IMG/VR virus record: IMGVR_UViG_3300017971_000013
Span: 1-64,000 of that record
Origin: a virus
Strand: one strand, 5' to 3'
DNA length: 64,000 bases
A program made the translations under genes and the position numbers. The notes under the pieces are model-generated. The model searched no databases. It was given only the letters and a program-made list of their open reading frames with translations, and was not told the DNA's origin. Below are positions 1 through 64,000 of the stretch, piece by piece. The first letter of the stretch is position 1. The number at the start of each line of letters is the position of its first letter.

Positions 1-686
1 GAGAAGGGGAGAATGATGCCCAATGGTCGAATTGGGCCGAGCCTTGTTTTGGCACCTACGTCGATTTCAAAATACCAACTATCGGCGCGATGGTCTGGGT
101 TATGTTTGAAATGGGTAACCCCCGCTTTCCTGTTTACATGGGGACAAATATTGCCACCTCAGATGTACCTGCTGCTGTAGTAGGAGATGACGATGGAACT
201 GGCGTGGACAAAGGCACTTACCCGCCCGGCGGAACTATACTCGGAAATAGAGTACCCGATGCCCAACGGAACGTTGCTTACCCTAATAACAATGTCTGGC
301 GTACACCGGACGGTATTCAAATTGAGGTGGATGACTCTGAAAATGCCAGAAGGATACAAATTTATCACCCCTCTGGTACTTTCGACGAAGTTTACGAAGA
401 TGGTTCCTCTTCAACATTGACATGTGGCAATGTTAGCGATTTCACTAAAGCCGATAGGATTGAATACACCTCTGAAAATAAGACGGTAGAAGTCGGACTT
501 GACAAAGAAGAGGTTGTTGGTAATAACAGCTCTTTTGCCGGTCCTGGTGGTGCGCTTTTAATGGGTATAGAGATGGATGGTCCGACACTCCGATTGACCA
601 TCAACGGTCTATTTGTTAGTATATCTGCGACTGGTACTCTTCTCCTGAACGGCCGAGTCGTACTTCCTTCAGGAGGACCTATCTAA
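1..686 (+). CDS. Baseplate hub/spike protein, gp5-like OB-fold (partial, 5' end outside window)
   Basis: The frame is open at the left edge (first full codon at base 3), so the N-terminus is missing and about 228 codons are visible. The segment WAEPCFGTY followed by VWVMFEMGNPRFPVYMG matches the OB-fold found in T4 gp5 and in phage baseplate assembly protein V/VgrG proteins, which sit at the tip of the tail tube. No lysozyme domain is visible; the C-terminus ends in a short beta-rich part (LLNGRVVLPSGGP). The next gene's ATG overlaps this stop. Location beside gp25-like and gp6-like genes supports a baseplate role. Confidence 0.75.
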   Translation, partial: EGENDAQWSNWAEPCFGTYVDFKIPTIGAMVWVMFEMGNPRFPVYMGTNIATSDVPAAVVGDDDGTGVDKGTYPPGGTILGNRVPDAQRNVAYPNNNVWRTPDGIQIEVDDSENARRIQIYHPSGTFDEVYEDGSSSTLTCGNVSDFTKADRIEYTSENKTVEVGLDKEEVVGNNSSFAGPGGALLMGIEMDGPTLRLTINGLFVSISATGTLLLNGRVVLPSGGPI

Positions 687-1411
687 TGGCTTTCACTTGT
701 TATGTTACTAGAATTAATGTCCCACCTACTTATGGCATTCTTAGATTCCCTAATGGAATCACGATAGTAGAAGACATAAGCCAGCATACCCCCGATTTAA
801 GGGTCGCTGACGAAATTTTGTTACAGCGATTCTTAAGCGCCATCCCTTTTATTCAGCCCGTCCAAGATTTTCTAGACTTATTCCAGGCCGTAATTGATAC
901 CTTTACAGGTATTCCAGATGCTATTGCAGGAGATCCCACTGATTTCTTGAATGCTTTGGCTACACTTACTACAGGTGTAGCAAGTATGGTAGGTGCGTGG
1001 GCACCTGCTGTCTGGGCGTATTTTATGTATCAAGATATAAGGCGGATGATTTTATCTACTTTATATTTATACAGAGAGCGTATCCAGGGTTTACAGGAGA
1101 CTACTGTAAAGGTTGAGGCAGCCATTGTTGATCCTTATGTAATAAGTGATCCTGCGTTAGAAGCTCAGCTCAATGACTCTTACTTGTGTTACTACGACTT
1201 GGCTTATAATACGGCGTATACAATGGGTGTAGGAGGTTTCCTTACGCCCATTATTGCGTTTATGAACGCATTGCCTACCGGCGTTGTAATGCCAGTTATT
1301 CCAGATTTTAGCGCACAAATCGGTGCCAGCGCGCAGCTTTCTATAGACTTAAGTGCCATAATAAGTATGTTGGATGTGTTAATTGCCGCCTTTGAGGCCC
1401 TACCTGCTTGA
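686..1411 (+). CDS. Hypothetical tail/baseplate-region protein
   Basis: I do not recognise this 241-residue protein. It is rich in hydrophobic and aromatic residues, with an apolar middle part around residues 95-120 (MVGAWAPAVWAYFMYQDI) and apolar C-terminal helices, but no clear signal peptide. The start is fixed by AGGAGG at 671-676, and the ATG overlaps the upstream TAA. Its position between the gp5-like hub and the gp25-like wedge gene suggests a structural or assembly protein of the baseplate; this is inference from context only. Confidence 0.6.
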   Translation: MAFTCYVTRINVPPTYGILRFPNGITIVEDISQHTPDLRVADEILLQRFLSAIPFIQPVQDFLDLFQAVIDTFTGIPDAIAGDPTDFLNALATLTTGVASMVGAWAPAVWAYFMYQDIRRMILSTLYLYRERIQGLQETTVKVEAAIVDPYVISDPALEAQLNDSYLCYYDLAYNTAYTMGVGGFLTPIIAFMNALPTGVVMPVIPDFSAQIGASAQLSIDLSAIISMLDVLIAAFEALPA

Positions 1412-1418
1412 GGTTGTT

Positions 1419-1841
1419 ATGTCAGATCTACCACTTAGAGGTGTGCGTGTTCCTTTTGCAGCAGCTGGAACCTCTGTGAATGCAGGAAGACTTGCGGCTG
1501 TCGAAAGCATAGATGTTATAGACCAAGATGTGCAAAGACTTGTAATGACTGCTTTAGGGAGCAGACCTAGAAGAGAATATTTTGGAACAAAGGTCCCAGA
1601 TCTCCCTTTTGAGAATCTTTTAGACGCACTTCCTCCTGATGTTTTGTTGTCTGTAGAAGAAGCTTTTCAGTTGTGGGAGAGCAGAATAAATCTGAAATCT
1701 TTAACGGCTAGACAAGCGCAGCAGCAAACAGAAGGTAAGATTGATTTGCACTTAGCCTACGGGTTGTCTTCGTTATTTTTACGCGAGATAAGACGTTATG
1801 AGACTGTGGTAACTTTGGGAGAACCTGATAATGTTTTCTAA
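1419..1841 (+). CDS. Baseplate wedge protein, gp25/GPW-like
   Basis: A 140-residue protein. The order VxDIDQDVQRLVMTALGSRPR...YFGT followed by LPPDVLLSVEEAFQLWESRI resembles the GPW/gp25 family, small baseplate wedge proteins that prime sheath assembly and are related to type VI secretion TssE. I start at ATG 1419, which has an upstream AGG; the in-frame codon at 1383 lies inside the previous gene and has no good ribosome site. The gene overlaps the following gp6/J-like gene by 11 bases, the usual gp25-gp6 order in contractile-tail phages. Confidence 0.75.
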   Translation: MSDLPLRGVRVPFAAAGTSVNAGRLAAVESIDVIDQDVQRLVMTALGSRPRREYFGTKVPDLPFENLLDALPPDVLLSVEEAFQLWESRINLKSLTARQAQQQTEGKIDLHLAYGLSSLFLREIRRYETVVTLGEPDNVF

Positions 1842-3849
1842 TTTGCTAAAAGATTGGTACCGAGGAGACTCCCCTGTAAGAGCTTTTACAAGCTTAGATT
1901 TTCAACAACTGTTTCAGGACATAATTTCTTACGCACAAGAGAACTACCCACAAGAGGTATGGTCAAACTTTTCGCCCGCTAGTTTTGAGGTCATGTTTTC
2001 TGACCTTACTGCTTGGATGGGTGAATACATGCTTCACATGTTGGATGTCAGGGTTAGAGAGACTAACCCTCTTGATATGGTGGAGTATGATAACTTTTTG
2101 CGTTGGGCGCGGATGTTTTCTTTCTTCTTTTCTGGTCCTACACCAGCTAAAGGGGAATTAACACTGACTCTTGATCCAGCTGCTCTTCCGATAACTATAA
2201 ATAAACATCATGTCTTTTCTGCTAATGGTACTCCCTACGGCACGATAAATTTTTATCCTGACTACGCCGATCCTGGTTTAATTATTCCTTCAACGCCCTA
2301 TACAATTGATATTGTTGAAGGTGAGATGTCGCCACAAGCCGGTGAATTGTTAGGTGTGTCTGATGGTACCCCTTTTCAGGAATATCAACTACCTAGAGCA
2401 CCTGTGGTTTCAGCTTCTCTTGAGGTGTTTGTTGGTATTCAGAGATGGACACGAGAAGATAATCTTGGGAATTATACGTCGACATCACAGAATTATTCTG
2501 TGGCCGTTGATTTTCAGGGTAATTTAAGTATTAAATTTGGTGACGGTGTCTATGGTGCTATTCCACCTATCACAGAAAATGTTTTAGCCTTTTATGCGAC
2601 TAGCCTTGGTAGTGTTGGAAATACGGCGGCAGATACTATCACTGGTTTATCTAATGTACCTAATGGTGTCTTATCTTGTACAAACGCTGACGTGTCAGGT
2701 TCTAGACAAACTGGTCTCGATAGTGAATCTTTGATCGACGCTAAGAAGCGTCTGTCTTACTCTCTTGGCTCACAAGAGAGATTGATTACTGTTGAAGACT
2801 TTCGCTTGTTTGTTGAGGCTTATTTTGCTGGAAGTAAGGCGCGTTATTTTGCTGGTGCAGGCCCAAACGAGCCTCGACTTGTGGTCGCTCTCTATGGTTA
2901 CCCTCCTGCGCAACTTACTACTGGACAAAAGAACAATCTTCTGCGCGACATGGCCGATATTAAATACATCGGTGTCTATCCCTTCATAGAAGATGCTTTC
3001 ATTAGAGAGCTTGAATGGGACATTAATCTGTATGTACGAGACAACTTTCGCTCAGAAGATGTGAAGTCGTATGTAGAGGATAAGATTTTGAATCAACTGG
3101 ATACTGGTTGGTTTAATTTCCCATATCTTGAATTTGCTGGTCGTGATTCTGATGATCAACTAGTGTTCAGCCTTACTAATATGTATTCGAATTTTAAGAA
3201 TATGTATGATGCCGGGGTTGAGCGTGTGTTGTTTACAATCTTTCGACCCATCATCAAACATCGTTTTTATGGCGTAGACGAAACGAATAAAGCCCCTATC
3301 GTTTTGAATATTTTAGATGATAACGATATCGGGCGCAGACAATGGGTGATCGTGTTTACCGCTCCTCGTCGTTATACGTTCTTTAAACGAGATGTTGGTA
3401 GAGCTACTTATGTTGGAACAGATACTCTGTATGACAATTCGAAAAGCTGGGTTGGTTCTCTTGCTGGTTTGTCTCTGTATCCTAATGCGGAAATTGGCAT
3501 AGGGCCTTATACCATCGTTAGTAACACGGCTAACTCTGTGACTGTCTCTGCTGCAGACATTGCTACTTATGGTGAACTTCATGTGTGGGCTCGTCCCGAG
3601 ACTCCTTACTATATAGAAACTGAAGAAGCCACAGGCGTGGCATCTGATGGGGGGCCTTACACTAACCTGGATAACACCTTACAGATTGACTTTACCTATA
3701 TTCCTCCTCCTGCCCAGGAGTTTGATATAAACGATAGATTTGAAATCAACTCTTACAATGTTGTAGATGACATAGATCTTGAGAATGATGAGTTTCCTAC
3801 TCTTGATCTTACTAATGTGAATATTACAACTTTTGGCGGTATAGAATAA
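1831..3849 (+). CDS. Baseplate wedge protein, gp6/J-like
   Basis: A 672-residue protein. The N-terminal third (FTSLDFQQLFQDIISYAQ, then NFSPASFEVMFSDLTAWMGEY) and the middle part (IKFGDGVYGAIPP; SRQTGLDSESLIDAKKR; LITVEDFRLFVEA) resemble T4 gp6 / P2 gpJ baseplate proteins, which form the ring of the wedge. The last roughly 200 residues are beta-rich and not recognised; they may be a phage-specific extension. It follows the gp25-like gene with an 11-base overlap. I am confident of a baseplate wedge role, less of the exact family. Confidence 0.7.
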   Translation: MFSNLLKDWYRGDSPVRAFTSLDFQQLFQDIISYAQENYPQEVWSNFSPASFEVMFSDLTAWMGEYMLHMLDVRVRETNPLDMVEYDNFLRWARMFSFFFSGPTPAKGELTLTLDPAALPITINKHHVFSANGTPYGTINFYPDYADPGLIIPSTPYTIDIVEGEMSPQAGELLGVSDGTPFQEYQLPRAPVVSASLEVFVGIQRWTREDNLGNYTSTSQNYSVAVDFQGNLSIKFGDGVYGAIPPITENVLAFYATSLGSVGNTAADTITGLSNVPNGVLSCTNADVSGSRQTGLDSESLIDAKKRLSYSLGSQERLITVEDFRLFVEAYFAGSKARYFAGAGPNEPRLVVALYGYPPAQLTTGQKNNLLRDMADIKYIGVYPFIEDAFIRELEWDINLYVRDNFRSEDVKSYVEDKILNQLDTGWFNFPYLEFAGRDSDDQLVFSLTNMYSNFKNMYDAGVERVLFTIFRPIIKHRFYGVDETNKAPIVLNILDDNDIGRRQWVIVFTAPRRYTFFKRDVGRATYVGTDTLYDNSKSWVGSLAGLSLYPNAEIGIGPYTIVSNTANSVTVSAADIATYGELHVWARPETPYYIETEEATGVASDGGPYTNLDNTLQIDFTYIPPPAQEFDINDRFEINSYNVVDDIDLENDEFPTLDLTNVNITTFGGIE

Positions 3850-3901
3850 AAACTTTTAAAGATTTCGGCGCATTATGCCGATAGTACATATAGGAGCTAT
3901 G

Positions 3902-4570
3902 ATGCTGGCTGAGGTAATGAATGCTATTGTTGCGAATCCTGGGAAGGTGGTACCTGACGAACAGACTGTCCAAACTGTAGCTCAATGGCCGTTTGTTGTT
4001 GCTACCATTGTGTTTGGTAGCGTCATAGTTACCCTGTTTTGGTTGCTGTATAGACAAATGACTCGCACGTTGGATGAATTTAAAGCCCAGCGTAACGAAG
4101 ATCACAAAAACACACAGCTTGCCTTAGACGAACTAAGGCTCGGGGTAGTAAGTATGTCTAACAAACTCAACGAAAACTCGGAGGTTATAGGTGAGGTTGA
4201 AACATTCATAGAGGAAGCACAGCTCGTATTTAATCCAGAGACAGGGAGGCTTGCTCAGATCATCGACAAATGCGATGGCAATAAGAGCGAGCTTTGTATC
4301 ATGCATGAAGAGGTTAAGAAGCTCTACGAATGGCATGACGTGCGCGGTCAAGACGGCGTTCCCGTTTGGTATGTGAGGCAAAGCTTGGAATCTGCAATAC
4401 AAGAACTGAGCGGGGCTATAAAACAACTAAACACAAATACGATTTCTACTGCTAATTTACTGGGTCAGATACAAAGCGATTTAGGGAACTTCACTCGTAA
4501 CACAAAAGATGATATAGATGAGTTACGTACCGAAGTTAAGAACCTAAAAAGCACTTTAGGAAAGAAGTGA
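3902..4570 (+). CDS. Membrane-anchored coiled-coil protein
   Basis: About 222 residues. One strong transmembrane segment near the N-terminus (WPFVVATIVFGSVIVTLFWLL, from about residue 30) is followed by a long charged helical region with heptad-like spacing of apolar residues. I prefer ATG 3902 because AGGAG at 3892-3896 is 5 bases upstream; ATG 3899 is too close to it and 3875 has no ribosome site. Function is unknown. A one-membrane-pass coiled coil in a tail module could be a lysis, spanin-like or virion membrane-contact protein. Confidence 0.6.
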   Translation: MLAEVMNAIVANPGKVVPDEQTVQTVAQWPFVVATIVFGSVIVTLFWLLYRQMTRTLDEFKAQRNEDHKNTQLALDELRLGVVSMSNKLNENSEVIGEVETFIEEAQLVFNPETGRLAQIIDKCDGNKSELCIMHEEVKKLYEWHDVRGQDGVPVWYVRQSLESAIQELSGAIKQLNTNTISTANLLGQIQSDLGNFTRNTKDDIDELRTEVKNLKSTLGKK

Positions 4571-4571
4571 A

Positions 4572-6671
4572 ATGGCAAATCGAGCACGCTCTGACTTGCG
4601 TGGTCGAGGTATCTTCCTTGAATTAGACTTAGACACCTTCCTTCAAAATCCACCCCCCGGATCCTTCCTAGAAATTCTAATCAAGAGAAGCACCTCGGCC
4701 ATCTCCCTTTTTCATGATGATTCTATCCCTATTATTTTTGGACCGGCGGATGTTGCAACGTTGCCCACTGACAATGTTATACATGACGAAGGTCTAGAAG
4801 AAGCTACCATCTATTATTATCGTGTGTGGCAGCGTTTTAATGATGGAATCATAGGGCCAGATGAAAATTGGGAATCTAACAAAGATTTAATAATCATTGG
4901 ACTTTCGCTAAAAAGATATAGAGATATTGTATATGAGCCTGACTACAAAGATATTCAGGCTCTTGTTACGTTTGGGCCTATTGTTGCTGGTAATGTGTAT
5001 GGCGTCACTGTTCATGGTGCTAATTACACCTATCTGGCCGCGCCTGGCGACACAGAATACGATGTCGTAGATAGTCTAATTCTTTCTTTAGCGGGCGTAC
5101 CAGACATAACGACACAGGATGATGGGGACTCATTTCAAATCTTTGTTGACATGGCTTATCCTAATCCCCGTATTCCTCTTGTCGTATCTGGTATTAACGA
5201 TACCTCTGTGGAATTAGGTTACTACTTTGCGCCGAAATGGTTTCGTGAATTCGTAGCAGACATAGGAAACTCATCCGTTACCCAACGAAAATTTATGGAC
5301 TATATAGGTAATGTGTATGGGTTTTATAGAAACTTAATAAATGTCTTTGGGACTTTCCAAGATAATCAGAAAATTCTCTGGCAGATCGCCTCTGATTTTC
5401 TTGTCTTTTACAGGTTTGATCCAGATAAAGAAGACTTATCCCTTCAAAGGCGCTTGATTAATGACTTGGTTTATCTGTTTCAGAGGAAAGGTAACTGCCG
5501 GACAATTATTCGCGCGGTTAAAATTGTAACCGGCTGGGATGGTTATTGTGAATCAGCAGGCGGTCCTGGTTACCATTCTAGGACGTTTCATACCTATGAC
5601 GGACAATCCTATATACATAAATTTCTTATACCAGGTTCTGCTTTTACTTTTGATGTGCTTGCTCCTGATATTACAGTCAACGGTACCGCTGCAGGTCCAG
5701 GTAACCAAGGCTTAACAGCTTATGCTGTTGGTAATTACTATGATTGGCCTTATAACACTGATTATGACTACTCTTTTTGTATAACTGCTTTTGGTGAATT
5801 TTTTGCCATCACAGATTTAGTTCAAGACACAGCGTTGTTCACAGATACTTTAAATTTTGATGGGGTGTTACCAACAGATAACATGTCTGATGAATTTTTA
5901 AACGGCGCTATGATTTCTAATACCCCGTTAGGTGGTAATCTTCATGATCTTGTGTTTCCTGCAGGTACGTTTATTGTTGGGCAGTTAGCTGGCCTTCAAT
6001 GTATGTTGAATGTCCTAGGTACTCCAGAAGGTCAGGTGTTGTGGAACACAGATGATACTATTCGTGTAGAGTCTGCAGATCCTGCTTTCACAGGCACTGT
6101 TTCACAAATAGGCTTTTCTGCTTTCTACACAAATACTGGTACGTGGGCGACAAGAGATCCTCATCTTGGCCTTACTATCTATCCTGGAAGACATGCGCTG
6201 TTGTTTGATACTAGGGATTTTACTCGGCGCGATACGCGTTTCGAGGAATTTTGGTATCTAATTAATAGGTCGATATTTGAACGGCCTCTGACTTCAACAG
6301 ATGCTATCTATTGGACACAGGGTTATGCAGAAGAATCGGGCCGCACAGATGGGTACTTTGGTACAACCGTAATCAAAGTGAACCCTGCTGATTTGGTTGT
6401 TGTTCCAGGTGCATATGATGATGGTACTTACTGGATAAATCCTAATAGAAATCAAGATATCTCTTACAGGATAGTAGGAACAGATGTGGTGGAGAATGGT
6501 TTTGTTGTTGATTTAGGTAATAAACCACCTATAGGAATCACGTCTAAAATAGACGAGCGTTTTTACATCTTCAACAAAGAGAATCATAGAAAAGATTCGG
6601 TTATCAGAAATTCACTTGATTCTTTCTATTCTAAATTTAGGCATAAAGTACTTATGTATCATGACGCATAA
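4572..6671 (+). CDS. Tail protein, gpI-like motif, large beta-rich C-terminus
   Basis: A 699-residue protein starting 1 base after the previous stop. Around residues 270-320 it carries FYRFDPDKEDLSLQRRLI then YLFQRKGNCRTIIRAVKI, the pattern of phage tail proteins related to P2 gpI (a small helical domain in which an RRL...RKGT-like motif recurs). The remainder is beta-rich with many aromatic residues, as in baseplate or fibre-connector proteins. In contractile phages a gpI-like protein lies between wedge protein J and the fibre genes, which matches the order here. The exact role of the C-terminal 350 residues is unknown. Confidence 0.55.
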   Translation: MANRARSDLRGRGIFLELDLDTFLQNPPPGSFLEILIKRSTSAISLFHDDSIPIIFGPADVATLPTDNVIHDEGLEEATIYYYRVWQRFNDGIIGPDENWESNKDLIIIGLSLKRYRDIVYEPDYKDIQALVTFGPIVAGNVYGVTVHGANYTYLAAPGDTEYDVVDSLILSLAGVPDITTQDDGDSFQIFVDMAYPNPRIPLVVSGINDTSVELGYYFAPKWFREFVADIGNSSVTQRKFMDYIGNVYGFYRNLINVFGTFQDNQKILWQIASDFLVFYRFDPDKEDLSLQRRLINDLVYLFQRKGNCRTIIRAVKIVTGWDGYCESAGGPGYHSRTFHTYDGQSYIHKFLIPGSAFTFDVLAPDITVNGTAAGPGNQGLTAYAVGNYYDWPYNTDYDYSFCITAFGEFFAITDLVQDTALFTDTLNFDGVLPTDNMSDEFLNGAMISNTPLGGNLHDLVFPAGTFIVGQLAGLQCMLNVLGTPEGQVLWNTDDTIRVESADPAFTGTVSQIGFSAFYTNTGTWATRDPHLGLTIYPGRHALLFDTRDFTRRDTRFEEFWYLINRSIFERPLTSTDAIYWTQGYAEESGRTDGYFGTTVIKVNPADLVVVPGAYDDGTYWINPNRNQDISYRIVGTDVVENGFVVDLGNKPPIGITSKIDERFYIFNKENHRKDSVIRNSLDSFYSKFRHKVLMYHDA

Positions 6672-6680
6672 GAGGTAATC

Positions 6681-6914
6681 ATGTTTGGACAGGCCCTTAC
6701 CGCTGAATTTCATTCTGATGGAACTATCCACAACTTGAATTTTGTGGATATAGAAACCAGAGAATTGGCAAAACCTCTAACTTTCCCAGACAGATACATT
6801 GAAATAGAAAAATGGTCTTTTTCGCCCGGAAATAAGCCCTGCGCGCGGAACGTGGGTTGTACAGCCTTTTCGTATGACGAAGAAACTAAAACCCTTACTG
6901 TGATAGAGGATTAA
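6681..6914 (+). CDS. Small hypothetical tail-region protein
   Basis: A 77-residue acidic protein with a beta-rich composition, preceded by AGAGG. It sits between the gpI-like protein and the long fibre gene, so a small structural or chaperone role is possible. No family is recognised. Confidence 0.6.
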   Translation: MFGQALTAEFHSDGTIHNLNFVDIETRELAKPLTFPDRYIEIEKWSFSPGNKPCARNVGCTAFSYDEETKTLTVIED

Positions 6915-6916
6915 TA

Positions 6917-9900
6917 ATGGCTGAAACTCCTAAACTTCCCGTTGTCGTAATGGATACATACGACAAGACTCTTAATTATGCAGAGGTTACTTTTCAGCGC
7001 GGCCGAGATGTTGGCGACTGGGAACTGAATGAAGCACAGAAGAATATTAGAAATAAGTTGAATAAGGCGCTGAGCCTTACTGATACTAATGCTGTGTTCT
7101 TTCGTCCCGATGGTGCTGTAAATTCTCCGGTACTTGCCTCTGTCAATCCAAACGAATGTTTTGTAAATGCCGGTTGGTATTTGTTAGACGGCCAGCCTTA
7201 TTATCTTGAGGCAAACACGACAGTACCTCTTCCTGCTCCTCCTGGTGTCGCGCCAGACAGACTTGACTACATTTATCTGACGTTGACAGAGGACTCCTTT
7301 GCTAACACGGATGTTGAGCACCCGGAGATTGGAGAAACGGCTATAAGGAGAAAACTTGAAGTTACACCTGGTGTTTCTTCTGGTGTTCTTCCTCCTACTG
7401 GGTCTGGGGGCACGTACGAGGGTTCGACCAGAGACTTTGTTATTGGTGCTGTCATTCGTCCTGTTGGTGATCCTAATGTTACGCAGCCTCAATGTCTGAA
7501 TCTGACTAAAAAAGCTGAAACCAATAATGTCCAGCAACGTCTGGCACTAACTTACTTTTTTGGCATAGAAGGACGTGTGTACTGGGAAGATGGGCAGCTG
7601 TCTCTCAACCTTGCGCCAGCCGCTGGGGAAGATGTTGATTTTGGTATTCCAGGGCAAGTCTTCAATGCAGCCTTAGGTGGTGCACCGGCAATTCCTTTGT
7701 CACCTATTAACATTGCCGATGGGCAATGTTTGGTATGGAATAATCCTGAGCGTTATCAATTCGCAGGCGGTTCTTCTCTGTGGTTAGATTTAACTGCGGA
7801 GAATTTTAATTCTTATGAATTTACTGACGATGGTACAAATCAGAATCTTGATAGTAAATTCATATTGGCTGTAAGGCACGATGATGACCTTGTGTGGGTC
7901 CACAATCATGTTAGGCAGCTGAGCGGCACTGTGCTTAATCTCAGGGATACTAACCAATACAATCCTAGCTTGGCCAGGGTAGGCTCCGGTGCCTTTGCTA
8001 AAACCGCAGATGCGTCCGTTGGTTTTGGTTCAGCGCAGGTTGAGCTTTCTGTGTTGACTGGAACCGACCTCAGAATTTCTGCTGGAGTTCTAGGTAGGAA
8101 GAATAATATTTTATCAATACCAGCAGACATTGATATTGATGTTACTGTCACTCCAGGTATTAATTTTTCAGCCTCTGGAGCGTACTTTGATTCTAATGGT
8201 GATAACTACATTTGGCTGGATTCGACTGACCTAACAGCTACGGGCTTACAGATAGATAATACTTTTGTTGATCGTTCTGCGGCTGTACCGGCGCATCTGT
8301 TTGTTGGTTTTGTACACATAGGTCAGAATGTGGCAAATCCTTTGCTGGAAACTAATACTTTTGTGCGAAATCTTTTGCGCAAATTGAATGCTGACAATCC
8401 CGTGTTAACTGTCAACCCTAATACACTCGTAGGGCCACAGGATGTTGAATCAGACATTTATGGGGATTTCAATTCTCTAGGTGAAGCTCTTGCTTTTTGT
8501 GCATATGCAGGAGAGCAGCAGGCCTCTGGCGCCGGGTTCGAGGCAGGTTTTACTATCAAACTTTTGCCTGGAAGACATAGCCGCCCAGATGTTCTAACAG
8601 AGCCATATAGATTTCATGGGATTAGAAGACTGACCATTGAGGGCTCAGGTGGGAAAGAAGGAACGCAACTGGTTAATCCTTTATTTTCTGCTTCTAACTA
8701 TTGTAGTGGCGTTACATTTAGGGATATTGAATTTTATCATGATGGTGTTCAAGCGTATTCTATGTTTGAATTAGGCAATATGGATGACGCTACGGACACT
8801 GTTGGCACACCTTTGTTTTTCTATGATTGTAAATTCACAGGTGATGCGCTGAACACGTTGTCTATCTTTAATGCTGCATTTCAATTGACAGAACAATTAA
8901 TGCGCATTGAAGCTTATAGGTGTCATTTTAATACTTGTTTAGCTATTTTTACGCTGGCTGCAGGTACAGCTAGCAATCTGAAATTCCATGATTGTATCAT
9001 TACTGTAGGTGGCGTCACTGCTCCTTCACCTTTTGTTCTAGATGCCACACCAAATAGTGGTGCGCCCGACCTTTGTCAGAATGTGGAGTTTGTTCGAAAT
9101 ACAATTACTTTGATTGTTGCTGCAAACACGCCTGTTATTCAAGGGCGAAATGCTAAGAACTTCTTGTTTAAAGATAACAAGGTTGAATTTGCTGGAACTG
9201 GAAATAACACTGGTCCCATTGTTTCTTTTCTTGATACTGCTCCTTTGCTCAGGAGCGAGAACATTGTAATAGATAATAATTATATTATTACCCCTAATCC
9301 TAGTGTTCAACCTCCTCTGAACAGCAGTTTAATTACTATCAATATAAATGTTGGTGGTCTTCCTGACGCAAGCCTATCAACTGCCACAACACATGTTCAT
9401 GTGACTAATAATCATTTTTATCAAGGATCGAATGGTTACTACATTCCATTTGTTACTTTGGTTGGTTTAGATGATTTTTATGTTGCTAACAATAATATTG
9501 ATAAACGTGTAAATCAAAGCACGCTTTCTGCGCCCGGTCTAACGGCTAACATTGGCAGCTGTCAAAGAGGGGAATTTAAAGGTAATCGCTTTCGAGGCTT
9601 GTCAACAGCACCTTTCATTCCTTCTGGGTGCCAAGATATTGCTATTAAAGACACAGAATACACAAATCTCGCCCAATCTTATGAAACTGTTCAATTTGGT
9701 GTCGCAGCCGTTGTTGTCGCTATTTTTTGTGATGGTTTAACTATTGATAACTTTAGAGTTAATGATGCTGAATTAGGTAACGGTACTTTTGGTTTCTTGT
9801 TCTGCAACGATGTTCTTGTTAAGGATTCGTACTTTAGAAACGTTGGTGCGGCTGGCGGCGCTAATCCTATGTGTTCTATGGACACTTGTACCAATTTCAC

Positions 9901-11158
9901 CATTGATGGTTGGTACATGAATAATGCTACTCCTACAGGGGGCGGCTGTGTTTTATTTGGACTAAATACCACTTGCACAGATATTAAGATTAGAAATGTA
10001 ACTATAAATAACTCATCAGGGTTTGATTATGGTGTGAATGTTAATGCCCTTGGTTTAATGACAGATTTATTTTTTCAAAATATTAGATCTTTTGGAACTA
10101 ACTATGGTGCTTTTATGCGTTTTGTGGCACCGGCCGTAGGTATTCATGACAGAATTACTGTGGATTCTTGTTTTGTAGACAACGGTAACGTCGGTAGCGG
10201 TGCCATTGGTGCTGGTATTGTTGTGCAAGATGTTAATAATTTCACACTTACAAATAGCGATATTTTTAGTGATCATGCATGTCTTGTGTTGCACGGTACA
10301 GCTGTAGGAAGTCTACAGGATGCCGTTGTAAAAAATAATAGATTTAAAGGTGTGACTAATGCAGTTGCGACAAATAAAGCAGCTGTACGTGTTTATTCTG
10401 GTGTAGGTTTAACCTCTCAAACTTCCGTGTTTAATCAAGGTCCTGTTGGTGTAGTCATTGCCGGTAACACTATAGGTGGGGAAGCTAATGCTCCTATTGA
10501 TGGTGAAGGCATCATGCTTGCAGGCGTTCGTAATATTGTTGTTGAGAATAATAAAATAGGTCCAACTAATGGCGCTGGTATTTATTGTTCACACAATAAC
10601 GCTGACCCGAAGAGCTTATTAGTGGATAATCCTGAATATGGCGTGGCAGGTGCAGATGTTTGGACCAGAGATTTTGTAGTAAGAGGCAATCTCATTACAG
10701 AGGGTAATTTGGATGCAGACATAAATAACGCTGGCTTATTTGTTCGACATTGCGCCGCTGGTGATATTCATAATAACCATCTTGTTAACTGTACTGATAA
10801 TTCTATAATAGGCACAGCCCCAGATCCTACTGCTGGCCATATTCCCTTCTCTATGGTGATTTATTCGAAATCTGGTGATTCAGGATTACCAGCAGGTAAC
10901 CTTCTCACTAATGATGTTAAATTCATTGATGTGCAAGGCAATAGAGTTACTAATCAATCTGCCGTTTCTAACAATGGAGGAAGAGGTTGTATTTGGGTAG
11001 GTAATTTTACTGGTTTAAATGGAGGAGGAGACTCTTTGGCCTATATTCCTGATGCTGATAGCCAAGGTTGGGAGGGCGGCGGCAACAATGGTGATTCTAA
11101 TCCTTGTAGCTGGTGCACACCGGGAGATCACTCAAATATTTCTTCTTATAGAGGTTAA
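6917..11158 (+). CDS. Tail fibre/spike with right-handed beta-helix repeats
   Basis: A 1413-residue protein. Residues 1-250 look like a fibre N-terminal attachment part (YAEVTFQRGRDVGDWELNEAQ near the start). From about residue 510 there are many imperfect repeats of the kind 'NxxFxxNxI...DNNYI', with asparagine ladders spaced about 20-30 residues (for example NVEFVRNTITL, NIVIDNNYI, VHVTNNHFYQ, FYVANNNI, NIVVENNKIG). This is typical of parallel beta-helix (pectate-lyase-like) fibres and depolymerase spikes. No catalytic triad can be assigned by eye. AGAGG lies before the ATG. It is probably the host-recognition fibre, possibly with polysaccharide-degrading activity. Confidence 0.75.
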   Translation: MAETPKLPVVVMDTYDKTLNYAEVTFQRGRDVGDWELNEAQKNIRNKLNKALSLTDTNAVFFRPDGAVNSPVLASVNPNECFVNAGWYLLDGQPYYLEANTTVPLPAPPGVAPDRLDYIYLTLTEDSFANTDVEHPEIGETAIRRKLEVTPGVSSGVLPPTGSGGTYEGSTRDFVIGAVIRPVGDPNVTQPQCLNLTKKAETNNVQQRLALTYFFGIEGRVYWEDGQLSLNLAPAAGEDVDFGIPGQVFNAALGGAPAIPLSPINIADGQCLVWNNPERYQFAGGSSLWLDLTAENFNSYEFTDDGTNQNLDSKFILAVRHDDDLVWVHNHVRQLSGTVLNLRDTNQYNPSLARVGSGAFAKTADASVGFGSAQVELSVLTGTDLRISAGVLGRKNNILSIPADIDIDVTVTPGINFSASGAYFDSNGDNYIWLDSTDLTATGLQIDNTFVDRSAAVPAHLFVGFVHIGQNVANPLLETNTFVRNLLRKLNADNPVLTVNPNTLVGPQDVESDIYGDFNSLGEALAFCAYAGEQQASGAGFEAGFTIKLLPGRHSRPDVLTEPYRFHGIRRLTIEGSGGKEGTQLVNPLFSASNYCSGVTFRDIEFYHDGVQAYSMFELGNMDDATDTVGTPLFFYDCKFTGDALNTLSIFNAAFQLTEQLMRIEAYRCHFNTCLAIFTLAAGTASNLKFHDCIITVGGVTAPSPFVLDATPNSGAPDLCQNVEFVRNTITLIVAANTPVIQGRNAKNFLFKDNKVEFAGTGNNTGPIVSFLDTAPLLRSENIVIDNNYIITPNPSVQPPLNSSLITININVGGLPDASLSTATTHVHVTNNHFYQGSNGYYIPFVTLVGLDDFYVANNNIDKRVNQSTLSAPGLTANIGSCQRGEFKGNRFRGLSTAPFIPSGCQDIAIKDTEYTNLAQSYETVQFGVAAVVVAIFCDGLTIDNFRVNDAELGNGTFGFLFCNDVLVKDSYFRNVGAAGGANPMCSMDTCTNFTIDGWYMNNATPTGGGCVLFGLNTTCTDIKIRNVTINNSSGFDYGVNVNALGLMTDLFFQNIRSFGTNYGAFMRFVAPAVGIHDRITVDSCFVDNGNVGSGAIGAGIVVQDVNNFTLTNSDIFSDHACLVLHGTAVGSLQDAVVKNNRFKGVTNAVATNKAAVRVYSGVGLTSQTSVFNQGPVGVVIAGNTIGGEANAPIDGEGIMLAGVRNIVVENNKIGPTNGAGIYCSHNNADPKSLLVDNPEYGVAGADVWTRDFVVRGNLITEGNLDADINNAGLFVRHCAAGDIHNNHLVNCTDNSIIGTAPDPTAGHIPFSMVIYSKSGDSGLPAGNLLTNDVKFIDVQGNRVTNQSAVSNNGGRGCIWVGNFTGLNGGGDSLAYIPDADSQGWEGGGNNGDSNPCSWCTPGDHSNISSYRG

Positions 11159-11160
11159 TA

Positions 11161-11538
11161 GTGAATTCTGAAGATCTTGCTAGGATTATTGCTGGTGTAG
11201 CTAGCGGTGACTACTCGCTACTTGTTGCTTTCTTTGTCATGGCCGTGGTTTTTGGCGTAAGAAAGTTTAAGAGCAACATTAATTCCAAAATATGGCCCTG
11301 GGTGTCGATGGTCCTCGGTACACTCACTGTTTTTGCCAGTTCTTTGTGGACTGGATTAGATTGGCTGCCAGCGGCATTGAATGCTGTGTTGGTGGGCGTT
11401 GTAGCTGGAACTTCTTCGTCTGGGTTATGGAGTATGTCTAAACCTGTGGGATCAAAGCTTGCAGAAAAGCTGCAAATCGCACAAGAAAAAGGTAAGATGA
11501 CTTCTCAAGAGGAGGAAAAGCCCCCTGAAAATGAATAG
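11161..11538 (+). CDS. Small membrane protein, holin-like
   Basis: A 125-residue protein starting with GTG, with AGAGG about 6 bases upstream. Two to three hydrophobic segments are visible (LLVAFFVMAVVFGV; VSMVLGTLTVFASSLW; ALNAVLVGVVAGTSSSGLW), followed by a charged, glutamate- and lysine-rich C-terminal tail of about 30 residues. This layout fits a phage holin. It lies next to the fibre gene rather than the endolysin, which sits near 55 kb, so another membrane role is possible. Confidence 0.5.
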   Translation: MNSEDLARIIAGVASGDYSLLVAFFVMAVVFGVRKFKSNINSKIWPWVSMVLGTLTVFASSLWTGLDWLPAALNAVLVGVVAGTSSSGLWSMSKPVGSKLAEKLQIAQEKGKMTSQEEEKPPENE

Positions 11539-11547
11539 GAGATTACA

Positions 11548-12102
11548 ATGCCAACTATTACGGTCGAAGACCAATTGACCAATCCTGTGCCGAATGCGGC
11601 CGTTACTGTTGAAGAGCCATATGGTGATGTTGTTGCTTGTGGTAAAACTGACGCAGCCGGGACATTCACCATTTCTGACCTAGACGTAGATGTTGATGGC
11701 GATTATGTCATTCGCTCTACTAAGCTCAGGTACTCTACTTCCTATGACGCAGTCGATGCCGCGACTTTCAACGGCGCAGGACACACGGCTTCTATTACGT
11801 CATTAGAGGCCGACCTAGCTGCCGCTGAAGCAACTCTTATTACTATAGGATTTTCGCTCGCGGCATTTATTGAAGAATTAGGATTGGATACGCCCGCTGC
11901 TTCTTTATTAGTAGTGGATAACCACAGTGGCAATTCGTTTCAGGTCGTACTTGATGAATACCATCCTTACCTAGACTATCATTTCAAACCAACTGCGCGC
12001 CTTGATGTTTATGCTATTTCTAACTTCTGGCGGCGTACAGTTATCCTCGATCCTTCCTATGACGGGCAAAACTTCCTTTCCCTTCCGCCCGTAATTTCCT
12101 AA
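11548..12102 (+). CDS. Beta-sandwich (carboxypeptidase-regulatory-like) protein
   Basis: A 184-residue protein. Its N-terminal 60 residues (ITVEDQLTNPVPNAAVTVEE, then GKTDAAGTFTISDLD) have the pattern of the carboxypeptidase regulatory-like/Big domain: a beta-sandwich with a 'T(D)xxGxFxI' turn. Such domains decorate phage tails and capsids. The second half is not recognised. It is the last gene of the tail module, before a 284-base gap with a promoter. Confidence 0.55.
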   Translation: MPTITVEDQLTNPVPNAAVTVEEPYGDVVACGKTDAAGTFTISDLDVDVDGDYVIRSTKLRYSTSYDAVDAATFNGAGHTASITSLEADLAAAEATLITIGFSLAAFIEELGLDTPAASLLVVDNHSGNSFQVVLDEYHPYLDYHFKPTARLDVYAISNFWRRTVILDPSYDGQNFLSLPPVIS

Positions 12103-12129
12103 CAATATCAGTCACTTTCGTTGAAAAAC

Positions 12130-12159
12130 TTGACAAAATAGAAAATTTAGGTGTATAAC
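12130..12159 (+). promoter_or_regulatory. Sigma-70-type promoter for the replication module
   Basis: TTGACA at 12130-12135, an 18-base spacer, and TATAAC at 12154-12159. It is the first intergenic gap after the tail genes and faces the helicase gene at 12387, so it probably starts the replication operon. Confidence 0.6.
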
Positions 12160-12179
12160 TCTCCTCAGGAACAATCGCA

Positions 12180-12197
12180 GGGGTGGCGGGGTGGCGG
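12180..12197 (+). repeat. Tandem G-rich leader repeat
   Basis: Two perfect copies of GGGGTGGC (12180-12187 and 12188-12195) followed by GG, about 15 bases downstream of the expected transcription start. The G-runs could form a small G-quadruplex in the RNA or the non-template strand. Nothing is coded here. Confidence 0.5.
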
Positions 12198-12256
12198 TTG
12201 TGGAAAACGAAAGAGAAGAAGATAAGATACTGATGTTAACTTCGTTAACTCTTCTA

Positions 12257-12301
12257 ACAACATGATATTAATCTTCGCTTCGCTTGATTAATATGTGTTG
12301 T
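12257..12301. repeat. Large inverted repeat (stem-loop) in replication-operon leader
   Basis: The arm ACAACATGATATTAATC (12257-12273) pairs with GATTAATATGTGTTGT (12286-12301), leaving a 12-base loop TTCGCTTCGCTT. A smaller GTTAAC-TTC-GTTAAC palindrome lies just upstream at 12235-12249. No U-tract follows, so this is not a standard terminator. It may be a leader regulatory hairpin or an origin element. Confidence 0.55.
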
Positions 12302-12386
12302 CATTAACGTGTTTTACATCTCTTCTAAATGAATAAACAAATGAAGAACAAATGAATAAAGTATAAAAGTGTTCTTAAGGAGAGGT

Positions 12387-13793
12387 ATGTCTAGAACTCG
12401 AGACAAACGACGGTTAAGACTGACAAACTTCTTACATGTTCCCACTGACTTAATAGAAGAAGATGAACTGCGTAAGAAACTGTTGTTTTTTAACCCATTA
12501 GCCGCAGCTAACATGTATGGCGGTAACAAGAAGAATGTAGATCCTTACTACTCTTTATTCTATGGTTATGATGAAGATGGTAACTATCTTGTGCCGCGAA
12601 CTATGTTTCCAGAATATCCACGCGATGATTCTTTTGTTCACTACATCATGGACTCTGTAAGGTTGCCACATGGCAACTTTAAACACCCACCTCTTTATCC
12701 TCATCAAAAAGAAGCTTTCAGAGCCTTGGTATCTGCAGATCCAAATCATGGGAAATCTGTCATAAGCGGTTGTGGTTCGGGAAAGACCATAATCGCTTTT
12801 GCATATATGAGATGGATTTCATGTCGTACGATAATTATCGTAGATACAGCTGTGTTGCGTGATCAGTGGATAAACGAACTTGTTACTCATTGTCGTGTAC
12901 ACATGGAGAACATAGGAATTGTTCAGGATAGAAAATTTGAGGTGGGTAAACAATTCCATGTGACTATAGCCATGTTACAGACTCTCAGGAATAGAGCTTT
13001 GACTGACAGGTTCTGGCGTAATTTTGGTCTGACAATCTATGAAGAAGGTCATCAATTTGGTGCAGAGACCTATGCAAAAGTGATGCCGCAATCCTTAGGT
13101 AAAAGATTATTACTAACTGCTACTTACAATAGACAAGATCAGAAAGATAAGGTTTATAGGTTACATGTTGGAGATCCTTGTTATAAGAATCTAGATACCC
13201 CTCATGTTCCTGACATTTGGGTGTACCCAACAGGCCTCTCTTTTATGCGTACTAATCTTGGCGCCCAGATTAGGAGATTCGAACCTTTTGGTAATTTCCA
13301 AAGAGAGAATGTTAAATCTAGAATGGCGCGAAGTCTTCCTCGTAATAAGAGATTAATAGAATTGTTAGATCGGGCATATGTGGCAGGTAGAGAGATTCTG
13401 TTTCTATCTGATAGAATCCAACAGCTTAGGTTTTTGTATGAACACTTTAAATCAAAAGCCTATGATTGTGCGATGATTTTAGGTAAGGCTCATGGTGGGA
13501 TGTCTGCTGAAGAAGCTAAGAATTATCGCATGATATTTGCCATCAAACATATTTGCGACAAAGGCTTCAATAAACGGTCACTAGATATTCTATTTGAAGG
13601 TCTGTTTTATACTTCGCCAAACTCTATACAGCAGAGGTTCGGGCGAATACTTCGTTCTTATGATGGTAAGAAGAAACCAATCGTTGTTCTTTTTGAAGAT
13701 GATGACGAGTTGTTTGTCAAACAGACAAAGAAAATGGTACAAACAGCTAAGAGGTTGTGGCCAGAATTGAAGGTACGACGATTTCAAGGATGA
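12387..13793 (+). CDS. SF2 DNA helicase, UvsW-like
   Basis: A 468-residue protein. Walker A is SGCGSGKT near residue 126; motif II reads YEEGH (D replaced by E in the usual DExH); motif III is LLTAT; motif VI is QQRFGRILR near residue 425. The two RecA-like lobes and the YPHQKEAF Q-like motif ahead of Walker A fit SF2 helicases such as T4 UvsW, which remodel forks and R-loops. I start at ATG 12387, behind AAGGAGAGG; the GTG 18 bases upstream covers that ribosome site. It is the first gene after the 12,130 promoter. Confidence 0.8.
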   Translation: MSRTRDKRRLRLTNFLHVPTDLIEEDELRKKLLFFNPLAAANMYGGNKKNVDPYYSLFYGYDEDGNYLVPRTMFPEYPRDDSFVHYIMDSVRLPHGNFKHPPLYPHQKEAFRALVSADPNHGKSVISGCGSGKTIIAFAYMRWISCRTIIIVDTAVLRDQWINELVTHCRVHMENIGIVQDRKFEVGKQFHVTIAMLQTLRNRALTDRFWRNFGLTIYEEGHQFGAETYAKVMPQSLGKRLLLTATYNRQDQKDKVYRLHVGDPCYKNLDTPHVPDIWVYPTGLSFMRTNLGAQIRRFEPFGNFQRENVKSRMARSLPRNKRLIELLDRAYVAGREILFLSDRIQQLRFLYEHFKSKAYDCAMILGKAHGGMSAEEAKNYRMIFAIKHICDKGFNKRSLDILFEGLFYTSPNSIQQRFGRILRSYDGKKKPIVVLFEDDDELFVKQTKKMVQTAKRLWPELKVRRFQG

Positions 13794-13796
13794 GAG

Positions 13797-14246
13797 ATGT
13801 CTGTTATTTTCAGGAAATACAATCAAGGTAAGCAAGATTGGACACTAGAAGAGCGACACGGTACCTATTACGACATAAAAGGTTATCATGTTGAACTTCA
13901 TACTTCTAAAACTTTACTTGAGATACTAGGTGGAAGTATTGGCCGTGTGAATAACTGGGAGAAACGTAAAGAACCTCAGGTATCTTTCCCACGTCCTTTG
14001 TTTAAAATCGAGGGGCATGTTGTGCCTATGAAATCTGCTATAAAGCAGAAAAATCGCGTAGGCTATTATCGTTACTACTCTACACCTCAACTTGAGATGA
14101 TTCGTGATATTGTAAAGAGATATCCAGAGATCGTAATGTGTAGAAAAACCAGTAGGTTAGACCAGTTTCTAGCAGAGGTTAGAGACCGATGGTATACTGT
14201 AGATCGTGAAGCTTACGATAAGCAAAAGGAGCAAACAGGTGGGTAG
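13797..14246 (+). CDS. Hypothetical protein in replication operon
   Basis: A 149-residue basic protein 3 bases after the helicase. It is rich in aromatic and arginine/lysine residues, which would suit nucleic-acid contact. No domain is recognised. Confidence 0.6.
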   Translation: MSVIFRKYNQGKQDWTLEERHGTYYDIKGYHVELHTSKTLLEILGGSIGRVNNWEKRKEPQVSFPRPLFKIEGHVVPMKSAIKQKNRVGYYRYYSTPQLEMIRDIVKRYPEIVMCRKTSRLDQFLAEVRDRWYTVDREAYDKQKEQTGG

Positions 14247-14472
14247 GAAGATAGATGAGAATGGTGTTCCGTTAGAATGGATTGTAGATGAACGCGAAGT
14301 AGGCACAACTGTAAACACGACTGGTAAATTGATTAAATCAATAGAAGGTAGGATCGTACTTCTCAAAGAAGCTCTTCAAAAAGAAAAGCGCGAACGTGTA
14401 CTTTTAGAAAATGCTCTAGAGAAGTTTAAGAAACTTCTGGAAGAGGAAGACAATGTCAGACAAAAACATTGA
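14239..14472 (+). CDS. Small coiled-coil protein (GTG start)
   Basis: About 77 residues, charged and helical at the C-terminus (IEGRIVLLKEALQKEKRERV), probably a coiled coil. I place the start at GTG 14239 because AAGGAG lies 7 bases upstream and the gene then overlaps the previous stop by 8 bases. Unknown function. Confidence 0.55.
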   Translation: MGRKIDENGVPLEWIVDEREVGTTVNTTGKLIKSIEGRIVLLKEALQKEKRERVLLENALEKFKKLLEEEDNVRQKH

Positions 14473-14836
14473 AGATCTGTTAATTGATGAAACGTCGATG
14501 GAAGATAGGGTGAAGCTTCTTGAAGAATTGGTGGGTTCTCTACAGGTTACTCAAAAACACATGATGGAGGCACATAACCAAATTGTTAAGAGTTTGGAAG
14601 AGGAATTTGTGCCGGTGTTGCAGAGCGATCATATTTTAATGCAACGAATGTGGGGAGTTCTCAACTCTGTATTAGCTACACTTAAACTTAAGCAGATTGC
14701 TTCTATAGATGAGATTAAGGCTATAGGTCTTAGATATATGCAAAATCTTGTTCAGCGTGGAACGCATACAAAAGATCATGTATCTGACCTTTTGAATGTG
14801 ATTGAAGCTTCTGGGATTTTCAATGCAAAAACTTGA
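14453..14836 (+). CDS. Helical hypothetical protein
   Basis: A 127-residue, mainly helical acidic protein (MEDRVKLLEELVGSLQ). It overlaps both neighbours, and GGAAGAGGA precedes the ATG. It belongs to a run of five small helical proteins (14.2-16.2 kb) of unknown role, possibly replication accessory or clamp/SSB-like factors. Confidence 0.6.
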   Translation: MSDKNIEDLLIDETSMEDRVKLLEELVGSLQVTQKHMMEAHNQIVKSLEEEFVPVLQSDHILMQRMWGVLNSVLATLKLKQIASIDEIKAIGLRYMQNLVQRGTHTKDHVSDLLNVIEASGIFNAKT

Positions 14837-15368
14837 TTTCTTACAGAAAAGACTTCGTCGTCATTATGACGAATTAATAGGCCTCATAAAGCATAGAGAG
14901 GAGATTCTTTCTATGTATTATGAGGTTTTTCAACAATTAGATTTGTTAGAATCGGAGATTGCTAAAAAATCTGAACACATTAAAGGCACTGTTAATGAGC
15001 ATATCGGCTTGTTTAAAAGGGGCAAAACTATCATTTTTGATGACCCTGTGCCTGTGTTTGTCATGCGTGCCTTTTCGCAACAGATTGATCTAGAGTCTCT
15101 TGACGAGGAAGCTTACTCTCTGTTAGAAAAGAAGGGTGTGATATCGCACGAGGTGAAGGTAGACAAAGCTAGGCTGAAGAAAGAACATAAGGAGCTTTAC
15201 GAGGAGCATACTGCTCCAGCATTACATATGCAATATGTTGCATGTTCAGCTGCCAACGTTAAATTTCTTGGAGGTAAGAATGGGCCTAAAGGTAAAAAAG
15301 AAGGATCTAAAGATTCCAAAGGGAAAGCTGGTAAAAAAAGGAGACCTAGAAAGAAGGTCGAACGGTGA
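14823..15368 (+). CDS. Helical protein with lysine-rich C-terminal tail
   Basis: About 181 residues. The first 150 are helical (LDFLQKRLRRHYDELIGLIK), and the last 30 are very basic and glycine/lysine-rich (KKEGSKDSKGKAGKKRRPRKK), likely nucleic-acid binding. I prefer ATG 14823; an in-frame TTG at 14802 is the only alternative. The basic tail is also read in another frame by the next gene. Confidence 0.6.
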   Translation: MQKLDFLQKRLRRHYDELIGLIKHREEILSMYYEVFQQLDLLESEIAKKSEHIKGTVNEHIGLFKRGKTIIFDDPVPVFVMRAFSQQIDLESLDEEAYSLLEKKGVISHEVKVDKARLKKEHKELYEEHTAPALHMQYVACSAANVKFLGGKNGPKGKKEGSKDSKGKAGKKRRPRKKVER

Positions 15369-15672
15369 GATTGTTGAAGCTAAGTCTCTCGTTTATGACG
15401 TATCTGATTTATTCCCTCAATTTAAAGGCTTAAACAATGTTCCAGAGCCCATTTTAAATGACCTGCCCAGAGCCACTTTTGGTGCAGAAAGGTCTGTGCA
15501 AACGGCTAAATTCGAATCATTGAAAGTGTTTTGTTCACTTTCCTCTCCTTATCTTCCTACACAAGATAGTAGACAAGAGCTTTTTGAGAATGCAATGGAG
15601 ACTTTAGCAGATGCTATTGCGTCGACTCAAGCCACTTGTATTGAAATGTTGGAGGATGAGGATATCATATGA
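15280..15672 (+). CDS. Hypothetical protein overlapping upstream gene by 89 bases
   Basis: About 130 residues. The ATG at 15280 follows GGAGG, so its first 30 residues (lysine-rich, GLKVKKKDLKIPKGK) are encoded out of frame within the basic tail of the upstream gene. The rest is acidic and helical. The next gene's ATG overlaps its stop. Function unknown. Confidence 0.6.
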   Translation: MGLKVKKKDLKIPKGKLVKKGDLERRSNGEIVEAKSLVYDVSDLFPQFKGLNNVPEPILNDLPRATFGAERSVQTAKFESLKVFCSLSSPYLPTQDSRQELFENAMETLADAIASTQATCIEMLEDEDII

Positions 15673-16214
15673 GACGTTTCACACCTCGCAAGACTAAGCC
15701 GGTTTCGCAAGATCAGTTGTTGATTTGTGATGCTTTACAGCCTGTTGTTCCAGATCATTTGTTACAGCGCGCGGCAGATGCCGTTTTGAAGGTGTTAAAT
15801 GATCCTAGCAATAAAAGCTCTAATTATTCTGTAACAGGTTGTTTGCGCATCTATGATTCAATGTCTCAAAGCGAGGCGTTGACGTCTGGGGAATATACAC
15901 AGGAATGTTACCTTATTGGCATGTATCTTGAGCTGTATCATGTGGCCTTTGATATCTCTTTCACAGGGGCGCATAATTTTATGGTTAGAGATCTTCTGAC
16001 TTATTTGAGTTTGATGGAGGATTTCGATCAAGCCTGTAGAGGTTTAAAGCTTTTCTTTTCTTCACAGTTTAATTGGTTGACTTCAAAATCACCAGCGTTC
16101 TTAAGCAAGAGTCAAAATCTTAAGAAACACATACAACCAAACCTCAGTAAATCCAGTCTAAAAAAGCGCCTCAGGTTACGCCCCGCTGCTCGCACCACCA
16201 TCCGTTCTTTGTAA
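15669..16214 (+). CDS. Hypothetical protein
   Basis: A 181-residue helical protein with a basic N-terminus and a strongly basic C-terminus (SSLKKRLRLRPAARTTIRS). It overlaps the upstream stop by 4 bases. No family recognised; its location just before the DnaB-like helicase leaves a loader or accessory role open. Confidence 0.55.
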   Translation: MRRFTPRKTKPVSQDQLLICDALQPVVPDHLLQRAADAVLKVLNDPSNKSSNYSVTGCLRIYDSMSQSEALTSGEYTQECYLIGMYLELYHVAFDISFTGAHNFMVRDLLTYLSLMEDFDQACRGLKLFFSSQFNWLTSKSPAFLSKSQNLKKHIQPNLSKSSLKKRLRLRPAARTTIRSL

Positions 16215-16229
16215 ATAAAAAGAGGAAAA

Positions 16230-16718
16230 ATGAGGTTCTCCATTAATCAATTAGACCATTTTGGGTTTAATCTAGGTGGGTCTTACCCTATTTCTGATGC
16301 CATCAAAGACAGACTTAAAGCTTATGCAGATGCTGCTATACGTTATGATAGAAACCCTACGCCAGGTCTTGTAATTGTGTCTTTTCATACAGACGCAATT
16401 TTTAACGCTGGAGCACTGGTGTCTGACCTTTTTTTGACAATAAAAGCTGTGCCTTTTACAGAAAAAGTCTACCGCGATGCGAGCCCGGAAATATATGAGG
16501 TTGACTGTTTGGTGGTACATTCAGTCTTATCTGATATGCCCAATTGGATACTTGCAAAACTGACAAACATAATATCAGTCAGAGAAGCGGCTGAAAAGAC
16601 TACTCTGATTCATATACTTGGAAGGGGGGAAGAAAACATTAATGAAAACTTTCTAGCATTTCTTATGGCGAAAAGAGGTAGGTACTTCCACGACATTCTT
16701 ATCATAGAGGATGAGTGA
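16230..16718 (+). CDS. Hypothetical protein upstream of DnaB-like helicase
   Basis: A 162-residue alpha/beta protein (LVIVSFHTDAIFNAG; CLVVHSVLSDMP; TTLIHILGRGEEN). The alternation of strands and helices suggests a Rossmann-type fold, but there is no P-loop. RBS AAGAGG lies upstream. It is translationally coupled to the helicase (ATG overlaps TGA), which makes a partner role plausible but unproven. Confidence 0.55.
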   Translation: MRFSINQLDHFGFNLGGSYPISDAIKDRLKAYADAAIRYDRNPTPGLVIVSFHTDAIFNAGALVSDLFLTIKAVPFTEKVYRDASPEIYEVDCLVVHSVLSDMPNWILAKLTNIISVREAAEKTTLIHILGRGEENINENFLAFLMAKRGRYFHDILIIEDE

Positions 16719-17962
16719 TGCTGCAAGAGACGAGAGCTAGAACTGTAGATTTAGAAAAACTATTACTATCTGCTCTTATTTTTGAGTGCGAAGATGATCG
16801 TCTTTCTCCTGTGTTTGAAAAACTACAGCCAGAGTTCTTTGTAAATCGTGTGCATCAAAAGGTGTATCGGCAGATCTTCGACTCGTATTCTGAATATGGA
16901 ACATTGCCAAGCGGCAATCTCATAAAGAATTCAAATCCTCAATTCGAATTAGAGGATTCTGGCGATGATTTGTTGGCTGTCACCGATTTATTCATAGATG
17001 TTGTGTTGGAGAGAAGGACTGTGGAGTTGTGTGCAAAGGTGCATAAACGCTCAGCTTTTGATACGCACGGCGCAATCGCACAAGCCATTAATGAGTTTGA
17101 AACACTACAGACTATAGCCGGGCCTGCTACAGGACAGGCAGGTGAAATTATGGAGTCTGGAGATGTGGTAACTGTCATTGATAAACATCTTGAGTCATTG
17201 TCAGAGAATGAAGAAGGCGACGTGATTAAAGGTGTGCCCACGCCTTGGCGCTATTTGAATAGGTTGATTTTAGGATGGGGACCTGGGCTACATGCATGGA
17301 TGGGTGAAAAGAAGAACATGAAAACATGGACTTCTTTGTATGGCGCTGTAGAGGCGTGGAAAGATGGATACCCTGTTGTTTATGTCACAAAAGAGATGAC
17401 GAAAGAAAGTGTAGTTTTGAGAGTAGCTTGCCTGATGTCTGGAGTTGATTTTGACTCAGTCAGAAGTGGTAAAGTGACAGACGAAGAATTAAAGGATATA
17501 AAGGCACATCTAACAGCTCTCTCTTCTCAATCTATACCATTCTATGTAGAGAGGATGGACGGTTTTGGCGTTGAGACTGTCACAAGGTTTCGATCTTTAA
17601 TAAAATCTTACGGGGCGAAGTTAGCAATATTTGATGGTGTTTACCTTGCTGGTATGAGAAAATGGGATCTCATTGGTGACATTACAACCATGCTGGCTGA
17701 AGCCGGTAACAAGTTGGATTGTGCCATACTAGCCACCATGCAGATGGAAGAAGACGGAGTTAAATACTCAAAAGCCATTCTTCAGGACTGTGAGACGGCT
17801 ACAGCGATAAAACTAAATCACATGATGCAAGAAGCAGTCGTAGAATTGCTCTTGACTCGCGACGGAACAACTGGTAAATTCCTCATAGACGCAAAACCTG
17901 CGACATCTTTTCGCGAGAAACAGCAGCCAAAGACAATGTCTCGACAGACCTTACCTATTTAA
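16718..17962 (+). CDS. Replicative helicase, DnaB-like, with altered Walker A
   Basis: A 414-residue protein. The N-terminal domain (EKLLLSALIFECEDD...FFVNRVHQKVYRQIFDS) is the DnaB N-domain pattern; the C-terminal RecA-like domain has LHAWMGEKKNMKTW near residue 192 as Walker A, VVYVTKEM as the DnaB H1a region, and LAIFDGVYL as Walker B. The glycine before the P-loop Lys-Thr is Met (GEKKNMKT), which is unusual. It would unwind DNA 5'-3' at the phage fork with the primase at 22.3 kb. Start ATG 16718 overlaps the upstream TGA. Confidence 0.75.
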   Translation: MLQETRARTVDLEKLLLSALIFECEDDRLSPVFEKLQPEFFVNRVHQKVYRQIFDSYSEYGTLPSGNLIKNSNPQFELEDSGDDLLAVTDLFIDVVLERRTVELCAKVHKRSAFDTHGAIAQAINEFETLQTIAGPATGQAGEIMESGDVVTVIDKHLESLSENEEGDVIKGVPTPWRYLNRLILGWGPGLHAWMGEKKNMKTWTSLYGAVEAWKDGYPVVYVTKEMTKESVVLRVACLMSGVDFDSVRSGKVTDEELKDIKAHLTALSSQSIPFYVERMDGFGVETVTRFRSLIKSYGAKLAIFDGVYLAGMRKWDLIGDITTMLAEAGNKLDCAILATMQMEEDGVKYSKAILQDCETATAIKLNHMMQEAVVELLLTRDGTTGKFLIDAKPATSFREKQQPKTMSRQTLPI

Positions 17963-17976
17963 CACAGGACAAGTCT

Positions 17977-20900
17977 ATGCTAGGCCAGCTTCTTTACGAC
18001 CTTTCTACTTCTTCTCCGGCACAACGTAACGATTTCGTGGAGGATTGTGAGCGCCGTTATGGTGTTTATAAAAAAGGATCTTTTTACAGACAAGATATTG
18101 AATTTGTACTTTCGTTTATTGTCGTAGAGTGGCTGAAGAATATTAGAAAAAGGCATCTAACAGCTTGTTTTGTCGGAGATACGTTTGGAGCACCCGCTAC
18201 TTTTTTCAAGAGAACTATGGAAGAAATAGGCGAGGTAAGCCTAGATATCTTTGGTTTCTCTTCAGCTAAAAGAGACAGTTTAAGAGATGTTGTTAGACAT
18301 GCATTACCAACATTCCGGTACACAAGCTGTGATCTTTGGGGTGAAGATTATAACAAGCTTCTAAACTACTTCTCTTCTATAGAGAATCTGGAATCTTTTT
18401 GTTTTTCTGCAGGCATATTTATTGAGCCGAAAAAACATCAGCGCCCGTGGTTCTTTGGAAAAGAAGGTGTGCGTGAGTGCAATCTTCATACCTTGAGCCC
18501 AACGCTTCATGCAGATTTCGTACTTGCATCTTTGGAAATGCTGTTACGTACGGTTAGAGGGCCTCTTGTTCTTTTCACAAGAAAGCCTTTTGAAGACTAC
18601 TTTGAAGATTATCAAGATTTCTTCACAGGCTACGTGAAGAGGTTATTTTTGAAAGTGTTTCATTGTAATGTTGCCAATGGGCAACTTTCGATTTTGATGC
18701 CTAAGCCAAATAATTTCTATGGCAAGGTCCCACCTCTTGTTTCAGCCATACAAACCTATGATAGAAACAAAGACTTTCAAAAAGCTTATGACACTATTCA
18801 ACTGAAACCCAAGGCTAATTTTCTACTAAAAGACGCTTTGGGTGCTTTTAGTAAGTCTATAATAAAGAGAGACTTTTGTGATTATGTAATTTCTCGGCTG
18901 CCTGATTCAAGCGAACACACTATTCGGCTGTTTGAGCAACATGAAAAAGATCCTATTGAGATTCAACAGGAAAAATTCAACGAGCGTTATACTCAGCTTA
19001 AGAAGGTAAGAACACGTAATATTATTAAAGAGTGTGATCGTAAACCACACTATGTTCGCGTGTACCTTTCTCGTAATGCTACTTCGTTGTCTTTTTCGTG
19101 CGGTAAGAGCGCGTATCCTGTGGTTATGAATTGGTTGTCTATGCAGGATAATGTTCGTTTCCCTAATGGACATGCTGTTAACACTTTTGTTATGCAGTTG
19201 AGACTTATTAATATTTACCATGATGAAACTTTTCTAGAGAGATTCGAGGCCGCAATGGTTTCTTATGGAATAGAGACGGTCGTTGATTATGCAGCCGAAA
19301 GGTTCCTTGAGAAATATCGTCGCGCAATGAAGAGAAAGACAGCGCCTTTTGAGCAATGGGTAAGACATACAAAGATTAATGGCGAAGAGACAATCGAGTG
19401 GAAAGAACACCACAAGGAAGATGGCAAGCGCAACGCTGACCCTGCTGTCTATCAGATGTTTAGGCAGCGTTTGAGAGAAGAGTTTCCTGACCCAGGCACA
19501 ACGTGGAAATATCTTTATGATGACGCTGCGCGCATGGCTATGACAGGTTGTGGGTTTGGGGGCCATAAGATGGCGCTCGGAAAAACACGTTTGGCCATTA
19601 TGTTGTGTTATGCGTTTGGTGGTAATCATAACCTGTTTGTTGTCGAAGCTAAGACTGTTAGCGAGTGGATGAAGGAGATCACTAAGCTTGGGCTGGAAGA
19701 CAAGGTTCGTCAGATTACATGCGAAGATGATCTTGATAATCTTTCATTTATTAACATAATTCCGTATACCAGACTCTGGCGCGAGCTGAGACCGGAACAT
19801 GTTCGCTATCGTGTAACTATTCTTTCTTCTGGTGAGGTTATGCCTGTAAGTAAGGATGAGTACGATATGCTCCGCGCTTCTCAGATGTCGAATGGTAAAA
19901 TGTTGCCTAAAAGAGAGCGGCAATTCGATTTTGAAAAGAAGATCCCTTTTAAACACACCTTCTGTGGTTGGTTATCTCGCAGAGGTAATATTTGTGTAGC
20001 GGTTGCAGATGAGGTACACAGAGCCTCTAATGATTCTAGCCAAGGGATTTCGTGGCAACAGTTGAAGGCCAAGCATAAATATGGAATGTCAGGTACTCTT
20101 GTCAGCAATAAGCCAAAAGCAATGCTGAGGCTTGATACCTCTGTTGCTGGGGAATGTACTCCTCTTAATCCTTACAGCTATAAACAACCTTATTATGATG
20201 TAAGTACAAAAGAATATAGCGGCTCTGGGTTTAAGAGGTTTGAAGAGCGGTTTGTCCAGTTTGTAACTGTGTACCAAAATGGTAAGCAGATAACTAAGGA
20301 AATACCTGCAGCAGCAGACAAAGAGGCATGGTGGGATTTGCACGATCCCTTGATTCTTAGGCGACGGCCAGAAGAACCTGAAGTTAATCGTGTCGTTGAT
20401 TTTTCAACCGCAGATGTCCAAGAGGTGATTGTTCGCGCAGACAAGAAGCATGTGTTGTTCTATAAGAAGTGGCTTATGGAATATGGAACATGGTTTTTGG
20501 AGAAATTATCGGGCGGAAAGAAAGCTGCGTTTGCTTCTACCAACCAGATTCTTGGACATCTTTCTAAGCTACGTCTTGTGTCAACTGTGCCAGGTTGCGA
20601 TAAAGTCTCTGGCCAAGATATTGACCCATCGTTTAGGTGGCCAGGAGGCAAGACTAAACTTCAGAATCTTATTCTTGACGATGTTAATAATATGGTTGAG
20701 AAACAAGGTTTGAAGTTCATCATTTTTTCTTCTCACCCGGATTTTTTAAAGGAGATGCACACTTACTTCACTGAAGAATATGGAATTGAGGTAGGTCTTT
20801 TTACAGGTGATATTCCTATCGATAAGAGAATTAAAACCCTGAATCATTTTAGAGATGAAGATACGATGCAGGGTTTATTAATGAGTACAGGTGCGGCGAA

Positions 20901-21279
20901 TACTGCTTACAATATTCCAGAAGCCAGCTATGTTTGGATAGCTGATTGGGACTGGGACCCTGCTAAGCTTATGCAGGCATGGCATAGAATTCTGAGAAAT
21001 GGGCAACAGTTAGAGCATCCTGTCGTGAAAATCGCTATTGTAGAGGGTACAATACAGCAATATATGAGCCAATGGGGCAAGATTAAATTAGAATCTTCGG
21101 CCGATTTGATTGATAAGCAAGATTTTGAGTTTGACCCACAAACGTGGGTAGCTTTGACTGATTTTCTCATTGCAATGATGCAGCGTGAAGGAATTCCTGG
21201 TTTTGAATCTTTTCCTGTTTCTGACAGGATTAAGAAAGCCATGGATAATAGAGAGCCGGTATTCTCGGAGGCTATGTAA
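17977..21279 (+). CDS. SNF2-like SF2 ATPase/helicase (1100 aa)
   Basis: A large protein with a SNF2-type core in the C-terminal half: Walker A MALGKT near residue 530, DEVH (motif II) near 680, GMSGT (motif III) near 705, and motif VI QAWHRILRNGQ near residue 1000. The Q..R..R.GQ pattern is typical of SNF2/Rad54 proteins. The first roughly 500 residues are not recognised and may bind DNA or a partner. SNF2-like proteins in phages remodel DNA-protein complexes or restart forks. It sits between the DnaB-like helicase and an unknown gene. AGGAC precedes the ATG. Confidence 0.75.
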   Translation: MLGQLLYDLSTSSPAQRNDFVEDCERRYGVYKKGSFYRQDIEFVLSFIVVEWLKNIRKRHLTACFVGDTFGAPATFFKRTMEEIGEVSLDIFGFSSAKRDSLRDVVRHALPTFRYTSCDLWGEDYNKLLNYFSSIENLESFCFSAGIFIEPKKHQRPWFFGKEGVRECNLHTLSPTLHADFVLASLEMLLRTVRGPLVLFTRKPFEDYFEDYQDFFTGYVKRLFLKVFHCNVANGQLSILMPKPNNFYGKVPPLVSAIQTYDRNKDFQKAYDTIQLKPKANFLLKDALGAFSKSIIKRDFCDYVISRLPDSSEHTIRLFEQHEKDPIEIQQEKFNERYTQLKKVRTRNIIKECDRKPHYVRVYLSRNATSLSFSCGKSAYPVVMNWLSMQDNVRFPNGHAVNTFVMQLRLINIYHDETFLERFEAAMVSYGIETVVDYAAERFLEKYRRAMKRKTAPFEQWVRHTKINGEETIEWKEHHKEDGKRNADPAVYQMFRQRLREEFPDPGTTWKYLYDDAARMAMTGCGFGGHKMALGKTRLAIMLCYAFGGNHNLFVVEAKTVSEWMKEITKLGLEDKVRQITCEDDLDNLSFINIIPYTRLWRELRPEHVRYRVTILSSGEVMPVSKDEYDMLRASQMSNGKMLPKRERQFDFEKKIPFKHTFCGWLSRRGNICVAVADEVHRASNDSSQGISWQQLKAKHKYGMSGTLVSNKPKAMLRLDTSVAGECTPLNPYSYKQPYYDVSTKEYSGSGFKRFEERFVQFVTVYQNGKQITKEIPAAADKEAWWDLHDPLILRRRPEEPEVNRVVDFSTADVQEVIVRADKKHVLFYKKWLMEYGTWFLEKLSGGKKAAFASTNQILGHLSKLRLVSTVPGCDKVSGQDIDPSFRWPGGKTKLQNLILDDVNNMVEKQGLKFIIFSSHPDFLKEMHTYFTEEYGIEVGLFTGDIPIDKRIKTLNHFRDEDTMQGLLMSTGAANTAYNIPEASYVWIADWDWDPAKLMQAWHRILRNGQQLEHPVVKIAIVEGTIQQYMSQWGKIKLESSADLIDKQDFEFDPQTWVALTDFLIAMMQREGIPGFESFPVSDRIKKAMDNREPVFSEAM

Positions 21280-22337
21280 TGAGTAACCTACCTTTTATCA
21301 TTCAAGGCGATTACATCCGATTCACTCCAAAGGTACATAAATACACTAAAGGTGAATTCACTTTTAAGGCCAATACGCGCGGCAATAAGATTATTGTCGG
21401 CAAGGTTAACGATTACCTGAAATGCCCTAACTGTGATTCACTTCTGTATGTGTCTTTTGAGGTAGATTCTGTAGCAGAAGCAAATGACTGTTTAGAGTTC
21501 ATCAGGTCAAATCTTAGATTGCCAGGAATCAAATCTTTAGCCTCAGGAAGGTTTGTATCTTTTTCTTCTAAACGGCATTTAGATGACCCAGAATGTCCTT
21601 ACAGGACAATCTCTCAAGATGTTAAAGTAGATGCAGATGATATTTTTAACTGGGTTGTTTCTGACCCTGTTGAAGCAATATGTATGTTTATCTATCGAAT
21701 CTGGGTAGAGGTAGAAGACACCTACATGAGTGCAGAAAAGGGAAAGGTTCTGGATATTATGCGGCAGCTTAAGATTTTTATAGATAAAACAGAGCTGCCA
21801 GATTATCTGCAAATGAATTACTTACATACGTGGCGATCTCTTTATAGGGTGCCTGTATGGGAAACCTTGAAAGATACAACAAACTTGTACAGCAGATGTG
21901 CCAGTTATTGGGAAGATAAAAAGACAGAAGGTCCTTTCAAACTTGTACTCACACACTCTAAAGCTATGAAAGCTTTGTTCCTTGATTTGTCTGGAGCAGC
22001 TAAGCTTGTAGAAGAAGGACGTCCTAAATCAGAAGCAGAAAAGGTAGCCTCCGCTCTCAGGTATGCTTTTCCTGAGTTCATAACAACGATGCCCATTATT
22101 CTAAATGTTTTTAGGTCGCTATCTCTAGAGATACTTCAAGAGGTTATGCTTTATATTTTTGAACCTTTTACTCATAGTGAAGGTGAACCTTGCCAAGAGA
22201 CAACGTTAGAAGATGAAATCATAGAAAAAGAATCTGTAGAGGAAATAAAAGATAGCGATTCTATTGAAGATTTCATCCATAATGCGTTGAGCAACTCTGA
22301 GGTTACTGCAGAATGGAAGACTTCTATGAGTTCTTAA
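21279..22337 (+). CDS. Hypothetical protein with possible zinc site
   Basis: A 352-residue protein. Near residues 50-110 there is CPNC and, later, HLDDPECPY, which could form a zinc site. The C-terminus is very acidic. The ATG overlaps the upstream stop, and its 3' end overlaps the primase start by 25 bases. No function can be assigned; replication context only. Confidence 0.55.
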   Translation: MSNLPFIIQGDYIRFTPKVHKYTKGEFTFKANTRGNKIIVGKVNDYLKCPNCDSLLYVSFEVDSVAEANDCLEFIRSNLRLPGIKSLASGRFVSFSSKRHLDDPECPYRTISQDVKVDADDIFNWVVSDPVEAICMFIYRIWVEVEDTYMSAEKGKVLDIMRQLKIFIDKTELPDYLQMNYLHTWRSLYRVPVWETLKDTTNLYSRCASYWEDKKTEGPFKLVLTHSKAMKALFLDLSGAAKLVEEGRPKSEAEKVASALRYAFPEFITTMPIILNVFRSLSLEILQEVMLYIFEPFTHSEGEPCQETTLEDEIIEKESVEEIKDSDSIEDFIHNALSNSEVTAEWKTSMSS

Positions 22338-23188
22338 TGGATGCATATGGGTATGGGCCTGTTACTGTTATAGGTGACAGGCTCAGATCCTTATGTCCTT
22401 TTCATGAAGAAGAAGAACCTTCCTTCTTCCTGGACCTTGATAAACTTTATTACCGCTGTTATGGCTGCAAAGCTAACGGGCCTCTTTTAAAGCTGCTTAG
22501 AGTAGTCTTTAATATGAATGCTGTTGAGGCTGAACAGATATCGCAGCGGTTTCAGATAAATAGAGAGATTCGGGCGACTACTACTGTAGAGGAGAAAGTT
22601 TGGCACAGACAGCCTTTTATGTCTTACTTGCCTGAAGCAATGGTAGCACGTGGTTTTGAGGAATCTTTTCTTTTAGAGAATTCAATAGGCTATGATCCTT
22701 TTCATTATAGAACGGTGTTCATGGTTTATTCACCTGATGATAGGTTGGTGGGTCATTATTATAGAACAGACAATGATTCGCCTATAGATGCTCCTAGGTA
22801 TTTTGGGTATTTCAATGTTCATGATAAGGTTTACTGCCCTTCCCGTGTGTGGGAAGGAAATTCTCTTTTAGTAGAGGGGCCTGTAGATGCTTTAGGCGCA
22901 TTAAGCAGACTTAATGAATTTGATGAATACAATTCTGTGTGTTCTATCTTTGGGCTTGGTTTTGCCGATAATCAAGCTGAAGTGTTTGCTAAATACTTTA
23001 ATAAGATAGGTATAATGCTGGATAATGACCGGGCAGCAAAAAGAGAGCTGCCAGATATCCACAATAAATTAGTAACAGCAGGAATTAGAGATATAGAAAT
23101 CATAAAATATACTGGTGAGGATCCTGGATCATTGGATTTTTGTGATATCTCATACTGCAAACCATGGGAGATAATATGGGATCGTTGA
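22313..23188 (+). CDS. DNA primase, DnaG type
   Basis: A 291-residue protein. The zinc-binding domain is CPFH...CYGC (C28, H31, C49, C52), the CHC2 type. The TOPRIM core has LLVEGPVDALGA near residue 185 (catalytic Glu) and GIMLDNDR near residue 236 (DxD). It is shorter than cellular DnaG, as usual in phages, and lacks an obvious helicase-interaction domain. It makes RNA primers for the phage polymerase two genes downstream. Confidence 0.85.
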   Translation: MEDFYEFLMDAYGYGPVTVIGDRLRSLCPFHEEEEPSFFLDLDKLYYRCYGCKANGPLLKLLRVVFNMNAVEAEQISQRFQINREIRATTTVEEKVWHRQPFMSYLPEAMVARGFEESFLLENSIGYDPFHYRTVFMVYSPDDRLVGHYYRTDNDSPIDAPRYFGYFNVHDKVYCPSRVWEGNSLLVEGPVDALGALSRLNEFDEYNSVCSIFGLGFADNQAEVFAKYFNKIGIMLDNDRAAKRELPDIHNKLVTAGIRDIEIIKYTGEDPGSLDFCDISYCKPWEIIWDR

Positions 23189-24456
23189 AGCTAAGCACAG
23201 GTAAACGAGGTAAGAACGGTAAGAAGAAAAAAAGGTCGGTTCAAGTTATTACACGTGGTGTAAGACGCCGCGCAGAAGGTAGTAAAGCAAGGAAGAAATC
23301 CAGGATAGCAAAGCCAACACAAAAGCAGACAAGGCACGTAGAGAAGACACGCACCGATAGAAAAAAGAAAGAAGATGTGGATGTTGGCTTGACTCCGAGT
23401 TACTCCAGAGGGGCAGCAGCAATCAGGCGTCTGAAAGAAGCAAGGGAAAGACAACAGGCAGCGTCTCGTTTTAGAAAACAAATTGTGCGTGTTAATCAGC
23501 CAGAGACAGGTCATTTCCTTGGTAGTTTTTCTAGGGGCATGACTCCTATTTTGACAGCGGCGCATTATGTTAAGATGCCAAAAGACTATCAAGGTTATTG
23601 GTTTTGCTCAGAGGTAGACTGCGGCATGTGTCGTCATACTCCTCTGAAGCAAACTAACCAGGTGCTCTTTGAGTGGTGGTCACACAGCCGTTATCATATG
23701 ATTGAAACCGGCGGAGATTCTAGGCCAAAATTTGAGAATTGTACTTTAGAAGAAGACGGCGACTGCTACTTTTGTAACTCAGGAAATAAAGCAAAAGAAA
23801 CTGGCATTCGTTGGCTACCCCTGTCGTCCAAGTGGGCACAAAGCATTTTGGCTTTGCATGAGAAGAGCCGGGTGTATTGTTATGAATGTGCGCGCCATGG
23901 TGATTTGAATGTGGTAAGAACTATTGGCTACATTTGTCCTTTGTGTGAAGAGGAAGCCACAGGTTATCACCCTAAAGTCAATGATTCTTACCGTTGCCCA
24001 CATTGCGATTTTGTTTCACTTCCTTTTGAAATTGTTGAATGTCCAGAATGTGGTGACGATACACGGCGTGTTTCTTTGAATGATTACCGTGTCCAAATTA
24101 GTAAATCAGGTTCGGGCCAAGGTGTTTCTTATAACTTTGAGCGCGTCGGCAACCCTAAGGAATTTAACTATCCTGTTAGATGTAGTTCTAAGACAAAGGA
24201 TGGTAAATACTGTCGTGGTTATGTGCATGCAAACTCTGAGACCGTCGAAGAGTTAGAATGTCCAGAATGCGGAGAGGTTATTGTAGAGGAAGGTGGGGCA
24301 AAGCCTATTGACTGGGATGCCGTTATTCAATCCAGAATGATGTCTGAGCAAGAGGTATTGAATCGTTTGGTACCTCGTGGACATAGAGATCCAAGTGCTG
24401 GCGCCACAAGATACGCCAACGAACAGGGACTATCTGACGATCCAGAGCCATTCTAA
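23176..24456 (+). CDS. Multi-zinc-ribbon protein with basic N-terminus
   Basis: About 426 residues. The first 100 are lysine/arginine-rich; then come at least four CxxC pairs (CGMC, CYFC, CYEC, CPLC, CPHC, CPEC, a second CPEC) spread over residues 145-385. I start at ATG 23176 with GGGAG 5 bases upstream, overlapping the primase end. The position between primase and polymerase and the DNA-binding composition suggest a replication or late-transcription factor, perhaps a single-strand-binding analogue, but no family is recognised. Confidence 0.65.
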   Translation: MGSLKLSTGKRGKNGKKKKRSVQVITRGVRRRAEGSKARKKSRIAKPTQKQTRHVEKTRTDRKKKEDVDVGLTPSYSRGAAAIRRLKEARERQQAASRFRKQIVRVNQPETGHFLGSFSRGMTPILTAAHYVKMPKDYQGYWFCSEVDCGMCRHTPLKQTNQVLFEWWSHSRYHMIETGGDSRPKFENCTLEEDGDCYFCNSGNKAKETGIRWLPLSSKWAQSILALHEKSRVYCYECARHGDLNVVRTIGYICPLCEEEATGYHPKVNDSYRCPHCDFVSLPFEIVECPECGDDTRRVSLNDYRVQISKSGSGQGVSYNFERVGNPKEFNYPVRCSSKTKDGKYCRGYVHANSETVEELECPECGEVIVEEGGAKPIDWDAVIQSRMMSEQEVLNRLVPRGHRDPSAGATRYANEQGLSDDPEPF

Positions 24457-26651
24457 TGACACGTAGTTTTACCGGGCCGTATGATTTTGCATCTGAATAT
24501 GATGACTTCATCATTCCAGAGGATTTCGACTATTGGTATATTGATACCGAAGAAGAGATGGAGGAATTAGCAGTCTACCTCAAGGAAGAGCGTGTAGATC
24601 TTCTCTCTTTTGATGTTGAAACCATAAAGAACGATGACTATGTAGTGGAGAACTACAAAGGTAAGAAGAAGAAGGTCGGCAAAGATATGTGTCCGCACAG
24701 GCACCCATCGGCTTCTATTATCTGTGCAAGTCTTGCATGGCGTAACTCTTGTGGAGAAGTAGAAGGCGCTTTGATAGATGGTGCTATAAGCAGCGAAGCT
24801 ATTGAAGCGATGGAATTGGTGATGAATACACCAATAGCTAAGCTGGCACAGAATGCGACTTACGATATTATATGGCTCGGTAACTACGATGTTAAAGTGT
24901 CAGGACCCGTTTATGATACGATGGGCATGGATTTCTACTTTGACGAAGAAGGTAGAAAGAATAGACATGGTTTAGAGGTAATGATGGGAGACCATTTTGG
25001 TCTCAAAAAGAAAACATTTAAACAAACTTTCACATTACCTCCTGAGCCAGGGAGAAAGACAGGTAAATTACAGACTTTGGATGATGTGTATTTTGAAGAT
25101 CAAGATAAACTCTTTAAATACTCGTTGTCTGATCCTATAGCTACTTTGTTTCTGTTTGAATTTTTGAAAGAAAAACTTGAGCGTATTCCATGGACAGAAG
25201 AACTGTCTTATATGGATTTGTTCGATATGTTAGAGCCTGACTTAGTTACAGCGGGTCTTCAGATGGAAACAAATGGAATGTTACCAGACTTAGCTGTTTT
25301 AGATGAGAAGGGGGACATGATAAATGAGGCATATGAAAATGCCTTAGATTCTTTTTTAGAGTGGGCTGGTTGTGATGTGAATCCAAACTCCCCTGTTCAA
25401 ATGTATGCTTTGTTTTTTGGAAGAGCTGGACATATAACAGAAATATCGGCGAAAAAGATTCCTGTCATAGGTAGAGGTTGGCCGATACTAACTAAAGATC
25501 AAGCACCTACTAAATGTTTTTCTGATAAGACAGGTAAACTATCCACTGGTGTAGATACGATGGAGATTTATAAACAATTAGATCTCTTAGATGAGCATGA
25601 AAAAGAAGGTATAGATCATTTTTTAAATGTGAAGAAATACGACAAGGCCCAGTCAAATTATGGATGGGGTCTCATATCTTATGTCAATCCTGAGACAAAT
25701 AGGGCACATCCTAATATTAGAAGGTTTGCCGCTGTTACACATAGATATGCTGCCAAGAAACCAGCCTTGTTGACTATTCCTAATCCGGGCAAAGATCCTT
25801 TTAAGCTTAGAGAGGTTTGGGTAGCTTCTCCAGGTTATAAGCTAATTGTAGGTGATGAGGATCAGTTTGAGATTAAGATTATGGCCGAGGCAAGCGGCGA
25901 CTATCAATTTAAAAAAGACGTCACTGAGGGATTAGATTTACATGGCTTGCAAGCTTTGAATCTTGCTAAACATGGCAGATTTCCTCATATAGATATAGAT
26001 GATTATCCTAGGTCGGTAGAAGGACTGAAGAAATTCAAGGAAGACTTTCCTAAAGAACGTGGAGATGGAAAGACAGCTAACTTTGCTACCATGTATGGGC
26101 AGAGTCCTTTCACTTTGGCCCGAGATGCCAATATGACTGTAGAGGAAGCAAAGGAAACACAGGCTGCTGTTTTTTCTATGTATCCTAGTTTAAATGACCT
26201 CTTCGAATACGTTAGAGAACATGTTGTACAATATGGGCATATTCGAAATATTTTTAATGTCATTAGGCGTCTTCCTAATGGTCTTCTGGAGCCTCCTTCT
26301 AGATATGATAGGTCACCGGAGGCGAAGAAACTCTGGAGTAAAATTAGAGGAGCGCAACGAGAAGCTGTAAACTACATGGCTCAATCATCGGCGGCTTTTA
26401 TAATTAAATGTTGTCTGGTGACCATTGTTCAAGATGAGTATCTTGCGTCTATAGGCTACCGGTTACTATTGCAGGTGCATGATGAAATTGTAGGAGAAGC
26501 GCCGGAGCAATACGCAGAACAAGCTGCAGAAAGGATAGCCCATATCCTAGAGAATCCTTTTGAGATGTTTCCTGAGCTTGATCAATTTGCACTTGATGTT
26601 CCTCTTACTGCGGATGTGAAGATTTGTGACAATTGGGCTCAAGCGAAGTGA
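24456..26651 (+). CDS. DNA polymerase, family A (PolA-type) with 3'-5' exonuclease
   Basis: A 731-residue protein. Exonuclease motif I is LLSFDVET (D53, E55); exo II is KLAQNATYDIIWL; exo III is YSLSDPIAT. Polymerase motif A is GDEDQFEIK near residue 466 (usually DYSQIELR, here with E in place of Y and D in place of S); motif B is RGDGKTANFATMYG near residue 535; motif C is QVHDEI near residue 673. All catalytic acids are present. No 5'-3' exonuclease domain, as is usual in phage polymerases. The main phage replicase. Confidence 0.92.
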   Translation: MTRSFTGPYDFASEYDDFIIPEDFDYWYIDTEEEMEELAVYLKEERVDLLSFDVETIKNDDYVVENYKGKKKKVGKDMCPHRHPSASIICASLAWRNSCGEVEGALIDGAISSEAIEAMELVMNTPIAKLAQNATYDIIWLGNYDVKVSGPVYDTMGMDFYFDEEGRKNRHGLEVMMGDHFGLKKKTFKQTFTLPPEPGRKTGKLQTLDDVYFEDQDKLFKYSLSDPIATLFLFEFLKEKLERIPWTEELSYMDLFDMLEPDLVTAGLQMETNGMLPDLAVLDEKGDMINEAYENALDSFLEWAGCDVNPNSPVQMYALFFGRAGHITEISAKKIPVIGRGWPILTKDQAPTKCFSDKTGKLSTGVDTMEIYKQLDLLDEHEKEGIDHFLNVKKYDKAQSNYGWGLISYVNPETNRAHPNIRRFAAVTHRYAAKKPALLTIPNPGKDPFKLREVWVASPGYKLIVGDEDQFEIKIMAEASGDYQFKKDVTEGLDLHGLQALNLAKHGRFPHIDIDDYPRSVEGLKKFKEDFPKERGDGKTANFATMYGQSPFTLARDANMTVEEAKETQAAVFSMYPSLNDLFEYVREHVVQYGHIRNIFNVIRRLPNGLLEPPSRYDRSPEAKKLWSKIRGAQREAVNYMAQSSAAFIIKCCLVTIVQDEYLASIGYRLLLQVHDEIVGEAPEQYAEQAAERIAHILENPFEMFPELDQFALDVPLTADVKICDNWAQAK

Positions 26652-26659
26652 GGTAAAAG

Positions 26660-27958
26660 ATGCCTGATAGAGAGGTGGAAGCTATCGTCAAGAAGATGAA
26701 TAAATCTCTTGGCGGTAAAGGAGCTATAATGTTTGGCCGTGATATAGACGACACGGACAAATACAGACTACCCTCAGGTTCATTAACGGTAGATATTGTC
26801 TCAGGAGGAGGCATACCAACTTCTGGTATGACAGAGTTGTTTGGGCCTGAGTCTTCTTGCAAGACAGCTCTTTCTTTCTCTGCTGCAGCCTACACACAAG
26901 CTTTGGGCGGTAGAATTTTGTTTGCGGCTGGAGAAGGGTTTGGAAAACAATGGGCTAGAAGGAATGGTGTTTACGTGCCTTTTGCTGAAGCAGAGGTAGA
27001 CAACCTAGAAGAGCTATCCAATGCTTTGGCGGCCGTTGATTCACTTGAGAAATGTTTGAAGTACCACCAATATCGTGAATCCTTGACGTTAGATGATGAC
27101 TACGATTTTGATGAGCAATTAGAGATAATACAAGACCTCAAGGAAGAGGAAGATGTACAATCTATTCAGGATTATCTGGCAGGGTTTAAAGACTTTCTTA
27201 GAGGCGATATTCTTGTTGCTTATCATAAGTATGGTGACGGTTTGCTCGGTGCTGTTCATGAGCTTATGTGGACTGGGAAATTCGATTTGGTAATTGTTGA
27301 TTCTATCTCTGTTTTAAAACCAGAGGCTATTCTAGAAAAGAAAGGCGTTGGTGATAAAGAGGTTGGTTCCCATGCGCAGATGGTGAATCAATTTGTAGAT
27401 AGAAATTATGCCATTTGGAATATGAACCAAGATCTACGTATGGGTTTGATTGTTATAAACCAGGCAGCAGAGCGTTGGGGTAACCCTGTGAAAATGTTGG
27501 GGAATATAAAAGAAAGGTCAGGTGCTTTTGGTATGAAGCACGGAAAGATCCTTTCTTTGTTTGCTCGACGAAGTGAAACTTTTGAAGATCCTAATAAAGA
27601 GGCATATGCTATAGGCTCTACAATTGCCAGAACTAAACAAAAGGTTTCGGCAGCAGCCTTGCGTAAAGGACCTATCAAATTCTTTACTGCAGACGGCAGT
27701 TTTGAAGGTAGGAATGTTTATGCTGGACTGCTAGATCATTCTTATGAGGTTATGTTTTGGTCAATTTATTCTGGGCTAATAAAAAAGAAAGGCGCGTGGC
27801 TAGAGGTTCTCATTGAAGGTGAGTTTGAGGGAATGAAATTCAATGGCGATAAGAAATGTCAGGCTGCCTTGGATGACAATAATGAACTGAGAGATGCACT
27901 AGAAGAAGAGGTTTACATATGGGCAGAGAAAATGAAACAAAGTATCTACAAAAACTAG
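26660..27958 (+). CDS. RecA/UvsX-like recombinase with altered Walker A and insertion
   Basis: A 432-residue protein. The order LPSGSLTVDIVSGGGIP, then GPESSCKTA (Walker A, residues about 62-70), AAGEGFGKQW, FDLVIVDSISVL (Walker B) and MGLIVINQ is that of RecA. Compared with RecA there is a charged insertion of about 70 residues (LEKCLKYHQYRESLTLDDD...) before the Walker B strand. The Walker A glycine preceding Lys-Thr is Cys. It should form filaments on single-stranded DNA for recombination-dependent replication and repair. Confidence 0.8.
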   Translation: MPDREVEAIVKKMNKSLGGKGAIMFGRDIDDTDKYRLPSGSLTVDIVSGGGIPTSGMTELFGPESSCKTALSFSAAAYTQALGGRILFAAGEGFGKQWARRNGVYVPFAEAEVDNLEELSNALAAVDSLEKCLKYHQYRESLTLDDDYDFDEQLEIIQDLKEEEDVQSIQDYLAGFKDFLRGDILVAYHKYGDGLLGAVHELMWTGKFDLVIVDSISVLKPEAILEKKGVGDKEVGSHAQMVNQFVDRNYAIWNMNQDLRMGLIVINQAAERWGNPVKMLGNIKERSGAFGMKHGKILSLFARRSETFEDPNKEAYAIGSTIARTKQKVSAAALRKGPIKFFTADGSFEGRNVYAGLLDHSYEVMFWSIYSGLIKKKGAWLEVLIEGEFEGMKFNGDKKCQAALDDNNELRDALEEEVYIWAEKMKQSIYKN

Positions 27959-28128
27959 AGCACCTGGCGTTAGATGGACTATCTTTCTTTTTTAAAGGTA
28001 CGTGGTCTGTCTTTTTTGCTATCCATGGTGTGGTGAGAAATACACATGACAACTATTGCAAGGCGAAGACGTTTGTTGAAGCGTGCGTACGACAAAGAGA
28101 AGCAGGACGCGACGTTTATTTCTGGTAA
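27919..28128 (+). CDS. Small hypothetical protein
   Basis: A 69-residue protein overlapping the end of recA-like (39 bases) and the start of the next gene (83 bases). AGAGG lies upstream of the ATG. Aromatic-rich (LSFFFKGTWSVFFAIHGVV). The heavy overlap makes it uncertain, but it fills an otherwise uncoded gap. Confidence 0.4.
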   Translation: MGRENETKYLQKLEHLALDGLSFFFKGTWSVFFAIHGVVRNTHDNYCKAKTFVEACVRQREAGRDVYFW

Positions 28129-28387
28129 GACTCAACCTGGTTCTGGCAATATAGAGCTATATGAAGAAGATGCGATAAGTGATGTTTTTCTTTTACAATC
28201 AAAACTTTCTGAGCAGAAATCGTATAGCTTGCGATTGAAAGATTTGAAGAAACTGTTGGAACATGCTAGTCAACAAGGTCGCGTCCCGTTGTTTCGACTT
28301 CAATTACAAGATGTCGATGTGTTAATGGTCTTTGGTCCCTATCAAGATTCCGTTAGAGATGCACTTATTGAAGAGTATGGAGGGTGA
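28046..28387 (+). CDS. PD-(D/E)XK-like protein, Hjc-type resolvase candidate
   Basis: A 113-residue protein. The arrangement ISGKTQPGSGNIEL...DAISDVFLLQSKLSEQKSYSLRLKDLKKLLEHA resembles small phage PD-(D/E)XK nucleases of the Holliday-junction type, in which an acidic residue, (E/Q)xK and KSYxL segments recur. Here the catalytic Glu position is Gln (QSK), so activity is uncertain. It sits after the recombinase and before the ParB-like gene. The ribosome site is weak. Confidence 0.45.
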   Translation: MTTIARRRRLLKRAYDKEKQDATFISGKTQPGSGNIELYEEDAISDVFLLQSKLSEQKSYSLRLKDLKKLLEHASQQGRVPLFRLQLQDVDVLMVFGPYQDSVRDALIEEYGG

Positions 28388-28420
28388 AAACTTGCCACTT
28401 GGCAACGTTAGGTGTAATGT
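28388..28420. promoter_or_regulatory. 22-bp palindrome overlapping a promoter-like element
   Basis: A near-copy of the genome-wide palindrome (core TTGCCA-CT-TGGCAA at 28392-28405). Its TTGCCA can act as a -35, with TAATGT 17 bases later (28415-28420) as the -10, which would put the operator inside the promoter of the ParB-like gene. TTAGGTGT just before the -10 is shared with the 12,130 promoter and with the site at 42,280. Confidence 0.5.
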
Positions 28421-28483
28421 AGCAACATACTACGGACGGTATTTAGAACAAGGACTGTGAAAAACATTCTTACAGGAGAGGTT

Positions 28484-29626
28484 ATGTCAGAACCTATTTT
28501 GGTGCCCGTTAAAAATATCAAGGTCGTATCTAATGTGCGAAAAGAGATTGGTGATCTTACTGAATTGATGGATTCTATCAAACAGGTTGGTTTACTCCAG
28601 CCTATTGGCGTTTCTAAAAAGGGAAAAGGTTATACCCTTGAGTTTGGTAATCGTCGCTTGGCTGCGTATAAAGAGCTTGGTGAGAAGAAGATCCCTGTAA
28701 TTGTTGTCAAGGCTGGCAAGAAGAAGACAGACCGTGTCGTGAAGCAAGTCATTGAGAATATGCAGCGCACGGATATGACTGGTATCGATGAAGCTAGGGC
28801 CATCAGGGATTTGATGGAGAATACTGGTTGGACACAGGAGAAGGTTGCAAAAGCTCTGGGTCTATCTAAGTTTGTTGTCAACAAAAGACTGGCTCTACTT
28901 AAGAAACTACCAGAAGATGTACAGGAAGCTGTTAGGGATAGGAAAATTTCATTATCTCACGCAAAGGCCATCGCAAGCGCAGACTTAGAACCTACTGAGC
29001 AGATTGCTTTGTTGGGCGTTGCAAAGGAGCTGTCTGGCAATGAGTTCGAGGCGTTCGTCAAAGAGGGCACTTCTTCTGGGGGGTTTCCGCAAGCGAGCGG
29101 GAAGATCCAGTACGAAGAAATTGAGCGCCCTCGTCTGTGCAAGTTCTCCGATTTCAAGAAAAGACTCAAGGCTCTCGACAAGGAAAAAAGAGAGCATGAA
29201 AAAGGGATCGCCAGACTAACTAAGAAACTAGAGAAAGAGAAATCAAAGAAGCGTAAGGTTGACCAGGAGAAGATCTCTGAATTCCGTAAAGAGATCAATC
29301 AGTCGAAGCGTGAGCTTGAGGTTCTCTCTAGAATTGAAGAGTGGGCGGAAGGTTGCTTTATTATGAAGATGGTCAAGCGACCTATTCAAGAGAATAAGAG
29401 CGACAATGAAAAAACAAAACCTCGCAAAAACAGGGTGGAAGAAAAGGCTCCAGCTAAGAAGAAGAAAGCTAGCAAAGGAGCAGGAGATGGGAAAGCTTCC
29501 AGAACTAAGAAGACTTCCTCGAAAAAGCAAAGTACAAAGCGTGCATCAGCCAGCGGTAAAGGGAATAGCAAGAAAACAACGAAGAGGTCTGGTAAGAAAC
29601 TAGGTCTCAAGAAGAGTAAGAAATGA
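28484..29626 (+). CDS. ParB-like DNA-binding protein with basic tail
   Basis: About 380 residues. The N-terminal ParB/Srx domain has GNRRLAA (residues 55-61, the CTP-binding GERR box) and ENMQR near residue 90; a helix-turn-helix follows (WTQEKVAKALGLSKFVVNKRL, about residues 113-135). The last 100 residues are very rich in Lys, Ser and Thr and would bind DNA nonspecifically. No ParA partner is seen. I start at ATG 28484 behind AGGAGAGG. It may load on the dispersed palindromes; one lies directly upstream. Confidence 0.8.
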   Translation: MSEPILVPVKNIKVVSNVRKEIGDLTELMDSIKQVGLLQPIGVSKKGKGYTLEFGNRRLAAYKELGEKKIPVIVVKAGKKKTDRVVKQVIENMQRTDMTGIDEARAIRDLMENTGWTQEKVAKALGLSKFVVNKRLALLKKLPEDVQEAVRDRKISLSHAKAIASADLEPTEQIALLGVAKELSGNEFEAFVKEGTSSGGFPQASGKIQYEEIERPRLCKFSDFKKRLKALDKEKREHEKGIARLTKKLEKEKSKKRKVDQEKISEFRKEINQSKRELEVLSRIEEWAEGCFIMKMVKRPIQENKSDNEKTKPRKNRVEEKAPAKKKKASKGAGDGKASRTKKTSSKKQSTKRASASGKGNSKKTTKRSGKKLGLKKSKK

Positions 29627-30489
29627 CCATTGTACTTTCCCGTTCCCGCCTTCTGAAAAGACGAAAACTATCTCCTGTCTCTTTAGAAGGTAATATTTCT
29701 GTTCCGCAAAACTTTGAAGAACGTTTAGAGAAACTTAACTCTAAGATTTTACCAAGCACTGTGGAGGCGAAGGAACGGGTAGCAAACAAACTTCATTCCG
29801 CTCTTAAAAGAGAATGCTTGAGGGAAGCTGAGAAGCGTGAAGCCAATAGGCAATTCTTACATAAAAAACTTGGCATTAAGAATTCAGGTTTTCATGCTTC
29901 TCAGTTTCACTCTTGTGTTCGCCGCATCTATTTTGATCTAACTCTAGATAGAAGTGAATTCGAGGAAGATGAATCGGCTTTGTTTTTCTCTATTCCAGAG
30001 GATGTTCAGAATAGAATCTTTGGTACAGGGGATTTTATACATGACAGACTTCAGAGGTATTTAAAGAATGCTTTTGGGGAAGATGTCAGCATTGAATTTC
30101 CTGTGGTATCAGCAAAGACTAATTCTTACGGACGTATTGATGGCGTACTAGTTATTGATGGTATTCTGTATATAATTGAAATTAAGAGTATGCGAGAGAA
30201 TGCTTTTATTCAATGTATTACAGGGCCTCTAGCTAAATTTAAGCGCCAAGGCTGTGTTTATGCTGAATTCTTAAATATTAAACAAGCTATTTTTATTCTA
30301 GAGAATAAGAACAATCAAGAGTGGAAGATCTTTGTTGAGACATACTCGGATGATGACTTCGAAGTTATTAGACAAGACAAGGAGACGGTTAACGTTGCCA
30401 TGCGGCAAGGTAAGCCGCCCATCAGACATAAACTATGTACGGCAAAGATGCCTTTAGATTTTTGTCCGTACTCATCGATCTGTTGGTAG
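29623..30489 (+). CDS. Cas4/RecB-like PD-(D/E)XK exonuclease
   Basis: A 288-residue protein. A PD-(D/E)XK core is visible as GRIDG (D173) and YIIEIKS (E186, K188), followed by a helix with Q-like residues. Four cysteines, C98 in the N-terminal part and C272, C281, C287 at the C-terminus (CPYSSIC), match the iron-sulfur cluster layout of Cas4/AddB-type nucleases. It is probably an exonuclease for end processing in recombination. ATG overlaps the upstream stop. Confidence 0.8.
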   Translation: MTIVLSRSRLLKRRKLSPVSLEGNISVPQNFEERLEKLNSKILPSTVEAKERVANKLHSALKRECLREAEKREANRQFLHKKLGIKNSGFHASQFHSCVRRIYFDLTLDRSEFEEDESALFFSIPEDVQNRIFGTGDFIHDRLQRYLKNAFGEDVSIEFPVVSAKTNSYGRIDGVLVIDGILYIIEIKSMRENAFIQCITGPLAKFKRQGCVYAEFLNIKQAIFILENKNNQEWKIFVETYSDDDFEVIRQDKETVNVAMRQGKPPIRHKLCTAKMPLDFCPYSSICW

Positions 30490-30494
30490 GGACA

Positions 30495-30887
30495 ATGTTG
30501 AATGATGAGTTAGAGAAATTGAAGGTGGAGATGAAAGACAAAGAAAAAGAAAAACCATCTCCTTCTTTTGTGTCCCCCTCGCCACCAGGCATTCCCTACA
30601 AAGAATTTCCTGTTGCGGCGAATACTTCTATACAAGCACTAGCTTCGGCTATTGTTCAAGAATTGAGAAAAGGCACAAACCTTGTGCTGAGTTCTTTGTC
30701 TTCTGTGCCAACACATACCGCAATGAAAGCGGTGATCCGTGTGAATCAGATGTTGGCGCGAGAAGATATGTATGTTACTTGTAAGCCATTATTTAGAACA
30801 CGGTTGGACAAAGAGAAGAGATCCAACGACGTAATGCTGATCAGGCTATTTCTTCAATCCAGAGTTAACCCTTATGTCGAGCCATAA
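30495..30887 (+). CDS. SpoVS-like (Alba-fold) protein
   Basis: About 130 residues. After a charged, proline-rich N-terminus (about 30 residues), the segment VAANTSIQALASAIVQELR...KAVIRVNQML...VTCKPLFRT...DVMLIRLFL follows stage V sporulation protein S: conserved VxAxTS, the KAV helix, the Cys-x-Pro strand and the final charged strand. SpoVS proteins adopt an Alba-like fold and are thought to bind nucleic acid. Start chosen at ATG 30495 behind TAGGG. Recognition is by pattern only. Confidence 0.6.
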   Translation: MLNDELEKLKVEMKDKEKEKPSPSFVSPSPPGIPYKEFPVAANTSIQALASAIVQELRKGTNLVLSSLSSVPTHTAMKAVIRVNQMLAREDMYVTCKPLFRTRLDKEKRSNDVMLIRLFLQSRVNPYVEP

Positions 30888-31398
30888 GTTTTTCTTTGGT
30901 ATAGATCCAGGCTACTCGTCGGGAGCAGTGTGTCTCCTATCCCACCACAATGAGATCTTATTCCTCAGCGATCTTCCTACTACCTCGCTCTCTAAGAAGA
31001 CAAAAGGCAAACTAAAGAAAGAAACGCACCTGGATTTCGAAGGGTTAGCTGAAATGTTTCTTTCATTGTTTGAGTCTCAGCCCCTCCTATTAACTCATTG
31101 TCTCGTTGTAATTGAAGATGTTCATGCCATGTCTAAACAAGGGGTATCTTCGACTTTCAAATTTGGCAAGGGATCAGGAGCCCTGCTCGCGGCCTGTAGG
31201 ATGTTGAAATTATCTGTGCTTAAAGTGTCTCCTCAGAGATGGAAAAAGCAGGTGATTACTATACCAGATGATATACCTAAGAAGAAGGCGTCACTTTTTG
31301 TGGCGCGCAATATGTGGGGTAAAAAATACTTTCCCCTAGAAAAAGATCACAATAAAGCTGAAGCGGCTTTACTCGCTTACTATGGGATCCTATTATGA
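30874..31398 (+). CDS. RuvC-like Holliday junction resolvase
   Basis: A 174-residue RNase H-fold protein. FFGIDPGYSSGAV gives D11; VVIEDVHAM gives E81; the C-terminal KDHNKAEAALLAYYG gives D158 and E163, the fourth acidic residue position of phage RuvC-like enzymes. It would cleave four-way junctions before packaging. The gene overlaps both neighbours by a few bases. Confidence 0.82.
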   Translation: MSSHKFFFGIDPGYSSGAVCLLSHHNEILFLSDLPTTSLSKKTKGKLKKETHLDFEGLAEMFLSLFESQPLLLTHCLVVIEDVHAMSKQGVSSTFKFGKGSGALLAACRMLKLSVLKVSPQRWKKQVITIPDDIPKKKASLFVARNMWGKKYFPLEKDHNKAEAALLAYYGILL

Positions 31399-31784
31399 GT
31401 GACGATTTTTTCAAAGGTAAGAAGACTATCTCTCCTGAGTTTGCGGCTGCTCGTGCTGATATCGCTCTACAGCAGATTCCACCAGAGACTGTGAAACAAC
31501 AGATGCGGCGCAATAAGGTGATTAAATCAGCCGTTGTGGACTTGTTGTGTAATCGTGTGCAACCAAACACGAAGGATGGCATTCTCTTCGCATACTTTGA
31601 TGAGTTTGAAGACTTAAAGAAGGATCCTAGATTTAAGCCTCTTAGCAGCTATATCGATAAATTGGTTAGAAGAGATAAGAATGGGATGGCTATTGGATAT
31701 GTCAGACCTATTCTAGCAAATGAAGCGGGCATCATCAGATTGAGTCCGACTGAAGGGAAGATTGTGGTTCTCAAGGAGAAGTGA
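31395..31784 (+). CDS. Hypothetical protein upstream of QueE
   Basis: A 129-residue protein, helical at first and beta at the end (AGIIRLSPTEGKIVVL). Overlaps RuvC-like stop by 4 bases and ends on the QueE start codon. No recognised family. Confidence 0.6.
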   Translation: MSDDFFKGKKTISPEFAAARADIALQQIPPETVKQQMRRNKVIKSAVVDLLCNRVQPNTKDGILFAYFDEFEDLKKDPRFKPLSSYIDKLVRRDKNGMAIGYVRPILANEAGIIRLSPTEGKIVVLKEK

Positions 31785-32542
31785 TGAAGATTGTGAAAGA
31801 GAATGCGATATTCAAATCCATTCAAGGGGAAGGATCTCGTATCGGTGAACCAGCCTACTTTCTTAGATTATGGGGCTGTTCTTTAGGTTGTGATTGGTGC
31901 GACACTAAAGAATCTTGGGTCGATGAAGATAATTATATTGAGGTTGATCCTTATCAGTTAGCTGAAGACTTAAAAGATGCGATGAATGATGTGCCTAGGT
32001 TGGTGATAACTGGAGGAGAACCTTTTGATCAGATTGAAGATTTAATTTCGCTAATCTACAAGATTAATCAGATGGCTTCAAGACGAACTTTTCTGGAACG
32101 GCCATTAATCTCAGTAGAGACAGCATCAAGATTCTTCAGTCCTTACAAGTCTGAAGTGAAAAGCAGAATAGCTAGTGAGAAAGAAAAGGGTAGGCACGGT
32201 TTTTCTACGTTCGAGATGCCGTATTACCCTAATCTTATTACTTTTTCTCCAAAATTATGGGCATTTACATCAGACGACATCAAATGTCACCTGCAAGAAT
32301 TGTACGATTTAGGTTCCTATTGCTTGGAGAAAGAGGTAAAGATTGTTGTTTTTGATGATGCAGATCTTAGACGAGCTGAAAATCTTCTCGATTATGTGAG
32401 TTCAAACTTTGGTTTTCCAGAACACCGGTTGATTATTCAAATTGGCAGCGATTTAGACGAAGAACAAGAAAAGTGTCTGCTTGAAGCCGATGCGAAATAT
32501 AGGCGGTTACCTCAATTGCAGACCTTGTGGGGCATAATGTGA
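31784..32542 (+). CDS. queE: 7-carboxy-7-deazaguanine synthase (QueE)
   Basis: A 252-residue radical-SAM protein. The cluster motif is GCSLGCDWCDT (C32, C36, C39), preceded by SIQGEGSRIGEP, and followed by LVITGGEP; these are the hallmarks of QueE, which makes 7-carboxy-7-deazaguanine (CDG) from CPH4. I start at ATG 31784 with AAGGAG upstream, on the previous TGA. With FolE next door and QueD near 60 kb the CDG branch of 7-deazaguanine synthesis is complete. Confidence 0.88.
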   Translation: MKIVKENAIFKSIQGEGSRIGEPAYFLRLWGCSLGCDWCDTKESWVDEDNYIEVDPYQLAEDLKDAMNDVPRLVITGGEPFDQIEDLISLIYKINQMASRRTFLERPLISVETASRFFSPYKSEVKSRIASEKEKGRHGFSTFEMPYYPNLITFSPKLWAFTSDDIKCHLQELYDLGSYCLEKEVKIVVFDDADLRRAENLLDYVSSNFGFPEHRLIIQIGSDLDEEQEKCLLEADAKYRRLPQLQTLWGIM

Positions 32543-32564
32543 TGCAGTTTTCGGAGTTGATAAA

Positions 32565-33086
32565 ATGTCGCAACTAGAGGAAGTGACGAAGCTACTTGTC
32601 GAATCTCTCATAGAGAAGTATCAGTTGACGATAGAAGAGCAGGCATCTTTAGATCTTAAAGAGACTTCGCGCCGAGTGGCGCATGCCTTTGAAGAAATGC
32701 TGAGCGGCTACGAACTCAATAATGGGAATGGTGCTTACACTACATTCCCAGTTAGAGAGACAGAAGATCATAATGCGGTGTGCGCAAAAGGCATATCTTT
32801 TTCGAGTGTTTGTTCCCACCATCTTCTTCCTTTTATAGGTGAGATGGAAATTTACTATGTTCCTAGCAGTCGAGTTATTGGGTTGAGTAAGCTTTCTCGT
32901 ATTGTTAGAAAGTATTCTCAAAGACTACAATTACAAGAGAATCTGACGAATCAAGTGGCTGATGCCATTGTAGAGATACTGGAACCCAAGGCTTTATCTG
33001 TTACTTCTAAATGCGTACATTCGTGCGTAGCATGCAGAGGTGTGTCAGATCCTAACATGGTAATTGAAGTCGCTGTTTCTAGGTAG
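32565..33086 (+). CDS. folE: GTP cyclohydrolase I (FolE)
   Basis: A 173-residue protein. SVCSHHLLPFIGE gives the zinc ligand C83 and the catalytic H85/H86; HSCVACRG gives C154, the second zinc Cys. The IGLSKLSRIV motif is standard. FolE opens GTP to dihydroneopterin triphosphate, the first step of 7-deazaguanine (and folate) synthesis. It is the last gene of the operon, before a 1.1-kb mostly uncoded region. Confidence 0.9.
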   Translation: MSQLEEVTKLLVESLIEKYQLTIEEQASLDLKETSRRVAHAFEEMLSGYELNNGNGAYTTFPVRETEDHNAVCAKGISFSSVCSHHLLPFIGEMEIYYVPSSRVIGLSKLSRIVRKYSQRLQLQENLTNQVADAIVEILEPKALSVTSKCVHSCVACRGVSDPNMVIEVAVSR

Positions 33087-33100
33087 AAACGCCAAAAAAG

Positions 33101-33270
33101 GTGTCATTTTTTTGACACTTGGCCTCTTGTGACACCTTGTCACATTAGAGCGGACTAGGCCACGCCTAAAACCGCTCTCAAACGGCCGTAAATGCCCGAA
33201 AATGCTCGACAAATGGTAATTGTGGTCAATTGTCTCCACCTCGGAACGTGAATCGTGACACCTTGTCACG
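33101..33270. promoter_or_regulatory. Repeated GTGACA/TGTCAC palindromes (operator or enhancer sites)
   Basis: Two perfect palindromes, TGTGACA-CCT-TGTCACA (33128-33144) and CGTGACA-CCT-TGTCACG (33254-33270), plus a looser GTGTCA...TGACAC pair at 33101-33118. They share the GTGACACCTTGTCAC core, spaced 126 bases. Upstream of a sigma-54-like element, they look like activator sites. Confidence 0.5.
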
Positions 33271-33332
33271 TTCTAACAGCAAACAAGACAGAAAAAACTT
33301 GTAACTTGTTGAAATCATTCACTTTTCAAAAC

Positions 33333-33348
33333 TGGCATGCATCCTGCA
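33333..33348 (+). promoter_or_regulatory. Sigma-54-like promoter element
   Basis: TGGCATGCATCCTGCA has GG and GC ten bases apart, the -24/-12 spacing, with two mismatches to TGGCACG-N4-TTGCA. The palindromes at 33128 and 33254 lie about 200 and 75 bases upstream, as enhancer sites would. No -10/-35 pair is evident here. Tentative. Confidence 0.3.
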
Positions 33349-33361
33349 CTACCTATTAATC

Positions 33362-33386
33362 CGCCTAGGTGTATGCACCTTAGGCG
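33362..33386 (+). other. Stem-loop downstream of the sigma-54-like element
   Basis: CGCCTA/TAGGCG and GGTG/CACC form a 10-bp stem with one bulged T and a TATG loop. The tract after it (AGCTTTTC) is a poor terminator tail, so it is either a weak terminator or a leader hairpin of the RNA starting near 33,360. Confidence 0.45.
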
Positions 33387-33419
33387 AGCTTTTCTCCCCA
33401 TAGCGCGGGAAAGAAAAAA

Positions 33420-33782
33420 GTGGCGAATTTCAGCATACTAAAAAACGGGCGGTATTCAGAGCATGGGATTGATTCCTGTGTTTTGGGTACCGCTTTTTTT
33501 TGTGTTTGTGCTGTGCGCTACTCGTTGACAAAAGGAGAGTGTCGTATTCTGGTATCCCAGAAAGGCCATGCATTGATTACCCGTCCCGTGTGTCTAACCA
33601 GGATGGGTTTTCTTTTTGGTACGGGGATTTCAGGGGCGTTCCGGCTAACAGCTGTTGAGCGCAAGGAAAGTGCTGCTTGCTACGAAATGAAGGTGGAAAC
33701 ACCGAAACAGACCCTTACGCTGTGGAGTCCTTTAAACGGGATGTTGAAGCGGCATAACTCGCACGGTGAGATGCGAGGGTAA
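33420..33782 (+). CDS. Possible hypothetical protein (GTG start)
   Basis: A 120-codon frame with plausible codon use but a GTG start lacking a good Shine-Dalgarno sequence. The product is moderately basic and Cys-containing with no known domain. It occupies the middle of a region otherwise rich in RNA structure, so it could also be chance. Low confidence. Confidence 0.3.
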   Translation: MANFSILKNGRYSEHGIDSCVLGTAFFCVCAVRYSLTKGECRILVSQKGHALITRPVCLTRMGFLFGTGISGAFRLTAVERKESAACYEMKVETPKQTLTLWSPLNGMLKRHNSHGEMRG

Positions 33783-33898
33783 AGCAGAGTAGCCATTTTG
33801 GCAGGGACCATACGGGGTTCCTTGCGAGGGCTTTCCTTAGGGCGACATTCCGACATAAGAGCAAAGCGAAACACTCTTTTTTGAGGGAAAAAGTTTGG

Positions 33899-34024
33899 CC
33901 GGATTTATCCGGTTCTCTCAAAGGTGGGTCCTATCCTAGCAATTCTAGGGAGGTTAAAAACAAATACCGAAAGACGACACTCTCACCCTAGCCGTATTGG
34001 GTGTCGCGATTAGGGGTTAGGACC
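33899..34024 (+). ncRNA. Structured RNA region upstream of 34,188 gene
   Basis: Several hairpins in series: CCGGAT-TT-ATCCGG (33899-33912), an outer pair GGTCCTA (33927-33933) with TAGGACC (34018-34024), inside it CCTAG-CTAGG (33935-33949) and CGACAC-GTGTCG (33975-34006). No reading frame covers it. It could be a leader or small RNA; no known family is matched. Confidence 0.4.
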
Positions 34025-34081
34025 AATCGAGATAAAAGAATGGACGGCCCGAAAAGAACGGTGTTTCACAGGGGTTCGAAA

Positions 34082-34143
34082 GCAACGGTCTGGTGACAAG
34101 GTGTATTCCCCATACACTTTTTAGGTTCGATTCCTAACGTTGC
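34082..34143 (+). ncRNA. tRNA-like element, D-arm-less (anticodon-like CCC)
   Basis: GCAACG (34082-34087) pairs with CGTTGC (34138-34143) as an acceptor-like stem. Inside are GTGTA-TTCCCCA-TACAC, shaped like an anticodon arm with U33 and CCC, and TTAGG-TTCGATT-CCTAA, a perfect T-arm with a consensus T-loop. Between acceptor and anticodon-like arm there are only about 13 bases with no D-stem, and the variable region is 3 bases, so it is not a normal tRNA. It ends 44 bases before the ATG at 34188. Confidence 0.5.
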
Positions 34144-34157
34144 AACTTAGCAACGTT
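34136..34157. promoter_or_regulatory. 22-bp palindrome site
   Basis: AACGTTGC (34136-34143) and GCAACGTT (34150-34157) are exact inverted copies around AACTTA. It overlaps the 3' strand of the tRNA-like element and lies 30 bases before the ATG at 34188. Confidence 0.6.
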
Positions 34158-34187
34158 AAAATTCAACACACAAAAAGGGAGGGTATC

Positions 34188-34505
34188 ATGTATATTGTGG
34201 TTTCTCATTGTGGTTATTCGTGGTCGTTTGTTCGTATGAACGAAGAGGAGGCTAGAAAAGAGTATCGAAACGTCGATAGGGAATACAGAGACTACAAGAG
34301 GGCACAAAGAAGGGCTGAGAATCTCACTGCTAAAATGCAGTGGGCCGAAGACTCCCCATCAAAAGAGAAGACAAGGAAAACCGGTACAAAAACTAGGTCT
34401 AGAACCAGGTCCGGTAAGGTTCGTATCTCCTTTAAGAGAGGAGGAAAAAGGAAGAAACTGAGAGTTGTCAGCAAAGGTACAACAGCAAGCTGCGGTTTGT
34501 GGTAA
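34188..34505 (+). CDS. Small basic hypothetical protein
   Basis: About 105 residues with an arginine/lysine-rich second half (KTRKTGTKTRSRTRSGK; KRGGKRKKLR), probably nucleic-acid binding. The ATG at 34188 has GGGAGGG upstream and follows the tRNA-like leader and a palindrome. Unknown function. Confidence 0.6.
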   Translation: MYIVVSHCGYSWSFVRMNEEEARKEYRNVDREYRDYKRAQRRAENLTAKMQWAEDSPSKEKTRKTGTKTRSRTRSGKVRISFKRGGKRKKLRVVSKGTTASCGLW

Positions 34506-34515
34506 GGAGGAAACA

Positions 34516-34710
34516 ATGGGCATAGAAGACTATAAAGACGAAGTAGCAAACGTAGACGTGATTATCGAGACTCACAGGCGCGATAAGAAGTGCCCTTTGT
34601 GGCGAGGGTGTTGTCACAACGGTAGCTGGAAAGAGTGTATGGATTTAGATGAGGAAACTAAAGATTTCACGATGAAACACTCTAGTGGATGTGCCTATCT
34701 TAGATCTTAG
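34516..34710 (+). CDS. Small Cys-containing protein, IEDYKDEV family
   Basis: A 64-residue protein behind AAGGAGG. Four Cys (CPLWRGCC, CMD, CAYLRS) could bind metal. Its N-terminus MGIEDYKDEV closely resembles that of the gene at 41583 (MSIEEYKDEV), suggesting a small paralogous family in this phage. Confidence 0.65.
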   Translation: MGIEDYKDEVANVDVIIETHRRDKKCPLWRGCCHNGSWKECMDLDEETKDFTMKHSSGCAYLRS

Positions 34711-34724
34711 GTATTGTGGAGACG

Positions 34725-34775
34725 ACGAGTAGGCTGAAAGCAGCTGTTAGTGGGGTGCAATTCCCTGCTACTCGT
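34725..34775 (+). ncRNA. 51-nt tRNA-like leader element, copy 1
   Basis: ACGAGT (34725-34730) pairs with ACTCGT (34770-34775). Inside: GGCTG-AAAG-CAGCT hairpin and AGTGGGG-TGCAATT-CCCTGCT, a T-arm-like hairpin with a 7-base loop. It ends 38 bases before the ATG at 34814. Its sequence differs from the copy at 35179 by six bases, four of which lie in the T-arm-like stem and keep it paired, including a G-C to A-T pair change. This is direct evidence for a conserved RNA structure. Confidence 0.7.
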
Positions 34776-34813
34776 ATTCCGTTCGACAACTCTTAATAAA
34801 AAAAGGAGCTATT

Positions 34814-35191
34814 ATGAGCCACAAGAAACAGTATGTTGTTCTTAATTCGGACGAGATTGCGGTTACTTTGTACTTTAGATTGACCACTGTGGTTGGAAAT
34901 GTAAATGAGATGATGGAGGCCGTCAGAGATGGGGTGTTTGACTATGAGTTTAAAACTATCCTTGCCGCTGGGAATATTCCTGCTGTGGTGTTTGAGGGAG
35001 ATAACGGGACGATGGTTTTTGAGTTGTGTGGTTCGAATGGCTACAGCGAAAGGTTCCAGATTGTAGAGGCTATGGTCAGAGGGTTGTGGAGTCTTCACAT
35101 CGGCGGGAACTTTAAGATGGACTTTTCAGCCTTTGAAACTAGCAGCGAGCGTGTTACGAAGCATGTGTTGTGTAATAGACGAGTAGGCTGA
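34814..35191 (+). CDS. Hypothetical protein with structured 5' leader
   Basis: A 125-residue protein behind AAAAGGAG, mixed alpha/beta (LNSDEIAVTLYFRLTTVVG). Its last codons overlap the second tRNA-like leader element. No family recognised. Confidence 0.6.
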   Translation: MSHKKQYVVLNSDEIAVTLYFRLTTVVGNVNEMMEAVRDGVFDYEFKTILAAGNIPAVVFEGDNGTMVFELCGSNGYSERFQIVEAMVRGLWSLHIGGNFKMDFSAFETSSERVTKHVLCNRRVG

Positions 35192-35229
35192 AAGCAGCCG
35201 TCAACGGGGTGCAATTCCCCGTTACTCGT
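35179..35229 (+). ncRNA. 51-nt tRNA-like leader element, copy 2
   Basis: Same fold as 34725-34775: ACGAGTA/TACTCGT closing stem, GGCTG-AAAG-CAGCC hairpin, AACGGGG-TGCAATT-CCCCGTT T-arm-like hairpin. It ends 38 bases before the ATG at 35268, the same distance as copy 1. Its 5' strand is also the last codons and stop of the upstream gene. Confidence 0.7.
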
Positions 35230-35267
35230 GTTACGTGCAATTCCGCGCGTATTTTGGAGGTAAAGAA

Positions 35268-35471
35268 ATGCTACTTAAAGAAGAGCGCAAGCAATTGATG
35301 CAAGAAGGAGAAGTCATCCTGGCAAAGATGGAAAAGGCCAGCGCCGCCGGCCATCTTGGTAAAGTGCTGGCATACGCACAGCTGTTCGATGAGGTTATGG
35401 ATAAACTCAAATCCTTTGAACTAATCGAGACCGCCTTGAAGGCGGGGATTGGAGTGGTCAAACATGGATAA
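35268..35471 (+). CDS. Small helical protein
   Basis: A 67-residue helical protein (EERKQLMQEGEVILAKMEKA) starting at ATG 35268 behind TTGGAGG. Second gene with the 51-nt leader. Unknown function. Confidence 0.6.
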   Translation: MLLKEERKQLMQEGEVILAKMEKASAAGHLGKVLAYAQLFDEVMDKLKSFELIETALKAGIGVVKHG

Positions 35472-35751
35472 TCATATCAAAAATGCAGTCGAAGAATGGA
35501 CTATTGATGATTGGGAAGAGTTCATTATTCTAGGGTCTGAAAGGTTCACTAGGACGTTAGAGCTTAAGCGAGCTATCAAGTTTTTAGATGCTGTCACTGA
35601 AGCGCTGGGTGCTTATCGCGCACATTATGTTAAGGTGCTAGCCGGTCGTCATTGTCAGTGCTGCGGCCAAGCTGTCAATTACGGTAATATCTGTACGTTC
35701 TGTGAGAACAACTGCTATAACACACATTGCATAAAGAAAGAGGGGACATGA
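35464..35751 (+). CDS. Small zinc-ribbon protein
   Basis: A 95-residue protein, helical N-terminus and a C-terminal Cys-rich part (HCQCCGQAVNY, CTFCENNC, HC), a likely zinc site. ATG 35464 behind GGAGTGG; overlaps upstream stop by 8 bases. Confidence 0.6.
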   Translation: MDNHIKNAVEEWTIDDWEEFIILGSERFTRTLELKRAIKFLDAVTEALGAYRAHYVKVLAGRHCQCCGQAVNYGNICTFCENNCYNTHCIKKEGT

Positions 35752-35987
35752 GCTTTCTGAGTAAAAAGATCATCCTTCACGAAAAGACCGTCGTGGAGCG
35801 TCTCGGCTTGGCGTATGATGACAAGGTTCACTGGAAGTGGAGCATGAGCATGGCCCCTTTCGATGGAGCCTGGTTGATGCCTAACGGCAGTAAGCTCTAC
35901 AGGTACTCTAAGAGGACCTGGAAGGTCGGTGGGTACAGCGAGTGGAACTTCAAGCAAGATCTTGCATTGATTGAAGGGAGGTGTTAA
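35748..35987 (+). CDS. Small Trp-rich hypothetical protein
   Basis: A 79-residue protein rich in Trp, Lys and Tyr (VHWKWSMSMAPFDGAWL). Start ATG 35748 behind GAGGGG. Followed by a hairpin (GGCTCCT-AAC-AGGAGCC, 35995-36011) and the tRNA-Leu. Unknown function. Confidence 0.55.
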   Translation: MSFLSKKIILHEKTVVERLGLAYDDKVHWKWSMSMAPFDGAWLMPNGSKLYRYSKRTWKVGGYSEWNFKQDLALIEGRC

Positions 35988-36016
35988 ATTCATGGGCTCC
36001 TAACAGGAGCCTGAAA

Positions 36017-36099
36017 GCGGGCGTGGTGGAATGGTAGACACAAGAGACTTAAAATCTCTCGGCCGAAAGGCCATGCGGGTTCAAGTCCCGCCGCCCGTA
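36017..36099 (+). tRNA. tRNA-Leu (anticodon TAA)
   Basis: A complete cloverleaf: acceptor GCGGGCG (36017-36023) with CGCCCGT (one G-T at the first pair); anticodon stem AGAGA/TCTCT with loop CTTAAAA, anticodon TAA; long class II variable arm (CGGCCGAAAGGCC); T-arm GCGGG-TTCAAGT-CCCGC. Discriminator A; CCA is not encoded. It reads UUA (and UUG), useful in an AT-rich phage. It ends 41 bases before the ATG of the next gene, the same position the tRNA-like elements take upstream of theirs. Confidence 0.95.
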
Positions 36100-36140
36100 C
36101 TTCTGAGGAAATGGTCCTCATGTTTGCCCACGGAGGGAGT

Positions 36141-36629
36141 ATGAAACTGAAGGTTAAAAAGAGGAGGAAAAGAAGACCAAAGAAGATACTAATGAAATGG
36201 AATGACATTCTAGATGACTTTGAAGAGCCGAGTGAATGGCTCGATTTGATTTGTGAAGGCTGCTTAAGGTGGGAGACGATGTTAAGAGCAGTGTCTATCA
36301 TTCACACTCCTACTCCTAAGGTGGTTAAAGAATATACCGCCATGGAAGAAGAAGAGTTGCGTAATGATAGAATTGTATTGTTCTTATCAGAGATTCTCGC
36401 AGCAGCAGTACGTCATGATTACGAACCAGAGACATTTGACGAATTATGTACTGTGTTCTCTGTAGGTATTAAGCACGAGGTTGATTACTGCCAACCTTTT
36501 AAAGATGCTTGGTACATGAAGCAGACCACAGTGGCTAAGGAGAGGTGGCAAGACTTACGTGGTTTTCATACCTCTCCTATGTTTTGGTTCGATTTGTACA
36601 GATCTATAATTCTGTACCTTACTAATTAA
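36141..36629 (+). CDS. Hypothetical protein downstream of tRNA-Leu
   Basis: About 162 residues: short basic N-terminus (KLKVKKRRKRRPKK) then a helical acidic body (WNDILDDFEEPSEWLDLICEG). ATG 36141 behind GGAGGGAG. No recognised family. Confidence 0.6.
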   Translation: MKLKVKKRRKRRPKKILMKWNDILDDFEEPSEWLDLICEGCLRWETMLRAVSIIHTPTPKVVKEYTAMEEEELRNDRIVLFLSEILAAAVRHDYEPETFDELCTVFSVGIKHEVDYCQPFKDAWYMKQTTVAKERWQDLRGFHTSPMFWFDLYRSIILYLTN

Positions 36630-36630
36630 C

Positions 36631-36683
36631 TTGACAGTTCAGGTCAATGAGCTTATTGTTCAATGTTGCCAGGTGGCAACGTT
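36631..36683. promoter_or_regulatory. Promoter followed by 22-bp palindrome
   Basis: TTGACA (36631-36636), 17-base spacer, TATTGT (36654-36659), then the palindrome AATGTTGCCA-GG-TGGCAACGTT at 36662-36683, centred near the expected start of transcription. A protein bound there could block the promoter. The gene starts at 36703. Confidence 0.6.
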
Positions 36684-36702
36684 TAACTTTGGAGGTAAAG
36701 AG

Positions 36703-37494
36703 ATGGGGAAGAAACGAGTTAGAAAGCGCAGGAAAGCAGCTGTCAATACTTGGTTGCCTGCTATGGTGGTTGAATACCCATCATCAGTCTATTTTCAAAT
36801 TAATAGATTGGTGAGAGGGGCCATTCCTCCTGAAAGAGGTAACCCTGTGAAGACAGATGCTTTACGAAAGGCCGCATTGGATACGTTTTTGTCCAGTCTT
36901 GAGGCTGGTAAAACTATCCGCGAAGCTTTTCCTGTGAAGCTTTCTAAGCCTACAGAGAAGATACAATTCCTTGTGAAGGAATTGACTGATGCTATAGAGG
37001 AGAGCATTGAGCTAAGGGATAACTGGAAGCAGCAGTTTGCTGCTCAGGAATATCCTATGCTTTCCGCTAAGCAGGTTAAGGCCCTTACAGGGAAGTATGT
37101 GTATCTTCTAGACGTTGATGATGATACATTCTACGCTTCTAAGATTATCAACGTCGTTAACGGCATCGATATCGTTGCCCAATGTTTGGACACGTATGGC
37201 TCTCCTCTTAAAGAGGAAGTTATTCGGGCGCCTTATTGGGCGGTATTCGAATGGACCCCTGACGACTACTTTGACGTAATTGGTGTGTCTTTGGATGACT
37301 GTCTTGACTATGAGTTGAAACTCAGGGTCAAGGAAGATCCTCCTAAGCGTGCGCATTCCGCTGTCCTTCAATCTTGGGAGAGCAAAAAAGCCCCTATCTC
37401 CACCCTTTCAAAACCTACCAAAAAGGCTTCAAAGAAGAAGTCTCTCACCGCAAAGCCTAGAAAGAGGCTTTCCCTCAAGAAGAGGAGTAAATAG
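36703..37494 (+). CDS. Hypothetical protein with basic ends
   Basis: About 263 residues. Very basic N-terminus (GKKRVRKRRKA) and lysine-rich C-terminus (KKASKKKSLTAKPRKRLSLKK) around a folded core. ATG 36703 behind TTGGAGG, 20 bases after the palindrome. Likely DNA- or RNA-binding. Confidence 0.65.
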   Translation: MGKKRVRKRRKAAVNTWLPAMVVEYPSSVYFQINRLVRGAIPPERGNPVKTDALRKAALDTFLSSLEAGKTIREAFPVKLSKPTEKIQFLVKELTDAIEESIELRDNWKQQFAAQEYPMLSAKQVKALTGKYVYLLDVDDDTFYASKIINVVNGIDIVAQCLDTYGSPLKEEVIRAPYWAVFEWTPDDYFDVIGVSLDDCLDYELKLRVKEDPPKRAHSAVLQSWESKKAPISTLSKPTKKASKKKSLTAKPRKRLSLKKRSK

Positions 37495-38010
37495 ATGGAT
37501 GAAAAACAACGCAAGCTTTTGGAGACAGAGAATACCGTTCGAGAAAACCATACTTTTGGTAAGCTTGAAGCGGCTATTTGTGCTGCCATCCAAAGAGGCA
37601 CTAAATCTGCAGTAGAGGTTCAGATCGATGCGAATGAGCGCATGAAATGGGTGGCTAATACACTCAACGATCTGACTAATGCTGTAAACGCTCTCACCGC
37701 TGTTACAGTTGGTGGTGCTCCTGTCGCAGAGAAGCGAGCTGCGTTAGCCCTTAAACAGGAACCAGACAAGAAGAACACGTTTGTTGCTAATCGCCTAGAG
37801 GATCTACTCAAGAAGTATGATCTCTGGGATTGTAAGGAACAACATTGTGGTTTCTGTGGTAAGACTCCAGAAAAGTCTGAAGAGATGGAATTGCTTTGTT
37901 GGGAAACGAGATTGAATGACATTCTCGAAGCCAAGAAAGCAAAGACTGAAGAAGCTAAGCCTAAGAAGGCTAAGAAGAAGTTTCGCATCTCTAAGAAGAA
38001 GACTAAATGA
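37495..38010 (+). CDS. Hypothetical protein with CxxC and lysine-rich tail
   Basis: A 171-residue protein, mostly helical, with HCGFCGK (possible half of a zinc site) and a basic end (KPKKAKKKFRISKKK). It starts right at the previous stop, behind GAGGAG. Unknown. Confidence 0.6.
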   Translation: MDEKQRKLLETENTVRENHTFGKLEAAICAAIQRGTKSAVEVQIDANERMKWVANTLNDLTNAVNALTAVTVGGAPVAEKRAALALKQEPDKKNTFVANRLEDLLKKYDLWDCKEQHCGFCGKTPEKSEEMELLCWETRLNDILEAKKAKTEEAKPKKAKKKFRISKKKTK

Positions 38011-38477
38011 TGGGGTTGTCAGCCGACTATTACCGGCTGAGACTGGAACTGTTTATTGATATGTTACAATACCAGTCAGCCTGGGACATTCTGACTGAGG
38101 GTAAACAAAAGCTAACTGCTCTGAAAGGGAGGGTGAAGGTACGAAAAGGAAGTAACTCTAAAGCACGGTCTGTTTGGATAAAACGAGCCGAAGCCGAGGA
38201 ATCAGAGCTACCTTGGTATAGAGTGCTTTTCTTACGTGGTAAACCTGTGTCTATGGTGTCTTTCTTCAACACTGTTGAAAAACTAAAGGCGCCGACATGG
38301 TTTTATTTGGTATCAGGTGGTGTGCTACTCGGTGCTAAGTATGGTTACATGCAACTCTTACTTGATTATCCTGAATTACTTGAATTGGTACTTAGAGATA
38401 TGGGGTTTGTTTTAGAATCCTATAATTCTGTATCTTACAAGCAGGTTAAAGAAGAGTTCATGAAAGGCATACGATGA
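38007..38477 (+). CDS. Hypothetical protein
   Basis: A 156-residue helical protein; start at ATG 38007 or 38010 (adjacent ATGs, overlapping the previous TGA). Unknown. Confidence 0.55.
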   Translation: MMGLSADYYRLRLELFIDMLQYQSAWDILTEGKQKLTALKGRVKVRKGSNSKARSVWIKRAEAEESELPWYRVLFLRGKPVSMVSFFNTVEKLKAPTWFYLVSGGVLLGAKYGYMQLLLDYPELLELVLRDMGFVLESYNSVSYKQVKEEFMKGIR

Positions 38478-38710
38478 GAAAACGCCCACCTGGTACTAAT
38501 CGTTATGTCTCTGCTAACTACGTAGAAGCGCAGATTAGCTTAGAGACGGTCGAGTTAAAGACTCGTTATCGCAACAAAGATCGTGCTTCTCTCAGTGACT
38601 TGTGCGGAAAGCTTGTCTTGAGAGACTTTATGGATTATTGTTGCGAAGGTTCTACCAGCGAGGAACATATGTTTCTCGAAACTGTCATATCGTATTTTAA
38701 AGGAGAGTAA
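38474..38710 (+). CDS. Small hypothetical protein
   Basis: A 78-residue protein overlapping the previous stop by 4 bases. Mixed charge, no recognised motif. Confidence 0.5.
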   Translation: MRKRPPGTNRYVSANYVEAQISLETVELKTRYRNKDRASLSDLCGKLVLRDFMDYCCEGSTSEEHMFLETVISYFKGE

Positions 38711-38714
38711 AGAA

Positions 38715-39818
38715 ATGGCCAATTACGCAAAGATGAGCATTCCTCAGCTGAAGAAAGTCGCCGCTGGTCTTGGTATCAATACGCCACCTCGTGGCCGTAC
38801 CAAGCTTGTGAAGGCAATTGAAGCTGCCGAGAAGTCTTCAAAGAAGGCCCCTAAGAAGGCTGCCCCTAAAAAGAAGGCCCCTAAGAAGACTTCTAAGAAG
38901 GCTGCTCCTGTTGTCGAAACAACAGAAGTTGACTTCGAAGCTCTTGAGGAGATGGCCAAGATGGCTGTCGATGGTAATGTGCTTTTGGGTAAGCGCATTA
39001 AGGACCTTGAGAAGGAAGTCGCCGCGCTGAAGGCTGAACTTTTCGATGAAGAAGAGTCAGAGGAAGAGCCGGAAGAAGAGGTAGAGGGCGAGGAAGTCTC
39101 ACTTGAGATGCTTCAGGGCATGTCTGGTAAGGAGATTCGTTTGCTGCTTAAGGACTCTGGCGCTGAGAATTTGCCTCGTAACGCATCCAAGGAAACTTGG
39201 GTTGGTAAGGCAGTGGATTTCTTTGAACTCGAAGCTGAGGAAGAGGAGGAAGAGGAAGTGTCCGAGGCCACCCCTGAAGAGGTCCTTGAGATGGACATCA
39301 AGGAATTGAAGGACTTCATTAGGGAGCAAGAGCTCGATATTTCTCTCCGTGGTCGTCAGAAGTTGGAAACCTTGCAGGACAAGGTTTTCGATGAACTGGG
39401 ATGGGAATTTCCAGAGGAAGAAGAAGAGCCGGAAGAGGAAGAAGTCGAAGAAGATGATGTACCTGACTTCTCGAAGATGAACAAGAAAAAGCTTCTTGCC
39501 TTCATCGAGGATGAAGAGATCGAATTCGACGATGATCCTAGCGAGTATTCGGTGAAGGATATTCGTGAGGCGCTCACTGAGATGTACTCTGAGGAAGAGC
39601 CCGAGGAAGAGGAAGAAGAGGACGAGTTCGAACTGTCGTTCGATATGGATGACATTAAGACCGCCTCTAAGAAGGAACTCAAGAAGATGTTTGCAGAAGT
39701 GAACGGAATCTGTGAGGACCTCGAGGTTGAAGGTATTACTTTCAAGCCTCAGAGTACGGTTAAGATGAACCGTGGCATGCTTATGGCTGCCATCGAGGAG
39801 CTGACTGAGGGAAACTAG
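38715..39818 (+). CDS. Acidic protein with five SAP-like repeats
   Basis: A 367-residue protein. Five short helix-turn-helix-like units resembling SAP/LEM motifs (MSIPQLKKVAAGLG...; MSGKEIRLLLKDSG...; DIKELKDFIREQELD...; MNKKKLLAFIEDEE...; TASKKELKKMFAEV...) are separated by strongly acidic Glu-rich linkers; a Lys/Ala/Pro stretch follows the first. SAP motifs bind DNA or proteins. The linker composition is much more acidic than neighbours, and the coding strand here is very purine-rich. Possibly a DNA-mimic or scaffold. AGGAGAG precedes the start. Confidence 0.65.
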   Translation: MANYAKMSIPQLKKVAAGLGINTPPRGRTKLVKAIEAAEKSSKKAPKKAAPKKKAPKKTSKKAAPVVETTEVDFEALEEMAKMAVDGNVLLGKRIKDLEKEVAALKAELFDEEESEEEPEEEVEGEEVSLEMLQGMSGKEIRLLLKDSGAENLPRNASKETWVGKAVDFFELEAEEEEEEEVSEATPEEVLEMDIKELKDFIREQELDISLRGRQKLETLQDKVFDELGWEFPEEEEEPEEEEVEEDDVPDFSKMNKKKLLAFIEDEEIEFDDDPSEYSVKDIREALTEMYSEEEPEEEEEEDEFELSFDMDDIKTASKKELKKMFAEVNGICEDLEVEGITFKPQSTVKMNRGMLMAAIEELTEGN

Positions 39819-39820
39819 GA

Positions 39821-40006
39821 GTGAGGGAACGGGCTCCCGGCCCGGACCCAAAACTTCTAAAATCCTTCTTGGCTACTCGCCCGGAGTGGATAGAAGATAC
39901 CTGTCTTGAAGCTTCGGGCGAAGCAGCTTGTCTTGAATGTCCAAAAGAAGTCGTCTGGGCTTGTACCAGATACTACATGTCTTTTGCGGAGGTAAACGAG
40001 CAATGA
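39821..40006 (+). CDS. Small Cys-containing protein (GTG start)
   Basis: A 61-residue protein (PEWIEDTCLEASGEAACLECP). AGGA lies directly before the GTG, so initiation may be by coupling to the upstream gene. CxxC suggests a metal site. It overlaps the next start. Confidence 0.5.
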   Translation: MRERAPGPDPKLLKSFLATRPEWIEDTCLEASGEAACLECPKEVVWACTRYYMSFAEVNEQ

Positions 40007-40530
40007 GTGAGCAACAGCAGAATGTGAGCATCGAGTCGAAATGGAATGAACTGGTCACGTTCGTGCGTGAGCGCATGGACGAGATGGGACAGAGGATAGA
40101 AGCAGTTGAGGCGATGGTGGAGGATATCCGACAGAATCCACCCGTCGAAATCGCCGATGTCATCGAAGACAACATCAAGGCACTTGCAACCGAGGCCGCT
40201 AACGAAGCGGCAGAGGTTAAAGTAGGTGATATGTGCGAGATGTTCATGTCAGAGATTCAGTCTCTGACGAACATGGTTCAGAGCCAAAGTGATCGCCTGG
40301 CCTATATCGTTATGGAAGGAGAAGAGCCTTCCGAGGAAGAGCCGGTGCTCGAAAGCTTCGAGCAAGGTATGTTTGTGGCAGTAGAAGAGGTGGTTTATAC
40401 TCTTGTTACTGTTATGGATGAGGGCGCTACGGCCGTTGGTTTGGCAGTCGAAGATCCAACTATTCCACCGATTCGTGTGACGCTGGATTCTGATTTCGAG
40501 GTTGTTGAACCAGTTGAAGACGACGAATAA
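40003..40530 (+). CDS. Acidic helical protein
   Basis: About 175 residues, helical and acidic (MDEMGQRIEAVEAMVEDIRQ), probably a coiled coil. ATG 40003 behind GCGGAGG. Unknown function. Confidence 0.6.
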   Translation: MSEQQQNVSIESKWNELVTFVRERMDEMGQRIEAVEAMVEDIRQNPPVEIADVIEDNIKALATEAANEAAEVKVGDMCEMFMSEIQSLTNMVQSQSDRLAYIVMEGEEPSEEEPVLESFEQGMFVAVEEVVYTLVTVMDEGATAVGLAVEDPTIPPIRVTLDSDFEVVEPVEDDE

Positions 40531-40543
40531 ATTCTAACTCTTA

Positions 40544-40582
40544 ACCGTTGCCTATCGACTAACATTGCCGGTAGGCAACATT
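40544..40582. promoter_or_regulatory. 22-bp palindrome site plus extra half-site
   Basis: Palindrome core TTGCC-GGTA-GGCAA at 40565-40578 with an extra CCGTTGCC half-site about 20 bases upstream. It lies between the last genes and the terminator at 40599. Confidence 0.5.
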
Positions 40583-40598
40583 AAGCGTTTGAGTTTTG

Positions 40599-40632
40599 AA
40601 CCCGTATGGCATTGTGCTGTGCGGGTTTTTTT
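40599..40632 (+). terminator. Possible rho-independent terminator
   Basis: AACCCG (40599-40604) pairs with CGGGTT (40622-40627) followed by a run of seven T. The stem is short and the loop long (17 bases), so efficiency is uncertain. Confidence 0.55.
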
Positions 40633-40656
40633 GTGCCTAACTGCTAGGAGGTAAAA

Positions 40657-40995
40657 ATGAAGCTAAGATTCAAGAAGAAAGGCGGAGTTAAGAAGACTCG
40701 TAGAACTGTGAAGAAAGAGAATCCTACAATTGCGTTGATTAATAAGATGAAGGAGATTACCACCATGGAGGTGGGGGGCACGATCTTCAAGTTCATGATT
40801 GAGGAATATAAGAACAAATGGTACTTTAAGATAAAGCCGATGTTCCGGGCGAATGATGGCACGTTGGTGTACAAAAAAGGAGGGCTTGTAATGGCCCTTC
40901 CTAAGAACGCCAATGCGATGGAGGAGTTGCGCGATACCATCGATATTTGTGTTTCTATCTTTGATGCCGCCGATGAGAATGGAATTTTCGGATGA
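40657..40995 (+). CDS. Small basic hypothetical protein
   Basis: A 112-residue protein with a basic N-terminus (KLRFKKKGGVKKTRRTVKK) and a beta-rich core. ATG behind AGGAGG. Unknown. Confidence 0.6.
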   Translation: MKLRFKKKGGVKKTRRTVKKENPTIALINKMKEITTMEVGGTIFKFMIEEYKNKWYFKIKPMFRANDGTLVYKKGGLVMALPKNANAMEELRDTIDICVSIFDAADENGIFG

Positions 40996-41225
40996 AGTAT
41001 AAATATATTGATGTTGAGCGCTTTCCAGCGTTGCCCGATGGGGCAACCGATATTTCTATCACTCTCTATAACTTTGAAAGGAAAGTTATTGGCGGAGCGG
41101 CTAGATTGGTGTGTGGTATGCTGACAGCCTGGTTCGACACTGGGTTGGGCGTTGTCACACTGTCTGGTCGGGAGGCACATGAGTTTATTGATGATTGCTT
41201 GGAGGTGGCTAACAGTGAGCCCTGA
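40992..41225 (+). CDS. Small hypothetical protein
   Basis: A 77-residue alpha/beta protein overlapping the previous stop. It contains an in-frame copy of the palindrome pattern (GTTGCCC-GATG-GGGCAAC) at 41028-41048, probably chance. Unknown function. Confidence 0.5.
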   Translation: MKYKYIDVERFPALPDGATDISITLYNFERKVIGGAARLVCGMLTAWFDTGLGVVTLSGREAHEFIDDCLEVANSEP

Positions 41226-41586
41226 AACAGTGTATTCTCTGCTTGCTCAGGTGTTCGAGATCCATTACGGCTTTGAGGAGGCCGTGGTTAAGAGATACTC
41301 GGATGTCACGGGCGAAGCAAAGTTTGATGTGGAGGAGGCGCCCGAGCATTCCTACTTTCCATACCGAAACAGATACTCTATCACATACATAAGTCCCTAT
41401 GAAATACCTGGAGTGTACATATCGACGGTAGGGTTTGTGTTCGGGTATCTTGTTTCTGTCTTTCGTAAGGAAAACCAGTGGGTGGTGATGGATAAGCAAA
41501 TGCTTAATCCTACTTACTACCATTTTTCTACGGCGATCGCGGCGGCACAGAAGGCCATAGAAGTGGCTTTAGAAAGGAAGATATGA
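41215..41586 (+). CDS. Hypothetical protein (GTG start)
   Basis: About 123 residues. GTG 41215 has GGAGG upstream (about 41200), which I prefer to the ATG 63 bases upstream that lies inside the previous gene. Aromatic-rich (YFPYRNRYSITYISPY). Unknown. Confidence 0.55.
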   Translation: MSPETVYSLLAQVFEIHYGFEEAVVKRYSDVTGEAKFDVEEAPEHSYFPYRNRYSITYISPYEIPGVYISTVGFVFGYLVSVFRKENQWVVMDKQMLNPTYYHFSTAIAAAQKAIEVALERKI

Positions 41587-42029
41587 GCATCGAGGAATAT
41601 AAAGACGAAGTCTCCAAGGTTCTGATTAAAGTGAATTATGGTCGTGCTGAGGCTTATTTCCAATGGCAGGATTCAGTTGGTAACTGTGATGCGATTTTGA
41701 TGACTCTCTTTGAGAGTGACTCAGAGGAGATGTTCCTTGAGGAGAAACTCCGGTGGGAGTTCAATGATGACGGCACCTTACTTCGTCTGTTTGTTGGCAC
41801 AGAAGAAGTTCTCAGAGACAGAGCCCCTTATTTGAAGTTCGTATTGTATGGTGGATCGAAGCCGCGTGATTTGATCTTAGATGATTTCACACGAATCTTT
41901 GAATATGGGCTAGAGTATCACTTGGAGCCGATTTTTCTAGAATGTGGTTGTGGTTGCGAGATGCGACAGTATGGTTTCTGTCATTTCGACGTGGAGCGTG
42001 CTACAGCGGGAACTAACAGAGTAAGCTGA
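41583..42029 (+). CDS. Hypothetical protein, IEEYKDEV family
   Basis: A 148-residue protein. The N-terminus resembles that of the 34516 gene. A CGCGC stretch (ECGCGCEMRQYGFCH) near residue 120 could bind metal. AAAGGAAG precedes the ATG. The end of the gene (AACAGAGTAAGCTGA) recalls the end of the 34814 gene. Unknown function. Confidence 0.6.
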   Translation: MSIEEYKDEVSKVLIKVNYGRAEAYFQWQDSVGNCDAILMTLFESDSEEMFLEEKLRWEFNDDGTLLRLFVGTEEVLRDRAPYLKFVLYGGSKPRDLILDDFTRIFEYGLEYHLEPIFLECGCGCEMRQYGFCHFDVERATAGTNRVS

Positions 42030-42030
42030 G

Positions 42031-42173
42031 CACGAGCAAGGAATCGTCGGGAGTTCGATAAAGCTCATCAATGGCTGGAAGTTCTTTGTTCACCTTTTCA
42101 ACAGACTTGACTGTCGAATCGGTGAGAGGTAGACTTGGCTCGTGACCTGTAAGGTTTAGCTCCGCCTTACAGG
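42031..42173 (+). ncRNA. Structured RNA between 42,030 and the DpdA-like gene
   Basis: A long-range closing stem, CACGAGC-AAG (42031-42040) with CTTGGCTCGTG (42134-42144, one bulged G), encloses about 90 bases with further pairings; directly after it is a strong 9-bp stem, CCTGTAAGG/CCTTACAGG (42146-42173). No frame covers 42030-42322. It is probably a leader or stable RNA; no family recognised. Confidence 0.5.
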
Positions 42174-42213
42174 CTGCCAATACTTTACCTCCAAAGAAGA
42201 CTTGGCATAAGTT

Positions 42214-42252
42214 AAGCCCCTTGCATTGATTTGCAGGGGGCTTTTCTTTTTG
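42214..42252 (+). terminator. Rho-independent terminator
   Basis: AAGCCCCTTGCA (42214-42225) pairs with TGCAGGGGGCTT (42232-42243), followed by a T-rich tract. It ends transcription of the 40.6-42.2 kb genes and the structured RNA, so the DpdA-like gene needs its own promoter. Confidence 0.75.
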
Positions 42253-42267
42253 CCTTCAAAAGTGTTA

Positions 42268-42289
42268 ATATTGCCACTTAGCAACGTTT
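42268..42289. promoter_or_regulatory. 22-bp palindrome site upstream of the DpdA-like gene
   Basis: AATATTGCCA-CT-TAGCAACGTT, a close match to the genome-wide palindrome, 33 bases before the ATG. TTTAGGTGT follows, as at the sites near 12,150 and 28,410. Confidence 0.6.
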
Positions 42290-42322
42290 AGGTGTCAATC
42301 TTATTACTTTTGGAGCGTAATA

Positions 42323-44425
42323 ATGACTAGGTACTTTTTTGCAGGAGGGGACTCTAAGCCCGCAATTAAGTGTATGCTCGCATGTGACGTCAAAAATATT
42401 CTGTTTAGCTTCTTCTATATACAGAAAAAGCGGCAGAAGAATTTTGATGCCCTTGTAAGTCAGCTGACAGAACTCAAGGAAAAAGGTGGTTATACTTTTA
42501 TCTTAGATTCTGGTGGCTTTACTTATAAAGATGTAGCGGGCCGAGGGTTTCAAACTGTTAGAAGTGAAGCAGGCGCTGTACGGACAAAGAAGCTAGATCC
42601 ATATGCGTATTTAGAGGAATACACCAAATTTCTTATACAATATGGACACTTGTTTGATGTCTGTGCAGAGTTTGAACCGGACGAAGTGTTCGGCGGCGTA
42701 GATATTGTAGATGAGAACAGAGAGAAGATGCTAGCCACCTTCGAGAAGCACGGTGTAGAGGTTAACCTCATGCCTGTGTTTGATTCTTTCATAAGGGATC
42801 TAGATACGTGGGAAGAGTGGTGTGAAGATTCTAGATACAAGCATCTTGGTTTTGTGGGAAATGATATACGTCTTGCTTCTCGTCTTGTAAATAAGGCGCA
42901 TAGACACGGCAAAAAAGTACATGGTTTCGCGCAGACTAAGATTGAGGATCTTCAAAGAGCTAAGTTTGATACTGTGGATTCTACAGGATGGATTTCTGGG
43001 CAGAAATATGGAGAGGTGTTCATATTTCAACGTGGTAAATGGACCAGACTAAACGCTACCCAAAAGAATAAGCGCAAGCTTTATAAGAACTATTTCAAGG
43101 CAATTGGGATAGATTGGGACCTCATCAATAGAGATGATCCCAATGAGTTACTTAAAGCCTCATGTTTGTCCTGGAAGCGTTTGTTTGATCACTTTGAGGC
43201 TAGGTCTATATTAGAGACAGCCAGTACCACCTCCTTAAAGAGAGCAGCACCAACAAAGCCTGTTCGTGGGGTGTTGATGCAGTTAGCTGAGCTTGGTGTA
43301 GACAAAAAACCACGGGAGCGTAATGTCCCAAAGAAGACAATCAAAGTGGGGGGTAAGATACGGCTTATGTCGACGAAAGCGACAGCGTTCGACGCACAGA
43401 AGATCATTGCACGGGCGTTGGAGTTGTCGGAACTCCCTGTCGAGGAAGCCTGGGAAAAAGCCTTTGGGCGAGATGAGCAAGAAATAACTGTTGATGAGCA
43501 AGAGATGAACGCGTTGTTTAAGCCTAAAAGAGCCAGAGGGTTTAGCCCAGAATGGTATGCGTTGCTAGACCAACAACGTCAGGTAGAAGAGGCATTAGAA
43601 AAAGTCTCGGCAGACAATGAAAAAAGAAATAATAACTGGGACAAGTTCCTGGTGACTGAGCCTCTTATGTCCGAAAACGAGGTAATTTCGCAGGGTTCCA
43701 TTTTAGGTGACACTACAGACTACACAAATATTAAACAAATTCAGGGAAATACCGCAGAAATGGCGGATGGATCGCACGTTGCTAAAGACAACGTTGTTAA
43801 TAGCAACAGAGAAACTTTAGACAGTCAAAACGACCCTACAAAGCTCACATCATCGACGATTCGTAAAAAATTGTCCGTCCATGCGTGTCATACGTGCGCA
43901 GTTTCTACCGATTGCTCTTATTATCAACCTGGCTACTTGTGTTATTACAAACCAGCATTTCAAACGTTGCAAAGTCGCAATGTTAAAGATGTGATGCAGG
44001 CGTTAGAGTATATAACGGACAAGAACCTAGAGAGAACGATGCGCGCGTTTTTGATGGAAGAGATACAGATGGGGGGTCAAGTAGACCCTCAAGCATCAAA
44101 TGTGTCTCAGTTAGCTTTCGGGCAGTTAGAGAAGCTAGCTTCACTGAAACATGCAACCAGACCCGAATCTTTCAAGGTAACACTCGAAGGACAAGGTGAG
44201 TCAGCGTCTATCTTGACCCAACTTTTATCGGGCGCAAAACAGCCCGAAGAGCCAAAACAGTTAGAAGCGCAAGAGACTAATATGATAGATGTGACACCTA
44301 AGAAGAAAGAGAGAATAGAAGAACGCGCGATAAGAGAGTCAAAACAGCAAGGTAACAGACAAGATGAATATGACATTACTGAATTAGCTACGATACAGAA
44401 AATGTTTGTTCCTGATCAACAGTAG
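42323..44425 (+). CDS. dpdA: DpdA-like DNA 7-deazaguanine transglycosylase
   Basis: A 700-residue protein. Residues 1-280 look like a TGT-type TIM barrel of the phage DpdA family: FILDSGGF near residue 54, CAEFEPDEVFGGVDIVDEN, KHLGFVGNDI, GKKVHGFAQT, then FDTVDSTGWISGQKYGE. DpdA exchanges guanine for a 7-deazaguanine base in DNA. The remaining 400 residues, charged and Gln/Glu-rich, with a Cys cluster (HACHTCAVSTDCSYY, CYY) near residue 515, are not typical of DpdA and are unrecognised. With FolE, QueD and QueE in this window the pathway is nearly complete. ATG behind TTTTGGAG. Confidence 0.7.
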   Translation: MTRYFFAGGDSKPAIKCMLACDVKNILFSFFYIQKKRQKNFDALVSQLTELKEKGGYTFILDSGGFTYKDVAGRGFQTVRSEAGAVRTKKLDPYAYLEEYTKFLIQYGHLFDVCAEFEPDEVFGGVDIVDENREKMLATFEKHGVEVNLMPVFDSFIRDLDTWEEWCEDSRYKHLGFVGNDIRLASRLVNKAHRHGKKVHGFAQTKIEDLQRAKFDTVDSTGWISGQKYGEVFIFQRGKWTRLNATQKNKRKLYKNYFKAIGIDWDLINRDDPNELLKASCLSWKRLFDHFEARSILETASTTSLKRAAPTKPVRGVLMQLAELGVDKKPRERNVPKKTIKVGGKIRLMSTKATAFDAQKIIARALELSELPVEEAWEKAFGRDEQEITVDEQEMNALFKPKRARGFSPEWYALLDQQRQVEEALEKVSADNEKRNNNWDKFLVTEPLMSENEVISQGSILGDTTDYTNIKQIQGNTAEMADGSHVAKDNVVNSNRETLDSQNDPTKLTSSTIRKKLSVHACHTCAVSTDCSYYQPGYLCYYKPAFQTLQSRNVKDVMQALEYITDKNLERTMRAFLMEEIQMGGQVDPQASNVSQLAFGQLEKLASLKHATRPESFKVTLEGQGESASILTQLLSGAKQPEEPKQLEAQETNMIDVTPKKKERIEERAIRESKQQGNRQDEYDITELATIQKMFVPDQQ

Positions 44426-44570
44426 CTTGATCGGCGCAAATCACTGTTGTAATATTGATCTTTACGTAAGAGAGGTAACACCTAAAAAAAACTTTGTTGT
44501 AAAAGAAGGTGAACCATGAACAACGAGGGTTAAACCCCTCAAGGATCGGTCTTTTCAGGACCTAGACCAT

Positions 44571-44612
44571 TACCCCGATTGAGTGTCAAAAACTTGGTCG
44601 GGGTATTTTTTT
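44571..44612 (+). terminator. Rho-independent terminator after the DpdA-like gene
   Basis: TACCCCGA (44571-44578) pairs with TCGGGGTA (44598-44605), then seven T. Upstream, 44,490-44,570, are small hairpins including GGTCT...AGACC (44549-44569) and a tiny ATG frame (MNNEG); a preQ1-type aptamer was sought there and not found. Confidence 0.75.
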
Positions 44613-44616
44613 GCCT

Positions 44617-44638
44617 AACATTGCACTATTGCAACATC
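44617..44638. promoter_or_regulatory. 22-bp palindrome site
   Basis: AACATTGCA-CTAT-TGCAACATC, degenerate at the outer bases, 22 bases before the ATG at 44660. Confidence 0.5.
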
Positions 44639-44659
44639 AAAACAAAAGGAGGAGACAAA

Positions 44660-44881
44660 ATGAACGTCACACTATACGTAACAGAAGAGACAAAGAAAGA
44701 CATGGAGTATCTTAAGAAGTATCACAACTTCAAACCAAGTAAACTACTACAGGAGGTAACAACGCTCATCATGGAGAAAACTGAGATCTGTGCTGGTTGT
44801 CCAGCTCGAGCCGATGAAACGTGCGCGGTGTGTAAGTATAACTCTGTGACTATTATAGTAGAGAAACACTTAAAGAGATGA
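44660..44881 (+). CDS. RHH-like small protein with CxxC pairs
   Basis: A 73-residue protein behind AAAGGAGGAG. The N-terminus (MNVTLYVTEETKKDMEYLKK) is like a ribbon-helix-helix strand plus helix; the C-terminal part has CAGCP and CAVC, a likely zinc site. It may be a DNA-binding regulator. A Cys-rich frame continues after its TGA (see next). Confidence 0.65.
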   Translation: MNVTLYVTEETKKDMEYLKKYHNFKPSKLLQEVTTLIMEKTEICAGCPARADETCAVCKYNSVTIIVEKHLKR

Positions 44882-45076
44882 CGCTCCCCCGGAGACACCT
44901 CAACGTCTTGTGGCGTGGTCTGTAACTACTGTTATGAGAGTATAACAGGCATTCCTTACATAGATGTTGAGGTGGAAGATATTGTCTATTGTGAGTCTTG
45001 TGCAGCTAAATTAGGAGGAACATATAATCTGGGGGTAATAGTCAACGGTCACGTGCAATCTAACGTCGGTGAATAA
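44878..45076 (+). pseudogene. Frameshifted (or recoded) small zinc-ribbon gene
   Basis: A coding-like frame ending at TAA 45074-45076 reads CGVVCNYCYESITGIPYID...VYCESCAAKLGG, two CxxC pairs typical of the zinc-ribbon family common in this phage. It has no start codon of its own. The ATG at 44878 (overlapping the previous TGA) is in another frame, and the two frames meet across CCCCC at 44886-44890. Removing one C gives a continuous 65-residue ORF from that ATG. So this is a one-base frameshift, a sequencing error in the homopolymer, or +1 recoding on CCC-C. Readthrough of the upstream TGA would also enter this frame. Confidence 0.6.
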
Positions 45077-45125
45077 GAGGAGGGCAATCTAAAAGTATCC
45101 AGCGGGAATGAGATGAAAGAAAGTC

Positions 45126-45166
45126 CCCTCCGGCAGGAGGGTTAGGGTGTCGTTGTATTACCCTAA
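45126..45166 (+). repeat. Two adjacent hairpins
   Basis: CCCTCC-GGCA-GGAGGG (45126-45141) and TTAGGGT...ACCCTAA (45142-45166), back to back in non-coding DNA; followed by short GA and CA repeats (45165-45190). They open the 1.5-kb non-coding region. Confidence 0.5.
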
Positions 45167-45315
45167 GAGAGAGAGACACACACACATACATAAGAGCATA
45201 CAAGGAGGACAAGAGAGACAGAGTGACCCGATACCCACCGCATAAGACCTATTGTTTAGAGCATTCTTCACATAGAGGTGGAGTTACTCACATGAGTGGC
45301 AGTCCTCAGAAGTGT

Positions 45316-45395
45316 AAAGTGGAGTACCTAGGGGCCAGGTGGGGACTATACGTTATGAGCATATGCCCATAACCTAGTGTCTGCCATTCCACTTT
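45316..45395. repeat. Large inverted repeat (cruciform-like)
   Basis: AAAGTGGA (45316-45323) pairs with TCCACTTT (45388-45395); inside, GTTATG pairs with CATAAC around 45,352-45,373. A CACCTAGGTG palindrome lies at 45420-45429. No coding frame is convincing between 45,077 and 46,593. Confidence 0.45.
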
Positions 45396-45543
45396 TGTTC
45401 ATCTACAACGTGTAAATGGCACCTAGGTGTACCCTAGACCCCCCCTGAGACCAACCTCAGTCCCCCTCACGCCCAGTAAAGTGATCAGTCAGTGAAAAGG
45501 GTCAGTCTTTGGGGGAGTGTATGGGGAGTTCAGTGTCGGGGCA

Positions 45544-45625
45544 GTGAGTTGGGAGTGAGTATTAAGTGAGTTCTTAACGAGAGTGAGTAGCCGAGAGCCC
45601 TCCTGCAGTGAGTGAGTCAGTGAGT
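45544..45625 (+). repeat. GTGAGT repeats, partly at 11-bp spacing
   Basis: GTGAGT occurs at 45544, 45555, 45566 (11 bases apart, one helical turn), 45583, 45608, 45612 and 45620. Part of the candidate origin. Confidence 0.6.
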
Positions 45626-45637
45626 TTCTTCTGTGCG

Positions 45638-45929
45638 ATAAAGTGACACTCCACCAACCACCTCTTATCTCCAAACATTGCCACTTGGCAACCTCAAAAA
45701 GTCCACGTTCATACATTATAAAGTGATATCTTCAGACATCCTCTGTCAGGCAGCGACCATTTCCTACCTTAGCTGTCATTTTCCACTCAAAAAGTCTCGG
45801 CGTGAACGTTATAAAGTGCATGTGTACCTACTATAAAGTGTATACAGAGCACCAATAAAGTGATGTCTCGCAGCAGTTGGTAGTACAGAGCTATGCGAAA
45901 TAAAGTGTTGCGGCGAAAGAGATAAAGTG
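45638..45929 (+). repeat. ATAAAGTG iteron-like repeats
   Basis: Exact ATAAAGTG starts at 45638, 45718, 45811, 45833, 45855, 45900 and 45922. The last five are spaced 22, 22, 45 and 22 bases, the classical spacing of replication-initiator iterons. Two copies (45718, 45811) are preceded at 25 bases by CTCAAAAAGTC, so a longer 93-bp-spaced repeat exists. A degenerate copy (ATAAGTG) is at 45951 and TAAAGTGAT at 45477. Confidence 0.7.
45674..45695. promoter_or_regulatory. 22-bp palindrome inside the candidate origin
   Basis: AACATTGCCA-CT-TGGCAACCTC: a perfect TTGCCA/TGGCAA core. No gene starts nearby, unlike most other sites. Confidence 0.55.
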
Positions 45930-45995
45930 TGGGCCAAAGTCTCATAGGAAATAAGTGACGCAGCTGCCGGAGCGGACGGACGAGGTCAGTGGTGT

Positions 45996-46118
45996 CCATA
46001 TTCGGCCATTGACCACATATGGCGATTGAGGTGTCCATATATGGTGATCACCGCATATGGTGAATCCGACCCTTCTATCCATATATGGCGATTCACCCCA
46101 AAATTCGACCATATCTGG
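45996..46118. repeat. CCATATATGG repeat cluster
   Basis: Six copies or near-copies: 45996, 46013, 46035, 46051 (CCGCATATGG), 46079 and 46109, several followed by CGAT or TGAT. Two exact copies (46035, 46079) match the pair at 47697 and 47753. Palindromic, AT-rich; likely protein-binding sites of the origin region. Confidence 0.6.
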
Positions 46119-46218
46119 CGAATATCCTTTTAAACCCTTGAAACCATGGGTGAAATTCGATCCATCTCTGAAACCCCTCATTTCGGGACACGAAAGCTCT
46201 ATATAATGATAAGGGCGA

Positions 46219-46337
46219 CTGTGGCAAAATGTATACACTGTATATTCAGAGCAACACTTGGTTTGAGCGAGCAACCATGCGGACATGAGCAAATACGTCC
46301 TATACCTACATGTCATACTGTATACATTTTGCTACAG
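46219..46337. repeat. 18-bp inverted repeat with TATAAT upstream
   Basis: CTGTGGCAAAATGTATAC (46219-46236) and GTATACATTTTGCTACAG (46320-46337) are inverted with one mismatch, enclosing 83 bases. A perfect TATAAT lies at 46202-46207 without a clear -35. A short non-coding transcript here is possible. Confidence 0.5.
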
Positions 46338-46350
46338 GGTGTTGTGTTGA

Positions 46351-46372
46351 CACCTTGCCATTTGGCAACGTC
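46351..46372. promoter_or_regulatory. 22-bp palindrome site
   Basis: CACCTTGCCA-TT-TGGCAACGTC, core perfect. TTGCCA with TGTACA 17 bases later could be a promoter. Next coding start is 46594. Between them lie three hairpins (about 46,518-46,578: TGTTCG/CGAACA, AGCAAG/CTTGCT, GGTCCC/GGGACC). Confidence 0.5.
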
Positions 46373-46593
46373 TGTTCTGTACAGGTTGTACTTTTTTCAA
46401 CCTTTTTACACTCTGTAACATATTGTAATTATGTACAAAACAGCCACAGGCCGAAATTCGACCCAAAAAAACGACACAAAAAAGCGATGGTTGGTATCGA
46501 ACCTGCAATTTAACCTTTGTGTTCGCGGGGGCGAACAAGGGAAGCAAGCCCTACTTGCTAAGGTCCCTTAGGGGACCAAACAGCGGAGCTATC

Positions 46594-46830
46594 ATGGAAT
46601 TGCTAGCTATCATCATGTTTTCGTTCCTTGGTCTGTTCGTTTCTTCTGTTGTAATTCAGAGCAACCTTGCCGTTGTCGTCGCGGCGACTAATCGTAAGAA
46701 CTATCTCGATTTCTGCGAGAATGTAGATAGCGAGCTGAAAGCTATTCATAGACAAATGTACGTAGACGAGATTGTCGCTGAAAGCGACATTTACGCGGCT
46801 GTTGATTGTTTGGGTCTGAGACTACGCTAA
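46594..46830 (+). CDS. Small one-pass membrane protein
   Basis: A 78-residue protein. The N-terminus is a membrane segment (LLAIIMFSFLGLFVSSVVI), then an acidic helical part. Start ATG 46594 behind GGAG; an in-frame upstream ATG at 46519 lies in leader hairpins. Its stop codon is inside the tRNA-like element at 46823. Confidence 0.6.
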   Translation: MELLAIIMFSFLGLFVSSVVIQSNLAVVVAATNRKNYLDFCENVDSELKAIHRQMYVDEIVAESDIYAAVDCLGLRLR

Positions 46831-46867
46831 AACGGTTTTAGGGCGGTTCGATTCCGCCCTTAGCGTA
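46823..46867 (+). ncRNA. tRNA-like acceptor/T-arm element
   Basis: TACGCT (46823-46828) pairs with AGCGTA (46862-46867); inside are a small AAAA-CGG-TTTT hairpin and a strong T-arm GGGCGG-TTCGATT-CCGCCC with a consensus T-loop. Same plan as the elements at 34082, 34725 and 35179, and like 35179 its 5' strand holds the end of the upstream gene. Two more hairpins follow (CCTCTCAA/TTGAGAGG at 46871-46891 and GGCGC/GCGCC at 46902-46918) before the ATG at 46937. Confidence 0.6.
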
Positions 46868-46936
46868 TACCTCTCAATATGGGGTTGAGAGGAAACACAA
46901 CGGCGCTGAATAGGCGCCATATCAGGAGCTAATATC

Positions 46937-47269
46937 ATGCCCACTAAGAACACTAAAAACACAAAAACGATGATTGACCGACTTCGTGCATTGGCCGTAA
47001 ACGGCGACCTGTTCATCCCCTTGGATAGCAAGGGTGAGAAGGTGCTTGAAGCTATCACCTTGAATCAGCTGTTGCAGGCTAGCGCAGGAATCGAACCGTG
47101 TCACGTTGAAGCGGTCTGGCGCTTAGAAGGTAAGGGTGGTTCGTGGTTGTATGAGCGTCGTTTCAAGGGCGGACCACAGATGAAGCGTATCAAACTGCGG
47201 ACACCTATCGAAGGTGTCGTTGTTTCCTTCCCTTCTGGCGATGATACAGAAGACACCGATCTCTGGTAG
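46937..47269 (+). CDS. Hypothetical protein
   Basis: A 110-residue protein behind AGGAG. Basic start (PTKNTKNTKTMIDRLRAL), Trp-rich middle, acidic end. Unknown. Confidence 0.6.
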   Translation: MPTKNTKNTKTMIDRLRALAVNGDLFIPLDSKGEKVLEAITLNQLLQASAGIEPCHVEAVWRLEGKGGSWLYERRFKGGPQMKRIKLRTPIEGVVVSFPSGDDTEDTDLW

Positions 47270-47270
47270 C

Positions 47271-47324
47271 CTCTACAGAGACCACACCTGGCGCGCGTTT
47301 GTGTTGGTTGTGGTCTCGATAGAG
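47271..47324 (+). other. Long leader stem-loop
   Basis: CTCTA/TAGAG and GAGACCACA/TGTGGTCTC form a 14-bp stem with one internal loop. It overlaps nothing coded and lies 28 bases upstream of the ATG at 47353. Confidence 0.6.
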
Positions 47325-47352
47325 CCTATCACACACAAAGGGAGAGAAGAAC

Positions 47353-47565
47353 ATGAGACTATCATCTTGCATGACATGTGAAGAAACCACGTGCGCAAAT
47401 TGCGCGCGGTTAGCTGTATATAGAGCACGGGTAACCAGAAGGGCGAGGGCTGGGCGACCAGGAAAGGTGGGTCACATCTACGGGTATGCAGCCAGACATA
47501 GCCTCACAGACTGGCGTAACGATGGCAACAGGTCGACTGCGTTTTTGAAGCACGCGGCAGCATAG
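47353..47565 (+). CDS. Small Cys/Arg-rich protein
   Basis: A 70-residue protein behind GGAGAG. N-terminal CMTC-x4-TCANC (two CxxC-like pairs) followed by an arginine-rich part: a small zinc/nucleic-acid-binding protein. Followed by a terminator at 47586. Confidence 0.6.
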   Translation: MRLSSCMTCEETTCANCARLAVYRARVTRRARAGRPGKVGHIYGYAARHSLTDWRNDGNRSTAFLKHAAA

Positions 47566-47585
47566 CCAACCAACGCGTGTTCAAG

Positions 47586-47612
47586 CCCTCTAGGAAACTA
47601 GGGGGTTTTTTT
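47586..47612 (+). terminator. Rho-independent terminator
   Basis: CCCTCTAG (47587-47593 region) and CTAGGGGG with a GAAA-type loop, followed by seven T. It closes the 46.6-47.6 kb genes. Confidence 0.8.
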
Positions 47613-47696
47613 GTACCCACCGTAGACCGTCAATCCCCTGACACTAAGCCACCTTGGCGCGCCACTATGACACAACGTCGGGCGCATGACTGCTCA

Positions 47697-47762
47697 CCAT
47701 ATATGGACAACGCCGGAAACCCGCATGGTTACTAGGGTTACGGGTCAACTCGCCATATATGG
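47697..47762. repeat. Two CCATATATGG copies
   Basis: Exact decamers at 47697 and 47753, the second within the palindrome CGCCATATATGGCG. Together with 45996-46118 they bracket 46.1-47.7 kb. The rest of 47,613-47,946 holds no gene I can support. Confidence 0.55.
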
Positions 47763-47860
47763 CGACCCACCCCCTTAACGGAAGGGTGTCAAAATTTTGA
47801 CGCTCCAGGACAGATTTTAAATATTAGAAATTGATAGAAGTATATACTGCACATTAGGTT

Positions 47861-47882
47861 AATATTGCCATTAGACAATGTT
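47861..47882. promoter_or_regulatory. 22-bp palindrome site
   Basis: AATATTGCCA-TT-AGACAATGTT, one arm degenerate, 65 bases upstream of the strong promoter at 47947. Confidence 0.45.
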
Positions 47883-47946
47883 AAAAAAAAAATAGAAAAA
47901 ATAAAAAAGAAGTGTAAAACTATAATTCTTTACAAACTGTACAAAA

Positions 47947-47975
47947 TTGACAACACAGGAGAGAGCCTGTATAAA
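47947..47975 (+). promoter_or_regulatory. Strong sigma-70-type promoter
   Basis: TTGACA (47947-47952), 17-base spacer, TATAAA (47970-47975): near-consensus. A GA-repeat leader (about 47,978-48,007), itself purine-rich and SD-like, leads to the ATG at 48008. It probably drives the 48-58 kb small-gene run. Confidence 0.75.
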
Positions 47976-48007
47976 CGGAGAGAGAGAGAGAGAGAGAGGA
48001 GGGAGAG

Positions 48008-48289
48008 ATGAAGGAAGCAAGACTAGCAGCAAAAGAACTAGTCGTCGATAAGCTGGTTACGTCTCTTAGAGATATAATCATCGAGCACTTTGAATGCATG
48101 GAAGATAACTTCTCTTCACCAGCACCAGGGAAGGTATTATTGCTGACCGAAGAAGAGCAAAAGATCTTAATTGACATAGTAAAACCTTGGGTATCTAACC
48201 AGAACATGTTTTGTTCTTTAGAGAAGGAAGAACTAGCAAGAATTCAGAAACTAGAAAGAGACCTATTGAAGAAAATAGAGACTCTTTAA
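48008..48289 (+). CDS. Helical hypothetical protein
   Basis: A 93-residue helical acidic protein behind GAGGGAG. First gene after the strong promoter. Unknown. Confidence 0.6.
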   Translation: MKEARLAAKELVVDKLVTSLRDIIIEHFECMEDNFSSPAPGKVLLLTEEEQKILIDIVKPWVSNQNMFCSLEKEELARIQKLERDLLKKIETL

Positions 48290-48296
48290 CACAGGA

Positions 48297-48318
48297 AACA
48301 TTGCGGTATCGCAAGCTA
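48297..48318. promoter_or_regulatory. Degenerate palindrome site
   Basis: AACATTGCG-GTAT-CGCAAGCTA; core TTGCG/CGCAA. Downstream gene starts at 48345. Confidence 0.35.
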
Positions 48319-48344
48319 TACTAAAGAAGGAAGAAGAGGTCACT

Positions 48345-48494
48345 ATGAAGAGAGTACTTAAAGGAGAAAGATACAAGAAACAAAAGATGACAGAAACAGA
48401 GATAATTAAAGCCCGTGTAAACTGCTTAACTTGTGACACGCTTAGACGTTTATCTATAAAAGAAATAAACTTCATTTGTTATGTTTCAGGATAA
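48345..48494 (+). CDS. Very small CxxC protein
   Basis: A 49-residue protein (starts MKRVLKGERYKKQ, contains NCLTCDTL). GAGGT precedes the ATG. Likely one half-zinc motif. Coding is supported by ribosome site and by similarity in style to neighbours. Confidence 0.45.
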   Translation: MKRVLKGERYKKQKMTETEIIKARVNCLTCDTLRRLSIKEINFICYVSG

Positions 48495-48514
48495 ATAAAG
48501 ACCCAAGGACAAAA

Positions 48515-48958
48515 ATGAAGAAACTACTTAGACCAGGAAAAATAGAAACAATCTATCTAGAAGACTGCAGAGAATGTGGAGCTTTATATGTTTACGAGAA
48601 AGAAGACATAGACTATACAGATAGACCTGGGTATTTGTTTATTGTTTGTCCTTTCTGTGGTGTACAAAGCTTTCATTCAGATAAGAACCTAGTTCTTAAA
48701 CATGAGGTTAATCTGAGAATATGGTTAAGGGGGTTAAATGAGAAACAGAAAAAAGAATTTGCTAAATATTTAGGGCTTGAGATTTCTTATAAGAAAAGGT
48801 GGGATAAAAGACAGTTAGAAGATGAATTAGTGAACGCTACTCAACTTAGAGATGAGATAGTAAAAGGAAGAAAATTAAAGGGCTGGGATGAGCAATTCTT
48901 TCACTTTGACGGAGATAAACTGACAGTAATAGAGGTAGAAGATGAACTACATAGTTGA
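48515..48958 (+). CDS. Zinc-ribbon protein
   Basis: About 147 residues. CRECGALY ... CPFCGVQ gives a four-Cys zinc ribbon; the second half is helical and basic (LGLEISYKKRWDKRQLEDEL), with the look of a DNA-binding end. ATG 48515 behind AAGGA. Confidence 0.6.
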   Translation: MKKLLRPGKIETIYLEDCRECGALYVYEKEDIDYTDRPGYLFIVCPFCGVQSFHSDKNLVLKHEVNLRIWLRGLNEKQKKEFAKYLGLEISYKKRWDKRQLEDELVNATQLRDEIVKGRKLKGWDEQFFHFDGDKLTVIEVEDELHS

Positions 48959-49046
48959 ACATGGTGACGAATTCGAAGGAAGATTGTATATAGGCAGGTG
49001 TTCTTGTGGATGTAGAAAGATTTCTTTTGTGATCTGTATAAACTAG
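48942..49046 (+). CDS. Very small Cys-rich peptide
   Basis: A 34-residue frame (RCSCGCRK) whose ATG follows AGAGG and overlaps the upstream gene by 17 bases. May be a real micro-protein or a remnant. Confidence 0.35.
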   Translation: MNYIVEHGDEFEGRLYIGRCSCGCRKISFVICIN

Positions 49047-49133
49047 ATATGGGAGGTATATTTGCTCTTGTGTGCCAAAAGAAAGAGAAATAATGAATAA
49101 AGGTGATAGGTATTTCTGTTTAAAGGAGCTGTA

Positions 49134-49469
49134 ATGATTACCATACTAGAACAAGGATCGGCCGAATTAAAAACTTTTAAGGTCACATGTACTTCTTGTA
49201 ATTGTAAATTTCTTTATCAATCGAATGATCTAATTAGAAGAAGAACATCTCCTGATCTTGTCAAAGACTCTGTGATCTTTTGTCCTGAATGCCGTACATG
49301 TATTCCTCACTTTAACGAAAACGAACTAGCACATCCACATACAGATGTAATAGAACACCTTTGTCTGACCTGTGAACATCTTAACCATGACGATATGTTT
49401 TGTGGAGTAATGTCTAGAAATTGTAATGTTTGGATTGTAGGAGCTTGTGCTGGTTACGAAGAACATTAA
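49134..49469 (+). CDS. Zinc-ribbon protein with multiple CxxC
   Basis: A 111-residue protein: CTSCNCKF, CPECRTC, CLTCEH, then CGVMSRNC. At least two zinc sites likely. ATG behind AAAGGAG. Unknown role, perhaps regulating host or phage RNA polymerase. Confidence 0.6.
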   Translation: MITILEQGSAELKTFKVTCTSCNCKFLYQSNDLIRRRTSPDLVKDSVIFCPECRTCIPHFNENELAHPHTDVIEHLCLTCEHLNHDDMFCGVMSRNCNVWIVGACAGYEEH

Positions 49470-49470
49470 A

Positions 49471-49499
49471 TTGACATTATTTTTAGGTAATGTTACAAA
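49471..49499 (+). promoter_or_regulatory. Sigma-70-type promoter
   Basis: TTGACA (49471-49476), 17 bases, TACAAA (49494-49499), in the gap before 49535. Confidence 0.55.
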
Positions 49500-49534
49500 A
49501 TGTATAGAACGTACAGAGAAGGAAAGGAGATAGA

Positions 49535-49792
49535 TTGAAGAGGATTAAACAAGCAAATCCTAGACTGAGAAGAAAGAACTATGACCTAAAACAAGAATTA
49601 AAGAGCTACAAAAATGCATTAAATAACCTACATTACATAATGAAACTACTTTTAATAGAACATGGAGGTTCTTTTGAATTTTCTTCAGAAAGAAACCAAG
49701 GGATAAACGACAAACATTTAGTCACTAAGAAGGCAGAAACAGAGGGTAATCATGTTATCTATCTTGTAGGATCAGATTTAAATGAAAATTAA
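49535..49792 (+). CDS. Coiled-coil protein (TTG start)
   Basis: An 85-residue protein. TTG 49535 has AAGGAG 6 bases upstream; no ATG is in frame nearby. Basic N-terminus, then a probable coiled coil (LRRKNYDLKQELKSYKNAL). Unknown. Confidence 0.5.
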   Translation: MKRIKQANPRLRRKNYDLKQELKSYKNALNNLHYIMKLLLIEHGGSFEFSSERNQGINDKHLVTKKAETEGNHVIYLVGSDLNEN

Positions 49793-50048
49793 AGATTTTC
49801 TAGAAGGAAAAAGAATCGACAAATTAACACTGAATAATAATGTGTTAAAACTGACGACAGAGAAAGGAACTGTGACAATAACGCCGCGCGACAATCAAGG
49901 AAATCTTACAGGAGCCTATTTAGATCTCTTCTTTGAAGAAAGAACCTGTCCTTCTTGTGACTCAACTAATGTCGTAATAAAACCTAGTAAATATGAGCAA
50001 AATAAGAAAACATTATATTGTTTCAACTGTGGACTAGGGTGTGTGTAA
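49782..50048 (+). CDS. Small zinc-ribbon protein
   Basis: An 88-residue protein: beta-rich N-terminus, C-terminal ribbon CPSCDST...CFNCGLGC. Overlaps both neighbours. Confidence 0.6.
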   Translation: MKIKDFLEGKRIDKLTLNNNVLKLTTEKGTVTITPRDNQGNLTGAYLDLFFEERTCPSCDSTNVVIKPSKYEQNKKTLYCFNCGLGCV

Positions 50049-50668
50049 TGGGTTTTCGGTTTAAACAAGACTATTTTAATTATCTAGAAGAAAGAATAGA
50101 AGGGTTAGAACGAGCAAATAACAGCCTAAAAGAAGACATAAGGAAGACTATGACTGCAAATAGAATATGTAAAACATGTAAGCATTGGAATGAGCATGAG
50201 AATATTTCTAATGGAGAATGTGGCGTTTATGGAAGTACAACTACTAAAAGCCATACTTGTGAAAAATATGAAGCAGGCAGTCTGTTTTACCAAGAAGAAA
50301 TACAACGTCTGAATGGTATCGTCATCGAACAGAAACAAGAACTAAAACAAGCTAAAAAGGAGATATCTTCAGCTATAGAAGATAAAGGCAACTTTAGAAA
50401 GTTAGCAGAAGAACGATTAGAAGAGATAAACCTTTTAAAGAGAACAGAGGAAATTACAGATAGAGTATGTTGTGTGATTGGAGAGGTGTTTTATCTGTTA
50501 GATGACGAAGAGAATTCACGTTTAAATGTCTCTCCTATGGAACTAGAAGATGTCTTCTGGGAGGCATTCAAGAGCTTTCAATCGGAAGAAGAAAGCATCT
50601 ATAATCTATCTAGAGAATTCTACGGTGCGCTAGTTAGGAGACCTATAGAATGGGTGACAGACAAATAA
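50048..50668 (+). CDS. Coiled-coil protein with C-x2-C-x2-W motif
   Basis: About 206 residues. CKTCKHWNEHE...GECGVYG...HTCEKYE is a Cys pattern seen in many phage small proteins; the rest is a long coiled coil (EEIQRLNGIVIEQKQEL). ATG 50048 overlaps the upstream stop; the ribosome site is weak. Confidence 0.55.
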   Translation: MGFRFKQDYFNYLEERIEGLERANNSLKEDIRKTMTANRICKTCKHWNEHENISNGECGVYGSTTTKSHTCEKYEAGSLFYQEEIQRLNGIVIEQKQELKQAKKEISSAIEDKGNFRKLAEERLEEINLLKRTEEITDRVCCVIGEVFYLLDDEENSRLNVSPMELEDVFWEAFKSFQSEEESIYNLSREFYGALVRRPIEWVTDK

Positions 50669-51015
50669 ATAAAGAACTACGGTATTTTCTACAAAAAGAG
50701 CTTCCAGGTTGTGTATTAACTGTTAAGGATGAAATATATGGAGAAGACTGTAAATCAACTGCCTTTAAATTAGAGTTTGCAGGCTTTCACGCCGAAAACT
50801 ATATTTCAGACTTTGCAATGGTAACATCAGCTTTTCCTGATATAGCCGTTGAAAATATCATTAAAGAGCTCGTAAGAGAGATCAAACATTTAGTACTCAA
50901 ACACTTTGGAATGGTATGTATACCAAGAGATGTGTTTGATGCAACCATTAAGTATCTAGGATATAATCCTTTTGGCGCTTCTTATGGAGAAGAGAAAAAG
51001 AATGAATACACCTAA
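50650..51015 (+). CDS. Hypothetical protein
   Basis: A 121-residue alpha/beta protein overlapping the upstream gene by 19 bases. Unknown. Confidence 0.55.
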   Translation: MGDRQINKELRYFLQKELPGCVLTVKDEIYGEDCKSTAFKLEFAGFHAENYISDFAMVTSAFPDIAVENIIKELVREIKHLVLKHFGMVCIPRDVFDATIKYLGYNPFGASYGEEKKNEYT

Positions 51016-51256
51016 GGTTTCGCAGCTTTATCGTATCGGTATTGTTGAGATGGAAGATGGTTCTGTAGGTCTGTGTGGAGAGCTGATAGACAAGAACAAG
51101 AACATAACTCTTTTTGCTATTTCTTCTCAACAACTAGCGGCGATGAATGAACTTCAAATGAAAGCGCAAGAGCTTAGAGGGGAGATTGAAGGTCACGTAA
51201 CCATTGCTGTTTCTGAAGAAATTGATGAAGATGTGACTAACAAATTGTTGAATTAG
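51002..51256 (+). CDS. Small beta-rich protein
   Basis: About 84 residues (QLYRIGIVEMEDGSVGLCGEL). ATG 51002 or in-frame ATG 50984. Followed by a gap with an extended -10 (TGG-TAAAAT, 51283-51288). Confidence 0.5.
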   Translation: MNTPKVSQLYRIGIVEMEDGSVGLCGELIDKNKNITLFAISSQQLAAMNELQMKAQELRGEIEGHVTIAVSEEIDEDVTNKLLN

Positions 51257-51321
51257 AGAGTGTACATAACGTAGAAATGTGGTAAAATACTGAGGTTTCT
51301 GAAACTGTTGTTTTCTTCAGA

Positions 51322-51343
51322 AAGGTTGCCACATGACAACATC
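51322..51343. promoter_or_regulatory. 22-bp palindrome overlapping a start codon
   Basis: AAGGTTGCCA-CA-TGACAACATC; the ATG of the next gene (51333-51335) lies inside it. A binding protein here could directly block translation start or transcription. Confidence 0.5.
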
Positions 51344-51515
51344 TAGTACTGAGGCCTTCAAAAGAGCATTAACTAATCTAAACTCTTTTGCGGCTAAAAT
51401 GGTTGGTCTAGGGTATCCAATACCTCCTAATGTGAATCAGAATGATCCGGAGGTTCAGACGTTATTACAGAGATGTAAAGAAAAATGGGGCGCGCCCAGA
51501 AAGAAGATAGAATGA
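51333..51515 (+). CDS. Small hypothetical protein
   Basis: A 60-residue protein whose ATG lies in a palindrome; AGAAAGG is upstream. Similar in style to phage small regulators. Unknown. Confidence 0.5.
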   Translation: MTTSSTEAFKRALTNLNSFAAKMVGLGYPIPPNVNQNDPEVQTLLQRCKEKWGAPRKKIE

Positions 51516-51751
51516 ATAAGCTAGCTTTTAGACTTACTGTCGTTTCGATTCTTATTCTTTGTGTGATTTGTCTTCTTAAAATGGCATTCTATCAACCTAC
51601 TTATGAATATGGCATAGATCCTACACAAGACTGCGAGGCCGTTAAAAAAGGTGAGGGTTACGCACCTTGTATGAATAATTTGTCACGGCAGGGTTGGGAG
51701 CCTATAGATACGGTAGGAGGACAATACGTTATTTATAGGAGAGCCAAATGA
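51512..51751 (+). CDS. Small one-pass membrane protein
   Basis: About 79 residues with an N-terminal membrane segment (LTVVSILILCVICLLKMAF) and a Cys-containing outer part (DCEAVKKGEGYAPC...GWEPIDTVGGQYVIYRR). It could be a spanin-like or inhibitor protein. Start ATG 51512 behind AGAAG. Confidence 0.55.
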   Translation: MNKLAFRLTVVSILILCVICLLKMAFYQPTYEYGIDPTQDCEAVKKGEGYAPCMNNLSRQGWEPIDTVGGQYVIYRRAK

Positions 51752-52068
51752 CCGAAGATGAATATTTTTTCCCCACCAAACCTATAAACCTAGGGAACGC
51801 CTGTAGTACTGGTGATAATGGAATTTCTATAGACAAGAAAGATCTTACACTTTATGCAAATTGTAATTTCTGTACAATGAAGCGCGAGGCGACGAAAATG
51901 TTCGGTTTCTTTGTAGCAGAAGACATCATGCGTATATGTGAAGACTGTGTCTTAGCCGCAATATCCAACTCACTAGCTGTTCCTGAACTTGAGCAAAGAC
52001 TTCAAAGATTAGAAGAATACCTACGGGCCAATGAGCCTTATAGGTATAAACATTTTGATGAAGGATAG
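51748..52068 (+). CDS. Small protein with ClpX-like zinc motif
   Basis: A 106-residue protein; CNFCTMKREATKMF...ICEDCVLAA resembles the C4 zinc domain of ClpX-type proteins. Unknown role. Confidence 0.55.
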   Translation: MTEDEYFFPTKPINLGNACSTGDNGISIDKKDLTLYANCNFCTMKREATKMFGFFVAEDIMRICEDCVLAAISNSLAVPELEQRLQRLEEYLRANEPYRYKHFDEG

Positions 52069-52070
52069 TA

Positions 52071-52313
52071 ATGTTCAGACATAATAGAATACAACCTATC
52101 TTCACTAGATGTGAGAGGTGCGGAACGTCTTTAGACGAACCTAATGCAACAGAAACTTCTCCTTTTTGTTTAAGATGTCGGCGTCTCAACAGAAAAGAAG
52201 CACACATGGATAAAAAGAATAAATGCGCATGTGGTAGCCCAAAATCTAAGAAAGCCAAACAATGTAGGCAATGCTTTTATCACAGAAAGAAATCCAAACC
52301 TTTTGATTTGTGA
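52071..52313 (+). CDS. Small zinc-ribbon protein
   Basis: An 80-residue protein with CERCGTS...CLRCRR and then CACGS...CRQC: two ribbon-like sites, basic end. Unknown. Confidence 0.55.
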   Translation: MFRHNRIQPIFTRCERCGTSLDEPNATETSPFCLRCRRLNRKEAHMDKKNKCACGSPKSKKAKQCRQCFYHRKKSKPFDL

Positions 52314-52319
52314 GGAACT

Positions 52320-52538
52320 ATGCTACGAAGAATTTTAGGATATACTGCGGCGGTTGTTTTTGGAGGAGCAACACTTCTAGCGGTCGCTTTCTTTGTTATG
52401 GTGTGCATAGCGGCAACTATGTCATATCTGGCTTTTATAGGTCTGGTGAAAAGCGCAGAAGCAAAGCAATGGAGCGACGCATTAGCGGCACTAGGGATGG
52501 TGTTTGGGTTACCACTGGGATATCTCTTTGGGTACTAA
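52320..52538 (+). CDS. Two-pass membrane protein
   Basis: A 72-residue protein with hydrophobic segments (LGYTAAVVFGGATLLAVAFF; LGMVFGLPLGYLFGY), behind GAGG. It could be a holin or other membrane protein. Confidence 0.5.
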   Translation: MLRRILGYTAAVVFGGATLLAVAFFVMVCIAATMSYLAFIGLVKSAEAKQWSDALAALGMVFGLPLGYLFGY

Positions 52539-52543
52539 CCATC

Positions 52544-52888
52544 ATGGTTATTGTAGATTTTAAATATTTAGAGCGTCTTATAAGAGAAGAGGCCACAAAA
52601 CTTCGGCGTTTACTGCCAAAAAATAGGTGGTACCTGCTCTGTCCTTACTATGATGCAGAGGAAGGTAAGCTAATAGCTTCGTTTGAAGGTCAATTGGCTT
52701 ATAAGACACTTGTTACTTTCGAATGCAAAAAAGACTCGGACTTCGACACTTGTGCCGTTGTTGTTGAGATAGAAAAAGGAGGCAGGTGGCTGAAATTAGC
52801 CAATAAAGAACTCAAATTCATTAATAACAGAGACATAGAGAGGGTAAGACATTGGCTACATTCGATCTTAAAGGAGATCACAACTTAA
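52544..52888 (+). CDS. Hypothetical protein
   Basis: A 114-residue protein from ATG 52544; the frame is open for a further 230 bases upstream but overlaps the previous gene there. Basic, alpha/beta. Unknown. Confidence 0.5.
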   Translation: MVIVDFKYLERLIREEATKLRRLLPKNRWYLLCPYYDAEEGKLIASFEGQLAYKTLVTFECKKDSDFDTCAVVVEIEKGGRWLKLANKELKFINNRDIERVRHWLHSILKEITT

Positions 52889-53262
52889 GTAGTAATTACA
52901 CTTTTGAGGTCTTCTTTAAAAATGACATGTATGAACATTTTCGTGCAGGTAACATGAAAGGCACTGTAGGTGATGCAATTGTGATTGCCTATAGAAGCAT
53001 TCAAACGTTTAAAAATATTTCAGACACGCATTTTAAGATTATTGTTAGAAAAAGAATGTGTAAAGGCTGCACACAATGTGGAAAGACACGTGATACCTCG
53101 GTGATGCGAGGAGATATTGTAGCCACTGTAATTTTTCAATATCCAGACAGAGAGCTGGAAGAACTTCAGAAGATTTTTGTGGGAGATATTACATATGTCG
53201 AAGAAAAAGGTACAGAAGATCAGTGCGACAATTCTGAGGCTGGAGCTTGCGGACACGCTTAA
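52852..53262 (+). CDS. Hypothetical Cys-containing protein (TTG start)
   Basis: A 136-residue protein with CKGCTQCGK near the middle and cysteines at the end. TTG 52852 has GAGGG about 10 bases upstream. Overlaps both neighbours. Unknown. Confidence 0.5.
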   Translation: MATFDLKGDHNLSSNYTFEVFFKNDMYEHFRAGNMKGTVGDAIVIAYRSIQTFKNISDTHFKIIVRKRMCKGCTQCGKTRDTSVMRGDIVATVIFQYPDRELEELQKIFVGDITYVEEKGTEDQCDNSEAGACGHA

Positions 53263-53422
53263 TGAAATTGCCTACAATCATGTAAGGTATATCATCGAGA
53301 GAAGCGGAAAAGAGATAGCGGCTATTGTACCTATGGAGGATTTTGAAAGACTCCAGAGAGAAGGGGCCGATGAAGAAACTAGTGATGGTGGAGGAAAGAC
53401 TAGAAAACCTGGTGGATCTTAA
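53195..53422 (+). CDS. Phd/YefM-like antitoxin
   Basis: About 75 residues from ATG 53195 behind GGGAGAT. The pattern SATILRLELADTLNEIAY...GKEIAAIVPMEDFERL is that of Phd/YefM antitoxins (DNA-binding N-terminus, then 'G-x-x-xAAIVPxxDxxxL'). No toxin gene of the Doc or YoeB type follows; the next gene is not recognised. It may block a host toxin or be a plain repressor. Confidence 0.6.
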   Translation: MSKKKVQKISATILRLELADTLNEIAYNHVRYIIERSGKEIAAIVPMEDFERLQREGADEETSDGGGKTRKPGGS

Positions 53423-53594
53423 TCAACTAGAGAAACAAATTTGCGCACTTGTTGCCGCAAAATATGAAATAGATGTCAGTAGGGCATCTGTACGTATAGC
53501 ACCAGAGAGAGGTTGGACAACTGGTTACAAATTGTCTGACTTTTACATACAGGTACGCGCGGAAAGAATAACTGATACTTCTCAGGAGAAATAA
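53370..53594 (+). CDS. Small hypothetical protein after Phd-like gene
   Basis: A 74-residue protein overlapping the antitoxin-like gene by 53 bases. It does not resemble RelE/YoeB/Doc toxins. Unknown. Confidence 0.5.
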   Translation: MKKLVMVEERLENLVDLNQLEKQICALVAAKYEIDVSRASVRIAPERGWTTGYKLSDFYIQVRAERITDTSQEK

Positions 53595-53595
53595 A

Positions 53596-53883
53596 ATGGC
53601 AACGGTGTCTGAGACAATTCGAGGCGTCATCGAAGGTGAAGGTTTAGAGGTTGCAGATTTGTATTCTTCTAACGTGACCGATGGAAAACATTGGAGACTA
53701 CTGTTAAATAATGATGAATTTAAGGTACGACCCCCTATGAGAATGTTGTTGAATGATAAAGTACGCCAGGCCCTAGACTCTGAGGGTTACGTGGTCTTTA
53801 ATAACAAAGTGGAGATAAAAGCGTATACAAGAGACGAGGTTGTAAATAATTACGCGGCCTTTTCTTATTACATAGAGGACTAG
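53596..53883 (+). CDS. Hypothetical protein
   Basis: A 95-residue alpha/beta protein behind AGGAG. Unknown. Confidence 0.55.
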   Translation: MATVSETIRGVIEGEGLEVADLYSSNVTDGKHWRLLLNNDEFKVRPPMRMLLNDKVRQALDSEGYVVFNNKVEIKAYTRDEVVNNYAAFSYYIED

Positions 53884-53884
53884 A

Positions 53885-54220
53885 ATGACTATCAGCAAAG
53901 AGAATTGGAAAACTTGGGTGCCAATAGCTCTTACTGTTTTGTCTATGCTAGGAGGCGCCTTTGGTACGATGATATCATGGATTCATGGTGTAGACATGCG
54001 GCTAGAGGTAATTGAACGTGAGATAAAGAACATAGAACCAAACTTCGAGCCTTATAAAATAGCTGTAGAACACAAAGAAAAAATTAAAATGAGGAAATTT
54101 TGCCATTCAACGCCTTCTGGTAAACGTTGTACAACGGAGGTTTGTGTAGATAAAGATGGAACCATGGAGTGTTCAGCTGTTCCAGACCTTAAAGAAGATG
54201 AGAAGAGAGCGGCACCTTAA
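53885..54220 (+). CDS. Membrane-anchored Cys-containing protein
   Basis: A 111-residue protein: one N-terminal membrane segment (WVPIALTVLSMLGGAFGTMI), then an outer part with Cys pairs (CHSTPSGKRCTTEVC). Its size and layout would suit a spanin or holin near the endolysin (54,985). Confidence 0.5.
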   Translation: MTISKENWKTWVPIALTVLSMLGGAFGTMISWIHGVDMRLEVIEREIKNIEPNFEPYKIAVEHKEKIKMRKFCHSTPSGKRCTTEVCVDKDGTMECSAVPDLKEDEKRAAP

Positions 54221-54230
54221 GAAAAAGCAA

Positions 54231-54740
54231 ATGAAGGACATCATGACAAAAGCCCTGGAAGATTTAGAGCCGGTTGAAATTGTGGCGATGACAAAAGCAC
54301 TTAGAGATGTGTATGCGGTTGCAAGAGATCAGGTGTTACCAGGTGTGCATCACGTTGATGTCGTAGTAAGATTAAAAGGCACAGTTAAAGTTGCCGATGC
54401 GCAACTTTACACACCAACAGCTGAAATCTCTTTTATGAAGATCTTGGCGCAAATGTTACATAATATTGGATACAACGAAGCGGCGATGGCGCTACGTAAA
54501 ATGTTTGTAGATCAATTTATGACAGCGGCAGAGATGTTAATAAAAGAAAAAAACCCTAAGAAAATAGAGGATGAGATAGAAGCGCTATCCACAGCTTTTG
54601 AAATGGTCAAACAACGTCTAAGAGACGTCCTACCTAAGAAACTTCGACATGGAGCCGTTTCACCTCAGCTCACCGTGGAAACCTGGGCTCCAGAAGATCC
54701 ATTGTATTCAAAAATAAAAAAGATCTTTGGGAGGTGTTAA
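54231..54740 (+). CDS. Helical hypothetical protein
   Basis: About 169 residues, strongly helical. The start is uncertain: ATG 54198, 54231 or 54243 are all in frame, and only weak ribosome sites are present. Unknown. Confidence 0.5.
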   Translation: MKDIMTKALEDLEPVEIVAMTKALRDVYAVARDQVLPGVHHVDVVVRLKGTVKVADAQLYTPTAEISFMKILAQMLHNIGYNEAAMALRKMFVDQFMTAAEMLIKEKNPKKIEDEIEALSTAFEMVKQRLRDVLPKKLRHGAVSPQLTVETWAPEDPLYSKIKKIFGRC

Positions 54741-54982
54741 TGCTGCGTGAAGTAATTCAGGTATGGAAATGTTCCAAATGTGAATATTACGCATTTGGGG
54801 ATGTTATTTCTTCTAAGAAACACAGAGAGGTTGTTGTAAATCGTTTAGGAGCAAAAAAGGTGCGGGTATACACAGAAAATCTGTGTGACGGGGAGATGAA
54901 GAAAAAAGGTAAAGGTTTTGGTTGTTATGATTTAGATCCTGGTAAGGGCGCAGCTAGAAGCTGTAGTCATAGAGGAGAATAA
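54740..54982 (+). CDS. Small zinc-ribbon protein
   Basis: An 80-residue protein: CSKCEYYAF...CDGEM...CYD...CSH; ATG 54740 overlaps the upstream TAA behind GGGAGGTG. Confidence 0.55.
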   Translation: MLREVIQVWKCSKCEYYAFGDVISSKKHREVVVNRLGAKKVRVYTENLCDGEMKKKGKGFGCYDLDPGKGAARSCSHRGE

Positions 54983-54984
54983 GA

Positions 54985-56100
54985 ATGAAGGAGATATATT
55001 TACGCATATTTACATGTGATTTTTGTTCGTGTATTTTTGGGATAGAATGGTCAAAGACAGATTCCCCTTGTGCAATAATCTGTCCGGTCTGCACAGAATA
55101 TGTGTGGGAAGAAAACGACGAGGACGATATGGATCATCTTTCAGATACACAAGTTGAAGAAGCTGTAAGTTATAATAAAAAACAAAGTTATTCACCTAGT
55201 ACTTGGATGGAAATTCAAGAAATGGTAGTTTGTCACGCTGATGGACTCGTTGGGCCAGATACTGTTCAGCACGTAGCATTTTGGCAATATAGACAAGATA
55301 TAGGATTGACTATAGATGGAAAAGTAGGGCCAGCTACCCTAAAAGAAATGGGTATTGAATACATTCCTGATGATGAATATGACATTAGAAACATGGTTAA
55401 AACCTACCCACATAGGTGTTTTGGTATAGATGTTTCTGACTATCAAGGTGATCTTTCTGCGGAAGATTTTCAACTTATGAAAGATGCGGGAGTAGTCTTT
55501 GTCATTTTTAAGGCTACTGAAGGTAGAACTTGGAAATCAAAATATTTTCATAACAATATTGTGAGAGCAAAAGGTGTCGGTCTTTTTGTATCTGCTTATC
55601 ATTTGACGCGTTTGACAGACTCTGCCGTTACTGAGGTGATGAACCCAGAAGGAGGAGCAGAGAACTTTGTTAATTTTATAGGTGATAAATGGTCACTGCT
55701 TGATTTTACTTGTTGGAACGATTTGGAATACAAACAGGTAGAACAGATGGTTAATTTGTGCAGCGCAGCTGAAGCAAATGATTGGTTGATGCGGTGGATG
55801 GTACGATTCAAAGAAATGGTTAGCCATAAAATTGAATTTTACCTGTCTCATAGAACAGCAAAGCTGTTTAGTTCGTATTGTGAACCTTTTAATACAACAG
55901 AAGGGTGGTGGGCGTATTACGATTCTGCTACTTGGGGAGATCCACCAAAAATGTATCCTCCTAATTGGAATAAATGGATGTTTAGGCAGATAACAGGCTC
56001 GGGTAAGGTTCCTGGCATTCATGGGGATTGTGACATAAACTATTTTGCCGGAGATACACAAGACTTTTTGGACTTTATAACCAATGAGCAAAGAGGATAG
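54985..56100 (+). CDS. Endolysin: zinc ribbon + peptidoglycan-binding + GH25 lysozyme
   Basis: A 371-residue protein. Residues 1-45 hold a zinc-ribbon-like part (CDFCSCIF...CPVC); about 60-125 a peptidoglycan-binding domain (VVCHADGLVGPDTVQHVAF...DGKVGPATLKEMG); from about 143 the GH25 muramidase (FGIDVSDYQG, FVIFKATEG, CWNDLEYKQ). The D and E of the N-D-L-E stretch (about residue 245) are the catalytic pair. It cleaves bacterial wall glycans at the end of infection. The zinc ribbon at the front is unusual. Confidence 0.8.
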   Translation: MKEIYLRIFTCDFCSCIFGIEWSKTDSPCAIICPVCTEYVWEENDEDDMDHLSDTQVEEAVSYNKKQSYSPSTWMEIQEMVVCHADGLVGPDTVQHVAFWQYRQDIGLTIDGKVGPATLKEMGIEYIPDDEYDIRNMVKTYPHRCFGIDVSDYQGDLSAEDFQLMKDAGVVFVIFKATEGRTWKSKYFHNNIVRAKGVGLFVSAYHLTRLTDSAVTEVMNPEGGAENFVNFIGDKWSLLDFTCWNDLEYKQVEQMVNLCSAAEANDWLMRWMVRFKEMVSHKIEFYLSHRTAKLFSSYCEPFNTTEGWWAYYDSATWGDPPKMYPPNWNKWMFRQITGSGKVPGIHGDCDINYFAGDTQDFLDFITNEQRG

Positions 56101-56104
56101 TTCT

Positions 56105-56356
56105 ATGTTCACAGCCCTGTTGGTGTTGTTTGTTGATATAGAGCGTCAAGTGCCTAAAGTATCTCTTTCTATGTTAACTAACGATTTTATTAACAGGGTT
56201 AAATCTTATATCGAATATGAACTTAGGGAATTAATGAAATTCTTTGGGTTCATATTTCGATATGAGCTACGGGTCTTACCGTGTGTTAGCTTATGTGATG
56301 TGGTTTTAAGCATACCAGATGAAGACATAGCTAAAATGAAGGAGTATAAATGGTAG
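56105..56356 (+). CDS. Small hypothetical protein
   Basis: An 83-residue protein starting at ATG 56105 behind AGAGGAT (alternative ATG 56084 lies in the endolysin). Its end overlaps thyX by 7 bases. Unknown. Confidence 0.5.
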   Translation: MFTALLVLFVDIERQVPKVSLSMLTNDFINRVKSYIEYELRELMKFFGFIFRYELRVLPCVSLCDVVLSIPDEDIAKMKEYKW

Positions 56357-57072
56357 ACGTTATTGTAGAGAGACCTCATGTGGAAATAATAAGCCCACCA
56401 ATGATTTTTAAATATAATAAAATGATGGTGGAGATTTGCGCGAGAAACTGTTATAAATCAGAAGAAGGCAGACTCTTCAAACATTCAGATAGATTCTTAA
56501 AGAGCGTAATTCAGACAAGAGGACACGTTTCTGTAGCGGATCATGCGCACATTACTGTGCGTTTCTTTATTGATAGAGCTTGCTCTCACCAACTTGTTCG
56601 TCATAGAATTGCTGCGTATTCTCAAGAATCACAACGTTATTGTAACTACGGAAAGAATAACGCGTTGAGGGTTGTTGGCGAGCCAGACATATTCAATGAA
56701 GGCGATGATCTCAAACAACTTTGGATAGAAAAGAGAAGAGAAGACTACGAAGAGTACTTGTTGTATCTTAAAAGAGGGGTAAAGCCAGAGGCAGCGAGAA
56801 CTTGTTTACCTAACGCTACAAAAACAGAGATATGTTCTACTTTTGATTTGACTGAGTGGCGCCATATCTTTAAAATTCGAGCACTGAGTTCTGCTGCACA
56901 ATGGCAGATTCGAGCTGTGATGCAGAGGACTTTGATTTATTTTGATACTCTGTTACCAGCTTTTTTTAGCGATCAAATGAGACAGCTTAGAGAATCAAAA
57001 GACGGATTGGCTGTATTTGATAGGGCAGATCTGAAGAAATTTCCGTGGGAACAACATGGCATAGAATGGTAA
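56350..57072 (+). CDS. thyX: Flavin-dependent thymidylate synthase (ThyX)
   Basis: A 240-residue protein with the ThyX motif RHRIAAYSQESQRY near residue 78 and the N-terminal ARNCYKSEE region. It makes dTMP from dUMP using folate and FAD. The set with dUTPase and FolE shows a self-supplied thymidylate route. AAGGAG precedes the ATG. Confidence 0.9.
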   Translation: MVDVIVERPHVEIISPPMIFKYNKMMVEICARNCYKSEEGRLFKHSDRFLKSVIQTRGHVSVADHAHITVRFFIDRACSHQLVRHRIAAYSQESQRYCNYGKNNALRVVGEPDIFNEGDDLKQLWIEKRREDYEEYLLYLKRGVKPEAARTCLPNATKTEICSTFDLTEWRHIFKIRALSSAAQWQIRAVMQRTLIYFDTLLPAFFSDQMRQLRESKDGLAVFDRADLKKFPWEQHGIEW

Positions 57073-57076
57073 GAAC

Positions 57077-57364
57077 ATGGTACAAACGTGCTCTAAACAC
57101 CAATTCACACATAATTGTGTGATTACTTTTGACGGTAATTTTGAGGCGTGTCCACTATGCAGCGCACTTGCTGAGGTGGAGGAATATAAACCTGTTTACG
57201 ACAGATTTAAAGACCTTTTTATTACTCAGACTAAGATGGACAAAGCTTTTACTATTATGGCAACTGCTATGGTAGATGCTTCTTCTGTTTTAGAGGCTGA
57301 GGTGGAGCGTGTAACCAATGACCTGGGAGTCCTTGTTAATGAAAGAAAAAATCAATCACCCTGA
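57077..57364 (+). CDS. Small CxxC coiled-coil protein
   Basis: A 95-residue protein: N-terminal Cys/His (CSKHQFTHNC...CPLC), then a helix. Possible zinc site. Unknown. Confidence 0.55.
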   Translation: MVQTCSKHQFTHNCVITFDGNFEACPLCSALAEVEEYKPVYDRFKDLFITQTKMDKAFTIMATAMVDASSVLEAEVERVTNDLGVLVNERKNQSP

Positions 57365-57566
57365 CTACTATAACGCCGCTGCCTTGGAGACAATAGATGC
57401 TATTGAAGGTCTAGGGTGCGAACCTGGTTTTAGTATTGGGTCTGTAATTAAATACATAACAAGGTACCAACATAAAGGTTCGCCTCTTACAGATCTTAGA
57501 AAAGCCAAGTGGTATATTGACAGACTTATTCAATACGAAGAGAAGAAATTAGAAGACAAGCGTTAA
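57339..57566 (+). CDS. DUF3310-type protein
   Basis: A 75-residue protein with NHPDYYN, ETIDAIEGLG, VIKYITRYQHKG and LRKAKWYIDRLI, the pattern of DUF3310 phage proteins (often called nucleotide-kinase-related). ATG 57339; overlaps the upstream gene by 26 bases. Confidence 0.75.
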   Translation: MKEKINHPDYYNAAALETIDAIEGLGCEPGFSIGSVIKYITRYQHKGSPLTDLRKAKWYIDRLIQYEEKKLEDKR

Positions 57567-57586
57567 CGTTGCCATTGTGCAACTTT
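57565..57586. promoter_or_regulatory. 22-bp palindrome site
   Basis: AACGTTGCCA-TT-GTGCAACTTT directly before AGGAG and ATG 57597. Confidence 0.6.
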
Positions 57587-57596
57587 AGGAGTTTTC

Positions 57597-57845
57597 ATGT
57601 CTAACTCTAGAGAAGAAGAAAAACTGCCGCCTGAATGTGCGGATGGTGTCCTAGATATCAAAGCGTATGATGCAGCTATCAATAACCCAGACAGGAAAGC
57701 TTATTGGAATCCAGAAGGCAAAAAAAGATGTACATGGTGTTTAAACGTTGTAGAGCAGCTGGCAGATGAGAGGTACTGCGAAACGTGCAGGCGTATGTAC
57801 ATTTTTAAACTCAAATCAGAATTCAAGGATACTTCAGAAGCATGA
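57597..57845 (+). CDS. Small zinc-ribbon protein
   Basis: An 82-residue protein with CTWCLNV...RYCETCRR, a zinc ribbon near the C-terminus. Behind TAGGAG. Confidence 0.55.
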   Translation: MSNSREEEKLPPECADGVLDIKAYDAAINNPDRKAYWNPEGKKRCTWCLNVVEQLADERYCETCRRMYIFKLKSEFKDTSEA

Positions 57846-58165
57846 ACATTTATGCTTATTCTGTACCAGGCGCAACAATCTTTGTTTCCACCCTACAGAA
57901 AGCGAGGCTCAGGGCAGAGGAGGTGGCCACAAGAGGCGCTACGGCGGTCGTTCTTAAGTTTGATTTTCCATCTTTGAGCAAAGATCTTGTTGTTAAATTA
58001 TGTAATAGCGGTGTTGACGCTGTTCCTTTTGTGAAACTTGAGGAATGGAAACCTCTTTATTACAAATCTAATGACAAGATGGTTTTTGACTCTGTGGTTC
58101 GAAGAGACCTAGGTATACATAAAGCTAAAGAAGAATCGGAAGAAGAGGAGGAGGAAGAGGTATGA
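57842..58165 (+). CDS. Hypothetical protein with acidic tail
   Basis: A 107-residue alpha/beta protein (IYAYSVPGATIFVSTLQKA) ending in a Glu tract (ESEEEEEEEV). Unknown. Confidence 0.55.
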   Translation: MNIYAYSVPGATIFVSTLQKARLRAEEVATRGATAVVLKFDFPSLSKDLVVKLCNSGVDAVPFVKLEEWKPLYYKSNDKMVFDSVVRRDLGIHKAKEESEEEEEEEV

Positions 58166-58395
58166 AACTATTTTTGTTTTTGGTGACATTTTGCGCGTTG
58201 ATGTTTAGCGGTTGTCCAAATGACAACTGTGAGGTTGCCTCAACACGTTGTGAAGGGAATGTTGCTCAGGTTTGCAACGCTGATAAGAACTGGCAAGATT
58301 TTCTTAGTTGTGACGAAATGGAAGGCGATTGGGTTTGTGGTCAGGTTCCAGAAACTAAAGATTTCACGTGTTTGCAAGAGGAAGGTTCTGATTAA
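58162..58395 (+). CDS. Cys-rich lipoprotein
   Basis: A 77-residue protein. Signal peptide KLFLFLVTFCALMFSGC with lipobox FSGC (Cys18 lipidated). The mature part has about eight Cys (CEVASTRCEGNVAQVC..., CGQVPE, TCLQ), probably disulfides. A surface lipoprotein of a phage could block receptor or superinfection. The Cys pattern recalls extracellular proteins of delta-type proteobacteria; that link is weak. Confidence 0.65.
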   Translation: MKLFLFLVTFCALMFSGCPNDNCEVASTRCEGNVAQVCNADKNWQDFLSCDEMEGDWVCGQVPETKDFTCLQEEGSD

Positions 58396-58766
58396 TGCCT
58401 ACTATCAAATTCAAGACTTTTACATATGTTCCAGATCAATTGGAGGAAGAGGTCGGTCAAGATCAGTATTTTTCTGAACGATTACAGCAGGTTCTGAAGG
58501 ATGGTAATCGTTTGGTCACATTTAGCACACCAACTTACACAACAGGTGCGGTACGTTTCTCTGTTGTTTACTTGGAGCCTACAACTGAAGAGCTTGCGCA
58601 GGTTGAACAGCAGAAAGAGGCAATGGCGCAAGCACAGGCTGCCCAGGCAGAAGCATCAAAGCAGAATAATGTATCCAATGAACTCGCTATGGAGCTTTTA
58701 AGGTCTCAAAAGCGTGAAATTGAGATGCAAAGGTCAGAAATCGACAGGCTGAAAGGGAGTAGCTGA
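58395..58766 (+). CDS. Gln/Ala-rich helical protein
   Basis: A 123-residue protein: beta N-terminus, then a long Ala/Gln-rich coiled coil (EQQKEAMAQAQAAQAEA). Unknown. Confidence 0.55.
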   Translation: MPTIKFKTFTYVPDQLEEEVGQDQYFSERLQQVLKDGNRLVTFSTPTYTTGAVRFSVVYLEPTTEELAQVEQQKEAMAQAQAAQAEASKQNNVSNELAMELLRSQKREIEMQRSEIDRLKGSS

Positions 58767-59365
58767 TGTTGCCGATCACATCTGAAGATGTAAAAAACTT
58801 CTGGGCCTATATGAGCAATCATTATGGTACAGATATTGTTACAAAAGACGATAGTTGGTTTATAGAGATCTTAGCTTTTGCCATGGATACTTTAGGTATT
58901 GTGGATAAAGAAAAATTCATGAATCATTTTACGACAACTATCGGTATGAACATCTATGTGCCTTTTGAAATTGGCACAATGGAAGAAGGTGCACCTTCTT
59001 TGTTGTCTCAGATGGCTACATGTGTTCATGAGCATATGCATGTTAAGCAACATTTAGTAGAACCGGCTTTGTTTGAATTGAAATATCTTTTTGATTCTGT
59101 ACACAGGGCTGCATACGAGGCCAAAGCATACGCTGCCAACATGGAAATGCACTGGTGGTATAACGGGAAGCTTTTAGACACAGAAAAGCTGGCGAATAAA
59201 CTCAAAGGCTATGCTGTTGATGAGGCGGATATTCAGGTAACAAAAAAGACCTTGGATATGCTTAGTGTTACTATTTCTAGAGGAGGTGTTGTTACTAAGC
59301 CTATGCGTGTGGCCATGAAATGGTTGAAGAAAAGATTTCCAGATCATGTGCCGGGGACACCATGA
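58766..59365 (+). CDS. HExxH metallopeptidase-like protein
   Basis: A 199-residue protein with HEHMHVKQH at residues 88-96: HExxH is the zinc-metallopeptidase motif (H88, E89, H92), and AAYEAKAYA about 25 residues later could supply a third ligand Glu. Phage proteins of this type are rare outside tail needles and anti-host factors. Substrate unknown. It precedes dUTPase with a 4-base overlap. Confidence 0.55.
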   Translation: MLPITSEDVKNFWAYMSNHYGTDIVTKDDSWFIEILAFAMDTLGIVDKEKFMNHFTTTIGMNIYVPFEIGTMEEGAPSLLSQMATCVHEHMHVKQHLVEPALFELKYLFDSVHRAAYEAKAYAANMEMHWWYNGKLLDTEKLANKLKGYAVDEADIQVTKKTLDMLSVTISRGGVVTKPMRVAMKWLKKRFPDHVPGTP

Positions 59366-59796
59366 CAGAAATTATTTTTGAGATGTTAGAGAACTACCCA
59401 AGTGATTGTCCCATACCAAAATATGAATCAGATTGTGCCAGCGGCATGGACGTAAGAGCAGCAAACTCTTATTTATTGTGGCCAGGAAAAACAGCCCTGA
59501 TAAAAACAGGCTTGAAAGTAGAAATACCAAAAGGGTTTGAGTTACAGGTGCGTCCTAGGTCAGGTCTAGCTTTAAAACATGGAATAACGGTTTTAAACGC
59601 ACCAGGGACAATTGATCAAGATTACAGGGATGAGATTGGAGTTCTTCTTATTAACCACGGAGGGGACACTTTCACTATTGAGAGAGGAGACAGGATAGCT
59701 CAGCTTGTTTTATCTAGGGTAGAGAAAGCCATACCCAAGGTAGGTGTTGTGAAAGAAACTTCTAGAAAAGGCGGTTTCGGCAGCACTGGGGTGTAA
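59362..59796 (+). CDS. dut: dUTPase
   Basis: A 144-residue trimeric dUTPase: motif 1 ASGMDVRA, motif 2 PRSGLA, motif 3 APGTIDQDYRDEIGV, motif 4 RIAQLVL, motif 5 KGGFGSTG. It turns dUTP into dUMP for ThyX. ATG 59362 behind GGGGACACC; an upstream in-frame ATG lies inside the previous gene. Confidence 0.92.
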   Translation: MTEIIFEMLENYPSDCPIPKYESDCASGMDVRAANSYLLWPGKTALIKTGLKVEIPKGFELQVRPRSGLALKHGITVLNAPGTIDQDYRDEIGVLLINHGGDTFTIERGDRIAQLVLSRVEKAIPKVGVVKETSRKGGFGSTGV

Positions 59797-59807
59797 GAGG
59801 ACTGAAG

Positions 59808-59843
59808 ACCCCGCTTGCATTTTTGTAGGCGGGGTTTTCTTTT
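59808..59843 (+). terminator. Strong rho-independent terminator
   Basis: ACCCCGC (59808-59814) pairs with GCGGGGT (59829-59835), loop of 14, then TTTTCTTTT. It separates dUTPase from QueD. Confidence 0.85.
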
Positions 59844-59865
59844 AACATTGCAAGGTGGCAACTTA
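59844..59865. promoter_or_regulatory. 22-bp palindrome directly before QueD
   Basis: AACATTGCAA-GG-TGGCAACTTA; the ATG (59865) is its last base. Between terminator and gene there is no room for other control. Confidence 0.6.
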
Positions 59866-60299
59866 TGGAAGTAACTATAGCTAAGAATTTTCATTTTGAA
59901 GCAGCTCATAGGCTAAAAGACCATTTTGGTAAATGTGAATTTATTCATGGTCATTCTTACAAATTAGAGCTTTTTCTTACTGGTTCTGTAGATCCAGACA
60001 CAGGTGTTGTGCTGGATTTTCTTTTGTTTGATAGGTTGTACTATCATAAATGTGAGGCATTGGCTATAGCTGATTTTGACCACGCCTTTATTATACAAGA
60101 AGAAGATCCTGTGAATGTAAAAATATATGCTCGTGTGATTGAGATTGGGTCTCCTCCTACTGTTGAGAATCTTGTGTTGATCTTCAAAAATATTATTGTC
60201 GATGCTTTGTCAAAAGATAAAGAATCTTATGGAAATATATGCGGCGGAAAGCTTATTTTATGGGAAACTGAAAGATCGCGCGCAGAGGTATCATTTTAA
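59865..60299 (+). CDS. queD: 6-carboxy-5,6,7,8-tetrahydropterin synthase (QueD)
   Basis: A 144-residue protein of the 6-PTPS family: FEAAHRL (H15), GKCEFIHGHSY (C24 catalytic, H28 and H30 zinc ligands), DFDHAF, PTVENL, and a final ETE. It makes CPH4, the substrate of QueE. With FolE it forms the 7-deazaguanine (CDG) pathway, in a different operon from folE/queE. Confidence 0.88.
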   Translation: MEVTIAKNFHFEAAHRLKDHFGKCEFIHGHSYKLELFLTGSVDPDTGVVLDFLLFDRLYYHKCEALAIADFDHAFIIQEEDPVNVKIYARVIEIGSPPTVENLVLIFKNIIVDALSKDKESYGNICGGKLILWETERSRAEVSF

Positions 60300-60315
60300 A
60301 GTAGGGGGGATTGCA

Positions 60316-60717
60316 ATGTCAGGTAAATTTTTGTATGATGCACTAGAAGCAGTGCTTAATAACACTGTATCAGGAGGAAATGCGCCCCATTTAGATCTTT
60401 TTTGGGCAACTTTTCCTCAGGTGCTTTTTATGCCTATAGATTCTTCACGCCAAACTTTTTCCCTCCTATCTACGGTAGCTCCAGCACCAGATGCGGATGT
60501 CCCGCAATTAGAAGAGACATTTATAGAGCAACCTGTCAAGACCCTCATGCTAGAGGACATTAAATTCCTTTACTTGAGGGCTTTGCATCTTCTGGTTGTG
60601 GATTCTTCTTTTCTTGAAAAATATAAAGATACAATGCGGATGCCTAAATTGCTTGAATTTATGGTGTCTTTGGGGTTGTTTAAGACAGGGAGGAGGCAAT
60701 GCCGGGTAAACAGGTGA
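60316..60717 (+). CDS. Hypothetical protein
   Basis: A 133-residue protein; ATG 60316 behind GGGGG. Unknown. It overlaps the next small gene. Confidence 0.5.
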   Translation: MSGKFLYDALEAVLNNTVSGGNAPHLDLFWATFPQVLFMPIDSSRQTFSLLSTVAPAPDADVPQLEETFIEQPVKTLMLEDIKFLYLRALHLLVVDSSFLEKYKDTMRMPKLLEFMVSLGLFKTGRRQCRVNR

Positions 60718-60845
60718 AGAATTGGAAACAATACCATGCGTTGAGACGTAAAGGGCTTTCAAAAACATCTTCGGCGAAGATAGCTAACGCGCGCAGCCGT
60801 AGAAGAAAACATGGTGGAAGCTGCTCAAAAGCTAAACGGAGATAA
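60699..60845 (+). CDS. Small basic protein, DUF7218-like
   Basis: A 48-residue protein, Arg/Lys/Ser-rich (YHALRRKGLSKTSSAKIAN), with GGGAGGAGG before the ATG. The 'YxALRRKGxSKxxAAKIAN' pattern is that of small DUF7218 proteins in phages and bacteria. Function unknown. Confidence 0.6.
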   Translation: MPGKQVKNWKQYHALRRKGLSKTSSAKIANARSRRRKHGGSCSKAKRR

Positions 60846-60847
60846 TA

Positions 60848-61249
60848 ATGAGTATAACGCGTGATGCAAGCAATACTCTGTACTATGCTGCAAAAGCAAC
60901 TCGTGTGTTTGCTGATGAAACTGTGCCTGAAGCAATAGATGCTATCACTGGAGCTTTGGGCGTAGACACTAAGAACTGTTCTACTTACACTATTTCGGTG
61001 AGGGCGTGGCCACCTGCTGCAGGTATTACTTTCAATGTTATTTGTGTCGGTATGATGACCGGCAAAGATAGACTTGCAACGTATAAATTTTGGTCTCGTT
61101 GTAGAAATTCTTCTTTTTTGGGTATTGGTGACCCAACTTTTACTGAATCTTTGAATGTCGAGAATTTTGAACGTGTATATGCGGCGATTACAGGCATCAT
61201 TGGTCTTAATCCCGGAGAATATATAGTGAAGATTGAAAGAGCAATCTAA
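60848..61249 (+). CDS. Probable virion/adapter protein
   Basis: A 133-residue protein of mixed structure behind GGAG, before the large structural gene. Unknown family; structural by context. Confidence 0.5.
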   Translation: MSITRDASNTLYYAAKATRVFADETVPEAIDAITGALGVDTKNCSTYTISVRAWPPAAGITFNVICVGMMTGKDRLATYKFWSRCRNSSFLGIGDPTFTESLNVENFERVYAAITGIIGLNPGEYIVKIERAI

Positions 61250-61261
61250 TAAGGGGATGCC

Positions 61262-63022
61262 ATGCCGTTAAGTACAAATAACATTTCTATTCCAGATGGA
61301 GGCGCTGGCGGACCTACTACTGCAAATTTAGTTACTTGCGACACTACAAACTTCAATAACAACCTCAGCGCGGCCGATGTCAATGTCCAGTTGGCCTTAG
61401 AGACTTTGGACGATATGGTGGCAGGCGGCGCGGTTGAGGTACAAGATGAAGGTGTTGTAGTCGTACCAGCAGCGCAGGTGATCAATTTTATTGGTGCCGA
61501 TGTGTTAGCTGTACAGAATGGCGGAAACCCGAATCAGGTTGACGTCTATATTCCTGCAATTACTTTTCAACCTTTCTATAATCAATCTAATCCGTCAGGT
61601 AATGCGGTAGTACCGAACATACCTACATCAAATAGAAACATAGCAGATCCAGCGCCTGCTAATAATTTTGATATAGGTTCATGGGTGCCAGGTTCCGTAC
61701 ACCCAGCTTCAAATGATGGCACTACAGGTTACGCACATGCAGATCCTTGTAGTTTCATTGATTTAACAACTACGGTTGAGGTTACTGTTTATGATGCAGA
61801 TGACGTAACTCCTCTGGCTAATTACATAACGCCTGCTATAACAGGCAATATTGTGCTTCCTTCAGGGGCAATAACGGTCACAATTTCTAACTGGGCACCT
61901 GATTCAACTCAATGGCAAGCAAATATTGATGTTGATTTAAATCTTCCTCTGTTAATAGCAAATGGAGGTAGATACTCTGTTGAAATTGTGCATCATAATG
62001 CAGGTACAGATTACACAAAAACACAAGGCCCGTTATTTTATGATGCAGAAGCGTTTGCTGCTGTGTTGGCAGGTGTAACGATAGCTGAGACTCCTGGTTT
62101 CGTAGTAACTAGGTTTATTTCAGGTGTTGAATATTATGACACGGGGTCAGATTTTACTATTGACATAGCTGACATTGATTACACCAACTCAGATTCTTAC
62201 ATAGCTGCGGATTTGATCGAATGTAATGGTGTTGAATACGGATTACCCACATTAACACCTGGAAGTGTTGATCTTACGGGCTGGGCAGGCGCGTGGGATG
62301 TCAATAACATGACTTACAATAATACGGTCTGGGAAATTACAGCCGTAAACTTCTTCACAGCTACAACTACCGCCAATGTATCTTCCAGAACTTTAGATTG
62401 GATAAATGGCGCGTGGGTAAATTCTGCAAACGCATCAATTCTTATTGATACGCATACAGATGTTTCTACTAGGTTGATTGAGCGTTTCTATGATGAGCAA
62501 TGGCGTTGCCCTGTAACAGGCAACTTTGATTTGCCAGGACAAAGATCGTGGGATTCTACCATAGATGTTTTGGCTACGGACGCTGTTTTTTACAACGGCG
62601 GATGCGAGAGAAATGTAACTGATTTTACTATCTATGATCCAAATGCAGCCTCACAGCCAGATTATTCAGGGGCTTTTATGGATCCTATCGTGTATCTCTA
62701 TAGAGAATTCATGCACGATGGGGCAGCTTCTTCTGGGTTCACATTAAATATAGCGGGCACCTATACGTCCCTAGAGATGAAACTGGCGGCCGCTTGGGAT
62801 GGAACACCTGGAGGGGGTACTGTTTGGGTAGATATGTTAGCGGCGTATAATGCTGCGCAATGGAATAATGGGAATCCATTAGCAGGTACTGGTAGCTGGA
62901 CAGGTGCCGCTCATTATACCTTCGGTTCGAATAACATTGTTAACACTGGAGACACACTCTACCTCCGTATAGGTTTTTCAGCTGGAGAAAGAATCACCGC
63001 TCTCAGTGTGACTTTTGATTAA
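61262..63022 (+). CDS. Probable tail or head-decoration protein (beta-rich)
   Basis: A 586-residue protein. The start (LSTNNISIPDGGAGGPTTAN, later FNNNLSAADVNVQLALETLD) resembles phage fibre N-terminal parts; most of the rest is beta-rich with many Thr/Asn/Gly, as in Ig-like or carbohydrate-binding virion proteins. No catalytic site visible. Behind AAGGGG. Confidence 0.55.
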   Translation: MPLSTNNISIPDGGAGGPTTANLVTCDTTNFNNNLSAADVNVQLALETLDDMVAGGAVEVQDEGVVVVPAAQVINFIGADVLAVQNGGNPNQVDVYIPAITFQPFYNQSNPSGNAVVPNIPTSNRNIADPAPANNFDIGSWVPGSVHPASNDGTTGYAHADPCSFIDLTTTVEVTVYDADDVTPLANYITPAITGNIVLPSGAITVTISNWAPDSTQWQANIDVDLNLPLLIANGGRYSVEIVHHNAGTDYTKTQGPLFYDAEAFAAVLAGVTIAETPGFVVTRFISGVEYYDTGSDFTIDIADIDYTNSDSYIAADLIECNGVEYGLPTLTPGSVDLTGWAGAWDVNNMTYNNTVWEITAVNFFTATTTANVSSRTLDWINGAWVNSANASILIDTHTDVSTRLIERFYDEQWRCPVTGNFDLPGQRSWDSTIDVLATDAVFYNGGCERNVTDFTIYDPNAASQPDYSGAFMDPIVYLYREFMHDGAASSGFTLNIAGTYTSLEMKLAAAWDGTPGGGTVWVDMLAAYNAAQWNNGNPLAGTGSWTGAAHYTFGSNNIVNTGDTLYLRIGFSAGERITALSVTFD

Positions 63023-63043
63023 ACGTTGCCATGTGACAACTTT
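63022..63043. promoter_or_regulatory. 22-bp palindrome site
   Basis: AACGTTGCCA-TG-TGACAACTTT, overlapping the stop of the previous gene, 19 bases before ATG 63062. Confidence 0.55.
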
Positions 63044-63061
63044 AAATATCTGGAGGCCATC

Positions 63062-63241
63062 ATGGCAGTATTTTCTGAACCTATAAGGTTTACGGGTAAT
63101 GTGGAAGATGGAACAGGGACCATAAGCTTAGCTGTAAATGATACAATGGTTACTGTGAAAAGCATGTCTAAAAGAGAGGTACAGCAGCTGTATGCTGAGC
63201 TAGACCTTTTCCTCAAGACTCAAGATGAGGAGGAGGAATAA
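63062..63241 (+). CDS. Small beta-rich protein
   Basis: A 59-residue protein behind TGGAGG, acidic end. Part of the virion module by context. Unknown. Confidence 0.5.
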   Translation: MAVFSEPIRFTGNVEDGTGTISLAVNDTMVTVKSMSKREVQQLYAELDLFLKTQDEEEE

Positions 63242-64000
63242 TGCCTTTCTCTGACGAGGAAATTCGCGTAAAATCTGATAAACTTTCTTTGCAGATTTCA
63301 GGAGGCGCGGATCAGGCTCCAGGAAAAAAGTTCTGGTATAATGAGGAGCATCCTTGGTCTCCTATTGTTGTACCTGATAACATTTGGTCTGATTTTGCTA
63401 CAATACCTCCAGCTACAACGCCAGCTCAGGCAGATGCAAATGCTATAGCTAATCCCACTATTATTGAAAGGTTGGAAACCAGGTTAACTAACAATCCAAC
63501 TAGCAATAATAGGCAATATGAAGCTAGACAAACTTATGGTGATCGGACCAGTGATATTTATGTCAACTGGATCCAGCCTGCTCTCGTTAGAGATAGCGGT
63601 GCGCCCTCAAACGGATACATCATCCGACTGTATAATGGTGATCCCTCTGGAGGCGGTGTAGAGTTACCAACTACTTGGAATGGTGGTCCAGATGGTGCCC
63701 CCTCTTGGGAATGGAATTACTCTACTGGTGTTTTAAAGGTTTCTACTGATCAATCTGCAAACTATGGTGCTATAGATGCTGGCGCCGGTTTATGGGTTCA
63801 GGGTTTCAGATATATCGGGCCTACAGGAGGAGGTGCTTCCACTGTTGCAAGCACACCTAAAAGACTTGGCGCAATTGATATAGATGGCGCAGTTAACCTA
63901 GTAAATACAGATTATGTTTTGTACACTGTTCCAGCAGGGTCTTATGCATTATCTGCCTTTGTTGTTGTGTGTAACAGAAACGCGGCGTTGGCAACAACTG
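63241..64000 (+). CDS. Virion protein, partial (3' end outside window)
   Basis: Open to the right edge (253 codons). The ATG overlaps the upstream TAA behind GGAGGAGG. N-terminus PFSDEEIRVKSDKLSL, later Gly/Pro/Asn-rich beta segments (YTVPAGSYALSAF) like phage fibre or neck proteins. No more can be said without the end. Confidence 0.55.
   Translation, partial: MPFSDEEIRVKSDKLSLQISGGADQAPGKKFWYNEEHPWSPIVVPDNIWSDFATIPPATTPAQADANAIANPTIIERLETRLTNNPTSNNRQYEARQTYGDRTSDIYVNWIQPALVRDSGAPSNGYIIRLYNGDPSGGGVELPTTWNGGPDGAPSWEWNYSTGVLKVSTDQSANYGAIDAGAGLWVQGFRYIGPTGGGASTVASTPKRLGAIDIDGAVNLVNTDYVLYTVPAGSYALSAFVVVCNRNAALATT

Follow-up and report, generated by a model that had tools for sequence, protein, structure and literature searches.

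The window, that is, the whole 64,000-nt stretch of DNA analysed here, corresponds to bases 1-64000 of an IMG/VR phage record of 103,595 bp, which probably represents a complete phage genome because it carries a 123-bp terminal repeat. The presence of sheath, portal and capsid proteins identifies a contractile-tailed phage, and its nearest relatives by protein, all of them distant, are Streptomyces phage BRock, Bacteroides phage BS162P1 and the IMG/VR contig G001. Genes for queE, folE and a DpdA-like transglycosylase are located at 31781-33086 and 42323-44425, and their products make a 7-deazaguanine modification of the phage DNA probable. The features relevant to this study are the following:

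34082..34144, plus strand: T1, cloverleaf-like element 43 nt before ATG 34188; stem GCAACG/CGTTGC, 3-bp D-like hairpin with loop TGGT, 8-9-bp anticodon-like stem, T-arm TTAGG-TTCGATT-CCTAA
34188..34505, plus strand: ORF of 105 aa, 3' of T1
34725..34775, plus strand: T2; acceptor ACGAGTA/TACTCGT, hairpin GGCTG-AAAG-CAGCT, linker GTTA, T-arm GTGGGG-TGCAATT-CCCTGC
34814..35191, plus strand: ORF of 125 aa, 38 nt 3' of T2; no family found; its stop codon lies within T3
35179..35229, plus strand: T3; acceptor ACGAGTA/TACTCGT, hairpin GGCTG-AAAG-CAGCC, linker GTCA, T-arm ACGGGG-TGCAATT-CCCCGT
35268..35471, plus strand: ORF of 67 aa, 38 nt 3' of T3; no clear family
36017..36100, plus strand: true tRNA-Leu(UAA) with no encoded CCA, at the equivalent intergenic position, 40 nt before ATG 36141
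46823..46867, plus strand: T4; acceptor TACGCTAA/TTAGCGTA, unpaired D-loop-like insert AACGGTTTTA, T-arm GGGCGG-TTCGATT-CCGCCC
46937..47269, plus strand: ORF of 110 aa, 3' of T4
genome 66473-66522 (L002:2473-2522, outside the window), coding strand: T5, 27 nt before ATG 66550

Five tRNA-like elements in one phage genome

The original prediction described T2 and T3 as two 51-nt elements ending 38 nt before an ATG, and its coordinates, length and spacing are correct. Each comprises a 7-bp acceptor-like stem, a 5-bp hairpin and a 6-bp T-arm closed by the 7-nt loop UGCAAUU. The resulting three-way junction is both the minimum free energy (MFE) and the centroid structure of the two copies in RNAfold (T2, -19.6 kcal/mol, z -2.2; T3, -25.5 kcal/mol, z -4.4), in agreement with the closing stem, hairpin and T-arm-like loop that had been claimed for them. 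Both downstream ATGs (34814 and 35268) have a Shine-Dalgarno (SD) sequence located outside the fold, and tRNA-mimic translation control, one of the functions initially suggested, gained no specific support.

T2 and T3 differ at 6 of 51 positions, all by transitions, and their identity falls to chance-like levels within 15-30 nt outside the element. Five of the six differences lie in stems with pairing kept, and 18/18 pairs are kept in both copies; four pairs vary, one on both sides (G-C/A-U) and three on one side (U-G/C-G once, G-U/G-C twice). The compensatory changes invoked in the prediction are thus real as far as all pairs are kept, but they carry little weight: six random transitions would keep every pair with a chance of 0.10-0.14. 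We have therefore rejected this covariation as a stand-alone argument, since with a single two-sided pair and a 10-14% chance expectation two copies alone are no proof of selection on the fold.

The number of elements had been understated, as the genome contains three more of the same kind (T1, T4 and T5). A descriptor combining a T-arm with a 7-nt T-loop, an abutting acceptor stem and a short 5' insert yielded scores of 25.5, 23.5, 23.5, 20.6 and 19.5 for the five elements in the 103.6-kb genome, followed by 18 (inside the tRNA-Leu) and then 16. At scores of at least 20 there are four hits in the genome, compared with 0.08 per shuffled genome. All five elements are on the coding strand, about 45-64 nt long and located 27-69 nt before an SD-bearing ATG, T4 overlapping the stop codon of the upstream ORF and lying 69 nt before ATG 46937. 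Their acceptor stems have 7-8 bp in T2-T5 and 6 bp in T1, their T-arms 5-6 bp, and in every case both stems are paired perfectly or nearly so. T1, T4 and T5 carry the canonical T-loop UUCGAUU; T1 has an additional long stem at the position of the anticodon arm, and T4 and T5 have none. For T5, the MFE structure differs from the exact tRNA-like fold. As to the tRNA-Leu that had been noted at the equivalent place of the next operon, the gene is real and its spacing is 40 nt instead of the 41 nt originally given.

Relation to known RNAs and occurrence in other phages

An acceptor stem stacked on a T-arm with a U54..A58 T-loop is recognizable by sequence in T1-T5 and by predicted fold in T2, T3 and T4. 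ARAGORN called none of the five, and Rfam searches covering the entire genome, window included, and the related loci found only tRNA. T1 reaches 14 bits against the Rfam tRNA model (cut-off 29). The best match of T5 is a weak one to the tRNA-Sec model (17.3 bits, cut-off 47), with the anticodon arm deleted in the alignment, and the T-arm of T4 aligns, also weakly, to that of tmRNA (11.5 bits). The elements resemble tRNA (RF00005, clan CL00001) in their 7-8-bp acceptor stem, in the T-arm abutting its 3' strand and in that true tRNA-Leu or tRNA-Gly genes occupy equivalent sites. At the D-loop-like position, where tRNA has G18 G19, T1, T4 and T5 have GG, and T2 and T3 have AG, with a matching change in the T-loop. 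They differ from it in their size (45-51 nt, and 63 nt for T1), in scoring under the tRNA-model cut-off and in the anticodon arm, since T2-T5 have none with a 7-nt loop and T1 has an abnormal 8-9-bp stem instead. With that arm absent or distorted, most of the elements, judged by their sequence, would be unable to decode.

In the tRNA-like domain of tmRNA (RF00023, RF01851), too, the acceptor stem and T-arm are accompanied by a reduced D-arm and the anticodon arm is missing, and the T-loop UGCAAUU is likewise found in phage sequences resembling tmRNA 3' ends (L177, L183). However, the 51-nt elements have no tag reading frame, P2 helix or pseudoknot domain, compared with about 350 nt for tmRNA, and no Rfam tmRNA score exceeded the cut-off. 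Sequences resembling phage tmRNA 3' ends, with the T-loop UGCAAUU, were seen in L177, L183 and L197 as well as in L155, L180 and L230.

The prediction had named an absence of similar elements in relatives as evidence against it, and the outcome of this check is divided: the closest relative is without them, whereas unrelated phages have them. G001, whose capsid protein is 52% identical and which is syntenic, shows no elements in the corresponding interval between folE and dpdA. A DNA polymerase search of IMG/VR for close relatives returned none, and about 2 Mb of sequence searched from the 80 contigs related by major capsid protein contained no convincing mini-elements beyond real tRNAs. With T3 as the query, blastn against phage records gave only an 18-nt chance match. 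With T5, it led to elements that lie between genes, without annotation, in phages of Microbacterium, Mycobacterium and Streptomyces.

Among them, five Microbacterium Ilzatviruses (L151, L272, L275, L276 and L278) share an unannotated tRNA-like element about 50 nt 5' of the DNA polymerase I gene, with an H-type pseudoknot between the acceptor stem and the T-arm. Covariation is strong: in these five sequences 98.2% of cells are paired and eight pairs are two-sided, a covariation score reached by 0/500 shuffles, compared with 33-43% paired in slid registers. The Microbacterium phages Hamlet, Balsa and BeeBee8 carry a different element at the same DNA polymerase I site. Unannotated RNAs of about 100 nt closed by a tRNA-like acceptor stem and T-arm are present in three cluster L mycobacteriophages (L148, L149, L152) and in Streptomyces phage Geonosis (L150); those of the cluster L phages are near the excise gene and could be related to attP.

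IMG/VR was further scanned with the T2/T3 T-arm core and with two D-loop/T-arm patterns. Similar elements of 40-55 nt, mostly intergenic and co-oriented with genes, occur in unrelated phages. The T-arm core GGGGTGCAATTCCCC has acceptor-like flank pairing in 11 of 59 unrelated contexts as opposed to 1.8% with swapped flanks; that is, for a fixed T-arm, the element's own flanks show acceptor pairing ten times as often as swapped ones. Examples are L179 (TCGAAT TGC-TAGA-GCA TTTA AGGGGG TGCAATT CCCCCT ATTCGA), L504 (AGCTAG CGCA-AAAGG-TGCG TTT GTGAGG TTCGATT CCTTGC CTAGCT) and the stemless L422 (GGGATAG AAAGGTTATT GCAGG TTCGATT CCTGC CTATTCC). An unbiased scan added more mini-elements, with two or three in several phages. 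Co-orientation with both flanking genes prevails by 19 to 5 (p 0.007). Across 46 mini-elements the base after the acceptor stem is A in 17, T in 12, C in 11 and G in 6, which is not a strong preference for A/G. Neither Rfam nor the open-access literature searched holds a description of such phage elements. In Streptomyces phage BRock, one of 33 tRNA matches is a 58-nt tRNA-Gly(UCC)-like gene seemingly devoid of a D-arm (L113:7485-7542).

A series of elements at one site is offered by a family located before the capsid gene of T7-like cyanophages (33 IMG/VR sequences examined). In NATL1A-7 this site is occupied by a true tRNA-Gly(UCC); in S-TIP37 by a mini-element with a UUC loop and GG insert (AACTGAT CTGGTGATTTAT GGGGGG TTCGATT CCCCCC TTCAGTT), the MFE structure of this segment differing from the exact tRNA-like fold; and in other phages by mini-elements of the UGC/AG type, with the hairpin loops TAAAAG (S-SBP1), TTAAAG (P-SSP7 and P-SSP2) and GTAG (P-GSP1). 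A common conserved sequence follows the tRNA-Gly and the mini-elements, and the latter persist through complete sequence turnover of their stems. Because a decoding tRNA and non-decoding mini-elements replace each other at one site, these sequences suggest selection for a tRNA elbow at a given position and not for decoding. The tRNA-like architecture originally proposed for T2 and T3, and their comparison with the tRNA-Leu of the next operon, are hence supported by equivalents in other phages and by a site that these share with a true tRNA.

At the same capsid site, the place of a tRNA-like element is taken in NATL2A-133, 9515-10a and S-RIP2 (L529, L530 and L531) by a 9-10-bp stem whose 15-nt loop, CACCTCAGAGTCGGA, is conserved, and P-RSP2 gave no match.

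Proposed role in message processing and alternative explanations

T1-T5 are predicted to retain the outer half of a tRNA, with the acceptor stem stacked on the T-arm and accompanied by a short D-arm or D-loop, and lie between genes within a polycistronic RNA. Mitochondrial transcripts are punctuated by whole tRNAs, and T7 mRNA is cut by RNase III at long hairpins, one such site preceding capsid gene 10. The phage elements are comparable in their position between genes of a polycistronic transcript, as proposed cut sites, and differ from both systems in being neither whole tRNAs nor long hairpins. MALAT1 mascRNA and the tRNA-like structures of plant viruses are likewise tRNA mimics that recruit tRNA enzymes from within an mRNA or lncRNA; these, in contrast, are located at the 3' ends of eukaryotic or RNA-virus transcripts, whereas the phage elements are smaller and stand between genes of a dsDNA phage.

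Bacterial RNase P cuts hairpins made of an acceptor stem and a T-arm at the correct site (PMC11143913); it measures a 12-bp stem plus T-loop and accepts phage and mRNA substrates, including phi80 M3 RNA (PMC10731613). In this regard, the acceptor/T stack has 13 bp in T2, T3 and T5, 14 in T4 and 11 in T1, and 12-14 bp in 32 of the 46 mini-elements. The elements share with known RNase P substrates (AT1/minihelix models, phi80 M3 RNA, hisCD mRNA and the pbuE riboswitch) a T-loop-capped stack of about 12 bp within a longer transcript, and differ from them in being natural, intergenic and present several times per genome, with cleavage proposed, and in having no 3' RCCA.

The elbow would offer a second point of contact. 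In tRNA, G18 contacts U55 and G19 pairs with C56; the latter pair forms the face that RNase P grips, and the elbow is held by RNase Z as well (PMC4810234). In uncurated mini-elements with a UUC loop, GG is present in the insert of 19 of 22, compared with 11 of 22 control sequences of equal length and with 7 of 16 elements with a UGC loop (p 0.012), C56 being partly fixed by the search patterns. A curated set, which includes T1, T4 and T5 on one side and T2 on the other (T3 has the loops of T2), gives GG in 14/14 UUC-loop versus 0/9 UGC-loop elements, these having been chosen and delimited after the pattern was seen. The short D-arm or bare D-loop of T1-T5 could dock on the T-loop and form such an elbow.

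We propose that host RNase P, on the 5' side, and RNase Z, on the 3' side, would recognize the 11-14-bp stack and the elbow and cut. The upstream message would thereby acquire its 3' end, and the one downstream would begin at a new 5' end, 27-69 nt ahead of the start codon. That the elements exist as a structural class is, in our view, nearly certain, being well supported by the predicted fold, by where the elements lie, by their reappearance in other phages and by one locus at which they alternate with a true tRNA. That they are recognized by these enzymes and set mRNA ends we put at even odds, as the match to the RNase P ruler (11-14 bp) is set against the missing 3' CCA: no RCCA, which bacterial RNase P favours, follows the acceptor stem in T1-T5, and the tRNA-Leu of this phage has no CCA either. 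The situation in G001, in the three cyanophages with a different capsid-site stem-loop and in P-RSP2 also speaks against processing, as do the lack of a strong A/G preference after the acceptor stem, the rival hairpin open to the 3' acceptor strand of T1 and the inexact match of the T5 and S-TIP37 MFE structures to the tRNA-like fold. The complete reading, namely a widespread and uncatalogued class of 40-55-nt anticodon-less phage RNAs that punctuate messages through host RNase P and RNase Z, have coevolving D- and T-loops (GG-UUC, AG-UGC) and are swapped with true tRNAs at the same site, receives a probability of roughly 0.4.

Three other explanations seem unlikely to us, to a similar degree. 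According to the first, the elements are decayed tRNA genes, acquired by the phage, deprived of their anticodon arm and on their way out. A working tRNA-Leu nearby, the still cloverleaf-like T1 and the occurrence of some other mini-elements in tRNA-rich phages are in line with this notion. Decay, however, should break stems first, and the acceptor and T stems are (near-)perfect in all five elements; T2 and T3 kept their 18 pairs through six changes, a weak argument, and the cyanophage mini-elements persist at one locus while their stem sequences turned over completely. Moreover, several phages that bear mini-elements have few or no tRNAs.

Improbable, too, is the view that the functional product is a stable RNA of about 50 nt, excised and CCA-added, which acts as a mimic or decoy for EF-Tu, the CCA-adding enzyme or nucleases, with the mRNA as a mere carrier. 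Many tRNA-binding proteins recognize the elbow and the acceptor (PMC4810234), and phi80 M3 RNA shows that an RNase P substrate can come from a phage (PMC10731613); yet no CCA is encoded, and a role in cis is favoured by the conserved position before the capsid gene and by how closely the elements are tied to the starts and stops of genes.

Such a role could also be fulfilled without cutting, by 3'-end stabilizers, transcription attenuators or leaders tuning the translation of the next gene, an alternative to which we give equally low credence. It accommodates the many elements that overlap the stop codon of the preceding ORF or follow immediately on it (T3, T4, L231) and the distance of 27-69 nt to the next ATG. 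The SD sequences, however, are outside the fold, and a generic stem would require neither a T-loop nor a D-loop mimic, nor interchange with a true tRNA-Gly. Intrinsic termination as such was rejected, as no U-tract follows T2, T3 or T4 and a terminator-like one is found in only 3 of the 46 mini-elements.

Finally, it is very improbable, and for this genome largely refuted, that the hairpins arose by chance or were copied, in the manner of attP, from the 3' ends of host tRNAs. Temperate phages carry T-arm and 3' acceptor copies at attP, and the cluster L matches near the excise gene are possibly of that type. Against this explanation stand the 0.08 hits in shuffles at the observed score, five copies in one phage, the presence of both acceptor strands and a profile search in which no tyrosine integrase (PF00589) matched in the genome.

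If the processing reading is true, the role of these elements would parallel that of the RNase III sites in T7, phages would be relying on the most highly conserved of the host enzymes for RNA processing to cut their messages, and current annotation tools would be missing the cutting signals. It would also explain some odd placements of phage 'tRNAs', provide a testable rule for reading phage operon structure and make available tRNAs that nature has reduced step by step, from which to learn how small a part of a tRNA suffices for its enzymes, together with a naturally occurring alteration of the conserved 18-55 contact in the elbow.

Sequences flanking the elements

The 3' acceptor strand of T1 (34135-34160) can pair with the downstream GCAACGTTA in a rival 9-bp hairpin, and for this reason T1 may alternate between two structures. 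Two identical copies of the inverted repeat GTGACACCTTGTCAC (33129-33143 and 33255-33269; 0.1 expected) lie in the noncoding region ahead of T1, as does, at about 33335, a sigma-54 promoter-like motif, TGGCATGCATCCTGCA. Directly 5' of the ORF leading into T4 there is a long and largely gene-poor region (44426-46590). Directly 5' of T5 (genome 66383-66472, L002:2383-2472) there is a tandem array of three 8-bp hairpins whose loops, of the TTGTAGTAAT type, are nearly identical; their stems show compensatory changes, and the region has a z-score of -6.4.
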